Assembly (NCBI RefSeq): GCF_002939305.1
Contig: NZ_MVDI01000001.1
Coordinates: 124,001 to 188,000 of the forward strand
Length of the DNA stretch: 64,000 nucleotides
Source: Chroococcidiopsis sp. TS-821
Lineage (GTDB): Bacteria > Cyanobacteriota > Cyanobacteriia > Cyanobacteriales > Chroococcidiopsidaceae
Direction of reading: 5' to 3'
A program made the position numbers and the translations under genes. Positions 1 through 64,000 of the stretch are shown here, in pieces. Position 1 is the first letter of the stretch. Each line of letters begins with the position of its first letter. The notes under the pieces were generated by a model, which searched no databases, had not been told where the DNA came from, and saw only the letters and a list, made by a program, of their open reading frames with translations.

Positions 1-1040
1 TGCGGTACTGCTTGTGGATTAGCAATTGCTGTTTCTAGAGGTGCAGGAATGCTTTCTAATGCGGTCATCGATCGCTGAAATTGACTTTTAATTCTGGCGT
101 CTAAGTCCGGATTTACTTGAGCAACAGCGGTACTTATTCCTTTGCCATTGGTGTTCATCGCTGGAAAACGACCGAGATAGACGTTTTCTGCACCTTTGAC
201 GTTACTTTTTAGGTCTTCAAGGGTATGAAAGCTAAATCGACTTTCGAGTAATTTAGTATCCTGTTGCGCTAAAGGTTCGCCAATTTTCTCATTCGCAACT
301 TCATCTAAGCTGTCAATCATTCCTTGCACAATTTCTGCTGCGCCAGAGGATAGGGTAGGATAGCTGCTATTGTTACTCGCCCCTGCGCTTGCGAGAACTT
401 CTCGATAAGCAGGCTGTCCTGCAACTCCTTTCGTCCAACTAGCAACTAATTCATTGGCTACGCGGCTGAAGTCTTTACCTAAGGCTTGTAAGTATTCTAG
501 TTCTCGTTGGTTGAAGTCGCTGACTTGTTTGTTGTTGTCTGTACCAAATAGCAAAAACTCTATGGCGTGAAATCCTTTTTCTGTATCTTGACGCTTTTGA
601 ATTGTTTCTACAGTTAATGGATCGTTACTTTGCAAAACCGCTGTTAAGTCGGTTTCATTAACGGGCCACGAATCTATAGCTGCATCGTATCCTAGTGAGT
701 CAGCAGGTCCAAAGGTAAAGCTTTCACTCTGCTCCCAGGGCGATCGCGCATCGCGCCAAGCATTTTGTGCAGCTGCTAGTGTTTCTTCGTTGGGATTTTG
801 CACAAAAGTCTCGATTGCTGTTGCGAGTTGTGCGGCTTTTTGCGCAAATACTTGATAAGTCGGAATGACAACTCGATCTGCGAAGTCACTGACAACTTGG
901 CGATCGCTATGAGCATTGCTAGTCGCCGGAGAAGTTGTGTTTGCTGTTGTCGCAGTTTGCTGGTTACAAGCGCTTGTACCTAATAGTATCCCAGCACAGA
1001 CCACTACCCACATTTTTTGCTGCCAATTCTGAAAACGCAT
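1..1040 (-). CDS. Imelysin-family (M75) iron-regulated lipoprotein, C-terminus beyond the window
   Basis: The frame is open from an ATG at 1040 down to the window edge, giving about 346 residues without a stop, so the gene is partial. It starts with a lipoprotein signal whose lipobox (LGTSAC) puts the lipidated Cys near residue 27. The imelysin signature GxHxxE is visible as GFHAIE near residue 155. Imelysin/EfeO-type proteins are envelope proteins linked to iron acquisition. The gene is divergent from a ferritin-like protein and an FTR1 permease, which matches an EfeUO-like ferrous/ferric uptake locus. Family assignment is firm; the exact ligand is inferred. Confidence 0.88.
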   Translation of the reverse strand, partial: MRFQNWQQKMWVVVCAGILLGTSACNQQTATTANTTSPATSNAHSDRQVVSDFADRVVIPTYQVFAQKAAQLATAIETFVQNPNEETLAAAQNAWRDARSPWEQSESFTFGPADSLGYDAAIDSWPVNETDLTAVLQSNDPLTVETIQKRQDTEKGFHAIEFLLFGTDNNKQVSDFNQRELEYLQALGKDFSRVANELVASWTKGVAGQPAYREVLASAGASNNSSYPTLSSGAAEIVQGMIDSLDEVANEKIGEPLAQQDTKLLESRFSFHTLEDLKSNVKGAENVYLGRFPAMNTNGKGISTAVAQVNPDLDARIKSQFQRSMTALESIPAPLETAIANPQAVP

Positions 1041-1287
1041 TGCTCACCTACTTATTGCAACTAAAACTCAACTGCCATTATTATTGATCGACTTACTTGC
1101 TTTTCGTTTTAAGTAAATCTTGAAATTTTTTAGGATAGAATGAGAAAGTTTTGCAAGTTAAACAAGCGGCGACAACTGAGCTACTGTAGAAAAGTAAGTT
1201 TCAGCAACAGAGCTTAGTGATTCATACTAGTTCGCAATTAACTGTTGCTAAATATTTATTTTTATCATTAGGACATTTAATACATCA
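1041..1287. promoter_or_regulatory. Divergent promoter region of the iron-uptake locus
   Basis: These 247 bp separate the imelysin gene (leftward) from the ferritin-like/FTR1 pair (rightward). The region is AT-rich. An A/T-rich stretch at about 1248-1271 (AAATATTTATTTTTATCATT) loosely resembles three NATWAT-type Fur hexamers. I would not call it a Fur box without a matrix score; the iron context is the main support. Confidence 0.35.
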
Positions 1288-1734
1288 ATGAAAGAGCTTG
1301 ACCAGGAGAAAACAATTCACTTGCTAAATACCATCATGGAGTTTGAACTTGCAGGCGTAGTGCGTTATACACACTATTCGCTAATGGTGACAGGACCAAA
1401 TCGAATTCCGATTGTAGAATTTTTTAAAGCACAGGCAAACGAATCACTCCTCCACGCACAACAGGTAGGCGAAATTCTCACAGGCTTAGAAGGACACCCC
1501 AGCCTACGCATTGCACCGATGGAAGAAACATATAAACATACAGTGCGAGATATCTTAGAAGAAAGCTTAAATCACGAAAGAAAAGCGTTGGAATTATACA
1601 AAAGCCTTTTAGAAACAGTAAGCGATGCAAGTATCTATCTAGAAGAATTTGCTCGCACTATGATTGGACAAGAAGAGTTACACAACATTGAAATTAAAAA
1701 GATGTTGCGCGACTTTAGTGGTAATGCTGCGTAA
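1288..1734 (+). CDS. Ferritin-like/bacterioferritin-like four-helix protein
   Basis: A 148-residue protein with the spacing of a bacterioferritin-type helical bundle. Acidic/His positions typical of diiron proteins are present: E18/E20 in helix 1, E52 and H56 in ANESLLHA, E97 in the SLNHERKAL helix, and E129/H132 in GQEELH. It lies 9 bp ahead of the FTR1 permease gene and is probably co-transcribed with it. A role in oxidising or buffering iron taken up by FTR1 is inferred from the context. It is a little shorter than classical Bfr (about 158 aa), and the ExxH motif of helix 2 is shifted to ExxxH. Confidence 0.85.
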   Translation: MKELDQEKTIHLLNTIMEFELAGVVRYTHYSLMVTGPNRIPIVEFFKAQANESLLHAQQVGEILTGLEGHPSLRIAPMEETYKHTVRDILEESLNHERKALELYKSLLETVSDASIYLEEFARTMIGQEELHNIEIKKMLRDFSGNAA

Positions 1735-1743
1735 AGAAATTAT

Positions 1744-2703
1744 ATGAGTATTAGTGCTGCTGTACCAACTTTTGTCATTACTCTCCGCGAGGGAGTAGAA
1801 GCTGCTTTGGTTGTAGGAATTGTTCTGGCGTGTCTCAAAAAAGCACAGCAAACTCAATTGAACTCTTGGGTTTTTGCAGGTGTGGGCGCGGGAATAGGCG
1901 CAAGTGCATTAGTTGGTTTGCTCTTTAGCTTAGTAATTCCGGCGATTAGTGCTGCAAATCCTCAGTATACGCCTGTTATTAAACCTTTAATCGAAGGAAT
2001 ATTCAGCGTTATTGCTATTGTCATGCTGAGTTGGATGCTCATTTGGATGACGCAACAAGCAAAGCATCTCAAAGCCGAGATTGAAGATTCTCTTCAGAAG
2101 ACTTTGCAACAAAATCAAGCAGCGGGATGGGGGGTCTTTAGCTTAATCTTTATTGCGGTTTTGCGCGAGGGTTTTGAAACCGTCATCTTTATCGCGGCTA
2201 ATTTTCAACAAGGCTTATTTCCCGCTTTTGGTGCAGTTTTAGGTTTAGTAGGGGCGGTATTGATCGGCGTGATGCTGTTTAAGTGGGGTGTCAAGATTAA
2301 TATTCGCCGCTTTTTCCAGGTAATGGGGGTTTTATTACTTTTGATTGTGGCTGGCTTAGTCGTTTCCGCATTAAAGCATTTTGATGCTGCTGCTGCAACG
2401 CTGGCAAATATGGATCGCACTCTAGCATCGCTATGCTTCTATCACGCTCAGTTTGCGCAAAATCCTTCTTGTATTTTAGGACCAAGAGTGTGGGATACTT
2501 CGCACATTTTACCCGACAACCAATTTCCTGGAATCGTTCTCAAAGCACTCTTTGGCTACCGTCAAAATCTCTTCTTGGTGCAAGCGATCGCGTATATTGG
2601 CTTTTTAGTAACGATTGGTAGCGTTTACTTCCGCAGTTTAGGTGAGGGAACTCAAAAAATGAGTGCTACAGCGCAAAAACCTGCGAGTTCGCAGCCAGAT
2701 TAA
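1744..2703 (+). CDS. FTR1-family iron permease (EfeU-like)
   Basis: A 319-residue polytopic membrane protein with about seven hydrophobic segments. Both REGxE motifs that define the FTR1/EfeU family are present: REGVEA at about residues 16-21 and REGFET at about 140-145. These Glu-containing motifs carry iron through the membrane. It follows the ferritin-like gene and lies opposite the imelysin lipoprotein, completing an EfeU/EfeO-like high-affinity iron uptake unit. The C-terminal 20 residues are hydrophilic. Confidence 0.92.
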   Translation: MSISAAVPTFVITLREGVEAALVVGIVLACLKKAQQTQLNSWVFAGVGAGIGASALVGLLFSLVIPAISAANPQYTPVIKPLIEGIFSVIAIVMLSWMLIWMTQQAKHLKAEIEDSLQKTLQQNQAAGWGVFSLIFIAVLREGFETVIFIAANFQQGLFPAFGAVLGLVGAVLIGVMLFKWGVKINIRRFFQVMGVLLLLIVAGLVVSALKHFDAAAATLANMDRTLASLCFYHAQFAQNPSCILGPRVWDTSHILPDNQFPGIVLKALFGYRQNLFLVQAIAYIGFLVTIGSVYFRSLGEGTQKMSATAQKPASSQPD

Positions 2704-2732
2704 CTTACAGTAACACTCGCTCAATTTAATTA

Positions 2733-3089
2733 TCAGGAAACCGAAGGTAAACCACGCGACTGACGAACAGCATTAATACACACTAAGCAATCACAACCAA
2801 ATAACCTAACAGCTGCATCACTTTCTTCGTCAGTAAATTCTAGCATTGGAGTTTCATCAGATTGCCGAGCTGGTTCAGCAGTCTGGATTGTAATAAATTT
2901 AGAACTCTCCGCCGACTGCGAAACATGCTGGCAAGTTAAAGAACGAGTGTAAGAAGTGCGTTGACATTCTACACTTGTTACTGGAACTGGTTCAGCCGCG
3001 CGAGCAACATTGGCGCTCAGCAGAAAAGATAATGCAGAACTGAGTATTGTGGGACTTAAGAGGAACGTCAGTAGAAGTTTTAATTCTAT
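2733..3089 (-). CDS. Possible secreted Cys-rich small protein lacking a canonical start codon
   Basis: Read on the minus strand from 3110, a frame of about 125 codons stays open to a TGA at 2733-2735. It looks like a real protein. A hydrophobic signal sequence (LLLTFLLSPTILSSALSFLL) is followed by an ARA|AEP-type cleavage site. Two pairs of Cys follow, in ECQRTSYTRSLTCQ and near the end in GCDCLVC. No ATG, GTG or TTG exists in frame before the signal sequence, only ATC (3101), ATA (3089) or CTG. It therefore uses a rare start codon or has lost its start by mutation. I chose ATA only to mark the signal-peptide start. No family recognised. Confidence 0.42.
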   Translation of the reverse strand: MELKLLLTFLLSPTILSSALSFLLSANVARAAEPVPVTSVECQRTSYTRSLTCQHVSQSAESSKFITIQTAEPARQSDETPMLEFTDEESDAAVRLFGCDCLVCINAVRQSRGLPSVS

Positions 3090-3200
3090 CGTGAAGAAGA
3101 TTTTGCACGCTTAGAGTATCAATTAACTTCGACGCTTAGCGTAAAGCTAACGATTTTCATCAAAAAATTGAGAAAACTTAAAATAGTTCCTCTACGTTAG

Positions 3201-3277
3201 GTAAGTGGTAACTGGTAATTGGTCAAGCCGATAGAATATCTATTACCCATTACCCATTACCTATTACCGCTACCCAC
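3201..3277. repeat. TTACCCATTACC-type short tandem repeats
   Basis: The stretch carries GTAACTGGTAATTGG followed by several ATTACCC/ATTACC units, just downstream of the exonuclease stop codon. The same repeat family recurs in intergenic DNA across the window (30.39, 43.77 and 52.51 kb). Confidence 0.75.
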
Positions 3278-3284
3278 CTAGTTA

Positions 3285-3914
3285 TTAGTGTTCAAAAATA
3301 TCTTTGAATTGCAATAAATCAAGCGTGACAATTGTCGGCAAACACTCAAAACAAGCTTGTGCTAACTCTAATCGATCTTCGCGCTCAAGCATAGCAACAA
3401 GTTTCTGCTGTGCGGAAAGCAAATAGCGGACGTCGTTGGCTGCGTAGCGGAGTTGTTGTTCGCTTAACGATGCTGCGTTTCCCCAATCGGAACTTTGGGC
3501 GCTTTTATCAAGTTCAACTTGTTCCAGTTCTTGAATTAAATCTTTTAGCCCGTGTCGATTTGTGTAGGTGCGAGCGAGTTTACTGGCAATCTTAGTGCAG
3601 AAGATAGGTGATACTTGAATATCAAGATGATAGCTTAAAGTTGCAATGTCAAACCGTGCAAAGTGAAACACTTTGAGGACGTGACTTGCTTCCATTAAGG
3701 TTTGTAAGTTTAGGGCAGATTCTTGTCCTTTGGCGATCCGAATCGCAGTAACGCGCCCTTGCGGATCGCATAATTGCACGAGACACAAGCGATCGCGCCA
3801 GGGTAATAAACCCATTGTTTCGGTATCGACGGCGATCGTCTCCGCATTCATATACTGCGCTAAGATTTCGTCATCAATATCGCGATCGCAAACTTGAAAA
3901 TCGGTTAATTCCAT
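3285..3914 (-). CDS. Ribonuclease D-like 3'-5' exonuclease
   Basis: A 209-residue DEDDy-type exonuclease. Exo I is DTET (D31/E33), Exo II is around HFARFD (about residue 87), and Exo III is YAANDVRYL with Tyr four residues before the catalytic Asp. It contains only the exonuclease domain and lacks the HRDC domains of E. coli RNase D, as is usual for the short cyanobacterial versions. Expected role: trimming of 3' ends of structured RNAs such as tRNA precursors. It stands alone between repeat DNA and a CAP-domain gene on the same strand. Confidence 0.88.
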   Translation of the reverse strand: MELTDFQVCDRDIDDEILAQYMNAETIAVDTETMGLLPWRDRLCLVQLCDPQGRVTAIRIAKGQESALNLQTLMEASHVLKVFHFARFDIATLSYHLDIQVSPIFCTKIASKLARTYTNRHGLKDLIQELEQVELDKSAQSSDWGNAASLSEQQLRYAANDVRYLLSAQQKLVAMLEREDRLELAQACFECLPTIVTLDLLQFKDIFEH

Positions 3915-3963
3915 AGGGAGGAGTCAGAGGTCAGAGTATACTCAGAATAATTGATTTTGAGTA

Positions 3964-4491
3964 TTAGCGGCTGCGGATGAAGATTTGGGTAAAGTAATAC
4001 TCGCCTTTAGCGTTGCGACTAATCCCAATACCAGTTAAGTCATATTGACCTTCAATGTTAACGCGATGACCAGGGCTGTTAATCCAACCTTGGACAGCTT
4101 GCACGTCTGGATTGCTATAGCCTTGGTTACAAGCAATGTTTTCAGCAGCTGCACGATAGGGTATTGTCCGGCGAATGACTTGAACGCGCTGCTCGAAACC
4201 ATCATGGCTAAAAGAAACCTTACCACTTGCCATTACTTGGCTGTGAGCTAAGGCTTGGGCGCTAATGCGAGAATCAAGAGTGAGTGGTGGTAAATTGCGC
4301 GATCGCCGATACTCGTTGATTTGTCGATGAATCGATTGTTCTAAAGCCGTATAAGAACTTGCAGCAGGTATTGGTTTACGTAACATTTGTTCGGGGACAA
4401 TTCTTTGAGCAATCGATATCGTAAATCTAACAGTGTAGTTGTGACTTACCTTAGTAATATAAGCGATCGCAATCTTTACATCTTTGAGCAC
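3964..4491 (-). CDS. CAP/SCP-domain (YkwD-like) secreted protein
   Basis: A 175-residue protein whose C-terminal 120 residues form a CAP (PR-1/SCP) domain. The landmarks are HSQVMASGKVSFSHDGF, AAENIACNQ, VQGWINSPGHRVNI and the closing GKYYFTQIF-like strand (here GEYYFTQIF). These hold the conserved His/Glu cavity residues. The N-terminus has a short hydrophobic stretch, so export is likely, but the annotated start is uncertain. Bacterial CAP proteins are mostly of unknown function. Confidence 0.82.
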   Translation of the reverse strand: MLKDVKIAIAYITKVSHNYTVRFTISIAQRIVPEQMLRKPIPAASSYTALEQSIHRQINEYRRSRNLPPLTLDSRISAQALAHSQVMASGKVSFSHDGFEQRVQVIRRTIPYRAAAENIACNQGYSNPDVQAVQGWINSPGHRVNIEGQYDLTGIGISRNAKGEYYFTQIFIRSR

Positions 4492-4623
4492 TCTAGTTTA
4501 TTGGTGACTGCCGCAAGATAAATTTATTAGGCGATAGCGTAAGTCTATACTATTTCGGCAGAATGCGTAATCCTCAACGAACCTGCGCTAAAATTCTCAA
4601 ACTGAAGCGCGATCGCACACTTT

Positions 4624-5454
4624 ATGCAAAACTGGCAAACGGCTAAAACCTACGAAGATATCCTTTACCATAAAACCGACGGTATCGCCAAAATTACAAT
4701 TAATCGTCCGCACAAGCGGAATGCGTTTCGTCCCAAAACGGTGTTTGAACTTTACGATGCTTTTGTCGATGCACGTGAAGATACGAGCATTGGTGTTGTT
4801 TTATTTACAGGTGCAGGACCGCATACTGATGGAAAATATGCATTCTGTGCAGGTGGCGACCAAAGCGTGAGAGGAAATGCGGGATATGTTGATGAAGATG
4901 GCGTTCCGCGGTTGAATGTATTAGATTTACAGCGGTTAATTCGCTCCATGCCGAAAGTAGTGATCGCACTTGTTGCTGGGTATGCGATCGGTGGCGGACA
5001 CGTACTGCATCTAATTTGTGACTTAACGATCGCAGCTGATAATGCAATTTTTGGTCAGACAGGTCCCAAAGTTGGTAGCTTTGATGGTGGATTTGGGGCA
5101 AGTTACCTCGCTCGCATTGTTGGGCAAAAAAAAGCGAGAGAAATTTGGTTTCTCTGTCGCCAATATACCGCAGCCGAAGCGCTAGAAATGGGTTTAGTTA
5201 ATTGCGTCGTGCCTGTAGAACAATTAGAAGCTGAAGGCATTCAATGGGCAAACGAAATTTTAGAAAAAAGCCCAATCGCAATTCGCTGTCTGAAAGCTGC
5301 ATTCAATGCCGACTGTGACGGGCAAGCTGGTTTACAAGAACTTGCAGGAAACGCAACTCTACTTTACTACATGACTGAAGAAGGAGCTGAAGGAAAACAA
5401 GCTTTCCTTGAAAAGCGCAAACCTGATTTTCGTCGATACCCTTGGCTACCTTAA
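4624..5454 (+). CDS. menB: 1,4-dihydroxy-2-naphthoyl-CoA synthase (MenB)
   Basis: A 276-residue crotonase-fold enzyme with the length and motifs of MenB: an N-terminal [16 protein letters not shown] block, the oxyanion-hole segment [11 protein letters not shown] and the [15 protein letters not shown] helix. The conserved C-terminal [13 protein letters not shown] is also present. It cyclises o-succinylbenzoyl-CoA in naphthoquinone synthesis. In cyanobacteria the product is phylloquinone, the A1 cofactor of photosystem I. It is a single gene, divergent from the CAP protein. Confidence 0.95.
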
Positions 5455-5476
5455 GAGTTTATGTAAGATTTCTCCT

Positions 5477-5794
5477 CTACTCCTCTGCTTGCGCCAGTTC
5501 GCTCAATGGGAGACACCCCCGCACGCGACTGGCTCCGCACCGCACTGGCTCCTCTGCTTTCAATACCCCGACCTCTACCATAGATGGTGTAGGTACAAGG
5601 GCTGGTTCATCTGGCACAATCATAACTTTCTTGAGATCCCACGACGGGGCAAAAGCTGGAAGCGATAATTCACAAGCTTTCCAATTTCCTTGAACTAGTA
5701 CTCCCAACATTTGACAACACCCACCGCGCCGTCCTTCCGGTTGATAATAACGACAGTAGCGACAGGCGGAAGTTGGAAAGTTGACATTTTTCAT
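5477..5794 (-). CDS. Conserved Cys-rich cyanobacterial protein of unknown function
   Basis: I chose the internal start giving MKNVNFPTS (105 aa); six more residues are possible from 5812. The N-terminal half carries CRYCRYYQPEGRRGGCCQM and a further Cys about 15 residues on (KACEL), a pattern that could bind a metal. It then continues with PAFAPSW. I recognise this as a protein seen in many cyanobacteria but know no function. The last 20 or so codons (CGASRVRGCLPLSELAQAEE) fall in repeat-like DNA (ACTGGCTCC units), so the native C-terminus may have been replaced. Confidence 0.7.
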   Translation of the reverse strand: MKNVNFPTSACRYCRYYQPEGRRGGCCQMLGVLVQGNWKACELSLPAFAPSWDLKKVMIVPDEPALVPTPSMVEVGVLKAEEPVRCGASRVRGCLPLSELAQAEE

Positions 5795-5812
5795 AGGAAT
5801 GCTGCGTAGCAA

Positions 5813-6236
5813 TTGTCCATCGCCTGTTATTGTGCCGCTTTGTAAAAAATACTTAAAGCAAGCCTAATAATTAACTGGTAAGGCTTTCAACTATTTTTAT
5901 TAAATAAAAAGTTTATCTTTTCTTTAGAATCTTGTTATATTGCGATACAAAATTCAGAGTGAAAGTCGAAAGCTTTTGACTAAAACGAACAAGGGATCAG
6001 CAAAAAACAGAATAATTTCTTTTGCGGTGCAAAGACAATTTCAGCAAAATCAGTATAAATATGGATAAATTTAGAAAAATTTTGTCTTTTTAAATGTTCT
6101 GTTCAGTAAGAACAACATTGACGTTTTCAAATTTAATTGCTAACAAGGCTTGATTCTTAATTAATTATTAATAAGAAATGGTTTAACGCTATTGTCTGTT
6201 GTTCGTGACTACAAAATTAAGAGGTGCAACCAACAC
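5813..6236. other. Gene-free AT-rich stretch
   Basis: About 420 bp upstream of the Cys-rich protein and downstream of the DciA-like gene. It is AT-rich and has no plausible open frame, clear hairpin terminator or repeat. It presumably holds the leftward promoter of the Cys-rich gene. Confidence 0.5.
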
Positions 6237-6785
6237 TTACCATTTTTTAGCAGCACAAAACGAGCAGACGGTCCATCGCTGTAGTTCTCCAGGTGGAGTA
6301 GGGCACTGACATTGCGGACAAAGTGGTAATCCCTGCGCTCGCGATCGCATTGTCTCCTGCCAATGTTGGAACGCAGCACGCGGGTTCTCTGGCACAGCAT
6401 GGAGATGATTTTTACGCGTTACCGCTGTGACAATGTAGCTTGGGTGATCGTTTTTTATTGGTGTCTGCTCTTGCTTGGTATTTGGCGATCGCTGCCAACC
6501 TGCGGTCGAAAAGCGAATATCAACTAACAAATTATTCGGTGGTAAATAAGGGTTGAGTTTTGTTAAAATGCGCTGGCGTTCAAAAGTCAGATTTTGCGCC
6601 CAAGCCGCGCTCGATGTTGCCACCCATAAAATATTACGTTGAATCGCAAGCGGGCGCGTGTGTGCAGCCACCGCAGCACCGACAACCTCTGCCCAACACT
6701 TAACAACACGTAGCAGTGGTCGCTCGTGCAAAGCATTCTGCTCGATGAAAGCACCCACGAGTTGCTCAAGCGAATTAAAAGACAT
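6237..6785 (-). CDS. DUF721/DciA-like protein with a C-terminal zinc-ribbon
   Basis: A 182-residue protein. Residues 1-95 form a DUF721 (DciA) domain, with the RPLLRVVKCWAEVVG and LWVATSSAAWAQNL landmarks. DciA loads the replicative helicase in bacteria lacking DnaC/DnaI. A linker of about 50 residues leads to a C-terminal CPQCQC...CSFC cluster that looks like a zinc ribbon and ends in AAKKW. Cyanobacterial DUF721 proteins commonly differ from the proteobacterial type. The helicase-loader role is inferred from the family. Confidence 0.82.
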   Translation of the reverse strand: MSFNSLEQLVGAFIEQNALHERPLLRVVKCWAEVVGAAVAAHTRPLAIQRNILWVATSSAAWAQNLTFERQRILTKLNPYLPPNNLLVDIRFSTAGWQRSPNTKQEQTPIKNDHPSYIVTAVTRKNHLHAVPENPRAAFQHWQETMRSRAQGLPLCPQCQCPTPPGELQRWTVCSFCAAKKW

Positions 6786-7003
6786 TTTTGAGTCTATAGC
6801 ACGTCAATCTGGTTAGATCGTGACAGAAGCTCAAAGCTATTACCCAACTAGCTTTTAAGCTTAATCCCTAACTTCTGACCTCTGAATGCAATCAGTGCTA
6901 AGAAATGGAGGTTAGGAAAAGAGAAGGTACGATACCATGATTTTATACTCCGATTCATCGGAATGGGCAAGGTGCAGCTTTAGTAACCAAATGGAGAGCG
7001 ATC

Positions 7004-7732
7004 ATGGGATTGATTGACCGCATCGGGCGGGTATTTAGAGCGAATGTCAATTCTTTAGTTAGTAATGCGGAAGATCCAGAAAAAATTTTAGAGCAAACAG
7101 TCGCACAAATGCAGGACGATCTCGTGCAACTGCGACAAGCCGTAGCAAGTGCGATCGCCACACAAAAACGTACTGAACGCCAAGCACAACAAGCTCAATT
7201 TACCGCCGAAGAATGGTATCGCCGCGCGCAACTAGCCTTACAACAAGGAAATGAAACCTTAGCCCGCGAAGCCCTAACAAAGCGCAAATCTTACCAAGAA
7301 ACAGCTAACGCGATGCAATCGCAAATCGAGCAACAAAATGGAATCGTAGCTCGCATGAAAAAGGATATGCAGGCGCTAGAAAGCAAAATATCTGAAGCCA
7401 AAGCCAAAAAAGATATGTATATCGCGCGGGCGCGTTCAGCCGAAGCAACCGCAAGGCTTAATGAAATGCTAGGTGGCGTCAATACGAGTAAATCCTTAGG
7501 CGCTTTTGAGCGCATGGAAGAACGAGTCATGCAACTCGAAGCGCAATCCGAATTAATCGCCGATATGGGAACCGACGATCTCCAAAAACAATTTGACTCG
7601 CTAGCAGCAGGCGATGATATTGATGCCGAACTAGCGCAAATGAAAGCAAAGCTACCTAGTACGCCTAACTCGCCCCAACTCCCTGGAACTTCTACTACTC
7701 AAGATAGAAATGTAGAAAAACGTAGAGAATAA
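7004..7732 (+). CDS. pspA: PspA/IM30-family protein (first tandem copy)
   Basis: A 242-residue, almost fully alpha-helical protein starting MGLIDRIGRVFRANVNSLV. This is the amphipathic membrane-binding helix of the PspA/Vipp1 ESCRT-III-like family. The NAEDPEKILEQ signature follows, then a long coiled coil. It lacks the separate C-terminal helix of Vipp1 and ends in a disordered PSTPNSPQLPG tail, so it is better called PspA-like. It has a GGAGAG ribosome-binding site. Its paralogue lies 151 bp downstream on the same strand, a local duplication. Confidence 0.9.
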   Translation: MGLIDRIGRVFRANVNSLVSNAEDPEKILEQTVAQMQDDLVQLRQAVASAIATQKRTERQAQQAQFTAEEWYRRAQLALQQGNETLAREALTKRKSYQETANAMQSQIEQQNGIVARMKKDMQALESKISEAKAKKDMYIARARSAEATARLNEMLGGVNTSKSLGAFERMEERVMQLEAQSELIADMGTDDLQKQFDSLAAGDDIDAELAQMKAKLPSTPNSPQLPGTSTTQDRNVEKRRE

Positions 7733-7883
7733 CATTATTGGGTAAATTATAGGGAGTGAAAGTAAGGATAAATTACAGGCTGGTCATTGGTAATTAGGAA
7801 TTGAAACCGTTACCGATTACTTAACATAGAAGAGACACGTTATATCCTCAACCTAGTTTTATACACGCTAAGAGAACAAAGTT

Positions 7884-8660
7884 ATGGGATTATTTGATCG
7901 AATCAGTCGGGTAGTCAAAGCTAACCTCAACGACATGGTTAGTAAAGCCGAAGACCCAGAAAAAATGCTCGAACAGTCGCTGCTAGAGATGCAGGAAGAC
8001 TTGGTGCAACTACGTCAGAGTGTAGCACAAGCGATCGCCGCGCAACGACGCACCGAACAACAGTACAATCAAGCGGAAAACGAAGTGAATAAGTGGCAGC
8101 GCAATGCCCAACTCGCACTGCAAAAAGGCGAAGAAAATTTAGCCCGCCAAGCCCTCGAACGCAAGAAAACGTTTGCCGAAACGGCGAATGCCTTGCGTAT
8201 TACCCTCGACCAACAAACAAGCCAAATTGCGACACTCAAGAAAAACCTCATTGCTCTAGAAAGCAAAATCTCCGAAGCCAAAACGAAAAAAGATATGCTC
8301 AAGGCGCGGATTACTGCAGCTAAAGCGCAAGAGCAACTACAAGGTATGGTTGGCAAAATGAACACCAGTAGTGCAATGGCAGCCTTTGAGCGGATGGAAG
8401 AAAAAGTAATGTTGCAAGAAGCGCGCGCGCAATCTGCGGCTGAATTAGCAACTGACAACCTCGAAAGTCAGTTCGCCGCCCTAGAAGCTAGTAGTAATAA
8501 TATCGACGACGAACTTGCCGCACTCAAAGCACAGATGTCACTTCCAGGAGGCTCTCCGCAACAAGCATCGCTCCCTCCCTCAGAACAATCATCGACATCT
8601 CAATCTGAGCCAGTTGACGCTGAATTAGAGCAACTGAAAAAACAGCTAGACCAATTGTAG
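7884..8660 (+). CDS. vipp1: Vipp1/IM30 membrane-remodelling protein
   Basis: A 258-residue paralogue of the preceding gene, starting MGLFDRISRVVKANLNDMV and carrying SKAEDPEKMLEQ. After the helical core and a Ser/Gln/Pro-rich linker (about 215-240) it ends with the helix VDAELEQLKKQLDQL. That C-terminal extension distinguishes Vipp1 from PspA. Vipp1 forms rings and rods on thylakoid and plasma membranes and is needed for thylakoid maintenance. A hairpin terminator follows at 8687-8738. Confidence 0.92.
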   Translation: MGLFDRISRVVKANLNDMVSKAEDPEKMLEQSLLEMQEDLVQLRQSVAQAIAAQRRTEQQYNQAENEVNKWQRNAQLALQKGEENLARQALERKKTFAETANALRITLDQQTSQIATLKKNLIALESKISEAKTKKDMLKARITAAKAQEQLQGMVGKMNTSSAMAAFERMEEKVMLQEARAQSAAELATDNLESQFAALEASSNNIDDELAALKAQMSLPGGSPQQASLPPSEQSSTSQSEPVDAELEQLKKQLDQL

Positions 8661-8686
8661 TCCTAAAAGTGAGTAGGATGCGGTGC

Positions 8687-8738
8687 AAGCCTTGATCGCG
8701 TACCTCGGCGTACCAGGTTAATCAGGGCTTAGCTTTTT
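8687..8738 (+). terminator. Rho-independent terminator after vipp1
   Basis: AAGCCTTGAT (8687-8696) pairs with ATCAGGGCTT (8721-8730), ten pairs including one G-U. An inner GTAC/GTAC pair extends the stem, and TTTTT follows at 8734-8738. It sits 26 bp after the vipp1 stop. Confidence 0.8.
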
Positions 8739-8823
8739 CCAAAAAGAGAGGTTTGTACGACAAAACAAGTCAAAATACTGAAAGGTCAGTAATTTTGTCC
8801 AATCTTGTTTGAACAATAACGCC

Positions 8824-9150
8824 ATGAGCAGCGTCACTGCAATATCAGATAAAGAATTTGAAAGCGAAGTTTTGCAAGCAAACCAACCAGTGTTAGTCTA
8901 CTTTTGGGCTTCCTGGTGCGGTCCTTGTCGTTTGATGTCACCTATGATTGACTGGGCAGCAGCAACATATAACGATCGCCTGAAAGTTGTCAAAATGGAA
9001 GTTGACCCTAACCCCGAAACTGTCAAGCAGTATCAAGTCGAAGGTGTACCGGCGCTGCGGCTAATTCAAGACCAACAAGTGCTAGAAGCTACCGAAGGCG
9101 TGATTCCGAAACAAAAACTGATTGAGATCTTGGATACCCATTGCCAATAA
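8824..9150 (+). CDS. Thioredoxin-like protein
   Basis: A 108-residue thioredoxin fold starting from the ATG of MSSVTAISDKEF; an in-frame TTG lies 15 bp upstream at 8809. The redox motif is WCGPC in FWASWCGPCRLM. The cis-Pro loop reads VEGVPALRL, with the usual Pro. It is a divergent thioredoxin: the strand before cis-Pro and the C-terminus differ from TrxA/TrxM. The aminotransferase gene starts 61 bp downstream. Confidence 0.88.
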   Translation: MSSVTAISDKEFESEVLQANQPVLVYFWASWCGPCRLMSPMIDWAAATYNDRLKVVKMEVDPNPETVKQYQVEGVPALRLIQDQQVLEATEGVIPKQKLIEILDTHCQ

Positions 9151-9211
9151 GGATATTAAACTAAAGCGGAAATTACAAATCGGTACTATTAGCCACTCAC
9201 CACTAAAAACT

Positions 9212-10399
9212 ATGGAGTTTGCCAAGCGTTTAGAATATCTTCAAGCTAATGTCTTTGCAGATATGGATCAAGCAAAGGCACGAGCGCTCGCTGCAGGAAA
9301 AGATTTGATTGACTTGTCGCTCGGGTCTTCGGATCTGCCAGCCGCACCCCACGTGCTAGAGGCGATCGCTCAATCTTTACCAGATCGCAGCACGCACGGT
9401 TACTTACTATTTCACGGTACGCGGGCGTTTCGAGAAGCCGCAGCGAGTTGGTACACTCAAAAGTTTGGCATTCCTGTCGATCCCGAAACCGAAGTTTTAC
9501 CGCTCATTGGTTCGCAAGAAGGGACAGCGCATTTACCCCTTGCAGTCTTAAATCCTGGCGATTTTGCTTTGTTACTCGATCCTGGCTATCCTTCGCACGC
9601 GGGTGGCGTATATTTAGCAAGCGGTCAAGTTTACCCGATGCCATTACGCGCAGAAAATGGGTTTTTGCCTGTATTAGCAGATATTCCCGCACCTGTACTC
9701 GCGCAGTCGCGGATGATGGTATTAAGTTATCCGCATAATCCCACAAGTGCGATCGCGCCTTTGGCATTCTTTCAAGAAGCGGTTGCGTTTTGCCAACAAC
9801 ACAATCTCGTGTTAGTTCACGACTTTCCCTATGTCGATCTTGTCTTTACACAAGAAAGCCAAGACCCCCAATCGCTCGCGCCTTCTATTCTGCAAGCCGA
9901 TCCGGAAAAGTCTGTAGCGATTGAGTTTTTCACGCTCTCGAAGTCGTACAATATGGGCGGGTTCCGCGTAGGGTATGCGATCGGCAATGCAAAGTTGATT
10001 CGAGCCTTGCGTCAAGTTAAAGCAGCGGTAGATTTTAATCAATATCGCGGAATTTTAAACGGTGCGATCGCGGCACTGACTGGTTCGCAAGCACAAGTTT
10101 CAACAGTTGTCAAGACTTTTCGGCAACGCCGCGATGCATTTATTAATGCGTTACACCAAATCAACTGGCAAGTACCTACACCCGACGCCACAATGTACAT
10201 CTGGGCAAAACTACCCGAACCTTGGGACGATTCGATTCAGTTTTGTACCGAACTCGTTGAAACGACAGGCGTCGCGGCTTCGCCTGGAGCGGGTTTTGGT
10301 AAGTTTGGCGAAGGCTATGTACGGTTTGCATTGGTTCGCGATCCCGCTATTTTAGAAACCGCGGTTGAGCGCATGGCGACGTTTTTACATTCGCGTTGA
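9212..10399 (+). CDS. PLP-dependent class I aminotransferase, LL-diaminopimelate aminotransferase-like
   Basis: 395 residues from the ATG of MEFAKRLEYL; the open frame extends 30 codons further upstream over the thioredoxin end, which is unlikely to be translated. It is a fold-type I aminotransferase. The PLP lysine lies in TLSKSYNMGGFRVGYA, and LSYPHNPTSAIA carries the Asn that contacts the cofactor. The final arginine motif is YVRFALV. It resembles the DapL-like clade common in cyanobacteria, but substrate cannot be fixed from sequence. Its stop is separated by only one base from the convergent metal-binding lipoprotein gene. Confidence 0.85.
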   Translation: MEFAKRLEYLQANVFADMDQAKARALAAGKDLIDLSLGSSDLPAAPHVLEAIAQSLPDRSTHGYLLFHGTRAFREAAASWYTQKFGIPVDPETEVLPLIGSQEGTAHLPLAVLNPGDFALLLDPGYPSHAGGVYLASGQVYPMPLRAENGFLPVLADIPAPVLAQSRMMVLSYPHNPTSAIAPLAFFQEAVAFCQQHNLVLVHDFPYVDLVFTQESQDPQSLAPSILQADPEKSVAIEFFTLSKSYNMGGFRVGYAIGNAKLIRALRQVKAAVDFNQYRGILNGAIAALTGSQAQVSTVVKTFRQRRDAFINALHQINWQVPTPDATMYIWAKLPEPWDDSIQFCTELVETTGVAASPGAGFGKFGEGYVRFALVRDPAILETAVERMATFLHSR

Positions 10400-10400
10400 T

Positions 10401-11372
10401 TTAACTTTGAGGAAACGGCGTGTAGTTGCCTCCGAGGGCTTCGACAATTGTGCGCGTATTAGCGACAATCATATTGATGTAAGAATCGGCGTCGCTTCCT
10501 GGAGAACCAATTGAATCAGAGTATAAAGGTCGCGTCGCAAGTTCCACTCCGGCTTCTGCGGCTACGGTTTGAATTAAAGCAGGATTAATCGTTGTTTCCG
10601 CAAAAATTGTGGGGACGTTTGCTGCTCGAATCGCATCTGATAATTGTCGCACCGTCTGGGCGCTGGGTTGTTCTTCAGTACTAATCCCGATTAAAGTCCC
10701 AAAAATTTCTAACCCATAAGCGTTAGCGTAGTATTGAAACGCATCGTGCGTAGTAACCAGTCGGCGATTTTCTGGCGGAATCGTTTGAATTTGCTCGCGC
10801 ACCCAAGCATCAAGTTGCTGTAATTGCGCAGTATATTGCGCCGCGTTTTGCGTAAAAGTTTCGCGTTCGGTGGGTAATAACTCGATAAATGCATCGCGAA
10901 TCGCATTCACCATGGCGATCGCATTTTTCACATCGCCCCAAACGTGCGGGTCGGGGACTGTTGTTCCTTGTTCTTCTAGCTGTAGCGGTGGTACGACTTC
11001 CCCAACGGCGAGTTTGCGTGCATTGACGCCCGCCGCATTCATCAATCTAATCAACGCTGGCTCTAAGTTATAACCATTGTAGAGAATCAAATCGGCTTTT
11101 TCAAACGCGATATTATCGCGCGGTACAGGTTCGTACACGTGGGGATCGTCCCCTGGTTGCAAAATTCCCGTGAGTTGAATTTGCTCGTTTCCTACTTTCG
11201 CAGCCCAGTCGGTAATAATTGTGCTGGTAGCAACAACGTTTGGTCGATCGTTAACTTCTGAACCAGCCTGATTAGTAATTGCTGCACCACACGCACTCAG
11301 GAATAACCCTAGTAAGAATCCAACAACGAGCGATCTATATTTTCTGCCTTGCGACCGAGTCCTCACTTTCAT
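10401..11372 (-). CDS. Metal ABC transporter substrate-binding lipoprotein (TroA/ZnuA/MntC family)
   Basis: 323 residues with a lipobox (FLSAC, Cys28). The cluster A-I metal-site residues can be read off: H78 (DDPHVYEP), H143 (DPHVWGD), H209 (TTHDAF) and D286 (LYSDS). Three His plus Asp is the TroA/ZnuA arrangement. Classical cyanobacterial MntC has Glu at the third position. The His-rich loop of true ZnuA proteins is absent. It therefore binds Mn or Zn; which one is open. It is divergent from its ATPase and permease genes across a 190-bp promoter region. Confidence 0.88.
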   Translation of the reverse strand: MKVRTRSQGRKYRSLVVGFLLGLFLSACGAAITNQAGSEVNDRPNVVATSTIITDWAAKVGNEQIQLTGILQPGDDPHVYEPVPRDNIAFEKADLILYNGYNLEPALIRLMNAAGVNARKLAVGEVVPPLQLEEQGTTVPDPHVWGDVKNAIAMVNAIRDAFIELLPTERETFTQNAAQYTAQLQQLDAWVREQIQTIPPENRRLVTTHDAFQYYANAYGLEIFGTLIGISTEEQPSAQTVRQLSDAIRAANVPTIFAETTINPALIQTVAAEAGVELATRPLYSDSIGSPGSDADSYINMIVANTRTIVEALGGNYTPFPQS

Positions 11373-11562
11373 GAAATTGATACATTAGTTTTCATATTCT
11401 TTTCATTTTTCATCCTATACTTTTTTCATAATCTTTTCATTTTTACCTTAAATTGCATCCCTACTGTGATTTCGTACTACACCACCATCGAGCCAGATTA
11501 TGACAATTCTGCCCTTTCCTCAGAACGCCCACTCTAGTCCAGCCGTACAAAAGGACACTCGC

Positions 11563-12303
11563 ATGCCAGACGATGCAGCAATTACTGTCAGCCATTTAGG
11601 AGTGCAGTATCGCAACGTAGAAGCGCTGCATGATGTCAATTTAGCGATTTATCCTGGAAGAATTACGGGAATTATCGGTCCAAACGGCGCGGGTAAGAGT
11701 ACTTTAATCAAGGCGATGTTAGGGCTGATACCAGCAAGTGGCACAGTTTTATATCAAGGAAAGCCGCTGAAGTCGCAATTAGACAAAGTCGCTTATGTTC
11801 CACAGCGCTCGGCGATCGATTGGAGTTATCCTGCTACAGTGTGGGATGTTGTTCTCATGGGGCGAGTTCGTAAAGCTGGATGGTTTCGTCGTTTTTCGCA
11901 CGTTAGCCGTCAAGTTGCAGCAGCAGCGTTGGAACGTGTAGGGATGAGTGAATATCGCGATCGCTCGATTGGGCAACTTTCTGGCGGACAGCAACAACGC
12001 GTATTTATCGCCCGCGCGTTGGCAGAAGAAGCCGAGGTCTTTTGTTTTGACGAACCGTTAGCAGGTATTGACAAAAAAACCGAAGCCGTCATTTTTGACA
12101 TCTTTCACGAATTAGCCGCAGCCGGCAAAACTGTAATCGTTGTCAATCACGACTTGGGTGAAGCAATTACTAATTTTGACGACCTCATTTTATTGAATAA
12201 AGAAGTTATTGCCAGCGGTTCGCGTCAGACTGTATTGCAACCAGAAAATATGAGTCGTGCTTATCGGGGTCAAGTTGTATTTTTCAGTGGAGAAGCAGCA
12301 TAA
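11563..12303 (+). CDS. Metal ABC transporter ATPase (Mn/Zn type)
   Basis: 246 residues from the ATG that has an AAGGA box 7 bp upstream. A 21-codon extension to an ATG at 11500 has no such site. It has Walker A GPNGAGKST, the Q-loop VPQRSAIDW typical of Mn/Zn/Fe transporters, the signature LSGGQQQR, Walker B VFCFDEP and the H-loop VNHD. It pairs with the downstream permease and the divergent TroA-like lipoprotein. Confidence 0.9.
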   Translation: MPDDAAITVSHLGVQYRNVEALHDVNLAIYPGRITGIIGPNGAGKSTLIKAMLGLIPASGTVLYQGKPLKSQLDKVAYVPQRSAIDWSYPATVWDVVLMGRVRKAGWFRRFSHVSRQVAAAALERVGMSEYRDRSIGQLSGGQQQRVFIARALAEEAEVFCFDEPLAGIDKKTEAVIFDIFHELAAAGKTVIVVNHDLGEAITNFDDLILLNKEVIASGSRQTVLQPENMSRAYRGQVVFFSGEAA

Positions 12304-12462
12304 AAAAGCTATTGGCTAGTTTAGCAATTGGTAATTGGCAAAAACTACTAATTCTGTTTTCTAGTAAAAGAGCCTTACATATTGCTAATTAACCTTATAC
12401 TTGAACATATTGCATTAGAAGCAAAGGTTAGGATTTTAATACTCAGCAATCATATTCTTAAT

Positions 12463-12500
12463 TATCCTGACCCCTGACCTCTGACCTCTAACCCCTGCTT
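12463..12500. repeat. CTGACCCCTGACCTCTGACCTC repeat
   Basis: Tandem CTGACCYCTGACC units lie directly ahead of the permease start codon. The same family recurs, in both orientations, at 3.92, 6.88, 13.41, 19.33, 26.15, 28.55 and 31.68 kb, always between genes. Confidence 0.75.
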
Positions 12501-12501
12501 T

Positions 12502-13398
12502 ATGCTAGAAGCTATTCTTGAACCGTTGCAGTATAGTTTTATGCAGCGATCGCTGACGATCGCGGTTTTAGTCGGCATAATTTGTGCGATTGTCGGTAGC
12601 TACTTGATGGTACAACGCTTGGCACTACTCGGAGATGCGATTAGCCATTCAGTATTACCAGGACTCGCGATTGCATTTATTATTGGTGCAGACATTTTTG
12701 TTGGCGCCTTTATCGCAGGTGTTGTAAGTACATTGGCAATCGCCTTGATTCGCACGCGATCGCCAATTAAAGAAGATGCGGCGATGGGAATTGTTTTTTC
12801 GGCTTTTTTTGCCTTGGGAATTACGTTAATTACTGTTGTTCAGAAAACAAATAAAATCGACCTCAACCATTTTTTGTTTGGCAATATTTTAGGCGTGACT
12901 GCGCAAGATGTTTGGAATACTGCCATTATTTCTTTATTCGTAATCGCCGTTGTTTTCTTGCTGTACAAAGAATTATTATTTTACACGTTTGACCCAGTAG
13001 GCGCGCAAGCCGCAGGATTACCTGTCAATCTTTTAAATTTTGGTTTGATGGTATTGATTGCATTAACCATTGTTGCCAGTCTAACTGCTGTTGGCGTCAT
13101 TTTAGTTTTAGCACTACTGATTACCCCAGGAGCTACCGCGTACTTGCTCGTAAAGCGCCTCAATCAAATGATGATTTTAGGGGCGATTATTGGTATTATT
13201 GCAAGTATCACTGGAATGTATCTCAGTTACTTTTATAATTTACCTTCAGGTCCCGCCATTGTCTTAGTTGCCTCAGGCTTTTTTACGCTAGCACTATTAT
13301 TTAGTCCCAGTCAAGGCATCTTAACTTATCCACAGTCAAGTTCACAAGAATGGGCTTTTTGGAAAGAGATCAAAAATTTACTGCGATCGCGTTCTTAA
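12502..13398 (+). CDS. Metal ABC transporter permease (ZnuB/MntB family)
   Basis: 298 residues with eight or so hydrophobic segments. It contains the ABC-3 family signature around GDAISHSVLPGLAIAF and the later VASLTAVGVILVLALLITPGATAYLL helix pair. It supplies the channel for the adjacent Mn/Zn ATPase and lipoprotein. The ATPase and permease are 198 bp apart, and the gap holds CTGACC repeats that may have widened an originally tight operon. Confidence 0.92.
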   Translation: MLEAILEPLQYSFMQRSLTIAVLVGIICAIVGSYLMVQRLALLGDAISHSVLPGLAIAFIIGADIFVGAFIAGVVSTLAIALIRTRSPIKEDAAMGIVFSAFFALGITLITVVQKTNKIDLNHFLFGNILGVTAQDVWNTAIISLFVIAVVFLLYKELLFYTFDPVGAQAAGLPVNLLNFGLMVLIALTIVASLTAVGVILVLALLITPGATAYLLVKRLNQMMILGAIIGIIASITGMYLSYFYNLPSGPAIVLVASGFFTLALLFSPSQGILTYPQSSSQEWAFWKEIKNLLRSRS

Positions 13399-13438
13399 TA
13401 GTAATCTAAACTCTGACCCCTGCCTCCACTAAAAGTGC

Positions 13439-14050
13439 TTAATTTGGCGGTAATGATATCTGATTGAGAATCACTTCCACTTCCTGCATACCAGTAGGGT
13501 TATTTTGCATCGCGTAAAGTTCTCTGGCTTTCTGTAGCGACGCTACCGCTTGCGAAACTTTGCCTTGACTCCAAAACGCAACGCCTAAATTTTGTCGCGC
13601 CACTGGATCGTTGGGATTAATTTGAATTGCCCGATTGAAGGCGGCGATCGCCTCAGCAAATTTCCCTTGGCTACCCAGCGCAATTCCCAAATTGTTGTAG
13701 GTTTCAAAATTCCTTGGATTAATTTCAATCGCCCGATTAAATGCAGCAACCGCCTCAGCAAATTTGTTTTGATTGCCTAATGCTAACCCCAGGTTATTAT
13801 GAGCGTTTTCGTATTCTGGATAAATTGAAATCGCCCGATGAAATGCGGCAATCGCTTCAGCTAGCCTTCCTTGTTCAGCTAATTCTACTCCCTGGTTATT
13901 GTAAACTTCTGCTTGTTGGAGATTTTCGCTCGATTGCAAATCTGCCAATCTCATAGGTGCTGCTTGCGACAAGCTTGGTTGTGCCAGAAGAACACTTGTC
14001 AATCCCGTCGCGATCAGTGCCGATCGAACCCAACGCTTTTTCATAAACAA
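13439..14050 (-). CDS. Secreted TPR-repeat protein
   Basis: 203 residues. A signal peptide (MFMKKRWVRSALIATGL..., cleavage near LSQA-AP) is followed by four or more tetratricopeptide repeats at about residues 47-180. The NNLGLALGNQNKFAEAV and NNLGIALGSQGKFAEAI repeats are almost identical, implying recent internal duplication. TPRs mediate protein-protein contacts; a periplasmic or lumenal scaffold is inferred, and no partner is evident. Confidence 0.85.
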   Translation of the reverse strand: MFMKKRWVRSALIATGLTSVLLAQPSLSQAAPMRLADLQSSENLQQAEVYNNQGVELAEQGRLAEAIAAFHRAISIYPEYENAHNNLGLALGNQNKFAEAVAAFNRAIEINPRNFETYNNLGIALGSQGKFAEAIAAFNRAIQINPNDPVARQNLGVAFWSQGKVSQAVASLQKARELYAMQNNPTGMQEVEVILNQISLPPN

Positions 14051-14201
14051 CTTTGCCTAAAGATGATAAATGTTGGTATGAAACGAGCTTTTTTATTCTT
14101 CTAGCTTAACTGGTTTGATCGGCGTTGCTTCTCATAACACGTTCGCCTTGAAGGTGCGATCGCGTTAAGATAACAAAAGTTCACATTTGAGGGTGCTATC
14201 T

Positions 14202-14669
14202 ATGGCAGTTAAAGTTGGAGATATCGCTCCTGATTTTACGCTTCCTTCGCAATCGGGTACATCGGTTAAACTCAGCGATTTTCGGGGAAAATCGGTTGTT
14301 TTGTTCTTTTACCCCAAAGACGACACGCCAGGATGCACTAAAGAATCGTGTGCTTTTCGCGATCAATACGAAGTTTTTCAAAAGGCTGGCGCAGAAGTCA
14401 TTGGTGTTAGTGCTGACTCTCCCGAATCGCATCAACGGTTTGCGGCTAAATACCAATTACCTTTTACGCTTTTAAGTGATACTGGCAATCAAGTCAGAAA
14501 ATTATACGGTGTTCCCGCTACTCTTGGTTTTCTACCAGGAAGAGTGACATATGTAATCGATCGACAGGGAGTTGTACAGCATATTTTCAACTCCCAGTTT
14601 AACTTTCAAGGTCATGTAGACGAAGCTTTGAAGACTTTGCAACAGATCGGGGCGAGGAGTGAGGGGTGA
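14202..14669 (+). CDS. Thioredoxin-dependent peroxiredoxin (PrxQ/BCP)
   Basis: 155 residues from the ATG of [12 protein letters not shown], preceded by GAGGGTG. The peroxidatic and resolving Cys are five residues apart in [15 protein letters not shown], the PrxQ/BCP arrangement. It reduces hydroperoxides with electrons from thioredoxin. The last residues (GARSEG) are encoded by the intergenic repeat GGCGAGGAGTGAGGGGTGA, which also supplies the stop codon. The unrelated GlnQ-like ATPase at 16.65 kb ends in the same RSEG. Confidence 0.93.
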
Positions 14670-14764
14670 GTGGTTATTGAGTTAATATAATTTTCTTAAC
14701 TTTTCTGCACCTCTGCTTTTCTGCTTCCTCTGCCCATCTGCACTAAAATTCTCTAAAGCTACAG

Positions 14765-15403
14765 CTAATGATGTGCTTTCTCCGCTGAGGATGCACTTTC
14801 AGCGTTGTTACCGTTTTTGGTATTGCCATTACTATTGCGCGGTTGAATCACGCCATAACCACCATGATTGCGTTCGTAGATGACGTTAATTTCTCCGGTT
14901 TCGGCGTTGCGGAACATATAAAAGTCGTGGTCAACTAATTGTAACTGTTCCAACGCTTCATTAATTGTCATCGGTGGCATAGCAAAGTATTTGGTTCGCA
15001 CAACTTCTTCTGGAAGTTCTGGCGTGCGATCGCCAATCAAATCTTCGACTACCGGTGGCGATTGTACTGCAATACTCGTTTTTTCAGGAACTTGTGTTTT
15101 CTTGTCGTGGCGTTTCTCTTTGTATTTCCGGAGTTTGCGTGCAATTTTATCCGCTACCATGTCGATACTAGCGTATAAGTTCTCACTACTCTCCTCGGCA
15201 CGAATCACACTTCCGTTGGCGTAAATCGTCACTTCTGCGGCTTGCTTGTCATTAATTCGCGGATTGCGTGCAACTGATAAATGCACGTCCACTTCATTCG
15301 TTAAATTTTGAAAGTGATTTACTGCCTTTTCAATTTTCTGATGTACGTATTCGCGAATTCCATCAGTAATTTCAATGTTTTTGCCGTGGATGACTAGCTT
15401 CAT
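14765..15403 (-). CDS. lrtA: Long-form ribosome hibernation-promoting factor (LrtA)
   Basis: 212 residues from the ATG of [20 protein letters not shown]. Residues 1-100 are the HPF/RaiA ribosome-binding domain. About 135-190 ([39 protein letters not shown]) is the C-terminal dimerisation domain of long HPF. It dimerises 70S ribosomes in dark or resting cells. Cyanobacterial lrtA is known as a light-repressed transcript with a long untranslated leader, and a long leader is seen here. A TTG 75 bp upstream is less likely as start. Confidence 0.94.
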
Positions 15404-15715
15404 ATTCAATTCTCCGGCTGACGTACTGTCTAAAATGAAACAAAATGTAAGAGGAAACAACTCTTTTTGTGACAACAAATTGCGACTTGAATTACTTAGT
15501 ATTAAAGCGCAAGTTTCACTTCTTTGTCTTCAAGCATAAACTCAAAATTCGTTGCTACTTCTACCACACTTTTGACTACATAAGACGATCAAATCTTACG
15601 GTCGTGACGAGAATGATATTCTCCCTGTAAGGATTTGCTTGCTTTGTTGTCTCATGCATAAACCATCTTATTAGAAGGTTTTCTATTATGCATTAACTTC
15701 CACTATCAATGTCAA
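15404..15715 (-). promoter_or_regulatory. lrtA promoter and long untranslated leader
   Basis: On the minus strand, TTGACA (15715-15710) and CATAAT (15690-15685) are separated by 19 bp, a slightly long sigma-70-type promoter. A start near 15677 would give a leader of about 275 nt before the lrtA ATG. A long leader controlling mRNA stability in light and dark is established for cyanobacterial lrtA. The exact start here is inferred. The remaining DNA up to lipB (15716-15967) shows no gene. Confidence 0.5.
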
Positions 15716-15967
15716 TGGTTTGCATATCATTTCTCGCAGGCGTGGTTTTGTCAGAAGCTGTTTCCTCCATATCTAGTTGAGGTTATATATTTACCTTAAC
15801 ACTTTGTATTCTGCCCAACATAACCCTTGGATGCTCTCTTTAAGAACCTTTGCAACTTTTGACATTTCTTGATTTCACAGTTTGAAAATGAAATGAACTG
15901 TGTTGATCGTTCAGCTTAAATTCTGCTATGTTGCTTGAGAAAAAAGTCATTATTTGATACTTCCATT

Positions 15968-16687
15968 GTGAGCCCAAGTCGCCAATGTTTGCTATATAAG
16001 CCAGGAACCGTGTCCTATAAAACAGCGTGGGAATGGCAGCGATCGCTTGTGCAACAGCGAATTGAGGATTTTTCGCTCGCCGATGTCTTAATTTTGCTCG
16101 AACACCCGCCAGTGTATACTTTAGGACAAGGTGCTGACCCTAACTTTATTAAATTTGATATTGACAATAGTATATATGACGTGCATCGCGTCGAGCGCGG
16201 CGGCGAAGTGACGTATCATTGTCCCGGTCAACTTGTTGGCTACCCGATTTTAAATCTGCAATATCATTGTAAAGACTTGCATTGGTATCTGCGCCAATTA
16301 GAAGAAGTATTAATTCGCGTCTTAGCCGTTTACGGATTGCAGGGAGAACGTTTTCCAGGGTTAACAGGTGTGTGGTTAGAAGGCTACAAAGTTGCAGCGA
16401 TTGGAATTAAGGTGAGTCGCTGGGTGACAATGCACGGTTTTGCGCTAAATGTATGTCCTGACATGACAGGCTTTGAACGCATTATTCCTTGTGGTATCGC
16501 CGATAAGCCGGTTAGCAGTCTCGCGCAATGGATTCCTAATATTACCGTAGAGCAAGTCATCCCGCACGTTACTCAAGCTTTCGCCACAGTCTTTCACCTC
16601 AACCCGATTGAAGTCTATTCTAATGTAGATCTTCGTGCCCCTCGTTCCTCATCCTTCGCTCCTCACCCCTTCATTCAACCGACTTAA
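15968..16687 (+). CDS. lipB: Octanoyltransferase (LipB)
   Basis: I chose the GTG giving [10 protein letters not shown]; an in-frame TTG at 15935 adds 11 residues. It moves octanoyl groups from ACP to lipoyl domains. Motifs: [17 protein letters not shown], the Lys in [17 protein letters not shown] and the catalytic Cys in [12 protein letters not shown]. The C-terminal [15 protein letters not shown] is encoded by CTCCTCATCCTTCGCTCCTCACCCC repeat DNA that overlaps the end of the convergent ABC ATPase gene by 39 bp. Confidence 0.92.
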
Positions 16688-17419
16688 AAACGCCCGCAAG
16701 CGATCGCTTTTTGGATACGTCAACACTTCTCGCGCTGGACCTTGTTCCTCAACTTGACCTTGATTTAAAAACATGACCCGATTAGCAACTTCTCGTGCGA
16801 ACTGCATTTCATGAGTCACAACAACCATTGTCATTCCATCCGCAGCCAGTTGTTGCATGACTTGCAACACTTCCGAAACTAGTTCAGGATCTAACGCGCT
16901 AGTAGGTTCGTCAAATAGCATGACCTGCGGATTCATACATAAACTCCGCGCGATCGCCACCCGTTGCTTTTGTCCTCCGGAAAGTTGTTCGGGGTAAGCG
17001 CTGGCTTTGTCAAACAACCCGACTTTTTCTAAATAAAATCCCGCCAGTTGCGCGCTTTCTTTGGGCGATCTACCTAATACCTTACGCTGCGCGATCGTGA
17101 GATTCTCTAATACACTCAGGTGTGGAAACAAATTAAATTGCTGAAAGACCATTCCCACTTGCGATCGCAATTGGCGCAGTTGGCGATAATTTAACTTGGG
17201 TTTGGATAAATCCACTCCATTGACAACCAAACGTCCGCTATCAATCGACTCTAGGCGATTAAAGCAACGCAATAGCGTACTTTTGCCACAACCTGATGAA
17301 CCGATGATTGCCACAACTTCTCCACGATGAATTTCGCCGCTGATTCCGCGCAGAACCCGCAGCGAACCAAAGTTTTTTTCGATATTCTCAAACGCAATTG
17401 CAGCGGTGGAGTTAACCAT
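16649..17419 (-). CDS. Polar amino-acid ABC transporter ATPase (GlnQ-like)
   Basis: 256 residues with Walker [10 protein letters not shown], a Q-loop in [18 protein letters not shown], signature LSGGQKQR, Walker [13 protein letters not shown] and H-loop VVTHEM. All fit the polar amino-acid (PAAT) subfamily. It is divergent from, and probably works with, the fused binding-protein/permease gene at 17564. The C-terminus (GVRSEG) comes from repeat DNA shared with lipB's end. Confidence 0.9.
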
Positions 17420-17563
17420 ATCCCTGTCTCACAAGGCGAAGTTTTGTAGAAATTCTTTCAGATGCACCTCAGTTGATTGTAATCTTGTCTACATCCGAGT
17501 CAACTAACTTGGGATTGAATTTAGATTGAGTATCAGGCGCAGAGAATATCGAGGAGCAAGGCA

Positions 17564-19099
17564 ATGATAGCGGGATTGGCGAAGCACTGGCTGCGTCTGA
17601 GTGTGGTGGTGGGATTGTGTTGTTTACTGCTATTTGCAGGTTGTCAAAACAATTCTGATTCCCCTGCTGCTGGTAGAACCCTCACTGTTGCTGTGGAAGG
17701 AACGTACCCGCCATTTGAGTTTCAGTCGCCTGATGGCGAGTTACAAGGTTTTGATGTTGACTTGATGAATGCGATCGCCCAAGAAGAAGGCTTTACAATT
17801 CGCTATCAAAATCTACCATTTGCAGGGATGATTCCAGCACTACAAGCGCGAACAATCGATGCGGCGATCGCGGCGATGACGATTACCGAAGAACGTGCCA
17901 AAACCGTTTCTTTCTCGCGTCCTTATTTCAAATCAGGTCTGGCGATCGCAACTAGTGCAAACAATCAAGATATTACCAGTTTTGAGTCGCTGCAAAATCG
18001 ACGCATTGCCGTTCAAATTGGGACAACTGGGGCGCTAGAAGCCGCAAAAGTTCCTGGCGCACAAATACGCAGCTTTGATGACGCGCCGACAACTTTACGC
18101 GAATTACTCAACGGGAATGTTGACGCAGTACTCCACGACCAACCTGTCATCTTGTACGCCATCCAAACCGGAAACGTCCAAGGAGTCCGAGTTGTTGGCG
18201 ATCTTTTAACTGAAGAATATTTTGGTATTCCTACCCCAAAAGGTTCGCCAAACTTAGCGGTAATCAACCGAGGATTAACAACTCTCCTCGAAAACGGCAC
18301 GTATAACCAAATTTATCAAAAATGGTTTGGTGTAGAACCGCCTCCCTTACCCGAAAGACTGCCTTTCCAAGAAGAAACCGCAACAGGCGGCGCACCGTTG
18401 ATCTTAACCGCAGTTAATGTCATTGTGCGTGCATTACCTTCTTTACTTCGTGGTGCTTTAATCACACTGCAACTAACCGCTTTTTCTGTCGTTTTAGGCA
18501 TGATTGCAGGTTCGCTAATTGGAATTATCCGCCTTTCTAAAATTTTGCCAATTCGTTGGGCTGCTAGAGCATATATCGATTTCTTTCGCGGTACGCCTTT
18601 ACTCGTACAGATTTTTATGATCTACTTTGGTATTCCTGCGATCGCCCAAGAACTCGGTTTTACTTTTAATCTCAATCGCCTCGCCGCCGCAGTTCTCGCG
18701 TTAAGTCTCAACAGCGCCGCATACATTGCAGAAATCGTTCGTGGTGGCATTCAATCGATTGAGTCTGGACAATCGGAAGCTTCGCAATCACTGGGGATGA
18801 GTTCGGTGCAAACAATGCGTTATATCATCTTTCCCCAAGCTTTCCGCCGAATGCTACCCGCTTTGGGCAATGAGTTTATTAGTTTACTAAAAGATACCAG
18901 TTTGGTTGCGGTAATTGGCTTTGAAGAACTGTTCCGCCAAGGTCAACTGATTGTTGCCGAAAATTATCGCTCGTTTGAAATTTATGCGACTGTCGCTATC
19001 ATTTATCTGTGTCTCACTCTACTATCGTCGCAAGTCTTCAGCTACTTCGAACGCTGGATGAATCCTACAATGCGATCGCGTCACAAAGCTCGTGCTTAA
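17564..19099 (+). CDS. Fused amino-acid-binding lipoprotein and permease (GlnH-GlnP type)
   Basis: 511 residues. A lipobox at LLFAGC (Cys27) is followed by a family-3 periplasmic binding domain (about 40-262: LTVAVEGTYPPFEF, GFDVDLMNAIA, AAMTITEERAKTVSFS). A membrane permease domain follows (about 290-505), with the EAA-type motif around GGIQSIESGQSEASQSLGM. Tethering the receptor to the channel removes the need for a separate binding protein. The ATPase is the divergent gene 145 bp away. Substrate (Gln, Glu or other polar amino acid) cannot be read from sequence. Confidence 0.9.
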   Translation: MIAGLAKHWLRLSVVVGLCCLLLFAGCQNNSDSPAAGRTLTVAVEGTYPPFEFQSPDGELQGFDVDLMNAIAQEEGFTIRYQNLPFAGMIPALQARTIDAAIAAMTITEERAKTVSFSRPYFKSGLAIATSANNQDITSFESLQNRRIAVQIGTTGALEAAKVPGAQIRSFDDAPTTLRELLNGNVDAVLHDQPVILYAIQTGNVQGVRVVGDLLTEEYFGIPTPKGSPNLAVINRGLTTLLENGTYNQIYQKWFGVEPPPLPERLPFQEETATGGAPLILTAVNVIVRALPSLLRGALITLQLTAFSVVLGMIAGSLIGIIRLSKILPIRWAARAYIDFFRGTPLLVQIFMIYFGIPAIAQELGFTFNLNRLAAAVLALSLNSAAYIAEIVRGGIQSIESGQSEASQSLGMSSVQTMRYIIFPQAFRRMLPALGNEFISLLKDTSLVAVIGFEELFRQGQLIVAENYRSFEIYATVAIIYLCLTLLSSQVFSYFERWMNPTMRSRHKARA

Positions 19100-19347
19100 T
19101 ATTATTAAGGCAGAAGCATCAAAGATTTTTCAGTTGCCTTGCACTTTTGTCCAAATTCATGATACGATTTATTTCATAATAGAAATCTGTCACAAAAATA
19201 TTTTTGCTTTAATATTTCCATTATAAAGAATATAATATCGAAAAAAACGTTGAAAAGCAAGTAGCATCGCTACCTATCTTCTTCTTCATAGAAGCTCGTA
19301 GTCTTCCCAGAAGGAAGTTTATTAACCCTGACCCCTGCATATATCTA

Positions 19348-19905
19348 TCATTTTCGACTGCGGTACTGCCAAGGCTCAACAAAGTGCGAATCACTCCATA
19401 CACCTATCCGTTGACTTTTAGCACTAGCTTCGGCACGTTCAACAGCAGTAGCACTCGGACAATTTTTGAGATAAGGACGATACACGAGCGCAAGTCCTTC
19501 ACGGGCTAGAACTTCCTGAATCAAAGTTCCATCAGCAAGACGTACTTCAGCAATTTGACGACCGTAGCGATCGCTATCTGTAATCTTTAAACTAACGCGA
19601 TCGCCACCTCGATCGATCAGTTGCTGCACGCGTTGTTGCGCTTTCATTCCCCAGTGAAATTGGTTACGCGCAATTCTACTTTTCGTATACTTTTCCTGGT
19701 TAGAATGCGGGATTTCTGGAGCATCGATACAGGCGAAGCGGACGTGAATTTTAGCTCCTTGATTATTGGTCACAGTAATCGTATCGCCATCACTGACTTT
19801 TAGTACCGTATACTTTGCGTGTGGAATTAGAAATTGCCACGCACTCAACCCTAATAAAAGAATAATCGCGCAGATCAAAAGAAGCGATCGCACAGGTAGT
19901 TTCAC
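19348..19905 (-). CDS. Staphylococcal-nuclease-like (thermonuclease) secreted protein
   Basis: 185 residues. One N-terminal hydrophobic segment (LLLICAIILLLGLSAWQFL) acts as signal or anchor, followed by an OB-fold SNase domain. The landmarks are VSDGDTITV, RFACIDAPEIPH (Arg and Asp of the site), DRYGRQIAEVRL and LAREGLALVY, so the catalytic Asp/Arg/Glu framework appears intact. Probably an exported or membrane-anchored nuclease. The 250 bp downstream (19100-19347) is AT-rich with no gene. Confidence 0.86.
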   Translation of the reverse strand: MKLPVRSLLLICAIILLLGLSAWQFLIPHAKYTVLKVSDGDTITVTNNQGAKIHVRFACIDAPEIPHSNQEKYTKSRIARNQFHWGMKAQQRVQQLIDRGGDRVSLKITDSDRYGRQIAEVRLADGTLIQEVLAREGLALVYRPYLKNCPSATAVERAEASAKSQRIGVWSDSHFVEPWQYRSRK

Positions 19906-20036
19906 AAACTCATACCCAAATTGCTACCCGTGCGATATTAGCAAATGCGAGAAGCAAGGAGCTAGTGGCTAGTGTTGAGCATTGAGTAAGGAGTAATGAG
20001 TTAAGAGAATTTTCTTAACTCCCCTGCTTCCTCTGC

Positions 20037-20387
20037 TTACTTCCGGCTACCAACTAATTCGCGTTCTTCTACTACTTGCTCAACCACCGGAGTATCAACC
20101 ATTTCTAGTGCTTCGTACTCAGCGCGATCGATAGCAGGATCGGATTGACGCGAACGGCGCGACCAATAAACACCACCGACTGCGAGTAAACCTGAAAGGA
20201 GCGCGAATCCTGCTAAGTTGGAATTATTCGTTGTTGTCGGATTCATGCTTGGTGGTGACTGAGTTGCAGAATTAGCCGAAGTCAGTTTAGAACTAAAGGG
20301 ACATGCTTGAACCGGATGAGAAGTAACGAAAGTAGGAAGTGCGATCGCCGCAACCGAGACAAGAGTAAAAAGGTAACTTGGTTTCAT
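20037..20387 (-). CDS. Small exported membrane-anchored protein of unknown function
   Basis: 116 residues: a signal peptide (cleavage near VQA-CPF), a Ser/Thr/Asn/Pro-rich linker, one transmembrane helix at about 58-76 (LAGFALLSGLLAVGGVYW) with a following SRRSRQ stop-transfer, and an acidic tail. No known domain seen. It has the layout of a short periplasmic or lumenal anchor protein. Confidence 0.62.
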   Translation of the reverse strand: MKPSYLFTLVSVAAIALPTFVTSHPVQACPFSSKLTSANSATQSPPSMNPTTTNNSNLAGFALLSGLLAVGGVYWSRRSRQSDPAIDRAEYEALEMVDTPVVEQVVEERELVGSRK

Positions 20388-20576
20388 GGTGTTCTGCGGT
20401 AGAAAGACAACTGTTGAATTAATCTAGCGTTGTGTAAATAGCCAGATTGTTCTTAATTTTGCACAATATTTAAAATACTGCCAAATATAATTTACTGATG
20501 TATCAGAGCTAGCCACCCTAATCAGAAATTAGCGATTAGGATCAATGATGTAACCTCCTCATACAGCAAGTAGATC

Positions 20577-21320
20577 ATGAACTTTCTCACATACGTTCTA
20601 CACTTAGCTGGTTCAAGTGCTATAGCCTATATGACAGCGCGGCAAATTCGCGATCCTTTAACACGTCCTAACGTTCTAGCTGGATTCCAACTTGCAGAAT
20701 CAGGTTCCGTTCCCTTTTTAGAAGCACTGAGTAAACGCGCAGCAGCAGAAGGCGATACTTGGCTTGCAGAAAAACTCACAAAACACGCTGCTGACGAAAA
20801 CCGACACGGGCATATTTTTGCTCACGCCTTAAAACAACTCGACAAACAAGTCATTGACTTCAAAAATTTACCCAAACCGTCTGATGATAAGCCGAATGAG
20901 CAGCGGAGTCCTTTCTTCGCAGCTTACTTTGAAGGATATTCTCCCGAACAACTTAAACCAGACAATATCGACTGGAAAGTCTTCATGGCTAGCACCTACA
21001 CTTTAGAGCTAGACGCCAGCAAAGATTTTGCGCGGATGGCAAAAGTGTTACCAGACGATGACGCAACAGCGCGAAACCTCAAAAAAGGAATGCTGAGTAT
21101 TGCCCAAGATGAAACAGGTCATGCCGCATACTTATATGAAGCAATGACCCGTAGAATGTCAATGATTGAAGTGCAACAACTCGTAGATGAATGGCGCACC
21201 CGCAAAGTTAACGCGTTATTAGCAATGGCTAATAGTTTTCTACAACGTAGCGGACAAATGCCATCACTGGTACAAGATGCTGCACCCGCAGACGTATCTG
21301 AAGAACTAACTGCGGCTTAA
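20577..21320 (+). CDS. Ferritin-like diiron-carboxylate protein
   Basis: 247 residues. After a hydrophobic N-terminus it has the four-helix diiron pattern: E41 in QLAESGSVPF, ExxH in DENRHGHIF (E74, H77), a Glu in YTLELDASKDF (about 142) and ExxH in AQDETGHAAYLYE. That is two ExxH motifs plus two single Glu, as in rubrerythrin or MiaE-type enzymes. Enzyme activity is unknown; iron-dependent oxidation or oxidative-stress protection is possible. Its stop overlaps the convergent SLH-like gene by 4 bp. Confidence 0.75.
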   Translation: MNFLTYVLHLAGSSAIAYMTARQIRDPLTRPNVLAGFQLAESGSVPFLEALSKRAAAEGDTWLAEKLTKHAADENRHGHIFAHALKQLDKQVIDFKNLPKPSDDKPNEQRSPFFAAYFEGYSPEQLKPDNIDWKVFMASTYTLELDASKDFARMAKVLPDDDATARNLKKGMLSIAQDETGHAAYLYEAMTRRMSMIEVQQLVDEWRTRKVNALLAMANSFLQRSGQMPSLVQDAAPADVSEELTAA

Positions 21321-21661
21321 CTGTTAGGTGTAACTGGTGCAGTAAACTCAATGGTACCTTCTGTGGGGCTAGACTGCTGACTTTGTGTCGGTATTGCTTG
21401 CTGAAACAAAGACGGTGGTGCAGCTTGACGGAAGGCACCACAATAATACATCGTCATTACAGCTTTGAAAGCCCAGTGATCTGGCGAGACATCGCTAAAA
21501 GGTATGGGTAAGGTCTCAGCTTGGTTTTGAATACAAGCATTCGCAACTGGGTTTGTTGTCGGTGCAGTTGGCGATTGAGTTGCTGGTGTTTGGGCTTTTA
21601 CGGGAGCAACAAGGCTAGCCGTAGATAAGAATACCGTTGTTGCTAAAATTCGTAAGTTCAT
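21317..21661 (-). CDS. Small exported protein with an SLH-like motif
   Basis: 114 residues with a signal peptide (cleavage near VKA-QTP) and a Thr/Pro-rich stretch. The core FSDVSPDHWAFKAVMTMYYCG resembles the first half of an S-layer-homology (SLH) repeat, which binds cell-wall polymers. It is too short for a complete SLH domain. Cyanobacterial porins also carry an SLH motif near the N-terminus. Function unknown. Confidence 0.65.
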   Translation of the reverse strand: MNLRILATTVFLSTASLVAPVKAQTPATQSPTAPTTNPVANACIQNQAETLPIPFSDVSPDHWAFKAVMTMYYCGAFRQAAPPSLFQQAIPTQSQQSSPTEGTIEFTAPVTPNS

Positions 21662-21794
21662 AAAGACTTTTCATACGCGGCTTTCTTCTAGTCTAGTAAA
21701 CCTCCTGCATGAATTGCAGATTGCCTGCAACTGAAGTTGCGGCTACATAGACAAAGTGTGCGTAGCACGCTAAAATTTCTGCGCTTATGCGGTC

Positions 21795-22029
21795 TTACGT
21801 ATTACCAACAAAACCAAACAACTTAGCTAAACTACCAAGGATAGCTAAAATTAATCGGTTTTTCACTCGTTCATCTAAGTTATTAATTTTTTCACTTAAA
21901 GTTTTAATTTCTCCTTTGAGTTCTCTTTGACCCACTTTCAAATCAACAATATCTTTTTGTAAGTTATCTAGTTGCTAGTGAATTTTAGTTAGAATTTCTT
22001 TTAAATCTTTTTCAATTGTTACTGTCATC
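21795..22029 (-). pseudogene. Broken gene for a small coiled-coil cyanobacterial protein
   Basis: From ATG at 22029 the frame reads MTVTIEKDLKEILTKIH, then TAG at codon 18, then QLDNL. An extra A in TTAACAAAAAG (around 21960) shifts the frame. The remainder (QKDIVDLKVGQRELKGEIK..., ending LILAILGSLAKLFGFVGNT) reads cleanly to TAA at 21795-21797. The intact family is a common cyanobacterial protein: a heptad coiled coil plus a C-terminal hydrophobic helix. One nonsense and one frameshift mutation make this copy a pseudogene. Confidence 0.75.
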
Positions 22030-22178
22030 TACTTAACGCTTAATCAAAATTCAATCTTTGATCAGTTGCTTTTTTTAGTCTAGTGTATATCCTTTCTACA
22101 TTAAATAAAGCGCGATCGCTACCGTGAAAACAGCAGTTTTAGTCTGGCAATCACTCATAATATCGATAGGAGCTGTTG

Positions 22179-22439
22179 TCAATTTGCACTGTTGTGCTTG
22201 CAGGTAATAGTGCGGCGTGTGACAGCTGTCTGAGTCATCCAGCAGCTGAGTTGACAAGGATAAATGCAGGGGATACTCCCGCAGATCAGTGCAGCAAGTA
22301 GCCCAATTGCTTGAGACTTTGCAGTAATTGTGTGATGCGTGCGAAAAAGTTTATATGCTGCAACGAGTAAAGCACCGCCTGTAATTGAATTGCAAAAAGC
22401 CGCAGGTAAAGTCAGATACCCAACTATAAACGAACGCAA
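22179..22439 (-). CDS. Doubtful small membrane protein or gene remnant
   Basis: 86 codons. The first 55 encode two plausible membrane segments (FIVGYLTLPAAFCNSITGGA and AIGLLAALICGSIPCIYP) joined by a basic loop. The last 30 are Cys/Thr/Lys-rich and look out of frame. It may be the start of a membrane protein truncated by a frameshift. No homologue recognised. Confidence 0.33.
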   Translation of the reverse strand: MRSFIVGYLTLPAAFCNSITGGALLVAAYKLFRTHHTITAKSQAIGLLAALICGSIPCIYPCQLSCWMTQTAVTRRTITCKHNSAN

Positions 22440-22570
22440 TTTTGATTAACTACTAACAAATTTAACTTCTACCACTACTAACGAGAGCTTTCATAACATT
22501 CAGTCACTCTCACTTTATTACCCTTTACCTTACTCGATAACTTACAATAAATTCAAAACTACTTTATCAA

Positions 22571-22602
22571 CGAAAAATCCGCCAGTGCAGGATAGCTGGC
22601 GG
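22571..22602 (-). terminator. Rho-independent terminator
   Basis: CCGCCAG (22602-22596) pairs perfectly with CTGGCGG (22585-22579) around a 10-nt loop and is followed on the minus strand by ATTTTT (22579-22574). No protein gene lies immediately upstream on this strand, so it most likely ends the candidate small RNA. Confidence 0.7.
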
Positions 22603-22698
22603 TGAGTCTAGAAGCAGGAGAGGAATCGCGTTAACTAAATTGATTGTAAGTCCTGTGTTCTCAGATAATCTCCCGTATAATCACGGTTTTTTTGTTGA
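22571..22698 (-). ncRNA. Candidate small RNA with own promoter and terminator
   Basis: On the minus strand, TTGACC (22734-22729) and GATAAA (22711-22706) are exactly 17 bp apart, predicting a start near 22698. The transcript would contain a 5' hairpin (CCGT-GATTAT-ACGG, about 22672-22686), about 70 nt without an open frame, and a strong terminator hairpin. Length is about 125-130 nt. It does not carry the CUCACAC core of Yfr1 or an obvious Yfr2 signature. It lies in a 650-bp gene-free region (22440-23098). Confidence 0.42.
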
Positions 22699-23098
22699 TG
22701 GACAATTTATCTTCGGGGTTTTCTGGGAGGTCAAAATCATAGATTTGAGACACTCAGCACTTTTATTGAATAAATTATGCACAATTCAAGCGCGTGTTGT
22801 TAACAATTCTGTAATTTAGATGAGTATTTTCTCCTTCAAGTTATGAAAATAACAATTTTATTAGGAATACTAATTTATATTTTCAAAAAATATTGATATA
22901 GACATAAATAATACTTTTGTCAGATACTTAATATGCGCAATACAATTCACAAATTAAATCAATGAGATATGATAAAGTGTTCAATTTCTTATCCCGAACA
23001 ATTGAGGGAGGGAACAATTTACTGAATTAGGCGATCGCTTATATTGATACAAATACCAAACTATTTATTTCTTTCAGCTAAGAATATCCAAAAATTTC

Positions 23099-23749
23099 AT
23101 GAATCTGCATCGAATTACTTCTTTAACAAGTTGCTTATTTTTATTAATCGCAACAGCTTGTTCTCTTGCTAGTACAGAAAGCGTAGACAACAACTCAAAA
23201 AATTGGAATCAAGTTGAGCCTACGCAAAATCCATTGACAAAGACAGCCACTATTAATATTGAAGGAGAAAAAACAACCGTTTCTTTACAAGAGTACAGTC
23301 ACCCACTTTTAACGACCTACTTCCCCAACCAAGATTTTATTCCTGAATCGGTTAGTTCTGGTGAAGGCACTGCAATTCGATTTGATAGTAACTTTGGTGG
23401 TACAAAAAACGAAACCGCATATGTTCAATTTTTCTTTCCTGGCTATGCTAATACGCTCAACCAGTTGAAACAAAGTTGGATTGAAGGAGAAAACGGTTTA
23501 CTTGCCTCGAATGGCTGGCGCATCATCGAGGTTTTGCCAGAAGCTACGTATCCCTGGGCTAGAGAAGAAATTGTTTTTCAGCAACCTGAAAAAAATATAA
23601 CAGGTAGCGTATATCTTGGAGAACTTGCTGGAAACGCGTTCTATGTTGTAACACATTACCCAGTAGAATACGGAGATGGATTTGTACCCAGAGCTAACAT
23701 CATTCTGCAAAACGCAAACATCAACCCATCAAACTCAAGGCGAAACTGA
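23099..23749 (+). CDS. Lipoprotein of unknown function
   Basis: 216 residues with a lipobox (LIATAC, Cys21), a polar linker and a beta-rich body containing FPNQDFIPESVSSGEGTAIRF, TAYVQFFFPGY and YPWAREEIVF. No catalytic motif is recognised. The gene stands alone upstream of purL. It has the character of a conserved cyanobacterial lipoprotein, but no function can be proposed. Confidence 0.68.
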   Translation: MNLHRITSLTSCLFLLIATACSLASTESVDNNSKNWNQVEPTQNPLTKTATINIEGEKTTVSLQEYSHPLLTTYFPNQDFIPESVSSGEGTAIRFDSNFGGTKNETAYVQFFFPGYANTLNQLKQSWIEGENGLLASNGWRIIEVLPEATYPWAREEIVFQQPEKNITGSVYLGELAGNAFYVVTHYPVEYGDGFVPRANIILQNANINPSNSRRN

Positions 23750-23810
23750 CATTAAGGGATATACTCAAATCGATAGAATAATTTTTTATGCCGTCTCCTA
23801 ATTAATAGTT

Positions 23811-26129
23811 ATGTCCGTCCTCTCTTCTGCACCTTTTTCGCTTGAAGAAATCGCCAACGAAGGTTTAAAGCCTGAAGAATACGAAGAAATTGTGCGACGA
23901 CTAGGACGCCATCCGAACAAAGCTGAGTTAGGGATGTTTGGCGTCATGTGGTCAGAACATTGCTGCTATAAAAATTCGCGATCGCTCCTCAAACAGTTTC
24001 CCACAACAGGCTCGCGTATTCTCGTGGGTCCTGGAGAAAATGCGGGTGTCGTAGATTTGGGTGGCGGACTGCAACTTGCGTTCAAAATTGAATCGCACAA
24101 TCATCCTTCAGCGGTTGAGCCATTTCAAGGGGCGGCGACAGGCGTTGGCGGTATTCTCCGCGATATTTTTACAATGGGGGCGCGTCCGATCGCCTTACTT
24201 AACTCGTTGCGGTTCGGTTCGCTAGAAGACGCTAAAACACGACGTTTATTCACAGGTGTCGTTGCAGGTATTAGCCACTATGGTAATTGCGTAGGTGTTC
24301 CCACCGTTGGCGGCGAAGTTTATTTCGATCCGGCGTACTCAGGAAATCCCTTAGTCAACGTCATGGCATTAGGACTCATGGAAACTGAGGAAATCGTCAA
24401 GTCTGGTGCGTCAGGTTTAGGAAATCCAGTGCTGTATGTTGGTTCTACCACAGGACGCGATGGGATGGGCGGTGCAAGTTTTGCAAGTGCAGAACTCAGC
24501 GATGAATCGGAAAAAGATCGTCCCGCAGTGCAAGTTGGCGATCCTTTTTTAGAAAAATCGTTGATTGAAGCTTGTTTAGAAGCGTTTAAAACAGGTGCAG
24601 TCGTAGCAGCGCAGGATATGGGCGCAGCGGGAATTACGTGTTCGACGTCAGAAATGGCGGCGAAAGGTGGAGTAGGAATTGAACTTGATTTAGATAAAAT
24701 TCCGGTACGCGAAACTGGAATGGTTCCTTATGAATATCTACTTTCCGAATCGCAAGAGAGAATGCTATTTGTTGCCGAAAAAGGTAGAGAACAAGAATTA
24801 ATAAATATTTTCCACCGTTGGGGACTACACGCAGTTGTTGCTGGTACAGTGATTAGCGAACCAATCGTGCGCATTCTCTTTCAAGGTAAAGTCGCCGCCG
24901 AAATTCCCGCAACGGCTTTAGCTGAAAATACACCGATTTATCACCGCGAATTACTCAAAGAACCGCCAGAATATGCGCGTCAAGCGTGGGAATGGACAAG
25001 CGATCGCCTCCCGCCATGTAGTGCATCGGGTATTGAAATTCAAGACAATCACGCTTGGAGTGAGATTTTACTTGCACTACTAGATACGCCAACCATCGCC
25101 TCAAAACGTTGGGTATATCGCCAGTACGACCATCAAGTCCAAAATAATACTGTCATACTTCCTGGGGGGGCTGATGCAGCGGTTATCCGCTTGCGCCCTC
25201 AAGAACAATCGACGCCTGCAAACTCAGCAGTAGCCGCTACAGTCGATTGTAACCCGCGTTACGTATATCTTCATCCTTATGAAGGAGCAAAAGCCGTTGT
25301 TGCTGAAGCCGCGCGAAATCTTAGCTGTGTCGGTGCAGAACCTTTAGCCGTCACGGACAATTTAAATTTTGGTAGTCCAGAAAAACCTATAGGTTACTGG
25401 CAATTAGCAGAAGCTTGTCGCGGGTTAGCAGACGCTTGCCGAGAATTGCAAACACCTGTTACAGGTGGTAATGTGTCACTTTACAATGAAACGCTCGATT
25501 CTTTTGGTAATCCACAACCAATTTACCCGACTCCTGTTGTAGGAATGGTAGGGTTAATTCCTGATTTGACAAAAATTTGCTCTCAAGGCTGGAAAACACC
25601 AGGCGATATTATTTATCTTCTCGGCTCATCTTCAAAATCGCACATTACTTTGGGTGGTTCTGAGTATCTTGCCACAATTCACGACATGGTTGCTGGAATA
25701 CCACCGCAAGTTGATTTTGATTTAGAACGTCAAGTACAAGCGGCTTGTCGCGAAGGAATTCGTCAAGGTTGGATCAATTCAGCGCATGATTGTGCAGAAG
25801 GTGGAATAGCGATCGCCCTTGCTGAAGGTTGTATTAGCGGTAACTTAGGCGCAAACATAACACTCGTTCCCGACACCGAATTGCGCTGGGATGAGATTCT
25901 GTTTGGTGAAGGTGGTGCACGAATACTCGTGTCTATCTCGCCAGAACAACAAACGCAATGGGAATCTTATTTACAACAGCACTCGGTTGCGCATTGGCAA
26001 AAAATTGGCTTGGTCGAATCCGATACATTCTTACGGATTTCTACATCCGATCGGCTATTAATCGAAGTTACAATCGAACTGATGCGCGATCGCTACTGCA
26101 ATGCGATTCCTAGACGTCTAAATGTCTAG
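23811..26129 (+). CDS. purL: Phosphoribosylformylglycinamidine synthase II (PurL, small form)
   Basis: 772 residues, the length of the PurL used with separate PurQ and PurS. The N-terminal [14 protein letters not shown] and [23 protein letters not shown] blocks bind substrate and ATP. The repeated ATP-grasp-like AIR synthase domains are at about 85-210 and 440-600 ([24 protein letters not shown]), with [14 protein letters not shown] near the end. It converts FGAR to FGAM with glutamine-derived ammonia. purF follows 166 bp downstream on the same strand. Confidence 0.97.
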
Positions 26130-26295
26130 CTCAAGTCCGAGACAATAACCCTGACCTCTTCTACAATGAGCATTCTTACGCTACTGTGGTAAGAGGAATA
26201 GTTAACGATTTATTAAGCTCAGTTAAACATTCTGAAATTTCGGTTATAGATCGACTCTACTGAATCAACACCCCGCTCAGGAGCAAAGCAGCAGC

Positions 26296-27783
26296 ATGAT
26301 TCCCAACCATTCCCATTTATTGGCTGACACTGAAGCAATAGATAGCGATCGCATCGCGCGTCCTGATAAACCTGAAGAAGCCTGTGGCGTTTTTGGTGTT
26401 TATGCACCAGGGGAAGATGTTGCCAAACTTGCTTACTTCGGATTGTATGCGCTACAGCATCGCGGTCAAGAATCAGCAGGAATTGCGACCTTTGTCGGGG
26501 ATCGAGTCTACTTACATAAAGAAATGGGGCTTGTTTCCCAAGTCTTTAACGAATCAATTTTACAAGAATTACCAGGTGATATTGCCGTAGGACATACCCG
26601 CTATTCCACTACAGGCTCGAGCCGCGTTGTTAACGCCCAGCCTGCGGTCGTCCCCACGCGTTTAGGTTCGCTTGCTTTAGCACATAACGGCAATTTAGTC
26701 AATACGGTTCAATTGCGTGAAGAACTACAAAAAGCGCACTGTAACTTAGTAACCACGACCGATTCAGAACTAATTGCCTTAGCGATCGCCGATGAAGTCA
26801 ACAGCGGTAAAGCTTGGTTAGAGGGTGCGATCGCGGCTTTTCAACGCTGTCAAGGCGCATTTAGCTTAGTCATCGGTACTCCAGCGGGCGTGATAGGTGC
26901 TCGCGATCCTAATGGAATTCGTCCTCTCGTGATTGGCACTCTGGGCGATCGTCCGCAACGCTACGTGCTAGCCTCTGAAACTTGTGGTTTAGACATTATT
27001 GGTGCAGATTATCTCCGCGATGTTGAACCAGGAGAACTCGTTTGGATTACCGAAGCAGGACTTGCTTCCTTTCACTGGGCACAACAGCCACAACGCAAGC
27101 TGTGTATCTTTGAAATGATCTACTTTGCGCGACCTGATAGCGTCATGCACGATGAGAGTTTGTATACCTATCGCCTGCGTTTAGGAAGACAACTAGCAGA
27201 AGAATCTCCTGCTCAAGCAGATATTGTCATTGGTGTTCCTGATTCAGGGATTCCGGCGGCGATTGGTTTTGCGCAAGCATCGGGAATTCCTTATGCTGAG
27301 GGGCTAATTAAAAACCGTTATGTCGGACGCACCTTTATTCAACCAACGCAAACAATGCGCGAATCAGGTTTGCGAATGAAACTCAATCCCCTCAAAGATG
27401 TCCTCGCAGGCAAAAAAATTGTGATTGTAGACGACTCGATTGTACGCGGGACAACCAGTCGCAAACTCGTCCGCACACTCCGCGATGCAGGGGCAATAGA
27501 AGTGCATATGCGCGTTTCTTCACCCCCAGTTACGCATCCTTGTTTCTATGGTATTGACACAGACAGTCAAGATCAATTAATTGCCGCAACTAAATCTGTT
27601 GCCGAAATTGCCGCACAAATCGAAGTCGATTCGCTTGCATACCTCACTCAAGAAGGAATGCTCAAAGTCACTCAGGAAGATACAAATACTTTCTGTACAG
27701 CTTGCTTCAACGGCGAATACCCCATTCCCGTACCTGAGAACGTGAAGCGTTCTAAACTTATGCTCGAGAAAGTCGTCGTTTAA
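26296..27783 (+). CDS. purF: Amidophosphoribosyltransferase (PurF)
   Basis: 495 residues. A 29-residue propeptide precedes the nucleophilic Cys30 in EEACGVFGVY, as in Bacillus-type PurF. The N-terminal glutaminase domain contains GHTRYSTTG and LAHNGNLVN. The PRPP-binding loop is IVIVDDSIVRGTTSRKL. Cys residues for a [4Fe-4S] cluster are visible (CIFEMIYFARP, CFYGID and CTACFNGEYP), as in oxygen-sensitive PurF enzymes. It makes phosphoribosylamine, the first step of purine synthesis. Confidence 0.97.
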   Translation: MIPNHSHLLADTEAIDSDRIARPDKPEEACGVFGVYAPGEDVAKLAYFGLYALQHRGQESAGIATFVGDRVYLHKEMGLVSQVFNESILQELPGDIAVGHTRYSTTGSSRVVNAQPAVVPTRLGSLALAHNGNLVNTVQLREELQKAHCNLVTTTDSELIALAIADEVNSGKAWLEGAIAAFQRCQGAFSLVIGTPAGVIGARDPNGIRPLVIGTLGDRPQRYVLASETCGLDIIGADYLRDVEPGELVWITEAGLASFHWAQQPQRKLCIFEMIYFARPDSVMHDESLYTYRLRLGRQLAEESPAQADIVIGVPDSGIPAAIGFAQASGIPYAEGLIKNRYVGRTFIQPTQTMRESGLRMKLNPLKDVLAGKKIVIVDDSIVRGTTSRKLVRTLRDAGAIEVHMRVSSPPVTHPCFYGIDTDSQDQLIAATKSVAEIAAQIEVDSLAYLTQEGMLKVTQEDTNTFCTACFNGEYPIPVPENVKRSKLMLEKVVV

Positions 27784-27856
27784 CTTAATTCCTTTGGCTG
27801 CTGGTTGTAGATAGAATAGATCAGTTGATGTGGTACTCGTTGATTAAGCTGTGACT

Positions 27857-28474
27857 CTAGTTGCCACAATCTATACGCGTTGCGCCGAGGTACTTCGTCA
27901 GGTAAGGCGAGAAAACCTCATAGATGAGCGTTAGCGGCTGTCCGTGATGCCAAAATAGGTAATGGCGACCCCAAAATGGACCCGACTCAGAAAAAGCCGA
28001 CTCTAAAGCTTCTGAGTGACCGTAGTAAAGCCCTTGGACATCGCGATACAATTCGGTACGCAAGCGAGTTAAACTAGCCCAGATGGGTAGATTGCGGTTT
28101 TGTAAGTACTCATCTACGTGACTTGCTTCCCACCAAGAAGTCGCATACGCGAGTCTTTGTCCCGAAGCAGTCCGCAGCCAAACTTGACGCCGCAAACGAG
28201 GTCCAGGAACAGCTTGAATTTGCGCTGGCGCGCCATCCAAGTTCATGCCGATCGCAGACATATCGATTACGTCAACTTCAGTCGGTTCCCCTGTCAACAG
28301 TTGCAGGTGTCTTGTCGGAGAACCATCCCCCAACAACAGCAACTGCCAAGCAGGCGCTAGCTGAGTATGTGGTAAGCCTTGCTGTACAAATTCTTCTCCT
28401 CCTTGCCACAGTGGTGTTAGACGGTGCCAAGTTGTCGCTCTTACGTTGTCGGCTGATCTATAAGTTGCAGTCAA
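27857..28474 (-). CDS. Chorismate lyase-like protein (4-hydroxybenzoate for plastoquinone)
   Basis: 205 residues of the cyanobacterial UbiC-like (DUF98) family. Visible landmarks are TRHLQLLTGEPTEVDVIDMS, RLRRQVWLRTASGQRLAYATSWW and a C-terminal GRHYLFWHHGQPLTLIYEVFSP. It releases pyruvate from chorismate to give 4-hydroxybenzoate, the head-group precursor of plastoquinone in cyanobacteria. It is convergent with purF and divergent from rpsP. Confidence 0.88.
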   Translation of the reverse strand: MTATYRSADNVRATTWHRLTPLWQGGEEFVQQGLPHTQLAPAWQLLLLGDGSPTRHLQLLTGEPTEVDVIDMSAIGMNLDGAPAQIQAVPGPRLRRQVWLRTASGQRLAYATSWWEASHVDEYLQNRNLPIWASLTRLRTELYRDVQGLYYGHSEALESAFSESGPFWGRHYLFWHHGQPLTLIYEVFSPYLTKYLGATRIDCGN

Positions 28475-28699
28475 TGTTTTTTACAAAACTTCATACCTTA
28501 TGCATCAGATTATAAACAATTCTGCTGCGCTATCGATAGGGATCAAAGGTCAGAGGTCAGAGATAAGGCACTACCTAACCCCGATCGCGATCATTTGCTT
28601 GAAGCTAAAGCTGAGGAAGTGGTATTATAATTTATTCAGTCAATCACAAAGTACAAACTGGTAGCTGATTTCTAGGAACAGGAGAAATTAATTTCTAAC

Positions 28700-28960
28700 A
28701 TGATCAAACTGCGATTAAAGAGATTCGGTAAAAAACGGGAAGCGAGTTACCGGATTGTTGTCATTAACAGCCGCTCTCGTCGTGACGGTCGCCCCTTAGA
28801 AGAATTGGGATTTTATAATCCAAGAACTGATGAAACACGGTTGGATGTTCCAGGAATCGTGAGAAGACTTCAACAGGGTGCTCAACCCACCGATACCGTG
28901 CGTCGCATCCTTGAAAAAGCAAATGTCTTTGAACAAGTCAGTGCCTCAGCAAACCAGTAG
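28700..28960 (+). CDS. rpsP: 30S ribosomal protein S16
   Basis: 86 residues beginning [25 protein letters not shown], followed by [12 protein letters not shown]; classic S16 throughout. It is preceded by GGAGAAA. The KH-domain gene overlaps its 3' end, the usual cyanobacterial rpsP-khpA arrangement. Confidence 0.98.
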
Positions 28961-29330
28961 CCCCCAATATACTGAATTAGTCAAATTTCTAATTCAGCCA
29001 TTTTTAGAAAATCCCAATTCCTTAAGCGTAGACTGTGAAGTGTCTCGTAGTACCAAGAAAGTTTGGATACGCGTAGCTTTTGAAGGTGATGATAAAGGTA
29101 GAGTTTACGGTCGAGGCGGGCGGAATATTCAGGCAATTAGAACTGTAATTGCAGCAGCAGGGGCAATAGCAGAGCAATCAGTTTACCTAGATATCTATGG
29201 TGGAGAAGCTCAAGAACGGGATGAACCAACTGTTGTAACTAGAGAACGAGTCGACGTGACCTCATCTTTAGAAAAGCGCAAAACAACTAAGCCTAACGTT
29301 AGACAGCGATCGCGATCGAGCGTTAATTGA
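28941..29330 (+). CDS. khpA: KH-domain RNA-binding protein (KhpA/YlqC family)
   Basis: 129 residues from the GTG at 28941, which gives [21 protein letters not shown] and overlaps the rpsP stop by 20 bp; an ATG at 28923 is an alternative. The single KH domain has the GxxG loop [11 protein letters not shown] at about residue 55. A basic tail ([16 protein letters not shown]) extends beyond the 75-80 residues of most KhpA proteins. It is likely an RNA chaperone, translationally coupled to rpsP. Confidence 0.85.
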
Positions 29331-29426
29331 TGACAGCAGCACGAAGTTACAAGTTAGGGGTTGGTTCAGTTGCTAGAACTAACCCCTGAAATTTAATCAT
29401 TAAATCTTAATTAAGAATCAAATTTT

Positions 29427-30380
29427 ATGGCAGAGGCATCAACGATTCAGCTGCCGAGTAGAGAAAGTGCGATCGCGCTTTCTGGAGAGCATGAAGAAAA
29501 CTTAAAAACTCTATCGCGACAAACTGGCGCAAATATTGTACTGCGCGGGCAAGAGCTCCATATTTCAGGAACTGAAAAGCAAATCGAACTCGCGCAAAAA
29601 CTCGTGCGATCGCTATCGGATCTGTGGCTCAAAGGTAACAGTATTGCGGTCGCCGATATTCTCACCGCCCGTCAAGCCTTAGATACGCACCGCGAAAACG
29701 ATCTGCAAGACTTACAGCGCAGTGTTCTAGCACGAACCCGTCAAGGCGAAGAAATTCGAGCGAAGACATTTAAACAGCGTCAGTACGTCCAAGCAATCTA
29801 TAAAAATGACTTGACTTTTTGCACAGGACCTGCTGGTACAGGCAAAACCTTTCTTGCCGTTGTGATTGCGGCGCAAGCACTTTTAGCGAATCAGTACGAA
29901 AGGCTCATTCTCACGCGCCCAGCCGTTGAAGCAGGCGAAAAACTCGGCTTTTTACCAGGAGACTTGCAGCAAAAAGTCAATCCTTTCCTGCGCCCGCTTT
30001 ACGATGCGTTGCATGAATTCATCGACCCTGAAAAAATGCCCAGCTTGATGGAACGCGGCGTGATTGAAGTTGCTCCTTTAGCTTACATGCGCGGGCGTAC
30101 CTTAAATAAAGCTTTTGTGATTGTTGACGAAGCTCAAAATACGACACCAGCGCAGATGAAAATGGTGCTAACGCGCCTTGGTTTTCGTTCGCGTATGGTC
30201 GTAACTGGAGATATGACGCAAACTGACTTACCTGGACACCAAGAATCAGGACTAGCCGTTGCGCTCAATATCTTACGCCATGTTGAAGGTATTGGCTTCT
30301 GCGAATTTTCGCAAAAAGACGTTGTGCGCCATCCTCTCGTTCAAAGAATCGTCGAAGCTTACGAACAATACGAAAAATAA
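29427..30380 (+). CDS. phoH: PhoH-family ATPase
   Basis: 317 residues with an N-terminal KH-like region (about 20-70) and the PhoH ATPase domain: Walker A GPAGTGKT (about 140), AVEAGEKLGFLPGD, Walker B AFVIVDEAQNTTP and the sensor region VVTGDMTQTDLP. PhoH-like proteins are linked to RNA metabolism and ribosome biogenesis. It follows khpA by 96 bp, consistent with an RNA-related operon. Confidence 0.93.
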   Translation: MAEASTIQLPSRESAIALSGEHEENLKTLSRQTGANIVLRGQELHISGTEKQIELAQKLVRSLSDLWLKGNSIAVADILTARQALDTHRENDLQDLQRSVLARTRQGEEIRAKTFKQRQYVQAIYKNDLTFCTGPAGTGKTFLAVVIAAQALLANQYERLILTRPAVEAGEKLGFLPGDLQQKVNPFLRPLYDALHEFIDPEKMPSLMERGVIEVAPLAYMRGRTLNKAFVIVDEAQNTTPAQMKMVLTRLGFRSRMVVTGDMTQTDLPGHQESGLAVALNILRHVEGIGFCEFSQKDVVRHPLVQRIVEAYEQYEK

Positions 30381-30416
30381 GTCCCTATTACCAGTTACCC
30401 ATTACCAATTACCGAT
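30381..30416. repeat. TTACCAGTTACCCATTACCAATTACC repeat
   Basis: Tandem ATTACC/GTTACC units fill the 41-bp gap between phoH and the next gene, right up to its start region. Confidence 0.75.
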
Positions 30417-30421
30417 CTCTT

Positions 30422-30829
30422 ATGAGTGCGACATTAAAAGAATTTCTGGAAGCTTGTGAGTCCTTATCTACCCTGCGCTTGATTGTAACGAGTAGTGCAG
30501 CGGTTTTAGAAGTGCGTGGCAAACTGGAGAAGATATTTTATGCCGAGTTGCCGAAGGGCAAATATGCGAATATGCACGCCGAGGGTTTTGAGTTTCATCT
30601 CAATATGGATGAAATTCAGCAAGTGAAGTTTGAAACGGGTGAAGCGAAACGCGGTAATTTTACAACGTACGCTATTCGATTTTTGGATAAAGAGGGAAAA
30701 CCGGCGCTGAGTGCGTTTTTGCAATGGGGTAAACCTGGAGAGTATGAACCAGGACAAGTTGAGGCTTGGCAAGCTTTGCGCGCGCAATACGGGGAAGTTT
30801 GGGAACCGGCTTTGGTGGATAGTTTGTAG
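30422..30829 (+). CDS. HutX/ChuX-like heme-utilisation-fold protein
   Basis: 135 residues with HAEGFEFHLNMDEIQQVKF and TYAIRFLDKEGKPALSAFLQWG, which resemble the half-domain of the ChuX/HutX/HemS heme-binding family. There is no transport operon around it. Small stand-alone versions of this domain occur in cyanobacteria. Heme or biliverdin handling is a family-based guess; no catalytic residue is diagnosed. Confidence 0.6.
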   Translation: MSATLKEFLEACESLSTLRLIVTSSAAVLEVRGKLEKIFYAELPKGKYANMHAEGFEFHLNMDEIQQVKFETGEAKRGNFTTYAIRFLDKEGKPALSAFLQWGKPGEYEPGQVEAWQALRAQYGEVWEPALVDSL

Positions 30830-30896
30830 TAAGAATTGAACCACATTGGCGTCGCCTTCTTGCAGGGTAGACACAAAGAACACAAAGATTAGAGTA

Positions 30897-31685
30897 GTGA
30901 GAGTTTTTTGGGGTTTGTGTCTTGTTATTGCTTTGTTCTTGGGCGGTAGCGAGGCTGTAGCTGGGCAATTAGCTGAACGATTGGCAAGTTTTCCGCATTG
31001 GCATAAACTTGTCGTGCAGGTGGCGCAGGGGGATTTAGTTTATCCTGATTGGATGGCTGGTAGTTGGAACGTGACAAGTACGCTGGTTGATGCGGTTGCA
31101 CCGTTAGCGCCTGAGATTGTGTCTCCTGGGTTTGAGAGTAATCGTCAAACTTTACAGCAGCCAATTAGTTTTCCTGTCCGGTTTGAGGAAAAGAAATTGT
31201 TTCAATCTCGGTCTTTTACTCCAACTACAATACAGTCTGGGGTAGTTGCCGATCGCGCTTTTAATGGGTTGAGTTTGGCAAAAGCTTATTTAGGTGATGC
31301 AGTCATTGCGGTAAAAGTCGATCCTCAGTCTCCGAATCGTCAGATTACTTTACTCAAAGGCGATCGCCAGCTGGTTTCGATTGTCTCAGGTCGCGCTACA
31401 GAAACGCCAGGAGAAAATCAATTTATCACAACTGAAGTATTTCAGCAGTTCTTTCGCACTCAAGATTCGCGTCCTTATTTCAACGAAGTGGAATCGACGA
31501 CTGCTTATCACTATTTTCCCCAATCTCAACCGACAATTACAGCTGACCAGGTGACTGCGGTCTATTTATCTCCCCAAGATCCCGATTACTTTGCGGCGGC
31601 TTCTCGACCTGTCGCGCTGTATCGCTATCGATTAGAATTTACCTCTACTGAAGATCGGGGTTCAAGATCTTCCTCGGAACTCTGA
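30897..31685 (+). CDS. Exported cyanobacterial protein of the DUF6816 type
   Basis: I chose the GTG that gives MRVFWGLCLVIALFLGGSEAV (262 aa), because it starts directly at a signal peptide (cleavage near AVA-GQ); the open frame extends 17 codons upstream. The mature part opens with VYPDWMAGSWNVTSTLVD, a beta-strand motif I associate with DUF6816 proteins of cyanobacteria and plastids, and later has PVRFEEKKLF and TAYHYFPQSQPTIT. Probably periplasmic or thylakoid-lumenal. Function unknown. Confidence 0.72.
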   Translation: MRVFWGLCLVIALFLGGSEAVAGQLAERLASFPHWHKLVVQVAQGDLVYPDWMAGSWNVTSTLVDAVAPLAPEIVSPGFESNRQTLQQPISFPVRFEEKKLFQSRSFTPTTIQSGVVADRAFNGLSLAKAYLGDAVIAVKVDPQSPNRQITLLKGDRQLVSIVSGRATETPGENQFITTEVFQQFFRTQDSRPYFNEVESTTAYHYFPQSQPTITADQVTAVYLSPQDPDYFAAASRPVALYRYRLEFTSTEDRGSRSSSEL

Positions 31686-31761
31686 CCTCTCTTTTTGTAG
31701 TATTTGTATTATGATGTATTACTAGCTGCGATCGCAGCGATGCAGAAATCGGGACAGCAAT

Positions 31762-33579
31762 ATGGCAGATTTGCGCGATATCCTCAATTACTACAAAAAC
31801 TACAGAGCGATCGCAATTTTTAGTATTGCGGCGGCGAGCGTATTTGAAATTATCGATCTGGTTGTGCCGTATGCGATCGGACAAATTTTGAATGTCCTAT
31901 CGAATCAACCTGTAGACGGGATAGTACAAAGCATGGTAGTTGCACTATCTCAGCTAACGCGATCGCCTGTCAATCGATCGTTTTCGCTGGCGGTTCTACT
32001 AGGTTTAGTGTTCGTAGTGACTGTGATTCGCGCACCACTACAAGTTTGGTTAAGCTGGTGGTTTCACTGGGATATTGCTTTACGTACCCGTCGCGATCAC
32101 GCGCAAAAAACGCTAGAGAAAATCCTCACGCTACCACTAGAATTTTATGACGAAAATAATCCTGGGCGAATTGCAGGACGCGTCGCGCGAGGACTCGAAA
32201 ACCATACTTGGACTTATCCAGAAATTGCCGGACAATTAATTCCGAAGTTGTTCCGCGTTTTGGGAATATTCCTGATTATTTGGTTTATTGAGTGGCGGAT
32301 TGCGTTGTTGTTTCTTGTCTCTTTCATATTCATTCTCAGCTTTAGTCTCAAAGACTTAAAGCGGTTGATGGATCAAGAACGACGGTTAGATAAGTATATG
32401 GAAAATACGCAAAGCCGCACGTCAGAGATTATTACCAATATCAAAACCGTCAAAGCTTTTGCAACTGAAGCTGTTGAGTTAAAACGCCAACGACAACGCT
32501 TAGATCGCGAACTACGCGTCGTCATTTATCGCATTCACTTGGGTTACATCAAGTTATCGACTTGGCAAAGAACTGTCGTTCAGTTTTGTGTTTTTGGTGT
32601 ATTAGGTTTAGCACTTGCAGCTACCTTGGGCGGACAAATCTCGCTGGGACACTTTGTTACAACCTTAACGATTTCTAGCATGGCATATGCTGAACTTGAA
32701 CCAATCAGCACCTTAGCAGAGATTTTTGCGCGTCGTTATGCGTCGATGCTGCGCTTTCATGAATTTATGCAGCAACCCACTGGCAAAGATGCGGCAAGTT
32801 TAGTGAATACATCCGCAAATACCGCGATGTATGACTTTACAGGTAAAGTTGAGTTTTCTCGCGTATCTTTTGGTTACGACCCGAATCGTCCGGTTTTAAA
32901 GGATATTAATTTATTAATCGAACCGTATCAAACTGTCGCACTTGTCGGGCGATCGGGTTCGGGTAAATCGACTTTGGTGAAGCTACTGTTTCGCTATTTT
33001 GAACCGAATCAAGGTCAAATTCTCATCGACGGTCAAGATATTCGCGATTTAGACATTGCTGGATATCGTCGCCGCTTGGCGATTGTGCATCAAGAAGTTG
33101 ATGTTTTTAATGGCACTTTGCTTGATAATTTGACCTATGGTAATCCGCACGTGAGTTTTGCACAAGTTGAGGAAGCTTGCCGCATTGCCAGGTTAGATGA
33201 AGTGATTCAACAAATGCCGCAAGGGTACAATACCGTAGTTGGTGAAAGAGGCTTGCGGTTATCTGGCGGACAAAGACAAAGACTCGGAATCGCGCGATCG
33301 CTGTTAGTCGATCCTGATGTTTTGATCTTTGATGAAGCAACGTCAAGTCTTGATTACGAATCGGAACGTTCGATTCAACTTGCTATGCGCTCAATTTTAG
33401 GGACGCGGACTACGATCGTCATTGCGCACCGTCTCAGTACTGTCCGCGAAGCTGATAAAATTGTCGTTCTCGACCAAGGTAGAATCGTCGAAGTCGGAAG
33501 TCATGATGAATTACTTCGCCAACAAGGTATTTACCGCCGTCTACACTCACTACAAGAAACGGGAGAACTTTTGAACTAA
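31762..33579 (+). CDS. ABC exporter, transmembrane domain fused to ATPase (MsbA-like)
   Basis: 605 residues. Six membrane helices (about 15-310) are followed by an ATPase with Walker A GRSGSGKST (about 397), signature LSGGQRQR, Walker B VLIFDEATSSLD and H-loop IAHRLS. It works as a homodimer exporting lipids, drugs or peptides; substrate unknown. A monocistronic unit just upstream of two tRNA genes. Confidence 0.92.
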   Translation: MADLRDILNYYKNYRAIAIFSIAAASVFEIIDLVVPYAIGQILNVLSNQPVDGIVQSMVVALSQLTRSPVNRSFSLAVLLGLVFVVTVIRAPLQVWLSWWFHWDIALRTRRDHAQKTLEKILTLPLEFYDENNPGRIAGRVARGLENHTWTYPEIAGQLIPKLFRVLGIFLIIWFIEWRIALLFLVSFIFILSFSLKDLKRLMDQERRLDKYMENTQSRTSEIITNIKTVKAFATEAVELKRQRQRLDRELRVVIYRIHLGYIKLSTWQRTVVQFCVFGVLGLALAATLGGQISLGHFVTTLTISSMAYAELEPISTLAEIFARRYASMLRFHEFMQQPTGKDAASLVNTSANTAMYDFTGKVEFSRVSFGYDPNRPVLKDINLLIEPYQTVALVGRSGSGKSTLVKLLFRYFEPNQGQILIDGQDIRDLDIAGYRRRLAIVHQEVDVFNGTLLDNLTYGNPHVSFAQVEEACRIARLDEVIQQMPQGYNTVVGERGLRLSGGQRQRLGIARSLLVDPDVLIFDEATSSLDYESERSIQLAMRSILGTRTTIVIAHRLSTVREADKIVVLDQGRIVEVGSHDELLRQQGIYRRLHSLQETGELLN

Positions 33580-33737
33580 GTCACTGCGTTTAGAAGTACT
33601 ACTTTTTTAGGTAATGGGTTTTCTTTCAAGTTACCAATGACTCATCACTAAACATTTCACTGTGAAAGCAAATAATTGTCAAACACTACTTCCACTTTTC
33701 CAAAGCTTGCGCTATTATAATAAATCGTGGATAAAAA

Positions 33738-33820
33738 GGGTCGATGCCCGAGTGGTTAATGGGGGCGGACTGTAAATCCGCTGGTTTATACCTACGCTGG
33801 TTCAAATCCAGCTCGGCCCA
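33738..33820 (+). tRNA. tRNA-Tyr (GTA anticodon)
   Basis: The 83-nt class II tRNA has acceptor arm GGGTCGA pairing with TCGGCCC. The anticodon stem GCGGA/TCCGC encloses loop CTGTAAA with anticodon GTA. There is a long variable arm and a TTCAAAT T-loop. The discriminator is A; a complete CCA is not encoded. tRNA-Thr follows after 11 bp. Confidence 0.96.
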
Positions 33821-33831
33821 CCTCAATTTTT

Positions 33832-33903
33832 GCCCGTGTAGCTCAGTGGTAGAGCACACCCTTGGTAAGGGTGAGGTCACGAGTTCAATCCTCGTCACGG
33901 GCT
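33832..33903 (+). tRNA. tRNA-Thr (GGT anticodon)
   Basis: The 72-nt class I tRNA has acceptor GCCCGTG/CACGGGC, a D-arm with AGCTCAGTGGTAGAGC, anticodon stem CCCTT/AAGGG region with GGT, and T-loop TTCAATC. CCA is not encoded. Tyr-Thr pairs are a common bacterial arrangement. Confidence 0.96.
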
Positions 33904-33944
33904 TTAGTTAGCATGATAGAAGCATTGAATCAAACTTCATCTCC

Positions 33945-34934
33945 ATGCGTTTATTAATTGTTTTGGCAATCTTTTCTGTTTTATTGATAGCAGCGATCGC
34001 ATACCTACTTACCGCTCGTCGCTATCAATCGTCTGAGTCGGTTGCTAACTCGTACGACCAATGGACGGAAGACGGAATTTTAGAGTTTTATTGGGGCGAA
34101 CACATTCACTTAGGGCATTATGGTTCGCCACCGCGACGCAAGGATTTTCTCGTTGCGAAATCTGACTTTGTTCATGAAATGGTACGCTGGGGCGGGTTAG
34201 ACAAGTTTCCCCCTGGTACGACTGTCTTAGACGTTGGCTGTGGAATTGGCGGAAGCAGCCGCATTTTGGCACGAGATTACGGATTTGCGGTCACTGGAAT
34301 TACGATTAGCCCTCAACAAGTACTCCGCGCCAAGCAACTTACGCCCGCAGAACTGAATGTGCAATTTCAGGTAGATGATGCGATGGCGATGTCGTTTCCT
34401 GATGCGAGTTTTGATGTTGTTTGGTCAATTGAGGCAGGTCCGCATATGCCTGATAAAGCCATCTTTGCTAAAGAATTGATGCGAGTACTCAAGCCAGGGG
34501 GCGTGCTAGTTGTTGCGGATTGGAATCAGCGCGATGCGCGTCAAAAGCCGCTCAATTTTTGGGAAAAACCCGTGATGCGGCAACTTTTAGATCAGTGGTC
34601 GCATCCTGAATTTGCCAGCATTGAAGAATTTGCTGAACTTTTGGCAGCAACGGGATTTGTGGAAGGCGAGGTTGTTACTGCTGATTGGACAGAACCAACG
34701 CTACCATCTTGGCTAGATTCGATTTGGCAAGGTGTGGTTCGACCTGAAGGTTTGGTGCGGTTTGGTTTACCAGGAATCCTCAAGTCGCTGCGCGAAGTTC
34801 CGACTCTACTTCTGATGCGGTTAGCATTTGGCACAGGACTTTGCCGATTTGGAATGTTTCGCGCTGTGCGCAACCATCAGGTGACAGCGAATGAGTTGCA
34901 AGCGGCGGTCGATATGAAGGCAGTTACTCATTAA
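33945..34934 (+). CDS. MPBQ/MSBQ methyltransferase (tocopherol and plastoquinone synthesis)
   Basis: 329 residues. An N-terminal membrane anchor (LLIVLAIFSVLLIAAIAYLL) is followed by YDQWTEDGILEFYWGEHIHLGHYG, the SAM-binding VLDVGCGIGGSS, GITISPQQV and a conserved C-terminal FWEKPVMRQLLDQWSHPEFAS. The sequence closely follows the Synechocystis sll0418 type, which methylates 2-methyl-6-phytyl- and solanesyl-benzoquinols. It acts at the membrane and pairs functionally with chorismate lyase and menB in quinone metabolism. Confidence 0.92.
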   Translation: MRLLIVLAIFSVLLIAAIAYLLTARRYQSSESVANSYDQWTEDGILEFYWGEHIHLGHYGSPPRRKDFLVAKSDFVHEMVRWGGLDKFPPGTTVLDVGCGIGGSSRILARDYGFAVTGITISPQQVLRAKQLTPAELNVQFQVDDAMAMSFPDASFDVVWSIEAGPHMPDKAIFAKELMRVLKPGGVLVVADWNQRDARQKPLNFWEKPVMRQLLDQWSHPEFASIEEFAELLAATGFVEGEVVTADWTEPTLPSWLDSIWQGVVRPEGLVRFGLPGILKSLREVPTLLLMRLAFGTGLCRFGMFRAVRNHQVTANELQAAVDMKAVTH

Positions 34935-34981
34935 AATGTGAATGCGATCGCGCTGTAGGGCTGGTAATTGGTCATTGTTGC

Positions 34982-35551
34982 TTACCCATTACTGCCTCCG
35001 ACATATGTTATTGTTGTCCTCATCTTATCGAGTAACATAACGGCGATCGCATCAGGTGTCATGCCATTTAAGCGAACGTTTCCTGGCTTGAGGAGGAGAT
35101 TGGGCGCTTGGGAACAGCGTTTTAAACAGCCGGTTGTTTGAATGACAACGCGATCGCTCAAACCCCGCTCGTGCAATGTCCTTTCTAAATCTGACAACAA
35201 CTTGCTACCACCTTTTTTCAGACAACCTGATTTATAACAAGCAACAATTTTGATTTTATTTTCTACGTTATGACTATTTGATGCTGTCAGCTTGTTAACG
35301 CAGTCGGCTTTCCAACGTAATTCACCTGTTTTGTATTTCAGCTTCTTTTCGCCAAAAACTTCAATCCAGTCGTTGGGTTGTAAACTTAAACCAAGCTGAA
35401 GACGCGACCGTTTTGCTAGTTTAATAGTCAGGTTTCCTGTTGCAATTTCGAGTTGCAAGTATTTAGGTATCCCATATCCATCAGTGATAAAGCCTGAAAA
35501 TTTTCCTTCGAGGCGAAAGGGCGATCGCAGGTCGCGCTGACCGTCACTCAT
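34982..35551 (-). CDS. [2Fe-2S] thioredoxin-like ferredoxin protein at the end of the nifP operon
   Basis: 189 residues. The N-terminal half (LEGKFSGFITDGYGIPKYLQL, IEVFGEKKLKYKTGEL) is an OB-like domain. The C-terminal half is a thioredoxin-like [2Fe-2S] ferredoxin domain with ligand pairs CYKSGC (about 104/109) and GCLKRC (about 142/146), which also matches the C-terminal domain of NAD-linked hydrogenase subunits. It lies 14 bp after nifT, so electron transfer or cluster handling for nitrogenase is inferred. No name recognised. Confidence 0.78.
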   Translation of the reverse strand: MSDGQRDLRSPFRLEGKFSGFITDGYGIPKYLQLEIATGNLTIKLAKRSRLQLGLSLQPNDWIEVFGEKKLKYKTGELRWKADCVNKLTASNSHNVENKIKIVACYKSGCLKKGGSKLLSDLERTLHERGLSDRVVIQTTGCLKRCSQAPNLLLKPGNVRLNGMTPDAIAVMLLDKMRTTITYVGGSNG

Positions 35552-35565
35552 ATGTTCTACTTCCT

Positions 35566-35769
35566 TTAAGCTAGTCTTTTAGCTTCAATCGTCTGTGGTA
35601 ATCGTAAAGGTTCAGGTAAATCTGGAATTGCGAGTTCCCAACCGTTTGCTAAGGTGAAAATTTTACCTTGGTCGCCATCAACTTGATTGACGACTTCTTC
35701 TTCAAGGTCTTTTTTAGCAACATAAACAACTAAATGTCCCGCAGCATTCTGACGTAGCATGACTTTCAT
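35566..35769 (-). CDS. nifT: NifT/FixU protein
   Basis: 67 residues starting MKVMLRQNAAGHLVVYVAKKDLEE, containing FTLANGWELAIPDLPEP; this is the complete NifT family. Its start overlaps the nifZ stop by 4 bp (ATGA type), so the two are translationally coupled. Role in nitrogenase maturation unknown; mutants elsewhere have mild effects. Confidence 0.95.
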   Translation of the reverse strand: MKVMLRQNAAGHLVVYVAKKDLEEEVVNQVDGDQGKIFTLANGWELAIPDLPEPLRLPQTIEAKRLA

Positions 35770-36032
35770 TTGATTTCCTCAACAGCTTCGAGTTCTTTTT
35801 TACGACAACCAACAATGAAACCTTTCTCGATAAAATGCACTGCATAGATATAGGAATTTTGCAAAAACGTACCAATACTGATGACGTAGCCAATTTCTCC
35901 TTTTTTCGCGAGAGTTGCACCAATTTCTTGCCCAGGATAAGTACCATCATTACGGATCAATTTGCGCGTTCTAACTTTTGTACCAATGTCAAACGCTGGA
36001 GGTAAATCAAGTTCTAATTCATCTGATTGCAT
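35766..36032 (-). CDS. nifZ: NifZ, nitrogenase P-cluster maturation factor
   Basis: 88 residues with the NifZ core FDIGTKVRTRKLIRNDGTYPG and GEIGYVISIGTFLQNSYIYAVHF. NifZ helps form the second P-cluster of the MoFe protein. It lies between nifV and nifT, as in other cyanobacteria. The short form lacks the C-terminal extension of proteobacterial NifZ. Confidence 0.95.
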   Translation of the reverse strand: MQSDELELDLPPAFDIGTKVRTRKLIRNDGTYPGQEIGATLAKKGEIGYVISIGTFLQNSYIYAVHFIEKGFIVGCRKKELEAVEEIK

Positions 36033-36085
36033 AGAATCCTATCGTTTTACTTAAAGGTTTGTATTTACAGAAAGCAGACGAGAGA

Positions 36086-37201
36086 TTATTTAGTGCAATG
36101 GTATAAACTCAAAAGTTCTTGCATATCAAGACTGCGCTTATTCTGGATCGACTGTTGTCGTACTGCATCTAAGAGCGATTGAGTTTCATCGAAATTGACA
36201 TTAATTCCTTGTTGCTGTAATAGATTCGCTACTAAGTGTCGCCCTGAGTGCTTACCCGCAACGAAGCGCCTTTCCCAACCGACTTCTTCGGGTGCAAACG
36301 GTTCGTAAGTTACAGGATTTTGCAAAACGCCATGCGCGTGAATACCAGACTCGTGCGCAAACGTATTTTCACCAACGATCGCCTTCCAAGGCGGAACTTT
36401 GCAACCGGATGCAGCTGCTACGAGTCGCGATAGTTCTAATAACCGCGTTGTATCAATTCCTAAGTCAATTCCATGCAGGCGTTTGAGCGCCATCACTACT
36501 TCTTCTAAAGCAGCGTTACCCGCCCTTTCCCCTAATCCATTAACGGTGGTATTTACTGATAAAGCACCAGCTTGCAATCCTGCTAAAGCATTTGCGGTTG
36601 CTAAACCAAAGTCATTGTGCGTGTGCATTTCTACGGGAATCGCTAAATACATCACCAATTGTTTAACTCTGGTGTATGTCGTAAACGGATCGAGAATTCC
36701 TACCGTGTCGCAAAATCGAAATCTTGACGCGCCCCACTCTTGAGCATAAAGCGCGACATCGATAAGGAAGTTTGCATCGGCTCTAGAAGAGTCTTCGCCA
36801 CCCACTGCTACCCAAAGTCCGCGATCGCGCGCAAAGCTCATCGTTTCTTTGAGTTTTTGCAACATCACGCGCCATTGTCCGTGATATTTAGCAGCAATTT
36901 GAACCTCAGAAACAGGAACGGAGATATGTACGCGCTGCAAACCACAATCAATCGAAGCTTGAATATCAAAGATGTTTGCGCGGTTCCAGCCTAAAAGTTG
37001 CGCTTGCAAATTTAAGTTAGAAATTGCGGCGATCGCGCGGGTTTCCACTTCACCCATAGCAGGAATACCGACTTCTAATTCATCGACACCAATTGCGTCT
37101 AAAAATTGGGCGATCGCAACTTTCTCCTCAATATTAAAGGCAACACCTGCTGCTTGTTCTCCATCCCGTAGCGTAGTGTCATTGATCGTAATTCCGCTCA
37201 T
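36086..37201 (-). CDS. nifV: Homocitrate synthase (NifV)
   Basis: 371 residues from the ATG of [16 protein letters not shown]; a GTG start 21 bp upstream is possible. Motifs are [13 protein letters not shown], the metal-binding [32 protein letters not shown] and [13 protein letters not shown]. It makes homocitrate from acetyl-CoA and 2-oxoglutarate for FeMo-co. Sixth gene of the nifP operon by position. Confidence 0.95.
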
Positions 37202-37283
37202 ATCCACAACACCTTTTGTCACACTTTAGTCTTTTTGAGTTAGTTTTGTTGTTGAGTATGTTGCCCAAAGTCAGGCAAGCAAT

Positions 37284-37379
37284 TTATCTTTTGGCTCGTA
37301 GTAAGAAATAAGCAAAATAGACATTGATAACCGCGGGAATAACTAGCAAACTAATTCCGGCAATAACTACTGCGAACAT
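37284..37379 (-). CDS. 31-residue single-helix membrane peptide in the nif operon
   Basis: ATG at 37379, AAGGA 6 bp upstream, TAA at 37284-37286. The product is MFAVVIAGISLLVIPAVINV followed by YFAYFLLRAKR: one transmembrane helix with a basic C-terminal end, so Nin topology with the tail in the cytoplasm is likely. It lies between the DUF2949 gene and nifV on the same strand. It resembles photosystem or cytochrome b6f small subunits in size, but I cannot match it to PsaM, PsbM, PetG or PetN. No database family known to me. Confidence 0.6.
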   Translation of the reverse strand: MFAVVIAGISLLVIPAVINVYFAYFLLRAKR

Positions 37380-37430
37380 GATATTTTCCTTCTTTTTTGT
37401 GATGAATAGCTTATACAAAATAGCAGTTGA

Positions 37431-37670
37431 CTAAGGAATCTCTTTTTCGATTACCCATGAATAAAGACCAACATAGTTTTTGTTCTCTATCCAATCAAAG
37501 ATTTGCGTGAGTTGCTCTAAGGAAACTAGCCCGTACTGCCAAAGAATCATAGGTAAGGGAGCAGACTCTGACTCGCGATGGCGCAACATAACACCAATAT
37601 CCGCTGGTGAAATTGCTAACTCAGTTTGCAAAAAATTGATAAATTCTGTGTGACTGTATCGCTTGTTCAT
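37431..37670 (-). CDS. DUF2949 protein
   Basis: 79 residues with VMLRHRESESAPLPMILWQYGLVSLEQL, the hallmark of the cyanobacterial DUF2949 family, followed by IFDWIENK. Family function is unknown. Its place between dps and nifV in the nifP operon suggests expression under nitrogen-fixing conditions. Many cyanobacteria carry several DUF2949 paralogues. Confidence 0.85.
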   Translation of the reverse strand: MNKRYSHTEFINFLQTELAISPADIGVMLRHRESESAPLPMILWQYGLVSLEQLTQIFDWIENKNYVGLYSWVIEKEIP

Positions 37671-37706
37671 TCTTCTAGCTCCCTTCCTATGAATTATTCG
37701 ATTGAA

Positions 37707-38270
37707 TTATGCATTACTCCTGCCATTAAAAGATGGAACAAAAGCCAAAGTTAGGCTATCTTCTGCTAAAAAGTGCGCTAGATGAAACGCGCGTTCTTCA
37801 GTCTTTAATAAAATCTGCTCGTACAAATAACGAGTAGCGCGATCGCCTAAACTTTCTGCTTGCGATGCTTGACGTCGAATCAAATCAACTACTGCTTGTT
37901 CGGCTTGCAAATCATTTTCTACCATTTGGCGACATGAAAAAACTCCGTCTGCTTCTGGCGTAAAACAACACAATTCTGCAAGTTTACTGAAGCTAGCGAC
38001 AGGAACCCCACCTAATCCATCTAAGCGTTCGCCTACTTCATGAACGTGTTCTTGAACTTGTTCGTAGCTTTCGTTGAAATACTGGTGCAACATATAAAAT
38101 TCTGCACCTTCCACAACAAAGTGATGTTTTTGATATTGCAAATAAAGCGCTTGAAAACTTGCGAGAACAATATTTAATCCTTCACAAACGGGAACAGTAA
38201 CTTCTTGTCCTAAACCGATGGGGTTATCTAAAACTTCCCCAAAGTTACGTAATATAGTTGCTTGTGTCAT
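37707..38270 (-). CDS. dps: Dps-family ferritin
   Basis: 187 residues with the Dps helical bundle. [20 protein letters not shown] carries the helix-A His at the dimer interface. [27 protein letters not shown] supplies the E/D ligands, and [12 protein letters not shown] follows. It is a 12-mer that stores iron and consumes peroxide. Placement inside the nifP operon suggests protecting nitrogenase or supplying its iron; that is inference. Confidence 0.9.
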
Positions 38271-38331
38271 TACTTTTCTCCTTTTATTTGGGTGATGGGT
38301 AATTGGTAATAGGTAACTTACAAATGACCTA

Positions 38332-38586
38332 TTAAGAAATAACTTCTGCTGTCCAACAGCGTTCTAACCAATTGAGTAATTCTTGACGAGTGGCGACAAA
38401 TTGTTGTACGGTACTGCGTACGAGAATTGCGGCGATCGCACTATCAATTTCGACGACTAAAGAACCATCCGCAGGACACCAAGAAGGAATCATTAATTCT
38501 TGTAAGCGGTGATGAATTCGCCAGCGATCGCTTGTCGGTATCTCGACAATTTGAGTCTTAAATTTGGAGTTGGTGTGTTGAGACAT
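38332..38586 (-). CDS. Conserved 84-residue protein of the nif operon, unknown function
   Basis: I prefer the start giving [12 protein letters not shown]; three more codons are open upstream. Visible features are [41 protein letters not shown] and [10 protein letters not shown], with two Cys and several Trp. It looks like a small alpha/beta protein. It is the second gene behind the nifP promoter. I recognise similar proteins in cyanobacterial nif clusters but no function. Confidence 0.68.
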
Positions 38587-38761
38587 GGGTTGCAATCCTT
38601 TTGAAAGTTTTTGTCAATTATTAAGTGTTAAAAAAATCTGAATAATGAACCACAAAGAACACAAAGGTCACAAAGAAATATAGAGAGTTTTTGTGTAGTT
38701 TATAAATGAAAAATATAGATTGGATAATCTGTGATTTTGATAAGTGAAAATTTAAGAACCG

Positions 38762-39460
38762 CTAATGAATTTCTATATTGTGTAGTTGCAATTGTTGTTC
38801 GAGTTTCTCGATGCGTTCGATTAAGGAACGAATAATTTTTGCTTCTACATCAGGGAGTTTTCCGTGATCTAAAGGACAGTCGCGTACTCCTTTATGGCAA
38901 ATATTGCGCCCAGGAACTCCTACAGCAGTGCAATCGGCAGGGACATCGCGTAAAATAATTGAACCTGCACCAATACGAACGCGATCGCCAACTTGAATAT
39001 TCCCCAAGACTTTCGCACCCGCACCGACAACAACGTTTTTACCTAACGTAGGATGGCGTTTACCACTTTCTTTTCCTGTTCCGCCAAGCGTAACACCTTG
39101 ATAAATCAGCGCGTAATCTCCAACGATCGCAGTTTCACCAATCACAACACCCATACCGTGATCGATAAATACACCTTTCCCGATCTGCGCCCCTGGATGA
39201 ATTTCCACTCCTGTCAAAAATCGCCCCAGGTGAGAAATCAAACGGGGAATGAATGCAACTTTACGACAATGCAACCAATGCGCAAAGCGATGTAGTGCGA
39301 TCGCATGAAACCCAGGATAACAACAAAGCACTTCTAACCAATTACGTGCTGCTGGATCGCGTTCAAAAATAATCTGAAAATCTGTCAATAATGGTTGTAA
39401 AAATGATAAGCTAAATTGCTTATCAGTTTTTTGTGCAGTAAAGACGTTGGAGTGTTGCAT
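38762..39460 (-). CDS. nifP: Serine O-acetyltransferase, nif-associated (NifP/CysE)
   Basis: 232 residues: an N-terminal helical domain, then the left-handed hexapeptide helix with [24 protein letters not shown] and [19 protein letters not shown]. It makes O-acetylserine, and so cysteine for Fe-S and FeMo-co synthesis. First gene of the minus-strand nif operon. In diazotrophic cyanobacteria this gene divergent from nifB is called nifP. The promoter with a TGATATAA box lies 33 bp upstream. Confidence 0.92.
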
Positions 39461-39492
39461 CGGAGTAGATGACTGAATCTGTGTACTATCTG

Positions 39493-39735
39493 CTTATATC
39501 AGGCAACTCTAACGACACTCATACCGCCAATGTTTGTTGGATTTATTGAATTGATTAAATGTGTACTCAATTCTTCTAAACTACGATATTAATTACAATT
39601 TACAACTTGAAAAAACTTTTTTCAGGATAGGGTACTAGTATTTTTCAACTCAGGGTACTAGCATTTATTCAGAAGGGAGCGAGTATTTATGTACTCACGC
39701 CTAAACTTTTATTCTGTAAGGACTTCCAAGTATTT
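39493..39735 (-). promoter_or_regulatory. nifP promoter: phased AATACT array, 18-bp element and extended -10
   Basis: Read toward nifP (minus strand): AATACT-type motifs have their AGTATT complements starting at 39728, 39681, 39659 (AGCATT) and 39636, spaced 47, 22 and 23 bp. The two inner ones carry CCCT downstream. TTTAATCAATTCAATAAA follows at 39558-39541, then CCTGATATAA at 39502-39493, an extended -10 (TG-A-TATAA). There is no good -35 box, as expected for an activator-dependent promoter. The nifB side repeats the whole layout with matching spacing. CnfR is the known activator of such promoters in non-heterocystous cyanobacteria; binding here is inferred. Confidence 0.68.
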
Positions 39736-39987
39736 TTATGGTAGTTCCTTAGCTATATTAATTTGTACTCGTTTGCCCTCACATAGCAATTTTATAAAAA
39801 ATATTTCTGTATATCAAAGTACAGTTTATTATTTTATTTTTCAAGTTCGCATAGGCGAACTACGTTTATGAAGTAGCAACTTCTGTCGCCTAACTTTAAC
39901 CCCCTCTAAATAATTAAAATAAAATTAAGTTAGCTATTTCAGCAAAAAAGTGATATTTTAGATACAGAATTGAATTTCGCTAAGCAA

Positions 39988-40016
39988 CTGGGGTAGTTCT
40001 TAGTTAGCTACTCCAG
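39988..40016. repeat. Imperfect inverted repeat in the middle of the nifP-nifB region
   Basis: CTGGGGTAG (39988-39996) and CTACTCCAG (40008-40016) form a nine-pair stem with one mismatch and an 11-nt loop; AA/TT flanks extend it. A second perfect palindrome, GTTCGC-ATAG-GCGAAC, lies at 39845-39860. Function unknown; they lie between the two promoter arrays. Confidence 0.55.
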
Positions 40017-40155
40017 TTCTTATCTCTCAAAAGCTCAAGTACTACACAACTTTGGGCAACTATTTAACGTAATTTGAGTACAGAATAGAAAAACTCAAAA
40101 AACACCTTAAATTACTTCAAACCTTTACTAGGATACAGTTCAAGGCGAGTACAGA

Positions 40156-40348
40156 AATACTTGAACCCCTTCATCATAAATACTCGTCCCCTGTCAAAAA
40201 AATACTAGCACCCCTACCCAAAAACTTTTTTCAGAAGCTACTCAAACTTCGATTGCTCTACGCTTCAGTTTTTGAGTGCAAGTTTAATCAATTCAATAAA
40301 TTCTATCCTAAACACTTGCACCATTCGCTCTCGAGACACCTGATATAA
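40156..40348 (+). promoter_or_regulatory. nifB promoter: phased AATACT array, 18-bp element and extended -10
   Basis: AATACT starts at 40156, 40179 and 40201 (spacing 23 and 22 bp), each followed by a C-rich tract (CCCC or GCACCCC). TTTAATCAATTCAATAAA lies at 40283-40300 and CCTGATATAA at 40339-40348. From the last AATACT to the 18-bp element is 77 bp; from that element to the -10 element is 38 bp of intervening DNA. The nifP side gives almost the same distances. The predicted start near 40355 gives a leader of about 250 nt. Divergent, activator-dependent control shared with nifP is inferred. Confidence 0.68.
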
Positions 40349-40606
40349 AACACATATCGCTAAACACCTAATGCACTAACAAAAAGCTTAGTAGGTAATC
40401 AAAGGTCGAAGCGATAAACGGTTAAAGATGCGACAGTACCCCTCCTACTCTTAAAGGAAACGAAGTCGCAGTTGTCAGCACACTCACCCAAAAGGGTTAC
40501 ATAACCAGCGCAGGCAGGTTCAGCAAAGACAACGCCATTTTAATTCTTTTTGATGTACTAGAGTATCTTCTCAAATACTAGCCCTCAACCTTAGTAGCGA
40601 AATTCA
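40349..40606 (+). promoter_or_regulatory. Long nifB leader with hairpins
   Basis: About 250 nt separate the predicted start from the nifB ATG. TGCGAC (40429-40434) pairs with GTCGCA (40465-40470), enclosing CCCCTCCTACTC and AAAGGAAAC. ACCC-AAAA-GGGT forms a small hairpin at 40486-40497. There is no open reading frame. No known riboswitch consensus (cobalamin, glutamine, Moco) recognised. Confidence 0.4.
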
Positions 40607-42040
40607 ATGACACCACCTACAGGACTTTTAACTGCCCCTACGGCAAAAACTACTAAATCCAACAGTTGTGGTTGCAGCAGTACCAACACCGCAACTGATT
40701 TAGACGAAAAAACCAAAGCGCGGATTGAGAAACATCCTTGTTATAGCGAAGAAGCACATCATCACTATGCAAGAATGCACGTTGCCGTAGCACCAGCTTG
40801 CAATATTCAATGCAACTATTGCAACCGCAAGTATGACTGTGCAAACGAAAGTCGTCCTGGTGTTGTCAGCGAATTGTTAACACCAGAAGAAGCAGCACAC
40901 AAAGTGTTAGTGATTGCAGGCAAAATTCCCCAAATGACAGTATTGGGAATTGCGGGACCTGGAGATCCTTTAGCGAATCCAGAAAAGACTTTTCGCACGT
41001 TTGAGTTGATTGCAGAAAAAGCCCCCGATATTAAACTTTGCCTATCTACCAACGGATTGATGCTTCCCGATTACGTCGACCGCATTAAACAACTCAACGT
41101 CGATCACGTCACGATCACGATTAATATGGTAGACCCTGAAATTGGAGCAAAGATTTATCCTTGGGTTCACTATCGCCGCAAGCGCTACAGAGGTATTGAA
41201 GGAGTAAAAATTTTGCACGAAAAGCAGATGGAGGGATTACAAGCCCTTAAAGAAGCTGACATTTTGTGCAAAGTCAACTCGGTAATGATTCCAGGAATTA
41301 ATGACGAACACTTAGTCGAAGTAGACGAAGTCATTCGCGCTAAAGGTGCATTTCTGCACAATATTATGCCGCTGATTTCTGCACCCGAACACGGTACGCA
41401 TTTTGGTTTAACAGGTCAACGCGGTCCTACACCCAAAGAACTTAAAGCGCTGCAAGATAAGTGTTCTGGCAACATGAAAATGATGCGCCATTGTCGTCAG
41501 TGTCGCGCCGATGCGGTGGGATTGTTAGGCGAAGACCGGAGTCAAGAATTTACCAAAGAGAAATTCATGGAAATGACTCCAGAATACAACTTAGAGCAAC
41601 GTCAAGAAGTTCATGCAGAGATAGAAAAGTCGAAGGAACGAATCAAAGCTGTCAAAGAACAAACAAAAACCGCTAAGAAAACTGCTAACAGTCCAAAAAT
41701 CTTAGTTGCAGTCGCTACCAAAGGCGGTGGGTTGGTGAACCAGCACTTTGGTCACGCGAAGGAATTTCAAGTATTTGAAGTTGATGCGAACGAAGCTAAA
41801 TTTGTCGGACATCGTAAAATTGACCACTATTGCCAAAGCGGATACGGCGAAGCAGCAACGCTAGAACACATTATCAAAGCGATCGCCGATTGCAAAGCAG
41901 TTTTAGTTTCTAAGATTGGTCACTGTCCGCAAGAAGAATTGCACAAAGCTGGAATTCAAACAGTTGAAGCTTACGACGTGATTGAAAAAGTTGCCAGTGA
42001 ATTTTACGCACAGTATTTGCAAACTCAGCAAGGAGAATAG
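40607..42040 (+). CDS. nifB: FeMo-cofactor biosynthesis radical SAM protein NifB
   Basis: 477 residues. The radical-SAM CxxxCxxC is in [15 protein letters not shown] (about 64-71), preceded by an N-terminal Cys/Ser-rich CGCSSTNT and followed by [11 protein letters not shown] and [10 protein letters not shown]. The C-terminal 110 residues ([23 protein letters not shown]...) are a NifX-like domain. It makes the carbide-containing NifB-co core of FeMo-co. First gene of the plus-strand operon; fdxN follows after 2 bp. Confidence 0.97.
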
Positions 42041-42042
42041 TC

Positions 42043-42408
42043 ATGGCTTACACAATTACTAGCCAATGTATTTCCTGCGATCGCTGTCTTTCAGTTTGTC
42101 CTACCAACGCGATTAAAGTAACCGACGGCAAACACTGGATTGATTCTACGCTTTGTACAAACTGTGTTGGTAGCACTTACAGCGTTCCTCAATGTGTTGC
42201 AGGTTGTCCCACTTATGACGGATGTATCGAACAACCTAGCGATTACTGGGAGTCGTGGTTTATGACCTACAACCGCTTAGTTGGCAAGTTAACTAAAAAA
42301 CAAGATTACTGGGAACGTTGGTTTGATACTTACTCGCAAAAATTCGCTGGAGTGTTGCAATCTCAACGCGATCGCAACTTAACCTTAACATCAACTCCGG
42401 CTAATTAA
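42043..42408 (+). CDS. fdxN: FdxN, bacterial-type 2[4Fe-4S] ferredoxin
   Basis: 121 residues. Cluster 1 is CISCDRCLSVCPTNAI; cluster 2 is CTNCVGSTYSVPQCVAGCP, with the long insertion typical of nif ferredoxins. The tail has two similar DYWESWF/DYWERWF segments. It donates electrons to NifB. The gene is continuous and is not interrupted by an fdxN excision element. Confidence 0.95.
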   Translation: MAYTITSQCISCDRCLSVCPTNAIKVTDGKHWIDSTLCTNCVGSTYSVPQCVAGCPTYDGCIEQPSDYWESWFMTYNRLVGKLTKKQDYWERWFDTYSQKFAGVLQSQRDRNLTLTSTPAN

Positions 42409-42461
42409 ATCCCCTCCCCAAATCCGTGCAGACAACCTTAAAACCTCTTTCTCCCCTACCC

Positions 42462-42506
42462 CTCTGCTTCCTCTGCCCCTCTGCTTCCTCTGCTCCCCTA
42501 ACGACA
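42462..42506. repeat. CCTCTGC-type pyrimidine repeats upstream of nifS
   Basis: CCCCTCTGCTTCCTCTG units fill most of the fdxN-nifS gap. This is the complement of the GCAGAGG repeats found after nifD, nifK and nifEN. Confidence 0.75.
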
Positions 42507-42537
42507 AGTCCTTGCACTAAATTTGTAGGAACTCACC

Positions 42538-43746
42538 ATGCAAACTTGCATTTATCTCGACAACAATGCCACCACAAAAGTAGACCCCGAAGTTGTAGAG
42601 GCAATGCTGCCTTACCTAACTCAATATTACGGTAATCCTTCGAGTATGCATACCTTTGGTGGGCAAGTCGGCAAAGCAGTAAAACAAGCACGACAACAAG
42701 TTGCAGCCTTAATTGGTGCAGATGATTCGGAAATTGTCTTCACAAGTTGCGGTACAGAAGGAGACAACGCCGCAATTCGCGCCGCATTGCAAGCTCAGCC
42801 AGAAAAGCGACACATTGTGACAACGCAAGTAGAACACCCCGCAGTGTTGAATGTCTGCAAGCAGTTGGAAACGCAGGGGTATAGCGTTACCTATCTTTCA
42901 GTCAATCGCCAAGGACAAATCGATCTTGATGAACTAGAAGCATCAATGACAGGTAACACGGCGTTAGTGACGATTATGTATGCCAACAACGAAACAGGCG
43001 TGGTATTTCCTATCGAACAAATTGGGTTGCGAGTAAAAGAGTTTGGCGCGCTCTTCCACGTCGATGCGGTACAAGCAGTAGGGAAAGTACCTTTAAATAT
43101 GAAGACTAGCACCGTTGATTTATTAACGTTGTCAGGTCACAAGTTACACGCACCCAAGGGAATTGGTGCTTTGTATGTGCGGCGTGGTGTGAGGTTCCGT
43201 CCTCTCTTAGTAGGAGGACATCAAGAACGAGGGCGCAGGGCGGGCACAGAGAATGTTCCTGGTATTATTGCCTTGGGCAAAGCCGCAGAATTAGCGCAGA
43301 CATATATCAAAGATGTCAAACACGAAAAACAACTGCGCGATCGCTTAGAAAAAACTTTACTAGAGACAATTCCAGATTGTGAAGTTAACGGCGATCGCAA
43401 AAACAGATTGCCAAACACCACCAACATCGGTTTTAAATACATCGAAGGCGAAGCGATTTTACTATCCCTCAATCAATACGGTATTTGTGCGTCATCGGGT
43501 TCTGCTTGCACTTCTGGTTCTTTAGAACCCTCTCATGTTCTACGGGCAATGGGCTTACCTTACACGACTTTGCACGGTTCAATTCGGTTTAGTTTGTCGC
43601 GTTACACAACCGCCACCGAGATCGATCGCGTTATAGAAGTTATGCCTTTAATTGTCGAACGCCTCCGCGCCCTTTCTCCCTTCAACAACGATCGAGCCGA
43701 CTGGCTACAAGGACGGGAAGAGTCACTAGCAGTGGGAAATGTGTAA
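42538..43746 (+). CDS. nifS: Cysteine desulfurase NifS
   Basis: 402 residues. The PLP lysine is in LSGHKLHAPKG, the PLP-anchoring His/Asp in FHVDAVQAVG, and the catalytic Cys in ASSGSACTSGSLEPS. YLDNNATTKVDPEV opens the protein. It supplies sulfur for Fe-S cluster assembly on NifU. Preceded by a GGAAC-type site and followed 53 bp later by nifU. Confidence 0.97.
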   Translation: MQTCIYLDNNATTKVDPEVVEAMLPYLTQYYGNPSSMHTFGGQVGKAVKQARQQVAALIGADDSEIVFTSCGTEGDNAAIRAALQAQPEKRHIVTTQVEHPAVLNVCKQLETQGYSVTYLSVNRQGQIDLDELEASMTGNTALVTIMYANNETGVVFPIEQIGLRVKEFGALFHVDAVQAVGKVPLNMKTSTVDLLTLSGHKLHAPKGIGALYVRRGVRFRPLLVGGHQERGRRAGTENVPGIIALGKAAELAQTYIKDVKHEKQLRDRLEKTLLETIPDCEVNGDRKNRLPNTTNIGFKYIEGEAILLSLNQYGICASSGSACTSGSLEPSHVLRAMGLPYTTLHGSIRFSLSRYTTATEIDRVIEVMPLIVERLRALSPFNNDRADWLQGREESLAVGNV

Positions 43747-43799
43747 CAGGTAAGTCATTAAAATTGCCAATCACCAATTACCAATTACTAAGAAGTATT

Positions 43800-44681
43800 A
43801 TGTGGGACTATACAGATAAAGTCATGGAACTCTTCTACAATCCGAAAAACCAGGGATTGATAGAAGACAATCAAGAACCAGGAATCGCAGTTGTCTTTGG
43901 TGAAGTCGGTAGTATCGCTTGCGGAGATGCCCTAAGACTGCACCTCAAAATAGACATAGCTAAAGATCAAATTCTAGATGCGCGGTTTCAAACTTTTGGT
44001 TGCACGAGTGCGATCGCTTCTTCTTCAGCATTAACTGAGTTAATCAAAGGTTTGACTTTAGATGAAGCACTCAAAGTCACCAATAAAGATATTGCAGAAT
44101 ACCTTGGCGGACTACCAGAAGCCAAGATGCACTGTTCAGTCATGGGACAAGAAGCGCTAGAAGCCGCAATTTTCAAGTACCGAGGTATTCCAATAGACGC
44201 GCATGAAGAAGATGAAGGAGCATTAATCTGTAGTTGCTTTGGAATCAGCGAGTCCAAGATTCGCCGTGTCATTCAAGAAAACAACCTCACAACTGCTGAA
44301 CAAGTAACAAACTATGTAAAGGCGGGTGGTGGGTGCGGTTCGTGTCTTGCAGATATTGATGACTTAATTGCTGCGGTGACTAAGGAATCTGCCTTAAACA
44401 TCGCCACAAATATTGCAACAGCGCAGGAACAATCGCAACGTCCGCTGACTACTGTACAGAAAATTGCCTTGATTCAAAAAGTTTTAGATGAAGAAGTGAG
44501 ACCGCTACTGATTGCTGATGGGGGAGATGTTGAATTGTACGACGTAGCAGGCGATCTCGTCCAGGTGACATTGCAAGGTGCTTGCGGTTCGTGTTCTAGC
44601 AGTACAGCAACGCTCAAAGTTGCAATCGAAGCCAAGTTGCAAGCACGTGTTAGCCAAAAGTTGCTAGTAGAAGCAGTTTAG
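43800..44681 (+). CDS. nifU: Fe-S scaffold protein NifU
   Basis: 293 residues from the ATG of MWDYTDKVMELFYNP. The three-domain NifU layout is intact: an IscU-like domain (about 1-125, with FGCTSAIASSS), a central [2Fe-2S] domain (CSCFGISESKI...GGGCGSC) and a C-terminal Nfu domain (CGSCSSSTATLK). The frame is open 12 codons upstream, but those codons fall in CAATTACCAATTACC repeat DNA and are not credible. Confidence 0.96.
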   Translation: MWDYTDKVMELFYNPKNQGLIEDNQEPGIAVVFGEVGSIACGDALRLHLKIDIAKDQILDARFQTFGCTSAIASSSALTELIKGLTLDEALKVTNKDIAEYLGGLPEAKMHCSVMGQEALEAAIFKYRGIPIDAHEEDEGALICSCFGISESKIRRVIQENNLTTAEQVTNYVKAGGGCGSCLADIDDLIAAVTKESALNIATNIATAQEQSQRPLTTVQKIALIQKVLDEEVRPLLIADGGDVELYDVAGDLVQVTLQGACGSCSSSTATLKVAIEAKLQARVSQKLLVEAV

Positions 44682-45722
<1,041 letters not shown>

Positions 45723-45845
45723 TTCAACAGGGGTGAGGGGTGAGTCAGAGAGTAGCTAGTGACTAGTGGTTAGTTTTGAATTATTCGCTCCTGAAGCCCC
45801 TCTGCTCCCTTGCTTCCTCTGCTCTTTTCCTCCGATTCCCCATTC
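45723..45845. repeat. Composite repeat block between nifH and nifD
   Basis: GGGGTGAGGGGTGAG, CTAGTGACTAGTGGTTAG and CTCCTGAAGCCCCTCTGCT (about 45789-45807) lie in series, then CCTCTGC units. CTCCTGAAGCCCCT also occurs at 47405-47418 and 54864-54882. Confidence 0.7.
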
Positions 45846-45865
45846 TTAACAAAGAGAGGCAGAAT

Positions 45866-47341
45866 ATGACACCTCCAGAAGACACTTTAGAACAAACAAC
45901 GACCACTGTTGACAAGAAAGCACTCATCAAAGAAGTCTTAGAAGTTTACCCAGACAAAGCGAAGAAAAAACGGGAAAAACACCTCAACGTCTACGAAGAA
46001 GGCAAATCTGACTGCGGCGTTAAATCAAATATTAAGTCCGTTCCTGGTTCCATGACGACTCGTGGCTGTGCCTATGCAGGTTCTAAGGGTGTGGTCTGGG
46101 GTCCGATTAAAGACATGATCCACATTAGTCACGGTCCTGTAGGTTGCGGTTATTACTCGTGGTCTGGTCGTCGCAACTACTACATTGGTACGACAGGAAT
46201 TGACACCTTCGGGACAATGCAGTTTACTTCCGACTTCCAAGAACGCGATATCGTTTTTGGCGGTGATAAAAAACTCGCCAAGCTGATTGCCGAACTCGAA
46301 GAACTCTTTCCACTCAACCGAGGCATTTCGATTCAGTCTGAATGTCCTATTGGTTTAATCGGTGATGATATTGAAGCCGTGGCCAAGAAAGCAACAAAAG
46401 AAATTGGTAAAACTGTTGTACCTGTACGCTGCGAAGGCTTTCGAGGTGTGTCGCAATCGCTCGGACACCACATCGCTAATGACTCGATCCGTGACTGGGT
46501 TTTTCCGCAAGCTGACAAGAAGAAAAAAGAATTGGGTATTGAAGGCTCACCTTACGATGTCGCAATTATTGGAGACTACAACATTGGCGGTGATGCTTGG
46601 TCTAGCCGCATCTTATTAGAAGAAATTGGCTTGCGCGTAGTTGCTCAATGGTCTGGAGACGGTACTCTCAACGAGATGATGCTGACTCCGACCGTGAAGC
46701 TGAATTTAGTTCACTGCTATCGCTCGATGAACTACATCAGCCGCCATATGGAAGAAGCATATGGTATTCCTTGGTTGGAGTATAACTTCTTTGGTCCAAC
46801 GAAGATTGCTGAATCCTTACGGGAGATTGCATCTAGATTTGACGAAACAATTCAACAAAAGGCAGAAGCAGTTATTGCCAAATATCAGGCACAATGCGAT
46901 GCCGTTATTGAAAAATATCGCCCGCGCTTAGAAGGTAAAACTGTAGCCCTCATGGTTGGTGGTTTGCGTCCGCGCCACGTTGTTCCTGCTTTCCACGATT
47001 TGGGTATGAAGTTGGTCAGTACAGGCTATGAATTTGGTCACAATGATGACTACAAGCGTACTACTCACTACATCGAAAACGGTACGTTGATTTATGATGA
47101 CGTTTCTGCTTATGAATTTGAGCAGTTTGTGAAAGAATTAAAGCCGGATTTGATTGCTTCTGGGATCAAAGAAAAATACGTCTTCCAGAAAATGGCATTG
47201 CCTTTCCGTCAGATGCACTCCTGGGATTACTCTGGTCCTTACCACGGCTATGACGGTTTTGCCATCTTTGCTAGAGATATGGATTTAGCACTGAATAGCC
47301 CTACTTGGAGTTTAATTGGCGCACCGTGGAAGAAGAGCTAG
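45866..47341 (+). CDS. nifD: Nitrogenase MoFe protein alpha chain NifD
   Basis: 491 residues from the ATG of [10 protein letters not shown], preceded by AGAGAGGC. P-cluster Cys are in [20 protein letters not shown] and [11 protein letters not shown]. The Q/H substrate-site segment is GVSQSLGHH. FeMo-co ligands are the Cys of [11 protein letters not shown] and the His of [12 protein letters not shown]. All key residues are present, so it should be functional. No nifD excision element interrupts it. Confidence 0.99.
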
Positions 47342-47395
47342 AAAGCAGAGGGGGCAGGGGAGCAGAGGTGCAGAGGGAGCAGAGGAGAAATTAAA
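47342..47395. repeat. GCAGAGG repeats after nifD
   Basis: GCAGAGGGGGCAGGGGAGCAGAGG-like units begin directly at the nifD stop codon and fill the first third of the nifD-nifK gap. Confidence 0.8.
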
Positions 47396-47503
47396 AGTAA
47401 TCTTCTCCTGAAGCCCCTATCATTTGAAAACTCGATCTGCTCCTAACTGAAAAGTATTGATCTCTAATTCCTTATTCTCAACTTTTAATATTGGAGAACA
47501 GTC

Positions 47504-49042
47504 ATGGCTCAAAATAACGTAGACAATATTCAAGACCACGCGACGCTATTCCATCAAGACGAGTATCAAGAGTTATTTCAGGCGAAGAAAGAGTTTGAAG
47601 GCGGGCATAGCCCCGAAGAGGTTGCTCGCATTGCTGAGTGGACGAAAACTTGGGAGTACCGCGAAAAGAATTTTGCCCGTGAAGCTTTAACGGTTAATCC
47701 TGCTAAGGCTTGTCAACCTTTGGGTGCAATTCTTGCTGCTGTTGGGTTTGAAGGGACTTTGCCTTTTGTTCACGGTTCGCAAGGCTGCGTTGCTTACTTC
47801 CGCACGCACTTTACCCGTCATTTTAAAGAACCATTCTCGGCGGTTTCTTCTTCGATGACTGAGGATGCAGCAGTGTTTGGCGGACTCAATAACATGATCG
47901 ATGGCTTGGCGAATAGCTACAACCTCTACAAGCCCAAAATGATTGCGCTATGTACTACTTGCATGGCGGAGGTTATTGGTGATGATTTGGGTGCTTTTAT
48001 CAAGACATCTAAAGAGAAAGGTTCGGTGCCTGAAGATTTTCCTGTACCATACGCCCATACTCCTAGCTTTGTCGGCTCGCATATTACGGGCTACGACAAT
48101 ATGATGAAGGGGATTCTATCGAATTTGACTGAAGGCAAGAAGCAAGCAACAACCAACGGCAAGATTAATTTTATCCCTGGTTTTGAAACTTATATTGGCA
48201 ACTTGCGGGAAGTAAAGCGGTTAGCCTCGTTGATGGGTGTGAATTACACGCTACTTGCAGATAACTCTGATTACCTCGATTCGCCTAATGATGGTGAGTT
48301 TCGGATGTATCAGGGCGGGACAACTTTAGAAGATGCAGCTGATTCAATTAACGCTGAAGCAACGATCGCCTTTCAAGCCTACTCTACGACCAAGACACGG
48401 GAGTATATTGCAGCAGAGTGGAAACAAAAAACCTTTGTCTGTCGCCCTGTCGGTATCCGAGGTACAGATGAGTTTTTGATGAAACTCTCAGAACTCACCG
48501 GACAGCCGATTCCTAAAGAACTCGAAGACGAACGCGGACGGGCGGTGGATGCATTCACAGATTCACAAGCATGGTTGCATGGCAAGCGCGTCGCACTGTA
48601 TGGCGATCCCGATCTAGTAATTGGACTGGTGCAATTCTTACTCGAAGTTGGCGCGGAACCTGTACATATAGTTGTAACGAACAGTAATGAGATATTTGAG
48701 CAAGAGTTGCAGGCGATTTTAGATGCGAGTCCCTTTGGTAGTACTGCCAAGATTTGGGGTGGTAGGGATTTGTGGCATATGCGATCGCTTCTGTTTACCG
48801 AACCTGTAGACTTGCTCATCGGTAACTCATACGGTAAGTACTTGTGGCGCGACACGCACACTCCCCTCGTACGCATCGGCTATCCAATTTTTGACCGCCA
48901 TCACTTGCATCGTTACGCGACATTTGGCTATCAAGGTGCAATCAATCTCCTCAACTGGATTGTCAACACGCTGCTTGACGAACTCGATCGCAACACAATT
49001 GTTCCAGCGAAGACAGATATTTCGTACGACTTGATTCGGTAG
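47504..49042 (+). CDS. nifK: Nitrogenase MoFe protein beta chain NifK
   Basis: 512 residues. P-cluster Cys in [24 protein letters not shown] and [13 protein letters not shown]; the switching Ser lies in the [14 protein letters not shown] neighbourhood. The C-terminal [14 protein letters not shown] is conserved. Preceded by TTGGAGAAC. It should form the alpha2-beta2 MoFe protein with NifD. Confidence 0.99.
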
Positions 49043-49044
49043 AT

Positions 49045-49099
49045 ATAGTAGAGGGGCAGAGGGCGCAGAGGGCGCAGAGGAAGCTTCAGGTGCAGAGGA
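49045..49099. repeat. GCAGAGG repeats, left flank of the S23 gene
   Basis: GGGGCAGAGGGCGCAGAGG units, then GAAGCTTCAGGTGCAGAGGAG, lie between the nifK stop and the end of the S23 gene. The right flank carries the same repeat in opposite orientation. Confidence 0.8.
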
Positions 49100-49106
49100 G
49101 ATAATA

Positions 49107-49493
49107 TTAGCGTTTCATTAACCAAGGCGAAGGGTTAGCAATCATACTTACTAAACCACCTAAAATTTGGTTGTAGATTCCATATATTTCTCTACCTGAT
49201 TCAATGTTTAGATAGTTGCACTTAACAGCAAATTCAATCCAAGTTTGAGTTTCTGCTGCTTCAGCCTCACAATCATTGAGTTTAGCGACAAATGCTGCTT
49301 CATAGCGACGCTTTCTCCAAGCCTCTGCGAGATTTGCACAAACAGAGCGTGACGAACGACGAATCTGATCGGTTAATGAATAACGCTCTTCAACGGGAAA
49401 CTTTTTAGAAAATTCAAAGATTTGCATGGCAGCATCGAATGCCATTTGATAAACCTTCAAGTCTTTATGGCTTTTAATTGGCTCCTTCTCCAT
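49107..49493 (-). CDS. S23-type four-helix-bundle protein
   Basis: 128 residues with the S23/IVP signature: [25 protein letters not shown], then [22 protein letters not shown] and the Glu-rich ECEAE-type helix (here [16 protein letters not shown]). Such proteins were first seen in 23S rRNA intervening sequences and also occur as stand-alone mobile-like genes. It runs against the nif operon and splits nifK from nifE. Its ribosome-binding site is part of the adjacent GCAGAGGGG repeat, which ends at the start codon. Confidence 0.88.
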
Positions 49494-49522
49494 CCCCTCT
49501 GCCCCTCTGCCCCTCTGCTGAC
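49494..49522. repeat. CCCCTCTGC repeats, right flank of the S23 gene
   Basis: Three CCCTCTGCC units touch the S23 start codon (minus strand GCAGAGGGG repeated). Inverted relative to the left flank at 49045-49099. Confidence 0.8.
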
Positions 49523-49565
49523 TTCACCTGAGTTTCCAACACTACACAATATCACCCGTCGAGTC

Positions 49566-52304
49566 ATGAAAATCACCCAAGGCAAAATTAACGAACTGCT
49601 CAGCGAGCCAGGTTGCGAGCACAATCACCACAAGCACGGGCAAAAGAAAAATAAGTCTTGTCAACAACAAGCACAGCCAGGGGCGGCTCAAGGAGGTTGT
49701 GCTTTTGATGGAGCATCGATCGCTCTTGTCCCGATTACTGATGCAGCGCATTTAGTCCACGGACCGATCGCTTGTGCGGGAAACTCTTGGGGAAGTCGTG
49801 GTAGTCTCTCGTCTGGTTCTCAGCTCTACAAAATGGGTTTTACGACTGACTTGAGTGAGAACGATATCATTTTCGGCGGCGAGAAAAAGCTGTACAATGC
49901 CATTTTAGAAGTGCAGCGACGCTATCAACCTGCGGCAGTGTTTGTGTACTCTACCTGCGTTACAGCCTTGATTGGCGATGATTTAAACGCAGTCTGTGAA
50001 GCCGCTGCTCAGAAAACAGGTATACCTGTGATTCCTGTCAATTCTCCAGGGTTTATTGGCAGTAAAAATCTGGGCAATCGCGTGGGTGGGGAAGCTTTAC
50101 TCGAATATGTTATTGGCAGCGCTGAACCGGAATATACAACTCCTTATGACATCAACCTAATTGGCGAGTACAACATCGCCGGAGAATTGTGGGGAGTTTT
50201 ACCCTTACTCGAAAAAGTCGGGATTCGCGTTCTTGCCAAGATTACAGGTGATGCCAAATACAACGAAGTTTGCTATGCTCACCGCGCCAAGCTGAATGTG
50301 ATGATCTGCTCCAAAGCCCTAATTAATGTGGCAAGAAAGATGGAGGAAAATTACGGCATTCCGTATATCGAAGAATCTTTCTATGGCGTAGATGATATGA
50401 ATCGCTGTTTGCGAAATATTGCAGCAAAACTGGGCGATGCTACGATTAATTCGCGAGTAGAACAATTAATTGCTGAAGAAACCGCAGCTTTAGATATTGC
50501 TTTAGCTCCCTATCGCGCTCGACTCAAAGGTAAGCGTGTTGTCCTTTATACCGGAGGCGTGAAAAGTTGGTCAATTATTTCTGCGGCTAAAGACTTGGGG
50601 ATGGAAGTCGTCGCCACTAGCACGAAAAAAAGCACCGAGGAAGACAAAGCCCGCATTAAAGAGTTACTCGGTAAAGATGGCATCATGCTTGAAAAAGGCA
50701 ATGCCCAAGAACTTCTGCGGACGATCGCCCACACCAAAGCCGATATGTTAATCGCTGGCGGTCGCAATCAATACACCGCACTCAAAGCTCGTATCCCGTT
50801 TTTAGATATCAATCAAGAACGCCACCATCCTTACGCCGGATATGTAGGCATGATTGAAATGGCACGAGAACTCGATGAAGCCCTTTATAGCCCTGTTTGG
50901 GCACAAATACGTAAATCTGCACCTTGGGAAGAGGAAGCAGAGGAGCAGGGGAGCAGAGGCGCAGAGGGGCAGGGGAGCAATGACCAATTACCTGTTACCA
51001 ACTACCAATCCAAAGTCCAAAATTCTAAAAAATCAGTTGCGGTTAACCCTTTAAAACAAAGCCAACCTTTGGGTGCAGCCCTAGCATTTCTAGGATTAAA
51101 AGGCGTGATGCCGCTGTTTCATGGTTCTCAAGGGTGTACTGCTTTCGCCAAAGTGATGTTAGTGCGGCATTTTCGCGAAGCGATTCCCCTATCAACTACA
51201 GCAATGACTGAAGTGAGCACAATCTTGGGTGGTGAGGACAACATTGAACAAGCAATTCTTACGCTAATGGAGAAATCAAAGCCAGAAATTCTTGGTTTGT
51301 GTACGACTGGACTTACAGAAACTAGAGGTGATGATATGGAGGGTATCCTCAGAAGTATCCGCAACCGTCACCCTGAATTATACGATTTACCAATTGTCTT
51401 TGCGGCTACGCCTGATTTTAAAGGTGCATTGCAAGATGGTTTTGCCGCCGCGATTGAAAGTATTGTTAAAGAGTTGCCGCAGCCTGGAGAAATTAAGTTA
51501 GACCAAATCAACGTTTTAGCGAGTTCGGCGTTTACTCCAGGGGATATACACGAGATTAAAGAGATCGTGTCTGCGTTTGGACTAAAGCCGATTGTTGTAC
51601 CGGATTTATCTACCTCACTTGACGGTCACTTGGATGATTCTTACAGTGCAGTGACAGGTGGTGGAACAACTTTGGCAGAACTACGACAAATGGGTAGTTC
51701 GGTGTTTACCCTTGCACTCGGTGAAAGCATGCGTGGTGCAGCAGAAAGCTTGCAAAAACAGTTTGGCATACCTTATGAGGTGTTTGGGCAACTAACAGGA
51801 TTAGCCGCAGTCGATGACTTTTTGCAAGGATTAATCGATCTCAGTGGTAATTCAGTACCAGAAAAGTACTGTCACCAACGCCGCCAGCTGCAAGATGCGA
51901 TGCTTGATACTCACTTTTACTTCGGGCGCAAGCGAGTATCGTTAGCCCTTGAACCCGATTTACTGTGGTCGATATCTTGGTTTTTGCAGTCGATGGGTGC
52001 TGAAATTCACGCGGCTGTGACAACGACAAAATCACCGCTTTTAGAGCAACTTCCTGTTGAAAGCGTCACAGTTGGCGATTTGGAAGATTTTGAGCAACTT
52101 GCAGTCGGTTCTGACTTGTTGATTGCGAATTCTCATGGAAAAGCGATCGCCCATCGTTTGCATACTCCTTTCTATCGCCTTGGTTTTCCTATCTTTGATC
52201 GATTAGGTAACGGACAGCGTTGTACTGTCGGCTATCGAGGAACTATGCAACTGTTGTTTGATATCGGCAACTTGTTTTTGGAAGTAGAAGAAGCAAGGGA
52301 GTAG
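49566..52304 (+). CDS. nifEN: Fused FeMo-co scaffold NifE-NifN
   Basis: 912 residues in one frame from the ATG of [20 protein letters not shown]; the frame is open 48 codons further upstream but that part covers the S23 start and repeats. Residues 1-455 are NifE ([51 protein letters not shown]). About 489-912 are NifN ([39 protein letters not shown]). The linker, about residues 456-488, is Glu/Gly/Ser-rich and is translated repeat DNA. The C-terminal EEARE and stop also lie in repeat DNA. NifEN finishes FeMo-co on its alpha2-beta2 scaffold. Confidence 0.95.
50929..51030. repeat. Repeat cassette translated as the NifE-NifN linker
   Basis: In order: GGAAGCAGAGGAGCAGGGG units (50929-50981), ACCAATTACCTGTTACCAACTACC (50982-51007) and TCCAAAGTCCAAAATTC (from about 51009). 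This is the same order seen in intergenic DNA, such as after nifEN. Its in-frame reading keeps nifE and nifN in one polypeptide. Confidence 0.85.
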
Positions 52305-52558
52305 AGGTGCAGAGGTGCAGAGGAAGCAGGGGAGTAGAGGGGCAGAGGAAGCAGAGGAAGCAGAGGAAGCAGAGGAAGCAGAGGGGCAGAGGGGTAGAGG
52401 AAGCAGAGGAAGCAGAGGGGCAGAGGGGTAGAGGAAGCAGAAGAAGCAGAGGGGCAGAGGGGTAGAGGAAGCAGAAGAAGCAAGGGAGTAGAGGAGCAGA
52501 GGAAGCAGAGGAGCAATTACCAATTACCAATTACCAGTTACCAATTACCAATTACTTA
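52298..52558. repeat. Long GCAGAGG/TTACCAATTACC tandem repeat array
   Basis: About 215 bp of GCAGAGG, GAAGCAGAGG and GGGGCAGAGGGGTAGAG units are followed by about 45 bp of CAATTAC units, ending 17 bp before nifX. This is the longest array in the window. Larger units of about 57 bp repeat internally (around 52350-52480), indicating recent expansion. Confidence 0.9.
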
Positions 52559-52575
52559 TTTACTGGAGGATAATT

Positions 52576-52980
52576 ATGAAGATTGCCTTCACAACAAATG
52601 ACCAAGTTCATATTAATGCTCATTTTGGTTGGGCGAGAAAGATTGATATTTATGAAGTATCGCCGGATGAATATAAGTTTGTCAAAACTCTGCGATTTGA
52701 TGGCGATCTGAAAGAAGATGGTAATGAAGATAAATTAGTACCAAAAATTGAAGCATTAGCTGATTGTACGATTGTTTATGTATCAGCTATTGGTGGAAGT
52801 GCAGCAGCTCGATTAATTAAAAAACGCATTACACCAATTAAGGCAAGGTCTGAGGATGACGAAATTACTGATGTTTTGGAAAGATTAGTTCAAACATTGA
52901 AAGGTAGTCCTCCGCCTTGGTTAAGAAAAGCTTTGCAACAAAAATCATCAAACTTTTTAGAAGAGGAAGTAACTGTATGA
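52576..52980 (+). CDS. nifX: NifX, NifB-co/FeMo-co carrier
   Basis: 134 residues: KIAFTTNDQVHINAHFGWARKIDIYEV and ADCTIVYVSAIGGSAAARL are typical NifX. It shuttles cofactor intermediates between NifB and NifEN. ATGGAGG-type site TGGAGGATAATT upstream; its stop overlaps the next start by 4 bp. Confidence 0.95.
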   Translation: MKIAFTTNDQVHINAHFGWARKIDIYEVSPDEYKFVKTLRFDGDLKEDGNEDKLVPKIEALADCTIVYVSAIGGSAAARLIKKRITPIKARSEDDEITDVLERLVQTLKGSPPPWLRKALQQKSSNFLEEEVTV

Positions 52981-53441
52981 GCACGGAAACTATTAATTCT
53001 AAAGAAACTCTCAACTCTCCATTTTTGCAAGAGTTAATCAGACAAATTCGCGCTCAAGATTCGTATGGATTTTATCGCAATTGGTCGAATGAATTGATGC
53101 TCAAACCTTATGTTGTCAGTAAAGAAGCTAAACGCAAAATTTCTGTCGAGGGCGATGTCGATCCTGTTACAAAAGCTCGAATTATGTCGTTTTATCGGGC
53201 GATCGCTGCCCAAATTGAGCAAGAAACAGGCTTAATTTCGCAAGTTGTAATTGACCTGAGTCATGAAGGTTTTGGCTGGGCGCTGATTTTTTCTGGTCGT
53301 CTGTTACTCGTTGCGAGAACTTTACGCGATGCTCAACGTTTTGGCTTTGATTCCTTAGAAAAACTGTTAGCTGAGGGAGAAAAGATGACCCAAAAAGGCA
53401 TTGAATTAGCACAGAAATACACTGAAGTTGCTAAAGCATAA
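52977..53441 (+). CDS. NifX-associated protein (DUF269)
   Basis: 154 residues from the ATG overlapping the nifX stop (ATGA). Family landmarks are LQELIRQIRAQDSYGFYRNWS, LMLKPYVVSKEAKRKI and VIDLSHEGFGWALIFSGRLLLVARTLRDAQRFGF. The family always accompanies nifX; precise role unknown. Translational coupling with nifX is evident. Confidence 0.94.
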   Translation: MSTETINSKETLNSPFLQELIRQIRAQDSYGFYRNWSNELMLKPYVVSKEAKRKISVEGDVDPVTKARIMSFYRAIAAQIEQETGLISQVVIDLSHEGFGWALIFSGRLLLVARTLRDAQRFGFDSLEKLLAEGEKMTQKGIELAQKYTEVAKA

Positions 53442-53479
53442 CCAATTTTCACTGATCGCTAACTACTATCTACTCGTTT

Positions 53480-53713
53480 ATGGTACAAGCAACAGAAACT
53501 GAGCTTACTGAGCAAACGATTGAAGAGCTCAAACTGCAAATCAAGCGACTTAATAGTAAAGCTGGACAAATGAAGATGGATCTTCACGATTTAGCTGAAG
53601 GTTTGCCCAAAGATTACCAAAAACTGACGACGTTAGCAGCCCAAACATATGAAATTTATCGTCAGTTACACGAGCTAAAGTCTCAGTTAAAAGATTGGGA
53701 GAAAAGACGATGA
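53480..53713 (+). CDS. DUF683/CCE_0567-family nif protein
   Basis: 77 residues: an antiparallel helical hairpin with EELKLQIKRLNSKAGQMKMDLHDLAEGLP and a second helix ending KDWEKRR. The family occurs only with nif genes and was proposed to bind metal or act as a small regulator. Its stop overlaps the nifW start by 4 bp. Confidence 0.92.
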   Translation: MVQATETELTEQTIEELKLQIKRLNSKAGQMKMDLHDLAEGLPKDYQKLTTLAAQTYEIYRQLHELKSQLKDWEKRR

Positions 53714-54027
53714 AATGGGATGTTGATACGTTTAATTCACTTGTCAATACAGAAGAGTATTTTGAGTTTTTTCGACTACCTTATGATGCTCGAGTTGTGC
53801 AAGTAAATCGCCTCCATATTTTGAAGTTATTTTCGCAATATATTCGTGAAATTGATGCAAATAATCCAGAACTGAATCAAACAGAAAAACTGAGTTTGTA
53901 TCGTCAAGCCCTCGAACAAGCTTATGAAGTTTTCCTCAAGTCAACACCTCTCGAACAAAAGTTGTTCAAAGTATTTAACGAGAAGCCTAAAAACATTGTC
54001 ATGTTAACAGAAATTGCGACAAATTAG
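53710..54027 (+). CDS. nifW: NifW, nitrogenase protective protein
   Basis: 105 residues from the ATG overlapping the DUF683 stop. FNSLVNTEEYFEFFRLPYD and LYRQALEQAYEVFLKSTPLEQKLFKVF are characteristic. NifW supports MoFe protein maturation and protection from oxygen. Confidence 0.94.
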   Translation: MKWDVDTFNSLVNTEEYFEFFRLPYDARVVQVNRLHILKLFSQYIREIDANNPELNQTEKLSLYRQALEQAYEVFLKSTPLEQKLFKVFNEKPKNIVMLTEIATN

Positions 54028-54036
54028 GAGAAAACA

Positions 54037-54825
54037 ATGGTACTCACAGCGATCGAATTAGAACGCTACCGTCGCCAAATTATGCTCCCTGGTTTTGGTG
54101 AGGAGGCGCAGCAGCAACTCAAATCAGCAACAGTACTCGTGACAGGTGTAGGAGGATTAGGCGGTACAGCAGCGCTGTATTTAGCGGTAGCTGGTGTGGG
54201 GCGGCTGATTCTGGTTCGTGGTGGTGAGTTGCGGCGAGATGATATGAATCGACAGATTCTGATGAGTGACGATTGGGTGGGTAAGCCGCGCGTATTTAAA
54301 GCGAAAGAAACGCTACAGAGTATCAACCCTGATGTTGAAGTTGACGCTGTATTTGATTATGTTACTTCTGATAATGCAGACTTGTTAGTTCAATCTGCGG
54401 ATATTGCTCTCGACTGCGCGCACAACTTTTTGGAACGTGACTTGTTGAATGCAGCTTGCGTGCGTTGGCATAAACCAATGGTAGAAGCCGCAATGGATGG
54501 AATGGAAGCTTACCTAACGACAATTATCCCTGGCGTGACACCATGTTTATCTTGCCTATTTCCCGAAAAACCAGAATGGGATCGACGTGGCTTTTCGGTA
54601 CTAGGTGCGGTTTCTGGTACGCTGGGGTGTCTGACGGCGTTAGAAGCTATTAAGCTGATTACTGGATTTAGTCAGCCGCTTTTATCGCAACTATTGACGA
54701 TGGATTTGAACCAACTGATGTTTGCAAAACGTCGTTCTTATCGCGATCCTAATTGTCCAGTTTGTGGTGGTTCGCATTATTCTACCTCGTTACCAGTAGA
54801 TCGTGTTGCGATCGCTACTCATTAG
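54037..54825 (+). CDS. hesA: HesA, ThiF/MoeB-like protein of the nif cluster
   Basis: 262 residues of the E1-like fold: ERYRRQIMLPGFGEEAQQQL, nucleotide-binding VTGVGGLGGTAALYLA, DDMNRQIL and CxxC pairs CLSCLF and CPVCGG that hold zinc. Probably adenylates a partner in metal-cofactor or sulfur supply. Conserved nifW-hesA-hesB-fdxH order. Confidence 0.93.
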   Translation: MVLTAIELERYRRQIMLPGFGEEAQQQLKSATVLVTGVGGLGGTAALYLAVAGVGRLILVRGGELRRDDMNRQILMSDDWVGKPRVFKAKETLQSINPDVEVDAVFDYVTSDNADLLVQSADIALDCAHNFLERDLLNAACVRWHKPMVEAAMDGMEAYLTTIIPGVTPCLSCLFPEKPEWDRRGFSVLGAVSGTLGCLTALEAIKLITGFSQPLLSQLLTMDLNQLMFAKRRSYRDPNCPVCGGSHYSTSLPVDRVAIATH

Positions 54826-54955
54826 ATATTTACACGATTTTACTGAGTAAGAACTACTAATTTCTCCTGAAGCCCCTCTGCTACCGATTTGTAGCAACTT
54901 CAAAGTGAAACAGTATTACACCAGGGCTTAATAAAGTTCCCAAAAAGGAGATCTT

Positions 54956-55321
54956 ATGACTTTAACCTTAACCGAAGCAGCAGAATTTCGGCTTCGTACC
55001 TTTCTTCAAGCTTCTAGCAAAGATGCTAGTCAATGGGGTATTCGTGTTGCGGTTAATGATGGTGGTTGCAGTGGCTACCAGTATTCCTTAAATATTACCA
55101 GTGCGCCGCAGGCAGATGACATTGTGATGCAGCAAGGAAAGTTACAGATTTACATCGACGCGCAAAGCGCCCCATTACTCGAAGGTGTTGTAATCGATTT
55201 TGTCGATGGCTTGCTGGAGAGTGGCTTTAAGTTTAGCAATCCTAATGCTACTGATACTTGTGGCTGTGGGAAATCGTTTCAAGCAGGTGATTGCACTCCT
55301 GCTGGCGTACCTTGTAGCTGA
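54956..55321 (+). CDS. hesB: HesB, IscA-type Fe-S carrier
   Basis: 121 residues with the A-type carrier Cys: GGCSGYQY and the C-terminal CGCGKSF. It extends past the usual end with [13 protein letters not shown], the extra Cys tail of nif-associated HesB. Delivers Fe-S clusters to nitrogenase proteins. Separated from fdxH by 11 bp. Confidence 0.94.
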
Positions 55322-55332
55322 TTTTAGAGGAT

Positions 55333-55638
55333 ATGACAATGACAACTTATCAAGTTCATTTAATTAATAAAAAGCGATCGCTTGACGTCACAATTCCTGT
55401 TGACGAAAATACCACGATTCTTGATGCAGCAGAAAACGAAGGACTCGATTTACCTTTTTCCTGTCATTCTGGTTCTTGTTCGAGTTGCGTCGGTAAAGTT
55501 GTTGAAGGTGACATCGATCAATCGGATCAAGTATTTCTGGATGAGGATCAAGTTGCTAAAGGCTTTGTACTTCTTTGTGTCGCTTATCCCCGTTCTGATT
55601 GTACGATTCGCACGCATCAGGAGGCTTATTTAGTTTAA
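55333..55638 (+). CDS. fdxH: FdxH, plant-type [2Fe-2S] ferredoxin for nitrogenase
   Basis: 101 residues (99 if the second ATG is used). Cluster motif [16 protein letters not shown] plus the fourth Cys in FVLLCVAYP. Heterocyst-type ferredoxin FdxH is the main electron donor to NifH; it also occurs in diazotrophs without heterocysts. Lys/Arg at [11 protein letters not shown] matches the donor-specific surface. Confidence 0.94.
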
Positions 55639-55720
55639 TAGTAAAAGTGTAGCGGGGCAGAGGAAGCTTCAGGTGCAGAGGGAGAGGAATTAGGAATTAC
55701 TTGTAAAGGTTGCGGTTGCA

Positions 55721-55972
55721 ATGTTTATAGAAAAGTTTACGGTGTTTGGCTCTTCTCTCAGTTTACTCCAACCTGGAGAACGCGGCGTAGTGACGAGAAT
55801 CGAGAGCGTAGATGCAACTACAGTACAAAACCTCCATGCAATGGGCGTTGTGTGTGGCGCAACTGTGACTCTAGAACAGCGATCGCCTGTTTACACCATC
55901 GTACTGAGTGGCGATCGCTGGAATCTTTGCCAAAAAACCGCTAACGCAATTTATGTTCGTTTGTGCAATTAG
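55721..55972 (+). CDS. FeoA-domain protein of the nif cluster
   Basis: 83 residues of SH3-like FeoA fold: LQPGERGVVTRIESVDATTVQNLHAMGVVCGATVTLEQRSP. No feoB partner nearby, so it is not a ferrous transport operon. FeoA-like genes are recurrent between fdxH and fdxB in cyanobacteria; role unknown. Confidence 0.88.
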   Translation: MFIEKFTVFGSSLSLLQPGERGVVTRIESVDATTVQNLHAMGVVCGATVTLEQRSPVYTIVLSGDRWNLCQKTANAIYVRLCN

Positions 55973-55990
55973 TCGATCGAGGATAACACT

Positions 55991-56287
55991 ATGGCAACGC
56001 TAACTGGTTTAACTTTAGGGGGTAATGTTTGGACACCCCAGTTTGTGCAAGACATTAACCAAGATAAATGCATTGGCTGTGGTAGATGCTTTAAGGCGTG
56101 TGGTCGTAATGTACTACTACTGCAAGCACTCAATGAAGATGGGGAGTTTGTCGAAGATGAGGAAGCAGAAGAAATCGAGCGTAAAGTTATGTCAATTATC
56201 CATCCAGAATACTGTATTGGTTGTCAAGCTTGCGCTAGAGTTTGTCCCAAAAATTGTTACACTCATAGCCCGTTTGAACAAAACTAA
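55991..56287 (+). CDS. fdxB: FdxB, nif-specific ferredoxin III
   Basis: 98 residues with two [4Fe-4S] motifs, [15 protein letters not shown] and [16 protein letters not shown], separated by an acidic stretch ([11 protein letters not shown]). This matches the nif-specific ferredoxin III family. Start has GAGGATAACACT ahead. Confidence 0.93.
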
Positions 56288-56377
56288 ACTGGAAAACCAT
56301 TACAATTCATGTCGTATCGTTTGATTAGCTGCGACTTTAGTCACTAAGCTTGAATTGTTCAGCCCTATAAACAACTA

Positions 56378-56992
56378 ATGAACCAGATTTTTGAACGCAA
56401 GTGGTCTGACTACTATCAAGCAGTAGAAGGGCGTCCGCCGCGTGAAACGCTATTGATGGCGCTAGCAAAGTTTGAAGTCCCTCAATTTGCAATAGACTTA
56501 GGTTGTGGAGATGGAAGAGATACAGTAGAACTACTAAAGCGAGGTTGGCGGGTTCTTGGAATTGATGGTGAAGCTGAAGCGATCGCCCGCCTCCAAAGTC
56601 GCCCGAATATCGATTTCAATCGCCTAGAAACTCGCGTGATGCGCTTTGAAAACTTGGTATTACCAACGGTGGATTTAGTTAATGCTAGCTTTTGTCTACC
56701 CTTCTGTCCGCCAGAGCATTTTTCTGAGTTGTGGAATAAGATTGTTGCAGCGTTACGAGTCGGGGGGCGATTTTGCGGTCAACTTTTTGGCGATCGCGAT
56801 TCGTGGGCGACGTATCCAAATATGAGTCATCACACGCGATCGCAAGTCGAAGAATTATTGCAACCATTTACTGTTGAAGTACTGCAAGAAGAAGAACACC
56901 CTGGGACAACAGCTTTAGGCGAACAGAAGTACTGGCATATCTTTCACATTGTTGCTTGCAAAGAATCAATCAACAGCAACCATGACATCTGA
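56378..56992 (+). CDS. Class I SAM-dependent methyltransferase at the nif cluster end
   Basis: 204 residues with SAM motif I AIDLGCGDGRDTVELLKRGW, GIDGEAEAI and VDLVNASFCLPFCP; TehB-like in layout. Substrate unknown. Some tellurite/thiol methyltransferase relatives share this form. It overlaps the convergent mop gene by 27 bp, which may couple their expression. Confidence 0.82.
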   Translation: MNQIFERKWSDYYQAVEGRPPRETLLMALAKFEVPQFAIDLGCGDGRDTVELLKRGWRVLGIDGEAEAIARLQSRPNIDFNRLETRVMRFENLVLPTVDLVNASFCLPFCPPEHFSELWNKIVAALRVGGRFCGQLFGDRDSWATYPNMSHHTRSQVEELLQPFTVEVLQEEEHPGTTALGEQKYWHIFHIVACKESINSNHDI

Positions 56993-57175
56993 TGATTTCA
57001 CAACTGCGTAAGCTTCTTTACCTTCTGCAAGTCCTAGATTTTCAGCCGAGGATTTTGTAATAACTGCAACAACTTCTACTCCAGGTGCAATTTCTAACGT
57101 CACTTCAGTATTAACAACTCCTGGTACAATTTTTTTCACAGTTGCTTTTAGAGTATTACGCGCGCTAATTTTCAT
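56966..57175 (-). CDS. mop: Molbindin (Mop) molybdate-binding protein
   Basis: 69 residues: MKISARNTLKATVKKIVPGVVNTEV, AVITKSSAENLGLAEGKEAYAVVKSSDVMV. This is one complete Mop/TOBE domain. Such proteins form hexamers that store or buffer molybdate, here plausibly for FeMo-co. Convergent with the methyltransferase. Confidence 0.92.
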   Translation of the reverse strand: MKISARNTLKATVKKIVPGVVNTEVTLEIAPGVEVVAVITKSSAENLGLAEGKEAYAVVKSSDVMVAVD

Positions 57176-57859
57176 ACTTTAATCCTTATTTGTTACTTTT
57201 TTAGTATTTAAATCATTGCACAAAAATATTTTTCTAAGTGTTAATCAAGATACTTTTTAAAAATTAAGAATTGTTTAGTAATTTCAATTTTGAAATACAA
57301 TTCTTTTTCAGAAAACGAAAGATTTAAAAAATGGGAAAACATCTAAGAGTGTCCCTTTCTCTAGGACGTCTTTCTAGATCCCTTACAGTTAATTTTGATG
57401 TACAATGAAACTTTTGCACATAACACCAACCATTGCTTTATATAGCATTTAACTCTGATCCCTGCCCTAGTTCATTACGAATTATCAAAGATTTACCCTT
57501 ATAGATATCGTCAACATTGATACCGATGCGTGATTGTTTGAAGCATTGTTGTGAATTTTGACGGATATCGGTTTTATCAATTCAACTGACTTGAAAGTCA
57601 CGCGCAACTGTTGAATTTTTGTGCATTAAGTATTTGAAGCTTTAGCCGCTTGTGATGAAACTGGTATGAATTAGTTTTACAGGTTTCTGAGTTACTTTTG
57701 AACCCAAACCCAGATTGGGACAAACGCGATCGCTCTTACAGCCGTTAAGATTTATACTCAACTAGCTAAGACGTGATAGCAAGAAGTAATTCATGTGGAT
57801 TGTACGAAAACCATAGGTTATAATTTTTACACAGCATTTTATCTTCAAACCTAAAAACA
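57176..57859. other. Gene-free AT-rich region right of the nif cluster
   Basis: About 680 bp with many stops in all frames, A/T tracts and one HIP1 site. A TATAAT at about 57819-57824 lies about 36 bp before the next gene and may be its -10, but the -35 is poor. No hairpin terminator, tRNA or repeat recognised. Confidence 0.5.
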
Positions 57860-58060
57860 ATGTCATACAACGCTCAGCACTACAACACCTTTGCAGCACT
57901 ACTTCAAATGCGGGGACTTCCAATAGAGTTGGCTAAGCTTATCAGTGGTGAACTAGCTCAAATAGATAATGACAGGCAGGACAGGCTAATCGAGACTTTC
58001 ACAGTAAGACTGTACGCAAAACAAGTTTCTGTGCAAGAAGGTGACAGTGTTTCCCATTAG
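57860..58060 (+). CDS. Small protein of unknown function upstream of the GIY-YIG gene
   Basis: 66 residues, helical, starting MSYNAQHYNTFAALLQMRGLP and continuing LAKLISGELAQIDNDRQDRLIETF. No family recognised. It lies 67 bp ahead of the GIY-YIG gene in the same direction, so the two may form an operon. Confidence 0.5.
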   Translation: MSYNAQHYNTFAALLQMRGLPIELAKLISGELAQIDNDRQDRLIETFTVRLYAKQVSVQEGDSVSH

Positions 58061-58127
58061 TAAAGGCTGCTACCTGTGACGGTTACAGCAACAGTTACTG
58101 AGTGCGTTCAAAAAGTAACTCAGTCTA

Positions 58128-59138
58128 GTGGATGGTTATATTCGAGCAGTTAGGAAATATCTCCCAGCTCAGTACAAAAGTATTTCAACAGTATTATTTA
58201 ATACTAAATTAATGGTAATAAATAGTTTTGACGATATTCTTGCTTTAAGAGTTTTAGCAGGACAATATACGTTACGCCAACGCGCTTTGCTTCCTAGTGC
58301 TCCTGGCATTTATTTTGTCACTAACGAACGCAATTACTTACTTTATATTGGTAAAGCGACAAACTTACAGAATCGTTGGGCGGGAAACGGACATCATCGC
58401 TATAAGCAGCTTGCTAGGAAAGGATTAGATAAGATTATCATCAGTTATGTTTTAGCTCCAGTTACAGAACTAGATAGTTTAGAGCGTCAGTACATTGAAG
58501 TACTTAAACCATTACTCAACAATGGCAAGGTTAAAAAGTATCTGCCGAAAAAGAGTCCGCGTCTTAGCGAACTGCAACGCTTACTGAAGCTAGCAAATAG
58601 CCCACTTTTCCCTTCTTGCAAGTTCACAACCGACCTACAAGGAAATACCATACCAAGACCCCCTTGGCATTTGTTTCGTGGTTTTGTTGCGGGTACTTAT
58701 ACTGCTGACAATCTTTGCTATATCGTCATTGTCTGTCAACAAAATATGGGTGAGATCTTATACAACAGTTCTACTCATAAAACCAAAAGGCGCTTTTACA
58801 TTCAGGATCAAGAGGTTTGGAAAATTCCTGGTGCAGCGCGTTATGCTTGGCTGCACGGACCAATATGGCAATTCGATGCTAGACAAGTAGTTTTTGAATT
58901 TGTAGAGTTTTTTACTCTAGGGAGTCATTTATTTGAGCAAGTTTATCCCCATCTTATAGAGTGCCAAATTGCCAGTGTAAAAATGAGGAAGTTGTCTCAC
59001 AAGAGTTACCTAGAGGCAGTTGTGCAAACCCTACAAACAGACGAGAATCAATCAGCACAAGATTATCTTCGTAACGTTTGTACCAACTTGCAGCCTTTAC
59101 CTGCTGACTTCGCTCTGGATGAGAAAATTATTTGGTGA
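58128..59138 (+). CDS. GIY-YIG domain protein
   Basis: 336 residues from a GTG; an ATG at 58212 (MVINSFDDILALRV) is an alternative. The GIY-YIG core is APGIYFVTNERNYLLYIGKATNLQNRW (about 62-88), with the conserved Arg after the YIG strand and a Glu further on in LERQYIEVLKPLLN. The 200-residue C-terminal part, with KSPRLSELQRLL and later Trp-rich segments, is unrecognised. Could be a nuclease of repair, mobile-element or defence origin. Confidence 0.72.
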   Translation: MDGYIRAVRKYLPAQYKSISTVLFNTKLMVINSFDDILALRVLAGQYTLRQRALLPSAPGIYFVTNERNYLLYIGKATNLQNRWAGNGHHRYKQLARKGLDKIIISYVLAPVTELDSLERQYIEVLKPLLNNGKVKKYLPKKSPRLSELQRLLKLANSPLFPSCKFTTDLQGNTIPRPPWHLFRGFVAGTYTADNLCYIVIVCQQNMGEILYNSSTHKTKRRFYIQDQEVWKIPGAARYAWLHGPIWQFDARQVVFEFVEFFTLGSHLFEQVYPHLIECQIASVKMRKLSHKSYLEAVVQTLQTDENQSAQDYLRNVCTNLQPLPADFALDEKIIW

Positions 59139-59317
59139 GTCTTTTGTGTTATTTCCTGGTTGTTACGTCCTTGATAGTGGCATCTAAAGTATCTAATTCG
59201 GTTACTAAATAAGTGTATTTATTAACTAAGTATAACTGTTTACCTAGTGTCTTTCTCTGAGGCTGTCGCATCATTAGCAAACAACTCAATTTTGAAACAC
59301 TGATTGATATTGATTTT

Positions 59318-59419
59318 TTATAGTTTAAATGCCCATTCCGCTGCTAAATCCACCAGAATTCGCGTTCCTAGATCAATTTCGGTTGATTGATAGTGAGTCG
59401 CGAGATACTTGTCTATTAC
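59318..59419 (-). pseudogene. Possible C-terminal gene remnant
   Basis: 33 codons on the minus strand (DKYLATHYQSTEIDLGTRIL then VDLAAEWAFKL) run cleanly to TAA at 59318-59320, but a TGA closes the frame directly upstream. The composition looks protein-like, and it lies next to the decayed toxin gene. No family assigned. Confidence 0.25.
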
Positions 59420-59528
59420 TCACAACTTAGTTGAAAGGCGATCGCGCCAACTTACAGTTGCCATAACTCAAGGAACTTTTTCGCATATCTAGGTTTAATT
59501 GATAGCACATATGCTATTACTATTTTTT

Positions 59529-60006
59529 ATGGGACGTAGTGGTCGATACAAGCGTGTTTATTAGCGCGTTGATTAGTTCGCAAGGAGCAAGCCGAGAGCT
59601 TTTAAGGCAATGCTTGTTATTGAAGTATCAACCATTAATGGGCAATGCGTTATTTGCTGAGTACGAACAAGTTACGAGTAGAGATGAGATTCTACGCTTG
59701 TGTCCTTTATCAGTTGAAGAAATAGAAATGCTTTTGGCTTCATTTATGAATATCTGTGAGTGGATGCACATTTACTACTTGTGGCGACCTAATTTGATTG
59801 CTGGTAATGCAAGCATTATTGTTACTCACAATACTCAGGACTTTAAGCAAGCAGAACTTTCTTTTCCCGAATTGTCAATTCTCAAACCTGAAGAGATGAT
59901 TCGCTTACCTGACGAGAAACACGAACGATTAAAAGAATTGGCAAAAAGAAGAAATATTAGTGTTAACAAGCTAGTCGAAGAACTCTCGACTTTCGAGCTA
60001 TGGTAG
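59529..60006 (+). pseudogene. Decayed PIN-domain toxin fused to antitoxin-like sequence
   Basis: The readable frame (from GTG 59539) gives VDTSVFISALISSQGASRELL, a PIN N-terminus with its first Asp, and later IVTHNTQDF. Between them, RPNL joins directly to IAGNAS. In related toxins about a dozen residues with catalytic acids lie there. The end continues from KPEEM into IRLPDEKHERLKELAKRRN-ISVNKLVEELST, which looks like a ribbon-helix-helix antitoxin N-terminus, then stops at FELW. At the start, ATGGGACGTAGTG has one G too many for ATG-GAC-GTA-GTG in frame. Likely non-functional. Confidence 0.62.
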
Positions 60007-60116
60007 TGAAATCAGTTACACAAATAGCTAGGTAGAGAAATGTACATTTTAAACCTTGCAGTACTTTGAAGACCAACAGATAATTAATCTCTTAAGTTTA
60101 CGATCGGGGTAACAAT

Positions 60117-62891
60117 TTAACCAAGAAGTTCAATTTCTGCTTTGATCATTGCTGCTTGCGAGTCGCGAAAGACGTGCAAACCGAGTTTTTTACACAAATG
60201 CTGCATTGCTAGATTGTCGGGGAGAATATCAGCAGTCATGCGGCTAAGTTTTTCATCTCGACCAATTTGTAATAACTGTTGCAGTAAATGCGTACCTAAT
60301 CCTTGATTTTGGTAGCGATCGCTTACGACTAAAGCAAACTCGGCTTCGTTCGATTGGTGTAGTTTACTTAATCGTCCCACGCCGATAATTTGTCGGACTT
60401 GTGTTTGCGGATCTTCGTATTCGGCGACTAAAGCAATTTCGCGATCGTAGTCGATAAAGCAAATGCGCGTTAATCGTTCGTGCGAAGTGCGATAACTTAA
60501 CTTTGTCACGTGAGCATAGCGTAAGTAAACGCTTTCTTCGGAAAGTGATTGATGAAACTGAATCATCAACGGTTCATCTTCTGGACGAATCGGGCGGATG
60601 GTAACGTTTGTTCCATCTCTAAGTTGCCAAGTTGAAACGTATTGCGTCGGATAAGGGCGAATCGCGAGTTTTGGTAGTTTGTCTTCTGCGATTGTTGGTT
60701 CGTGTAGAACTACTCGCGCATCAAGGGCGATTAAACCATTATTTTGTCCTGGCTTAGCTAACAACGGGTTAATGTCAATTTCTTTGATCCAACGCTGTTC
60801 TATTACGAGTTGACTAAAGCGAACTAAAAGTTGCTCTAAACCAGCTAAATCAACACTTGGAAGACCGCGTACGCCTTGGAGTGCTCGATAAATTTGCGTT
60901 TGTTCCATCATCCGCCGTGCTAAAGTGCTATTCAGCGGTGGTAATGCTAGCGCTCGATCTTGAAAGACTTCGACAAGTTGTCCGCCAGTACCAAATAGTA
61001 ATACTGGACCAAATTGCGGGTCGATGCTGCTACCAATGATGAGTTCGTAACCATCAAGGGTAATCATGGGTTGAACGGTAACGCCCATAAAATGCTCAAT
61101 ACCGACTTTTTCTCGCACAGATGATTGAATCTTTTGATAAGCAACTCGTACCGCGTCTGCATTTTGTAAATTTAACTGCACGCCACCGACATCAGTTTTG
61201 TGCGTAATCGTCTCACTAAATAACTTAAGTACAACAGGATACGCGATCGCCTCTGCAAGACTAACAGCTTCTTCTACGGTGGTTGCGACATAAGTTTCTA
61301 CCGTTGGGATACCGTAAGTAGCAAGCAGTTGTTTCGATTCCCATTCTGTTAAGATAGTCCGATTTTGTTGACGTGCTTTATGAATAATCTCTTCCGCACC
61401 AGCGCGGTGTAAAATTCCTGAATCGCCTGTGAGTAAGGTTGGTGTTTCGTATAATCCGCGTAAGTTGTAGCTGTACTGCCACATATAGTTAAATACACGC
61501 GCAGCCGTATCAGGAAAAGCAAAAGTCGAAACGCGGGCGCAATTGAGAATTTTTTCTCCCGTTGCTACATCTGCACCGCCCATCCAGCTAGCAAGAATCG
61601 GCATTCCAATTTTAGATGCGATCGCCTGCTGATTGTTTTCAATATAAGACTTTAATCGCTCGGCGGTTTGCGTGGGATCGGTCATCGCTTGAGGTGTTAA
61701 GATAACCAATAATCCATCACTGTTGGGGTTTTGTGCCGCGATTTCTATGGCTTTGGCATAGCGATCGGGGTCAGCATCGCCTAAGATATCAATGGGGTTA
61801 TGATGGCTCCATTGCGGTGGTAGTATTCGATCGAGTGCGGCGATCGTGTCTGGTGCGAGTTCTGCAAGTTCGCCACCTTGGGTAATTAAAGCATCAGTGG
61901 CGATCACGCCAGGACCGCCAGCATTGGTGAGAATTGTCAGTCGTTTTCCTTTGGGACGTGGTTGTTTGGCAAGAACTTCTGCCATGCTGAATAAATCATC
62001 GATGCTATTAACGCGCAAGACACCACAACGACGGAATGCTGCATCAAAAACTTCGTCACTACTACTTAAAGCACCAGTGTGCGAGGCTGCTGCTTGAGCT
62101 GCTGCGGTTGTTCGACCTGCTTTAATCACGATAATGGGTTTAGTCAACGCGACTTCTCTTGCTGCTGAGAGGAAAGAACGCGCATCGCCAATCGATTCCA
62201 TGTAAATCACAATACTTTTAGTGTGAGGGTCGTCACCGAGGTAATCAATTAGGTCGCCCCAATTCACATCCAGCATCGAACCAATCGAAATGAAAGCGCT
62301 AAACCCGACATTTTCGCGACGACTCCAATCAAGAATGGATGTACATAAAGCACCACTTTGGCTGATGAATCCTACACTACCAGGAAGCGCCGCGTGTGGG
62401 GCAAAAGTAGCATTTAATCCGGTTATGGGACTCATCACACCCAAGCAGTTAGGACCTATAATGCGCATCCCTGATGATGCTTGTGCTGCTAAAATTTGCT
62501 GTTCGAGTTCAATTCCTGTTGCACCCGTTTCTTTGAACCCAGCGGAGATGATAATTGCACCTTTAACTCCCGTCGCTGCACATTCACGAATGATACCAGG
62601 TACAGTTGCCGCAGGAGTGACAACAATAGCAAGGTCGACAGGTTCGGGAACGGCGGCGATATGAGGATAAGCTTTAATTCCCAGAACGCTAGCTCGTTTG
62701 GGATTAACTGGGAATACTGTTCCTCCGAAGGGATTGCTAATTAAGTTCCATAAAACCGTTCGTCCAACGCTGTCTGGTTTTTCCGTCGCACCGATGACAG
62801 CAACGGTTTTTGGTGCAAAGATGGCATCAAGAGGATGGCGTTGCCTAAGATCCGTACCTACTGCGATCGTGGATGACATAAATTTTTGCAT
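60117..62891 (-). CDS. ADP-forming acyl-CoA synthetase fused to a GNAT acetyltransferase
   Basis: 924 residues. CoA-binding domain at about 20-115 ([21 protein letters not shown]), succinyl-CoA synthetase-like domains with [16 protein letters not shown] and the region near [14 protein letters not shown], then an ATP-grasp domain at about 500-730 ([21 protein letters not shown]). A C-terminal GNAT domain follows at about 755-920 ([19 protein letters not shown]). This is the Pat/acetate-CoA ligase fusion family: either acetyl-CoA/acetate conversion with ATP yield, or protein lysine acetylation. A second start four codons in is possible. Confidence 0.9.
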
Positions 62892-62923
62892 AATGTTTCA
62901 CTAAATAAGCAACACAACCATTC

Positions 62924-63005
62924 TCTCCTCTGCACCTCTGCACCTCTGCTTCCTCTGCTTCCTCTGCTTCCTCTGCTTCCTCTGCTTCCTCTGCTTCCTC
63001 TGCAC
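62924..63005. repeat. CCTCTGCTT tandem repeats between two fermentation genes
   Basis: Two CTCTGCAC units then six almost perfect CCTCTGCTT units end 1 bp before the adhE stop codon. On the coding strand this is GCAGAGGAA repeated. Confidence 0.9.
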
Positions 63006-63006
63006 T

Positions 63007-64000
63007 TTATCCCACCACTTCTGGATGATATAAAGCAGCATCGACTCGACATCCTCGGTAAGCTAAAACGTAGAGTTCTTTTAAGTCGCGGATGAGGGGA
63101 TAGCGGGGGTTTGCACCTGTGCATTGATCGTCGAAGGCGCGATCTGCTAATTCTTCAAGATGTGCGTAGAATTCTTGCTCGTCTTCTGGTAAGGCTTCTT
63201 TGATTGTAGCGGGGATGTCTAAGGAGCGTTTTAAGTCTTCTACGGCTTCGACGAGTTTCTCTACTTTTTCATCAGGTGTATTACCGCCTAAGCGCAAATG
63301 ATCGGCAATTTGTGCGTATCGTTCTTTTGCATTAGGATATTTATATTGGGGAAATATTGCTTGCTTGAAGGGAACATCGGTAGCATTGTAACGAATGACG
63401 TGCGAAATCAGCAGCGCGTTGGCTAAACCGTGCGGTACGTGGAACGTTGAACCGAGTTTATGTGCCATCGAGTGACAAATTCCTAAAAAGGCATTGGCAA
63501 AAGCCATTCCAGCGATCGTTGCGGCATAGTGGACTTTTTCGCGGGCTTCGGGATCGTTTGCGCCATTTTTGTAAGAACGCGGTAGGTATTTAAATAAGAG
63601 TGCGATCGCTTCTAATGCTAGTCCTTCAGTAAATTCTGTCGCTAGAACTGAAACATAAGCTTCGAGTGCATGAGTTAAAGCGTCAATTCCTCCATAAGCT
63701 GTGAGTTTTTTAGGCATTGTTAACACTAATTCGGGGTCAACGATTGCCATGTTTGGTGTGAGTGCATAATCTGCTAGTGGATACTTAATGCCTACTGAGT
63801 CGTCAGTAACGACTGCAAATGGTGTCACTTCCGATCCCGTTCCTGAAGTTGTAGGAATCGCAACCATCGTCGCTTTTTTACCTAACGCTGGCAGTTCATA
63901 AACGCGCTTGCGGATATCCATAAACCGCATTGCCAAACCTTCGAATTCAATTTCTGGCTGTTCGTACATTAACCACATTACTTTAGCCGCATCCATTGGC
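63007..64000 (-). CDS. adhE: Bifunctional aldehyde-alcohol dehydrogenase AdhE, C-terminal part
   Basis: The frame runs off the window; 330 residues are visible, starting inside GGSPMDAAKVMW-type sequence. They match the iron-dependent alcohol dehydrogenase half of AdhE, including MRFMDIRKRVYELP, TTSGTGSEVTPFAVV, metal His in DALTHALEAY and CHSMAHKLGS-HVPHGLANAL. The C-terminus is typical of AdhE (about 880 aa in full). It turns acetaldehyde into ethanol in dark anaerobic metabolism. A stand-alone Fe-ADH is less likely. Neighbour of the acetyl-CoA synthetase fusion. Confidence 0.88.
   Translation of the reverse strand, partial: PMDAAKVMWLMYEQPEIEFEGLAMRFMDIRKRVYELPALGKKATMVAIPTTSGTGSEVTPFAVVTDDSVGIKYPLADYALTPNMAIVDPELVLTMPKKLTAYGGIDALTHALEAYVSVLATEFTEGLALEAIALLFKYLPRSYKNGANDPEAREKVHYAATIAGMAFANAFLGICHSMAHKLGSTFHVPHGLANALLISHVIRYNATDVPFKQAIFPQYKYPNAKERYAQIADHLRLGGNTPDEKVEKLVEAVEDLKRSLDIPATIKEALPEDEQEFYAHLEELADRAFDDQCTGANPRYPLIRDLKELYVLAYRGCRVDAALYHPEVVG

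Follow-up and report, generated by a model that had tools for sequence, protein, structure and literature searches.

How does a single intergenic region switch on two sets of nif genes that face away from each other? The question arises in the 64,000-nucleotide stretch of Chroococcidiopsis sp. TS-821 DNA analysed here (the window), where nifP and nifB lie head to head with 1146 bp between them. CnfR, an oxygen-sensitive activator, is the master switch of cyanobacterial nitrogenase genes and a tool in efforts to transfer nitrogen fixation to plants. From the sequence we predict, with considerable confidence, that the region holds two divergent CnfR-dependent nif promoters, built from the same parts at nearly the same distances. 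The locus contains the following.

39461-40606: nifP–nifB intergenic region, 1146 bp
38762..39460, minus strand: nifP (serine O-acetyltransferase), the left promoter's target; TIGR01172 cysE, 249 bits
40607..42040, plus strand: nifB, which opens the right nif cluster; TIGR01290, 675.9 bits at G000:C1:164706-166007

Beyond nifP, its strand also carries dpsA and nifV. In the right part of the window, nifE and nifN form a single fused reading frame of 960 aa (49422-52304, plus strand; NF011047, 1503 bits). Rfam matches across the window are two tRNAs only, and a reading of the region as an RNA element was dropped. The DIF1 motif TCCGGA, another candidate, has 0 occurrences in the intergenic region.

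The sequence-only reading had described two outward-facing copies of one promoter layout, and that description is borne out. The 18-mer TTTAATCAATTCAATAAA lies at 39542-39559 on the minus strand and at 40283-40300 on the plus strand, each time with CCTGATATAA downstream and with a gap of exactly 38 bp between the two, as had been claimed for both sides. Throughout the 5.23-Mb genome the 18-mer occurs once forward and once reverse, both at the nif promoters; reversed-pattern controls gave 0. The longest non-self inverted repeat in the 1146-bp region measures 19 bp, compared with a maximum of 15 across 1000 first-order Markov shuffles (self-palindromes left out). Both arms sit directly upstream of nifB or nifP, as in the CnfR-dependent class, and both carry an extended -10 (TGnTATAA) without a -35 hexamer: sought 15-19 bp from the -10, the best match was 2/6 for nifB and 3/6 for nifP. 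The parts of the two arms, with the site between them, are listed from left to right.

39494..39503, minus strand: extended -10 of the nifP promoter, CCTGATATAA
39542..39559, minus strand: 18-mer TTTAATCAATTCAATAAA, 3′ part of the proximal element, nifP side
39562..39569, minus strand: TGAGTACA, 5′ part of the proximal element, nifP side, conserved in relatives
39610..39622, minus strand: A/T tract in the array–proximal element interval, nifP side (by eye; similar tracts in relatives, by eye)
39630..39642, minus strand: tandem repeat 3, AATACTAGTACCC, nifP side
39653..39665, minus strand: tandem repeat 2, AATGCTAGTACCC, nifP side
39675..39687, minus strand: tandem repeat 1, AATACTCGCTCCC, nifP side
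39690..39697, minus strand: TGAGTACA, outer edge of the array, nifP side
39809..39822, no strand assigned: NtcA-like GTA-N8-TAC site GTATATCAAAGTAC, mid intergenic region
40147..40154, plus strand: GAGTACAG, outer edge of the array, nifB side
40156..40169, plus strand: tandem repeat 1, AATACTTGAACCCC, nifB side
40179..40191, plus strand: tandem repeat 2, AATACTCGTCCCC, nifB side
40201..40214, plus strand: tandem repeat 3, AATACTAGCACCCC, nifB side
40220..40231, plus strand: A/T tract in the array–proximal element interval, nifB side (by eye; similar tracts in relatives, by eye)
40273..40280, plus strand: TGAGTGCA, 5′ part of the proximal element, nifB side
40283..40300, plus strand: 18-mer TTTAATCAATTCAATAAA, nifB side
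40339..40348, plus strand: extended -10 of the nifB promoter, CCTGATATAA

Each arm reads, from its outer end towards the gene, outer GAGTAC, three repeats, A/T tract, the proximal element (TGAGTRCA, N4, TAAT and onwards, with the 18-mer as its 3′ part) and the extended -10. The AATACT motifs noted earlier are present on both arms, but they are really part of a phased array of three tandem AATACTnGnnCCC repeats with a period of 22-23 bp upstream of the proximal element, and one nifP-side repeat has AATGCT in place of AATACT. Between the last AATACT and the 18-mer lie 77 bp on the nifP side, the figure given earlier for both sides, but 76 bp on the nifB side. Nor is the 18-mer a unit that stands alone, as it had been presented: it makes up two thirds, at the 3′ end, of the longer proximal element TGAGTRCA-N4-TAATnAATnnAATAA. 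Its perfect conservation holds between the two nif arms but not beyond them; positions 1, 2, 7, 11 and 12 are the most variable in a 44-row alignment that joins the two arms of the window to 42 named nifB loci, of which one is doubtful, and in a third promoter copy elsewhere in the genome its counterpart reads TAATTAATTTAATTAA. The columns immediately 5′ of the 18-mer (aGTACAA) are conserved in these 44 rows although the selection of rows made no demand on them. In relatives that were selected by pattern, conservation of TGAGTRCA, TAAT and TGnTATAA is circular because the pattern requires them; conservation of TGAGTACA is also seen in the 44-row set, where the pattern made no such demand. An AGTAC core is shared between the array repeats (ctAGTACc) and the proximal element (tgAGTACa). 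The outer GAGTNC was found in 65/73 promoters with three scored repeats, in 6/49 with two, in 0/21 with one and in 1/2 with four, and its frequent absence beside fewer scored repeats would be expected if the scoring overlooked the outermost repeat.

We evaluated conservation in two sets of sequences, which overlap and hence are not independent. The first comprised 56 named cyanobacterial nifB loci, reduced to 55 when one without upstream sequence (L093) was dropped. An 18-mer-like site with a downstream TATAA was present in 42/55 (one of them, L066, doubtful), while 12 loci failed and one (L083) was too short. A composite pattern, TGAGTRCAN{2,4}TAATN{50,62}TGNTATAA, located upstream of nifB, rescues 8 of the 12, with L079, L084, L086 and L087 failing both searches; on either strand the composite pattern matches 41/55 loci, and in 215 kb of proteobacterial sequence, from 24 nifB loci, it has 0 matches. 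When the intergenic DNA itself was used as query against 60 relatives, 12 matched at E <= 0.001. Both arms are kept in the four relatives that have the nifP–nifB region itself (L004, L005, L006, L007); a genome of the same genus (G002) gave no match to this query.

The second set comprised 388 Cyanobacteriia genomes, of which 134 are nifB-positive (match at E below 1e-60). The composite pattern matches 110/388 genomes and its reversed control once (by reading of the control columns). All but two of the 110 (108/110) are nifB-positive, and the exceptions, G168 and G246, have CnfR matches; 26 nifB-positive genomes lack the pattern and 252 have neither. The association between pattern and nifB has a Fisher p of 9e-68, a value uncorrected for phylogeny in which related genomes overstate independence. 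A first, strict pattern, blind to lineages whose element is 1 bp shorter, had matched 81/388 genomes, with a TGnTATAA-type match in 60, all 60 nifB-positive (by reading); 17 of the other 21 were 1.6-1.7-Mb genomes of one genus and were taken as chance. Pooling the composite and strict TGn matches gives 112 genomes, 110 of them nifB-positive, and leaves 24 nifB-positive genomes with neither. Upstream DNA was examined for 40 of the 74 nifB-positive genomes without a TGn match: TGnTATAA lies 38-41 bp after the best-scoring site in 35/40, many of these scores from a gapless weight matrix being low or negative, and the strict composite is present on the nifB side in 26/40. In two of the five misses (L212, L215) the nifB side does match the composite pattern, and three still fail (L187, L204, L217), although in L204 a site resembling the element lies on the opposite strand (by eye). 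Among the eight read of the 24 pattern-free nifB-positive genomes, three (G208, G233, G376) have no nifB-side element. In five of the 24 (G027, G055, G422, G045, G051) the nifB match is unusual and spans only model positions 9-285; a separate match to model positions ~307-438 lies ~11-12 kb off in G027, G055, G422 and G051 and is adjacent in G045.

The data support a pair of outward-facing promoters with an element spacing that relatives preserve, and several conserved upstream cis elements are common to other diazotrophic cyanobacteria. Loss of the element and its spacing in relatives had been set in advance as grounds for refutation; the element survived this test.

Its geometry was quantified in 150 unique promoters, deduplicated on the 100 bases upstream of TGAGT. 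The distance from TGAGT to TGnTATAA is confined to 65-69 bp (65 bp in 1 promoter, 66 in 22, 67 in 42, 68 in 78 and 69 in 7). The array is positioned differently. The nearest repeat starts 59-63 bp before TGAGT in 81 promoters and 69-74 bp before it in 59, with 0 at 64-68 bp; of the other 10, five lie at 36, 37, 104, 104 and 106 bp and five are without a repeat above threshold. The two distance modes are one helical turn apart, and the repeats themselves have a period of 21-23 bp in 187/200 intervals. After clustering at 60% ungapped identity, the two modes hold 47 and 20 of 76 clusters, and a Rayleigh test at a 10.5-bp period gives p ~4e-21 (67 clusters, 50-80 bp), although any narrow concentration of distances inflates this statistic and clusters are not independent lineages. 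Better evidence is the empty gap at 64-68 bp together with the presence of both modes within one genome, the array distances in Chroococcidiopsis being 71 bp for nifB, 72 bp for nifP and 61 bp for the cox copy described below. Because the array is found at two distances one turn apart and at none between, a same-face requirement on its sites is probable; to judge from these positions, the array and the proximal sites probably must share one face of the helix.

Which protein would read this layout? The genome's own cnfR (G000:C1:205476-207068) lies 17.5 kb outside the window and encodes 530 aa with an N-terminal 4Fe-4S domain (Fer4) and a C-terminal HTH_3 domain, in keeping with the 4Fe-4S and XRE HTH architecture of CnfR. 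Divergent from it is a further promoter with the full layout.

G000:C1:204753-204827, minus strand: third full promoter copy (L218), 16.8 kb beyond the right-hand end of the window

This copy precedes a gene for a hydrophobic protein of 110 aa, along with coxB, coxA, coxC and three small genes, and its transcription start would fall just 3′ of its TGATATAA. A CnfR-like match is present in all 110 of the 110 composite-positive genomes. Such matches total 189/388 genomes, many of them partial, and 57 of these are without nifB at the E < 1e-60 cut; among nifB-positive genomes, CnfR was not found in two (G051, G062). The earlier proposal that CnfR acts through these motifs is strengthened by this co-occurrence, by the position of cnfR opposite the third copy and by passages in the literature, and on these three grounds the link is very probably correct.

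Elsewhere in the class the layout stands before other genes, which are predicted regulon targets. It precedes nifP-like frames in twelve loci (L150-L160, L162; by eye) and, in two (L161, L224; by eye), a small frame with a nifV-like frame behind it. A ParB-like gene with a cnfR-like gene on either side bears it in L219, L220 (L220:3577-4491) and L227; Pfam identified the ParB_N and HTH_ParB domains in L220, while L219 and L227 were judged by eye. In L219, L220, L222 and L225 it is followed by frames of 168-169 and 203-208 aa, of which L221 shows just the second. In family f33 it precedes a small-gene operon (L143-L149, L223, L226), situated 9-15 kb from cnfR in eight genomes (G407, G154, G382, G417, G387, G419, G373, G231) and not at that distance in three (G337, G145, G260). 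The operon proteins at L226:12047-13936 measure 141, 88, 103 and 127 aa and have no Pfam match; small genes resembling this operon also flank coxBAC on both sides in the Chroococcidiopsis genome (by eye). A tandem-repeat pattern run on that genome matched nine places (reversed control, 2), two of them being the nifB array, and failed to pick up the nifP and cox arrays. One match, at 55525-55553 on the minus strand inside a ferredoxin-like frame (55333-55638, by eye), was taken as chance. A literature search, with most subscription journals out of reach, returned no report of helical phasing or of cox2 or ParB-like targets.

We propose the following mechanism. When conditions are micro-oxic and poor in nitrogen, CnfR, an Fe-S activator, would most likely occupy the three tandem AATACTnGnnCCC sites, the flanking GAGTAC perhaps forming part of its contact. 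It would act together with a protein on the proximal TGAGTACA-N4-TAATnAATnnAATAA site, either CnfR itself or a partner, and RNA polymerase would thereby be recruited to an extended -10 that has no -35. The proximal site is nearly fixed relative to the -10, and the array sits at either of two distances one turn apart. Sequence, spacing, conservation and co-occurrence with nifB and CnfR are observed, whereas binding, the oxygen response, looping and start sites at ~39486 (nifP) and ~40356 (nifB) are all inferred parts of this scheme. A more elaborate version, in which a three-site CnfR array and a second-factor proximal site on the same face form a helically phased enhanceosome, serving a wider anti-oxygen regulon with coxBAC beside cnfR and, in some lineages, the ParB-like gene, is speculative, and we think it improbable as a whole.

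In the closest competitor of this mechanism, CnfR binds the array only and the proximal element is the site of a second protein, or a contact for a sigma factor or alpha-CTD. The proximal element is unlike the array in sequence and keeps its 65-69 bp from the -10 whereas the array can shift by one turn, both of which suit such a division of labour. Yet the AGTAC core in both elements fits one binding protein, and no second cyanobacterial nif activator is known to us. The published evidence also points both ways: passages of PMC4284476 suggest a separate specificity for promoter-near sequences, whereas according to passages of PMC5943405 adding cnfR sufficed in Synechocystis, a host that could itself supply a housekeeping partner. 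We consider this division between two proteins unlikely.

Two other explanations fare far worse. If the arms were alike through recent duplication or gene conversion and not through selection, the identity of the 18-mer (18/18) and of CCTGATATAA (10/10) would be accounted for, but the 38-bp spacers between them agree at only 13/38 positions, and the same geometry recurs in other letters before nifB, nifP-like, nifV-like, cox and further genes across many families. A recent copying of one arm onto its counterpart is rejected because the spacers differ and the layout is conserved across the class, which leaves it scarcely credible; the sequence-only reading had likewise taken the differing surroundings as a sign of selection. 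Direct activation of both promoters by NtcA could appeal to the single GTA-N8-TAC site at 39809-39822 and to a GTA-N8-TAC between the elements in 3/4 relatives examined. That site, however, is mid-region, a long way from either -10 box and not within the conserved module, and passages of PMC4284476 argue against direct NtcA control of nifB. NtcA as direct activator is rejected on account of the site's place outside the module, and we regard it as very unlikely; NtcA may help indirectly. CnfR-dependent activation of both arms is the reading we carry forward.

A precise class-wide picture of the promoter, consisting of the array, the proximal element, its nearly fixed distance to the -10 and the one-turn rule, would make the regulon predictable from sequence, and it suggests that respiration (coxBAC) is regulated together with nitrogen fixation. 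The same geometry would allow the meeting of activator and polymerase to be probed by simple changes of spacing.

We now compare the pair with the CnfR-dependent nifB and nifP promoters that are together covered by passages of PMC8510180, PMC4284476, PMC7699953, PMC6428710 and PMC5943405. According to passages of PMC5943405, nifB and nifP of Leptolyngbya boryana are transcribed divergently once CnfR activates them, a 484-bp fragment of the nifB promoter contains the conserved motifs I to IX that CnfR recognises, and addition of cnfR sufficed for Nif proteins to be made from a transplanted L. boryana cluster in the non-diazotrophic Synechocystis. As far as these passages go, the two systems have in common a divergent nifP/nifB pair, one intergenic region, CnfR as activator and conserved motifs; the 18-mer, which the sequence-only reading took to lie outside any described consensus, may or may not fall within motifs I-IX. 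The two-mode spacing and the cox copy found here are not mentioned in those passages.

For Anabaena variabilis, passages of PMC4284476 and PMC8510180 describe nifB1 and nifB2 as CnfR-dependent, with an extended -10 and without a -35, and in passages of PMC4284476 (Fig. 11 legend) both genes are preceded by an extended -10, by the motif TGAGTATA and by one more conserved motif. The extended -10, the missing -35 and the further conserved upstream motifs are thus common to both species on this partial account. The published motif TGAGTATA contrasts with TGAGTACA/TGAGTGCA in Chroococcidiopsis: no TGAGTATA precedes the element on the plus strand in the first 4200 bases of L033-L087, and a literature search pairing TGAGTACA with nifB returned nothing, most subscription journals being out of reach. 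Gene order differs as well, since in the A. variabilis passages nifP lies elsewhere and nifZT2 is divergent from nifB2, whereas in Chroococcidiopsis nifP is divergent from nifB. In A. variabilis, according to passages of PMC8510180, nifB1 transcription falls by ~50% without one conserved upstream site and by 75% without two, and these conserved sites are put 300-600 bp upstream of the start site, compared with ~140-200 bp upstream of the predicted start for the array here; as a guess, the published distances may have been counted from the gene rather than the start site. The Chroococcidiopsis pair very probably belongs to the already known CnfR-dependent promoter class, whose geometry is now resolved more finely.
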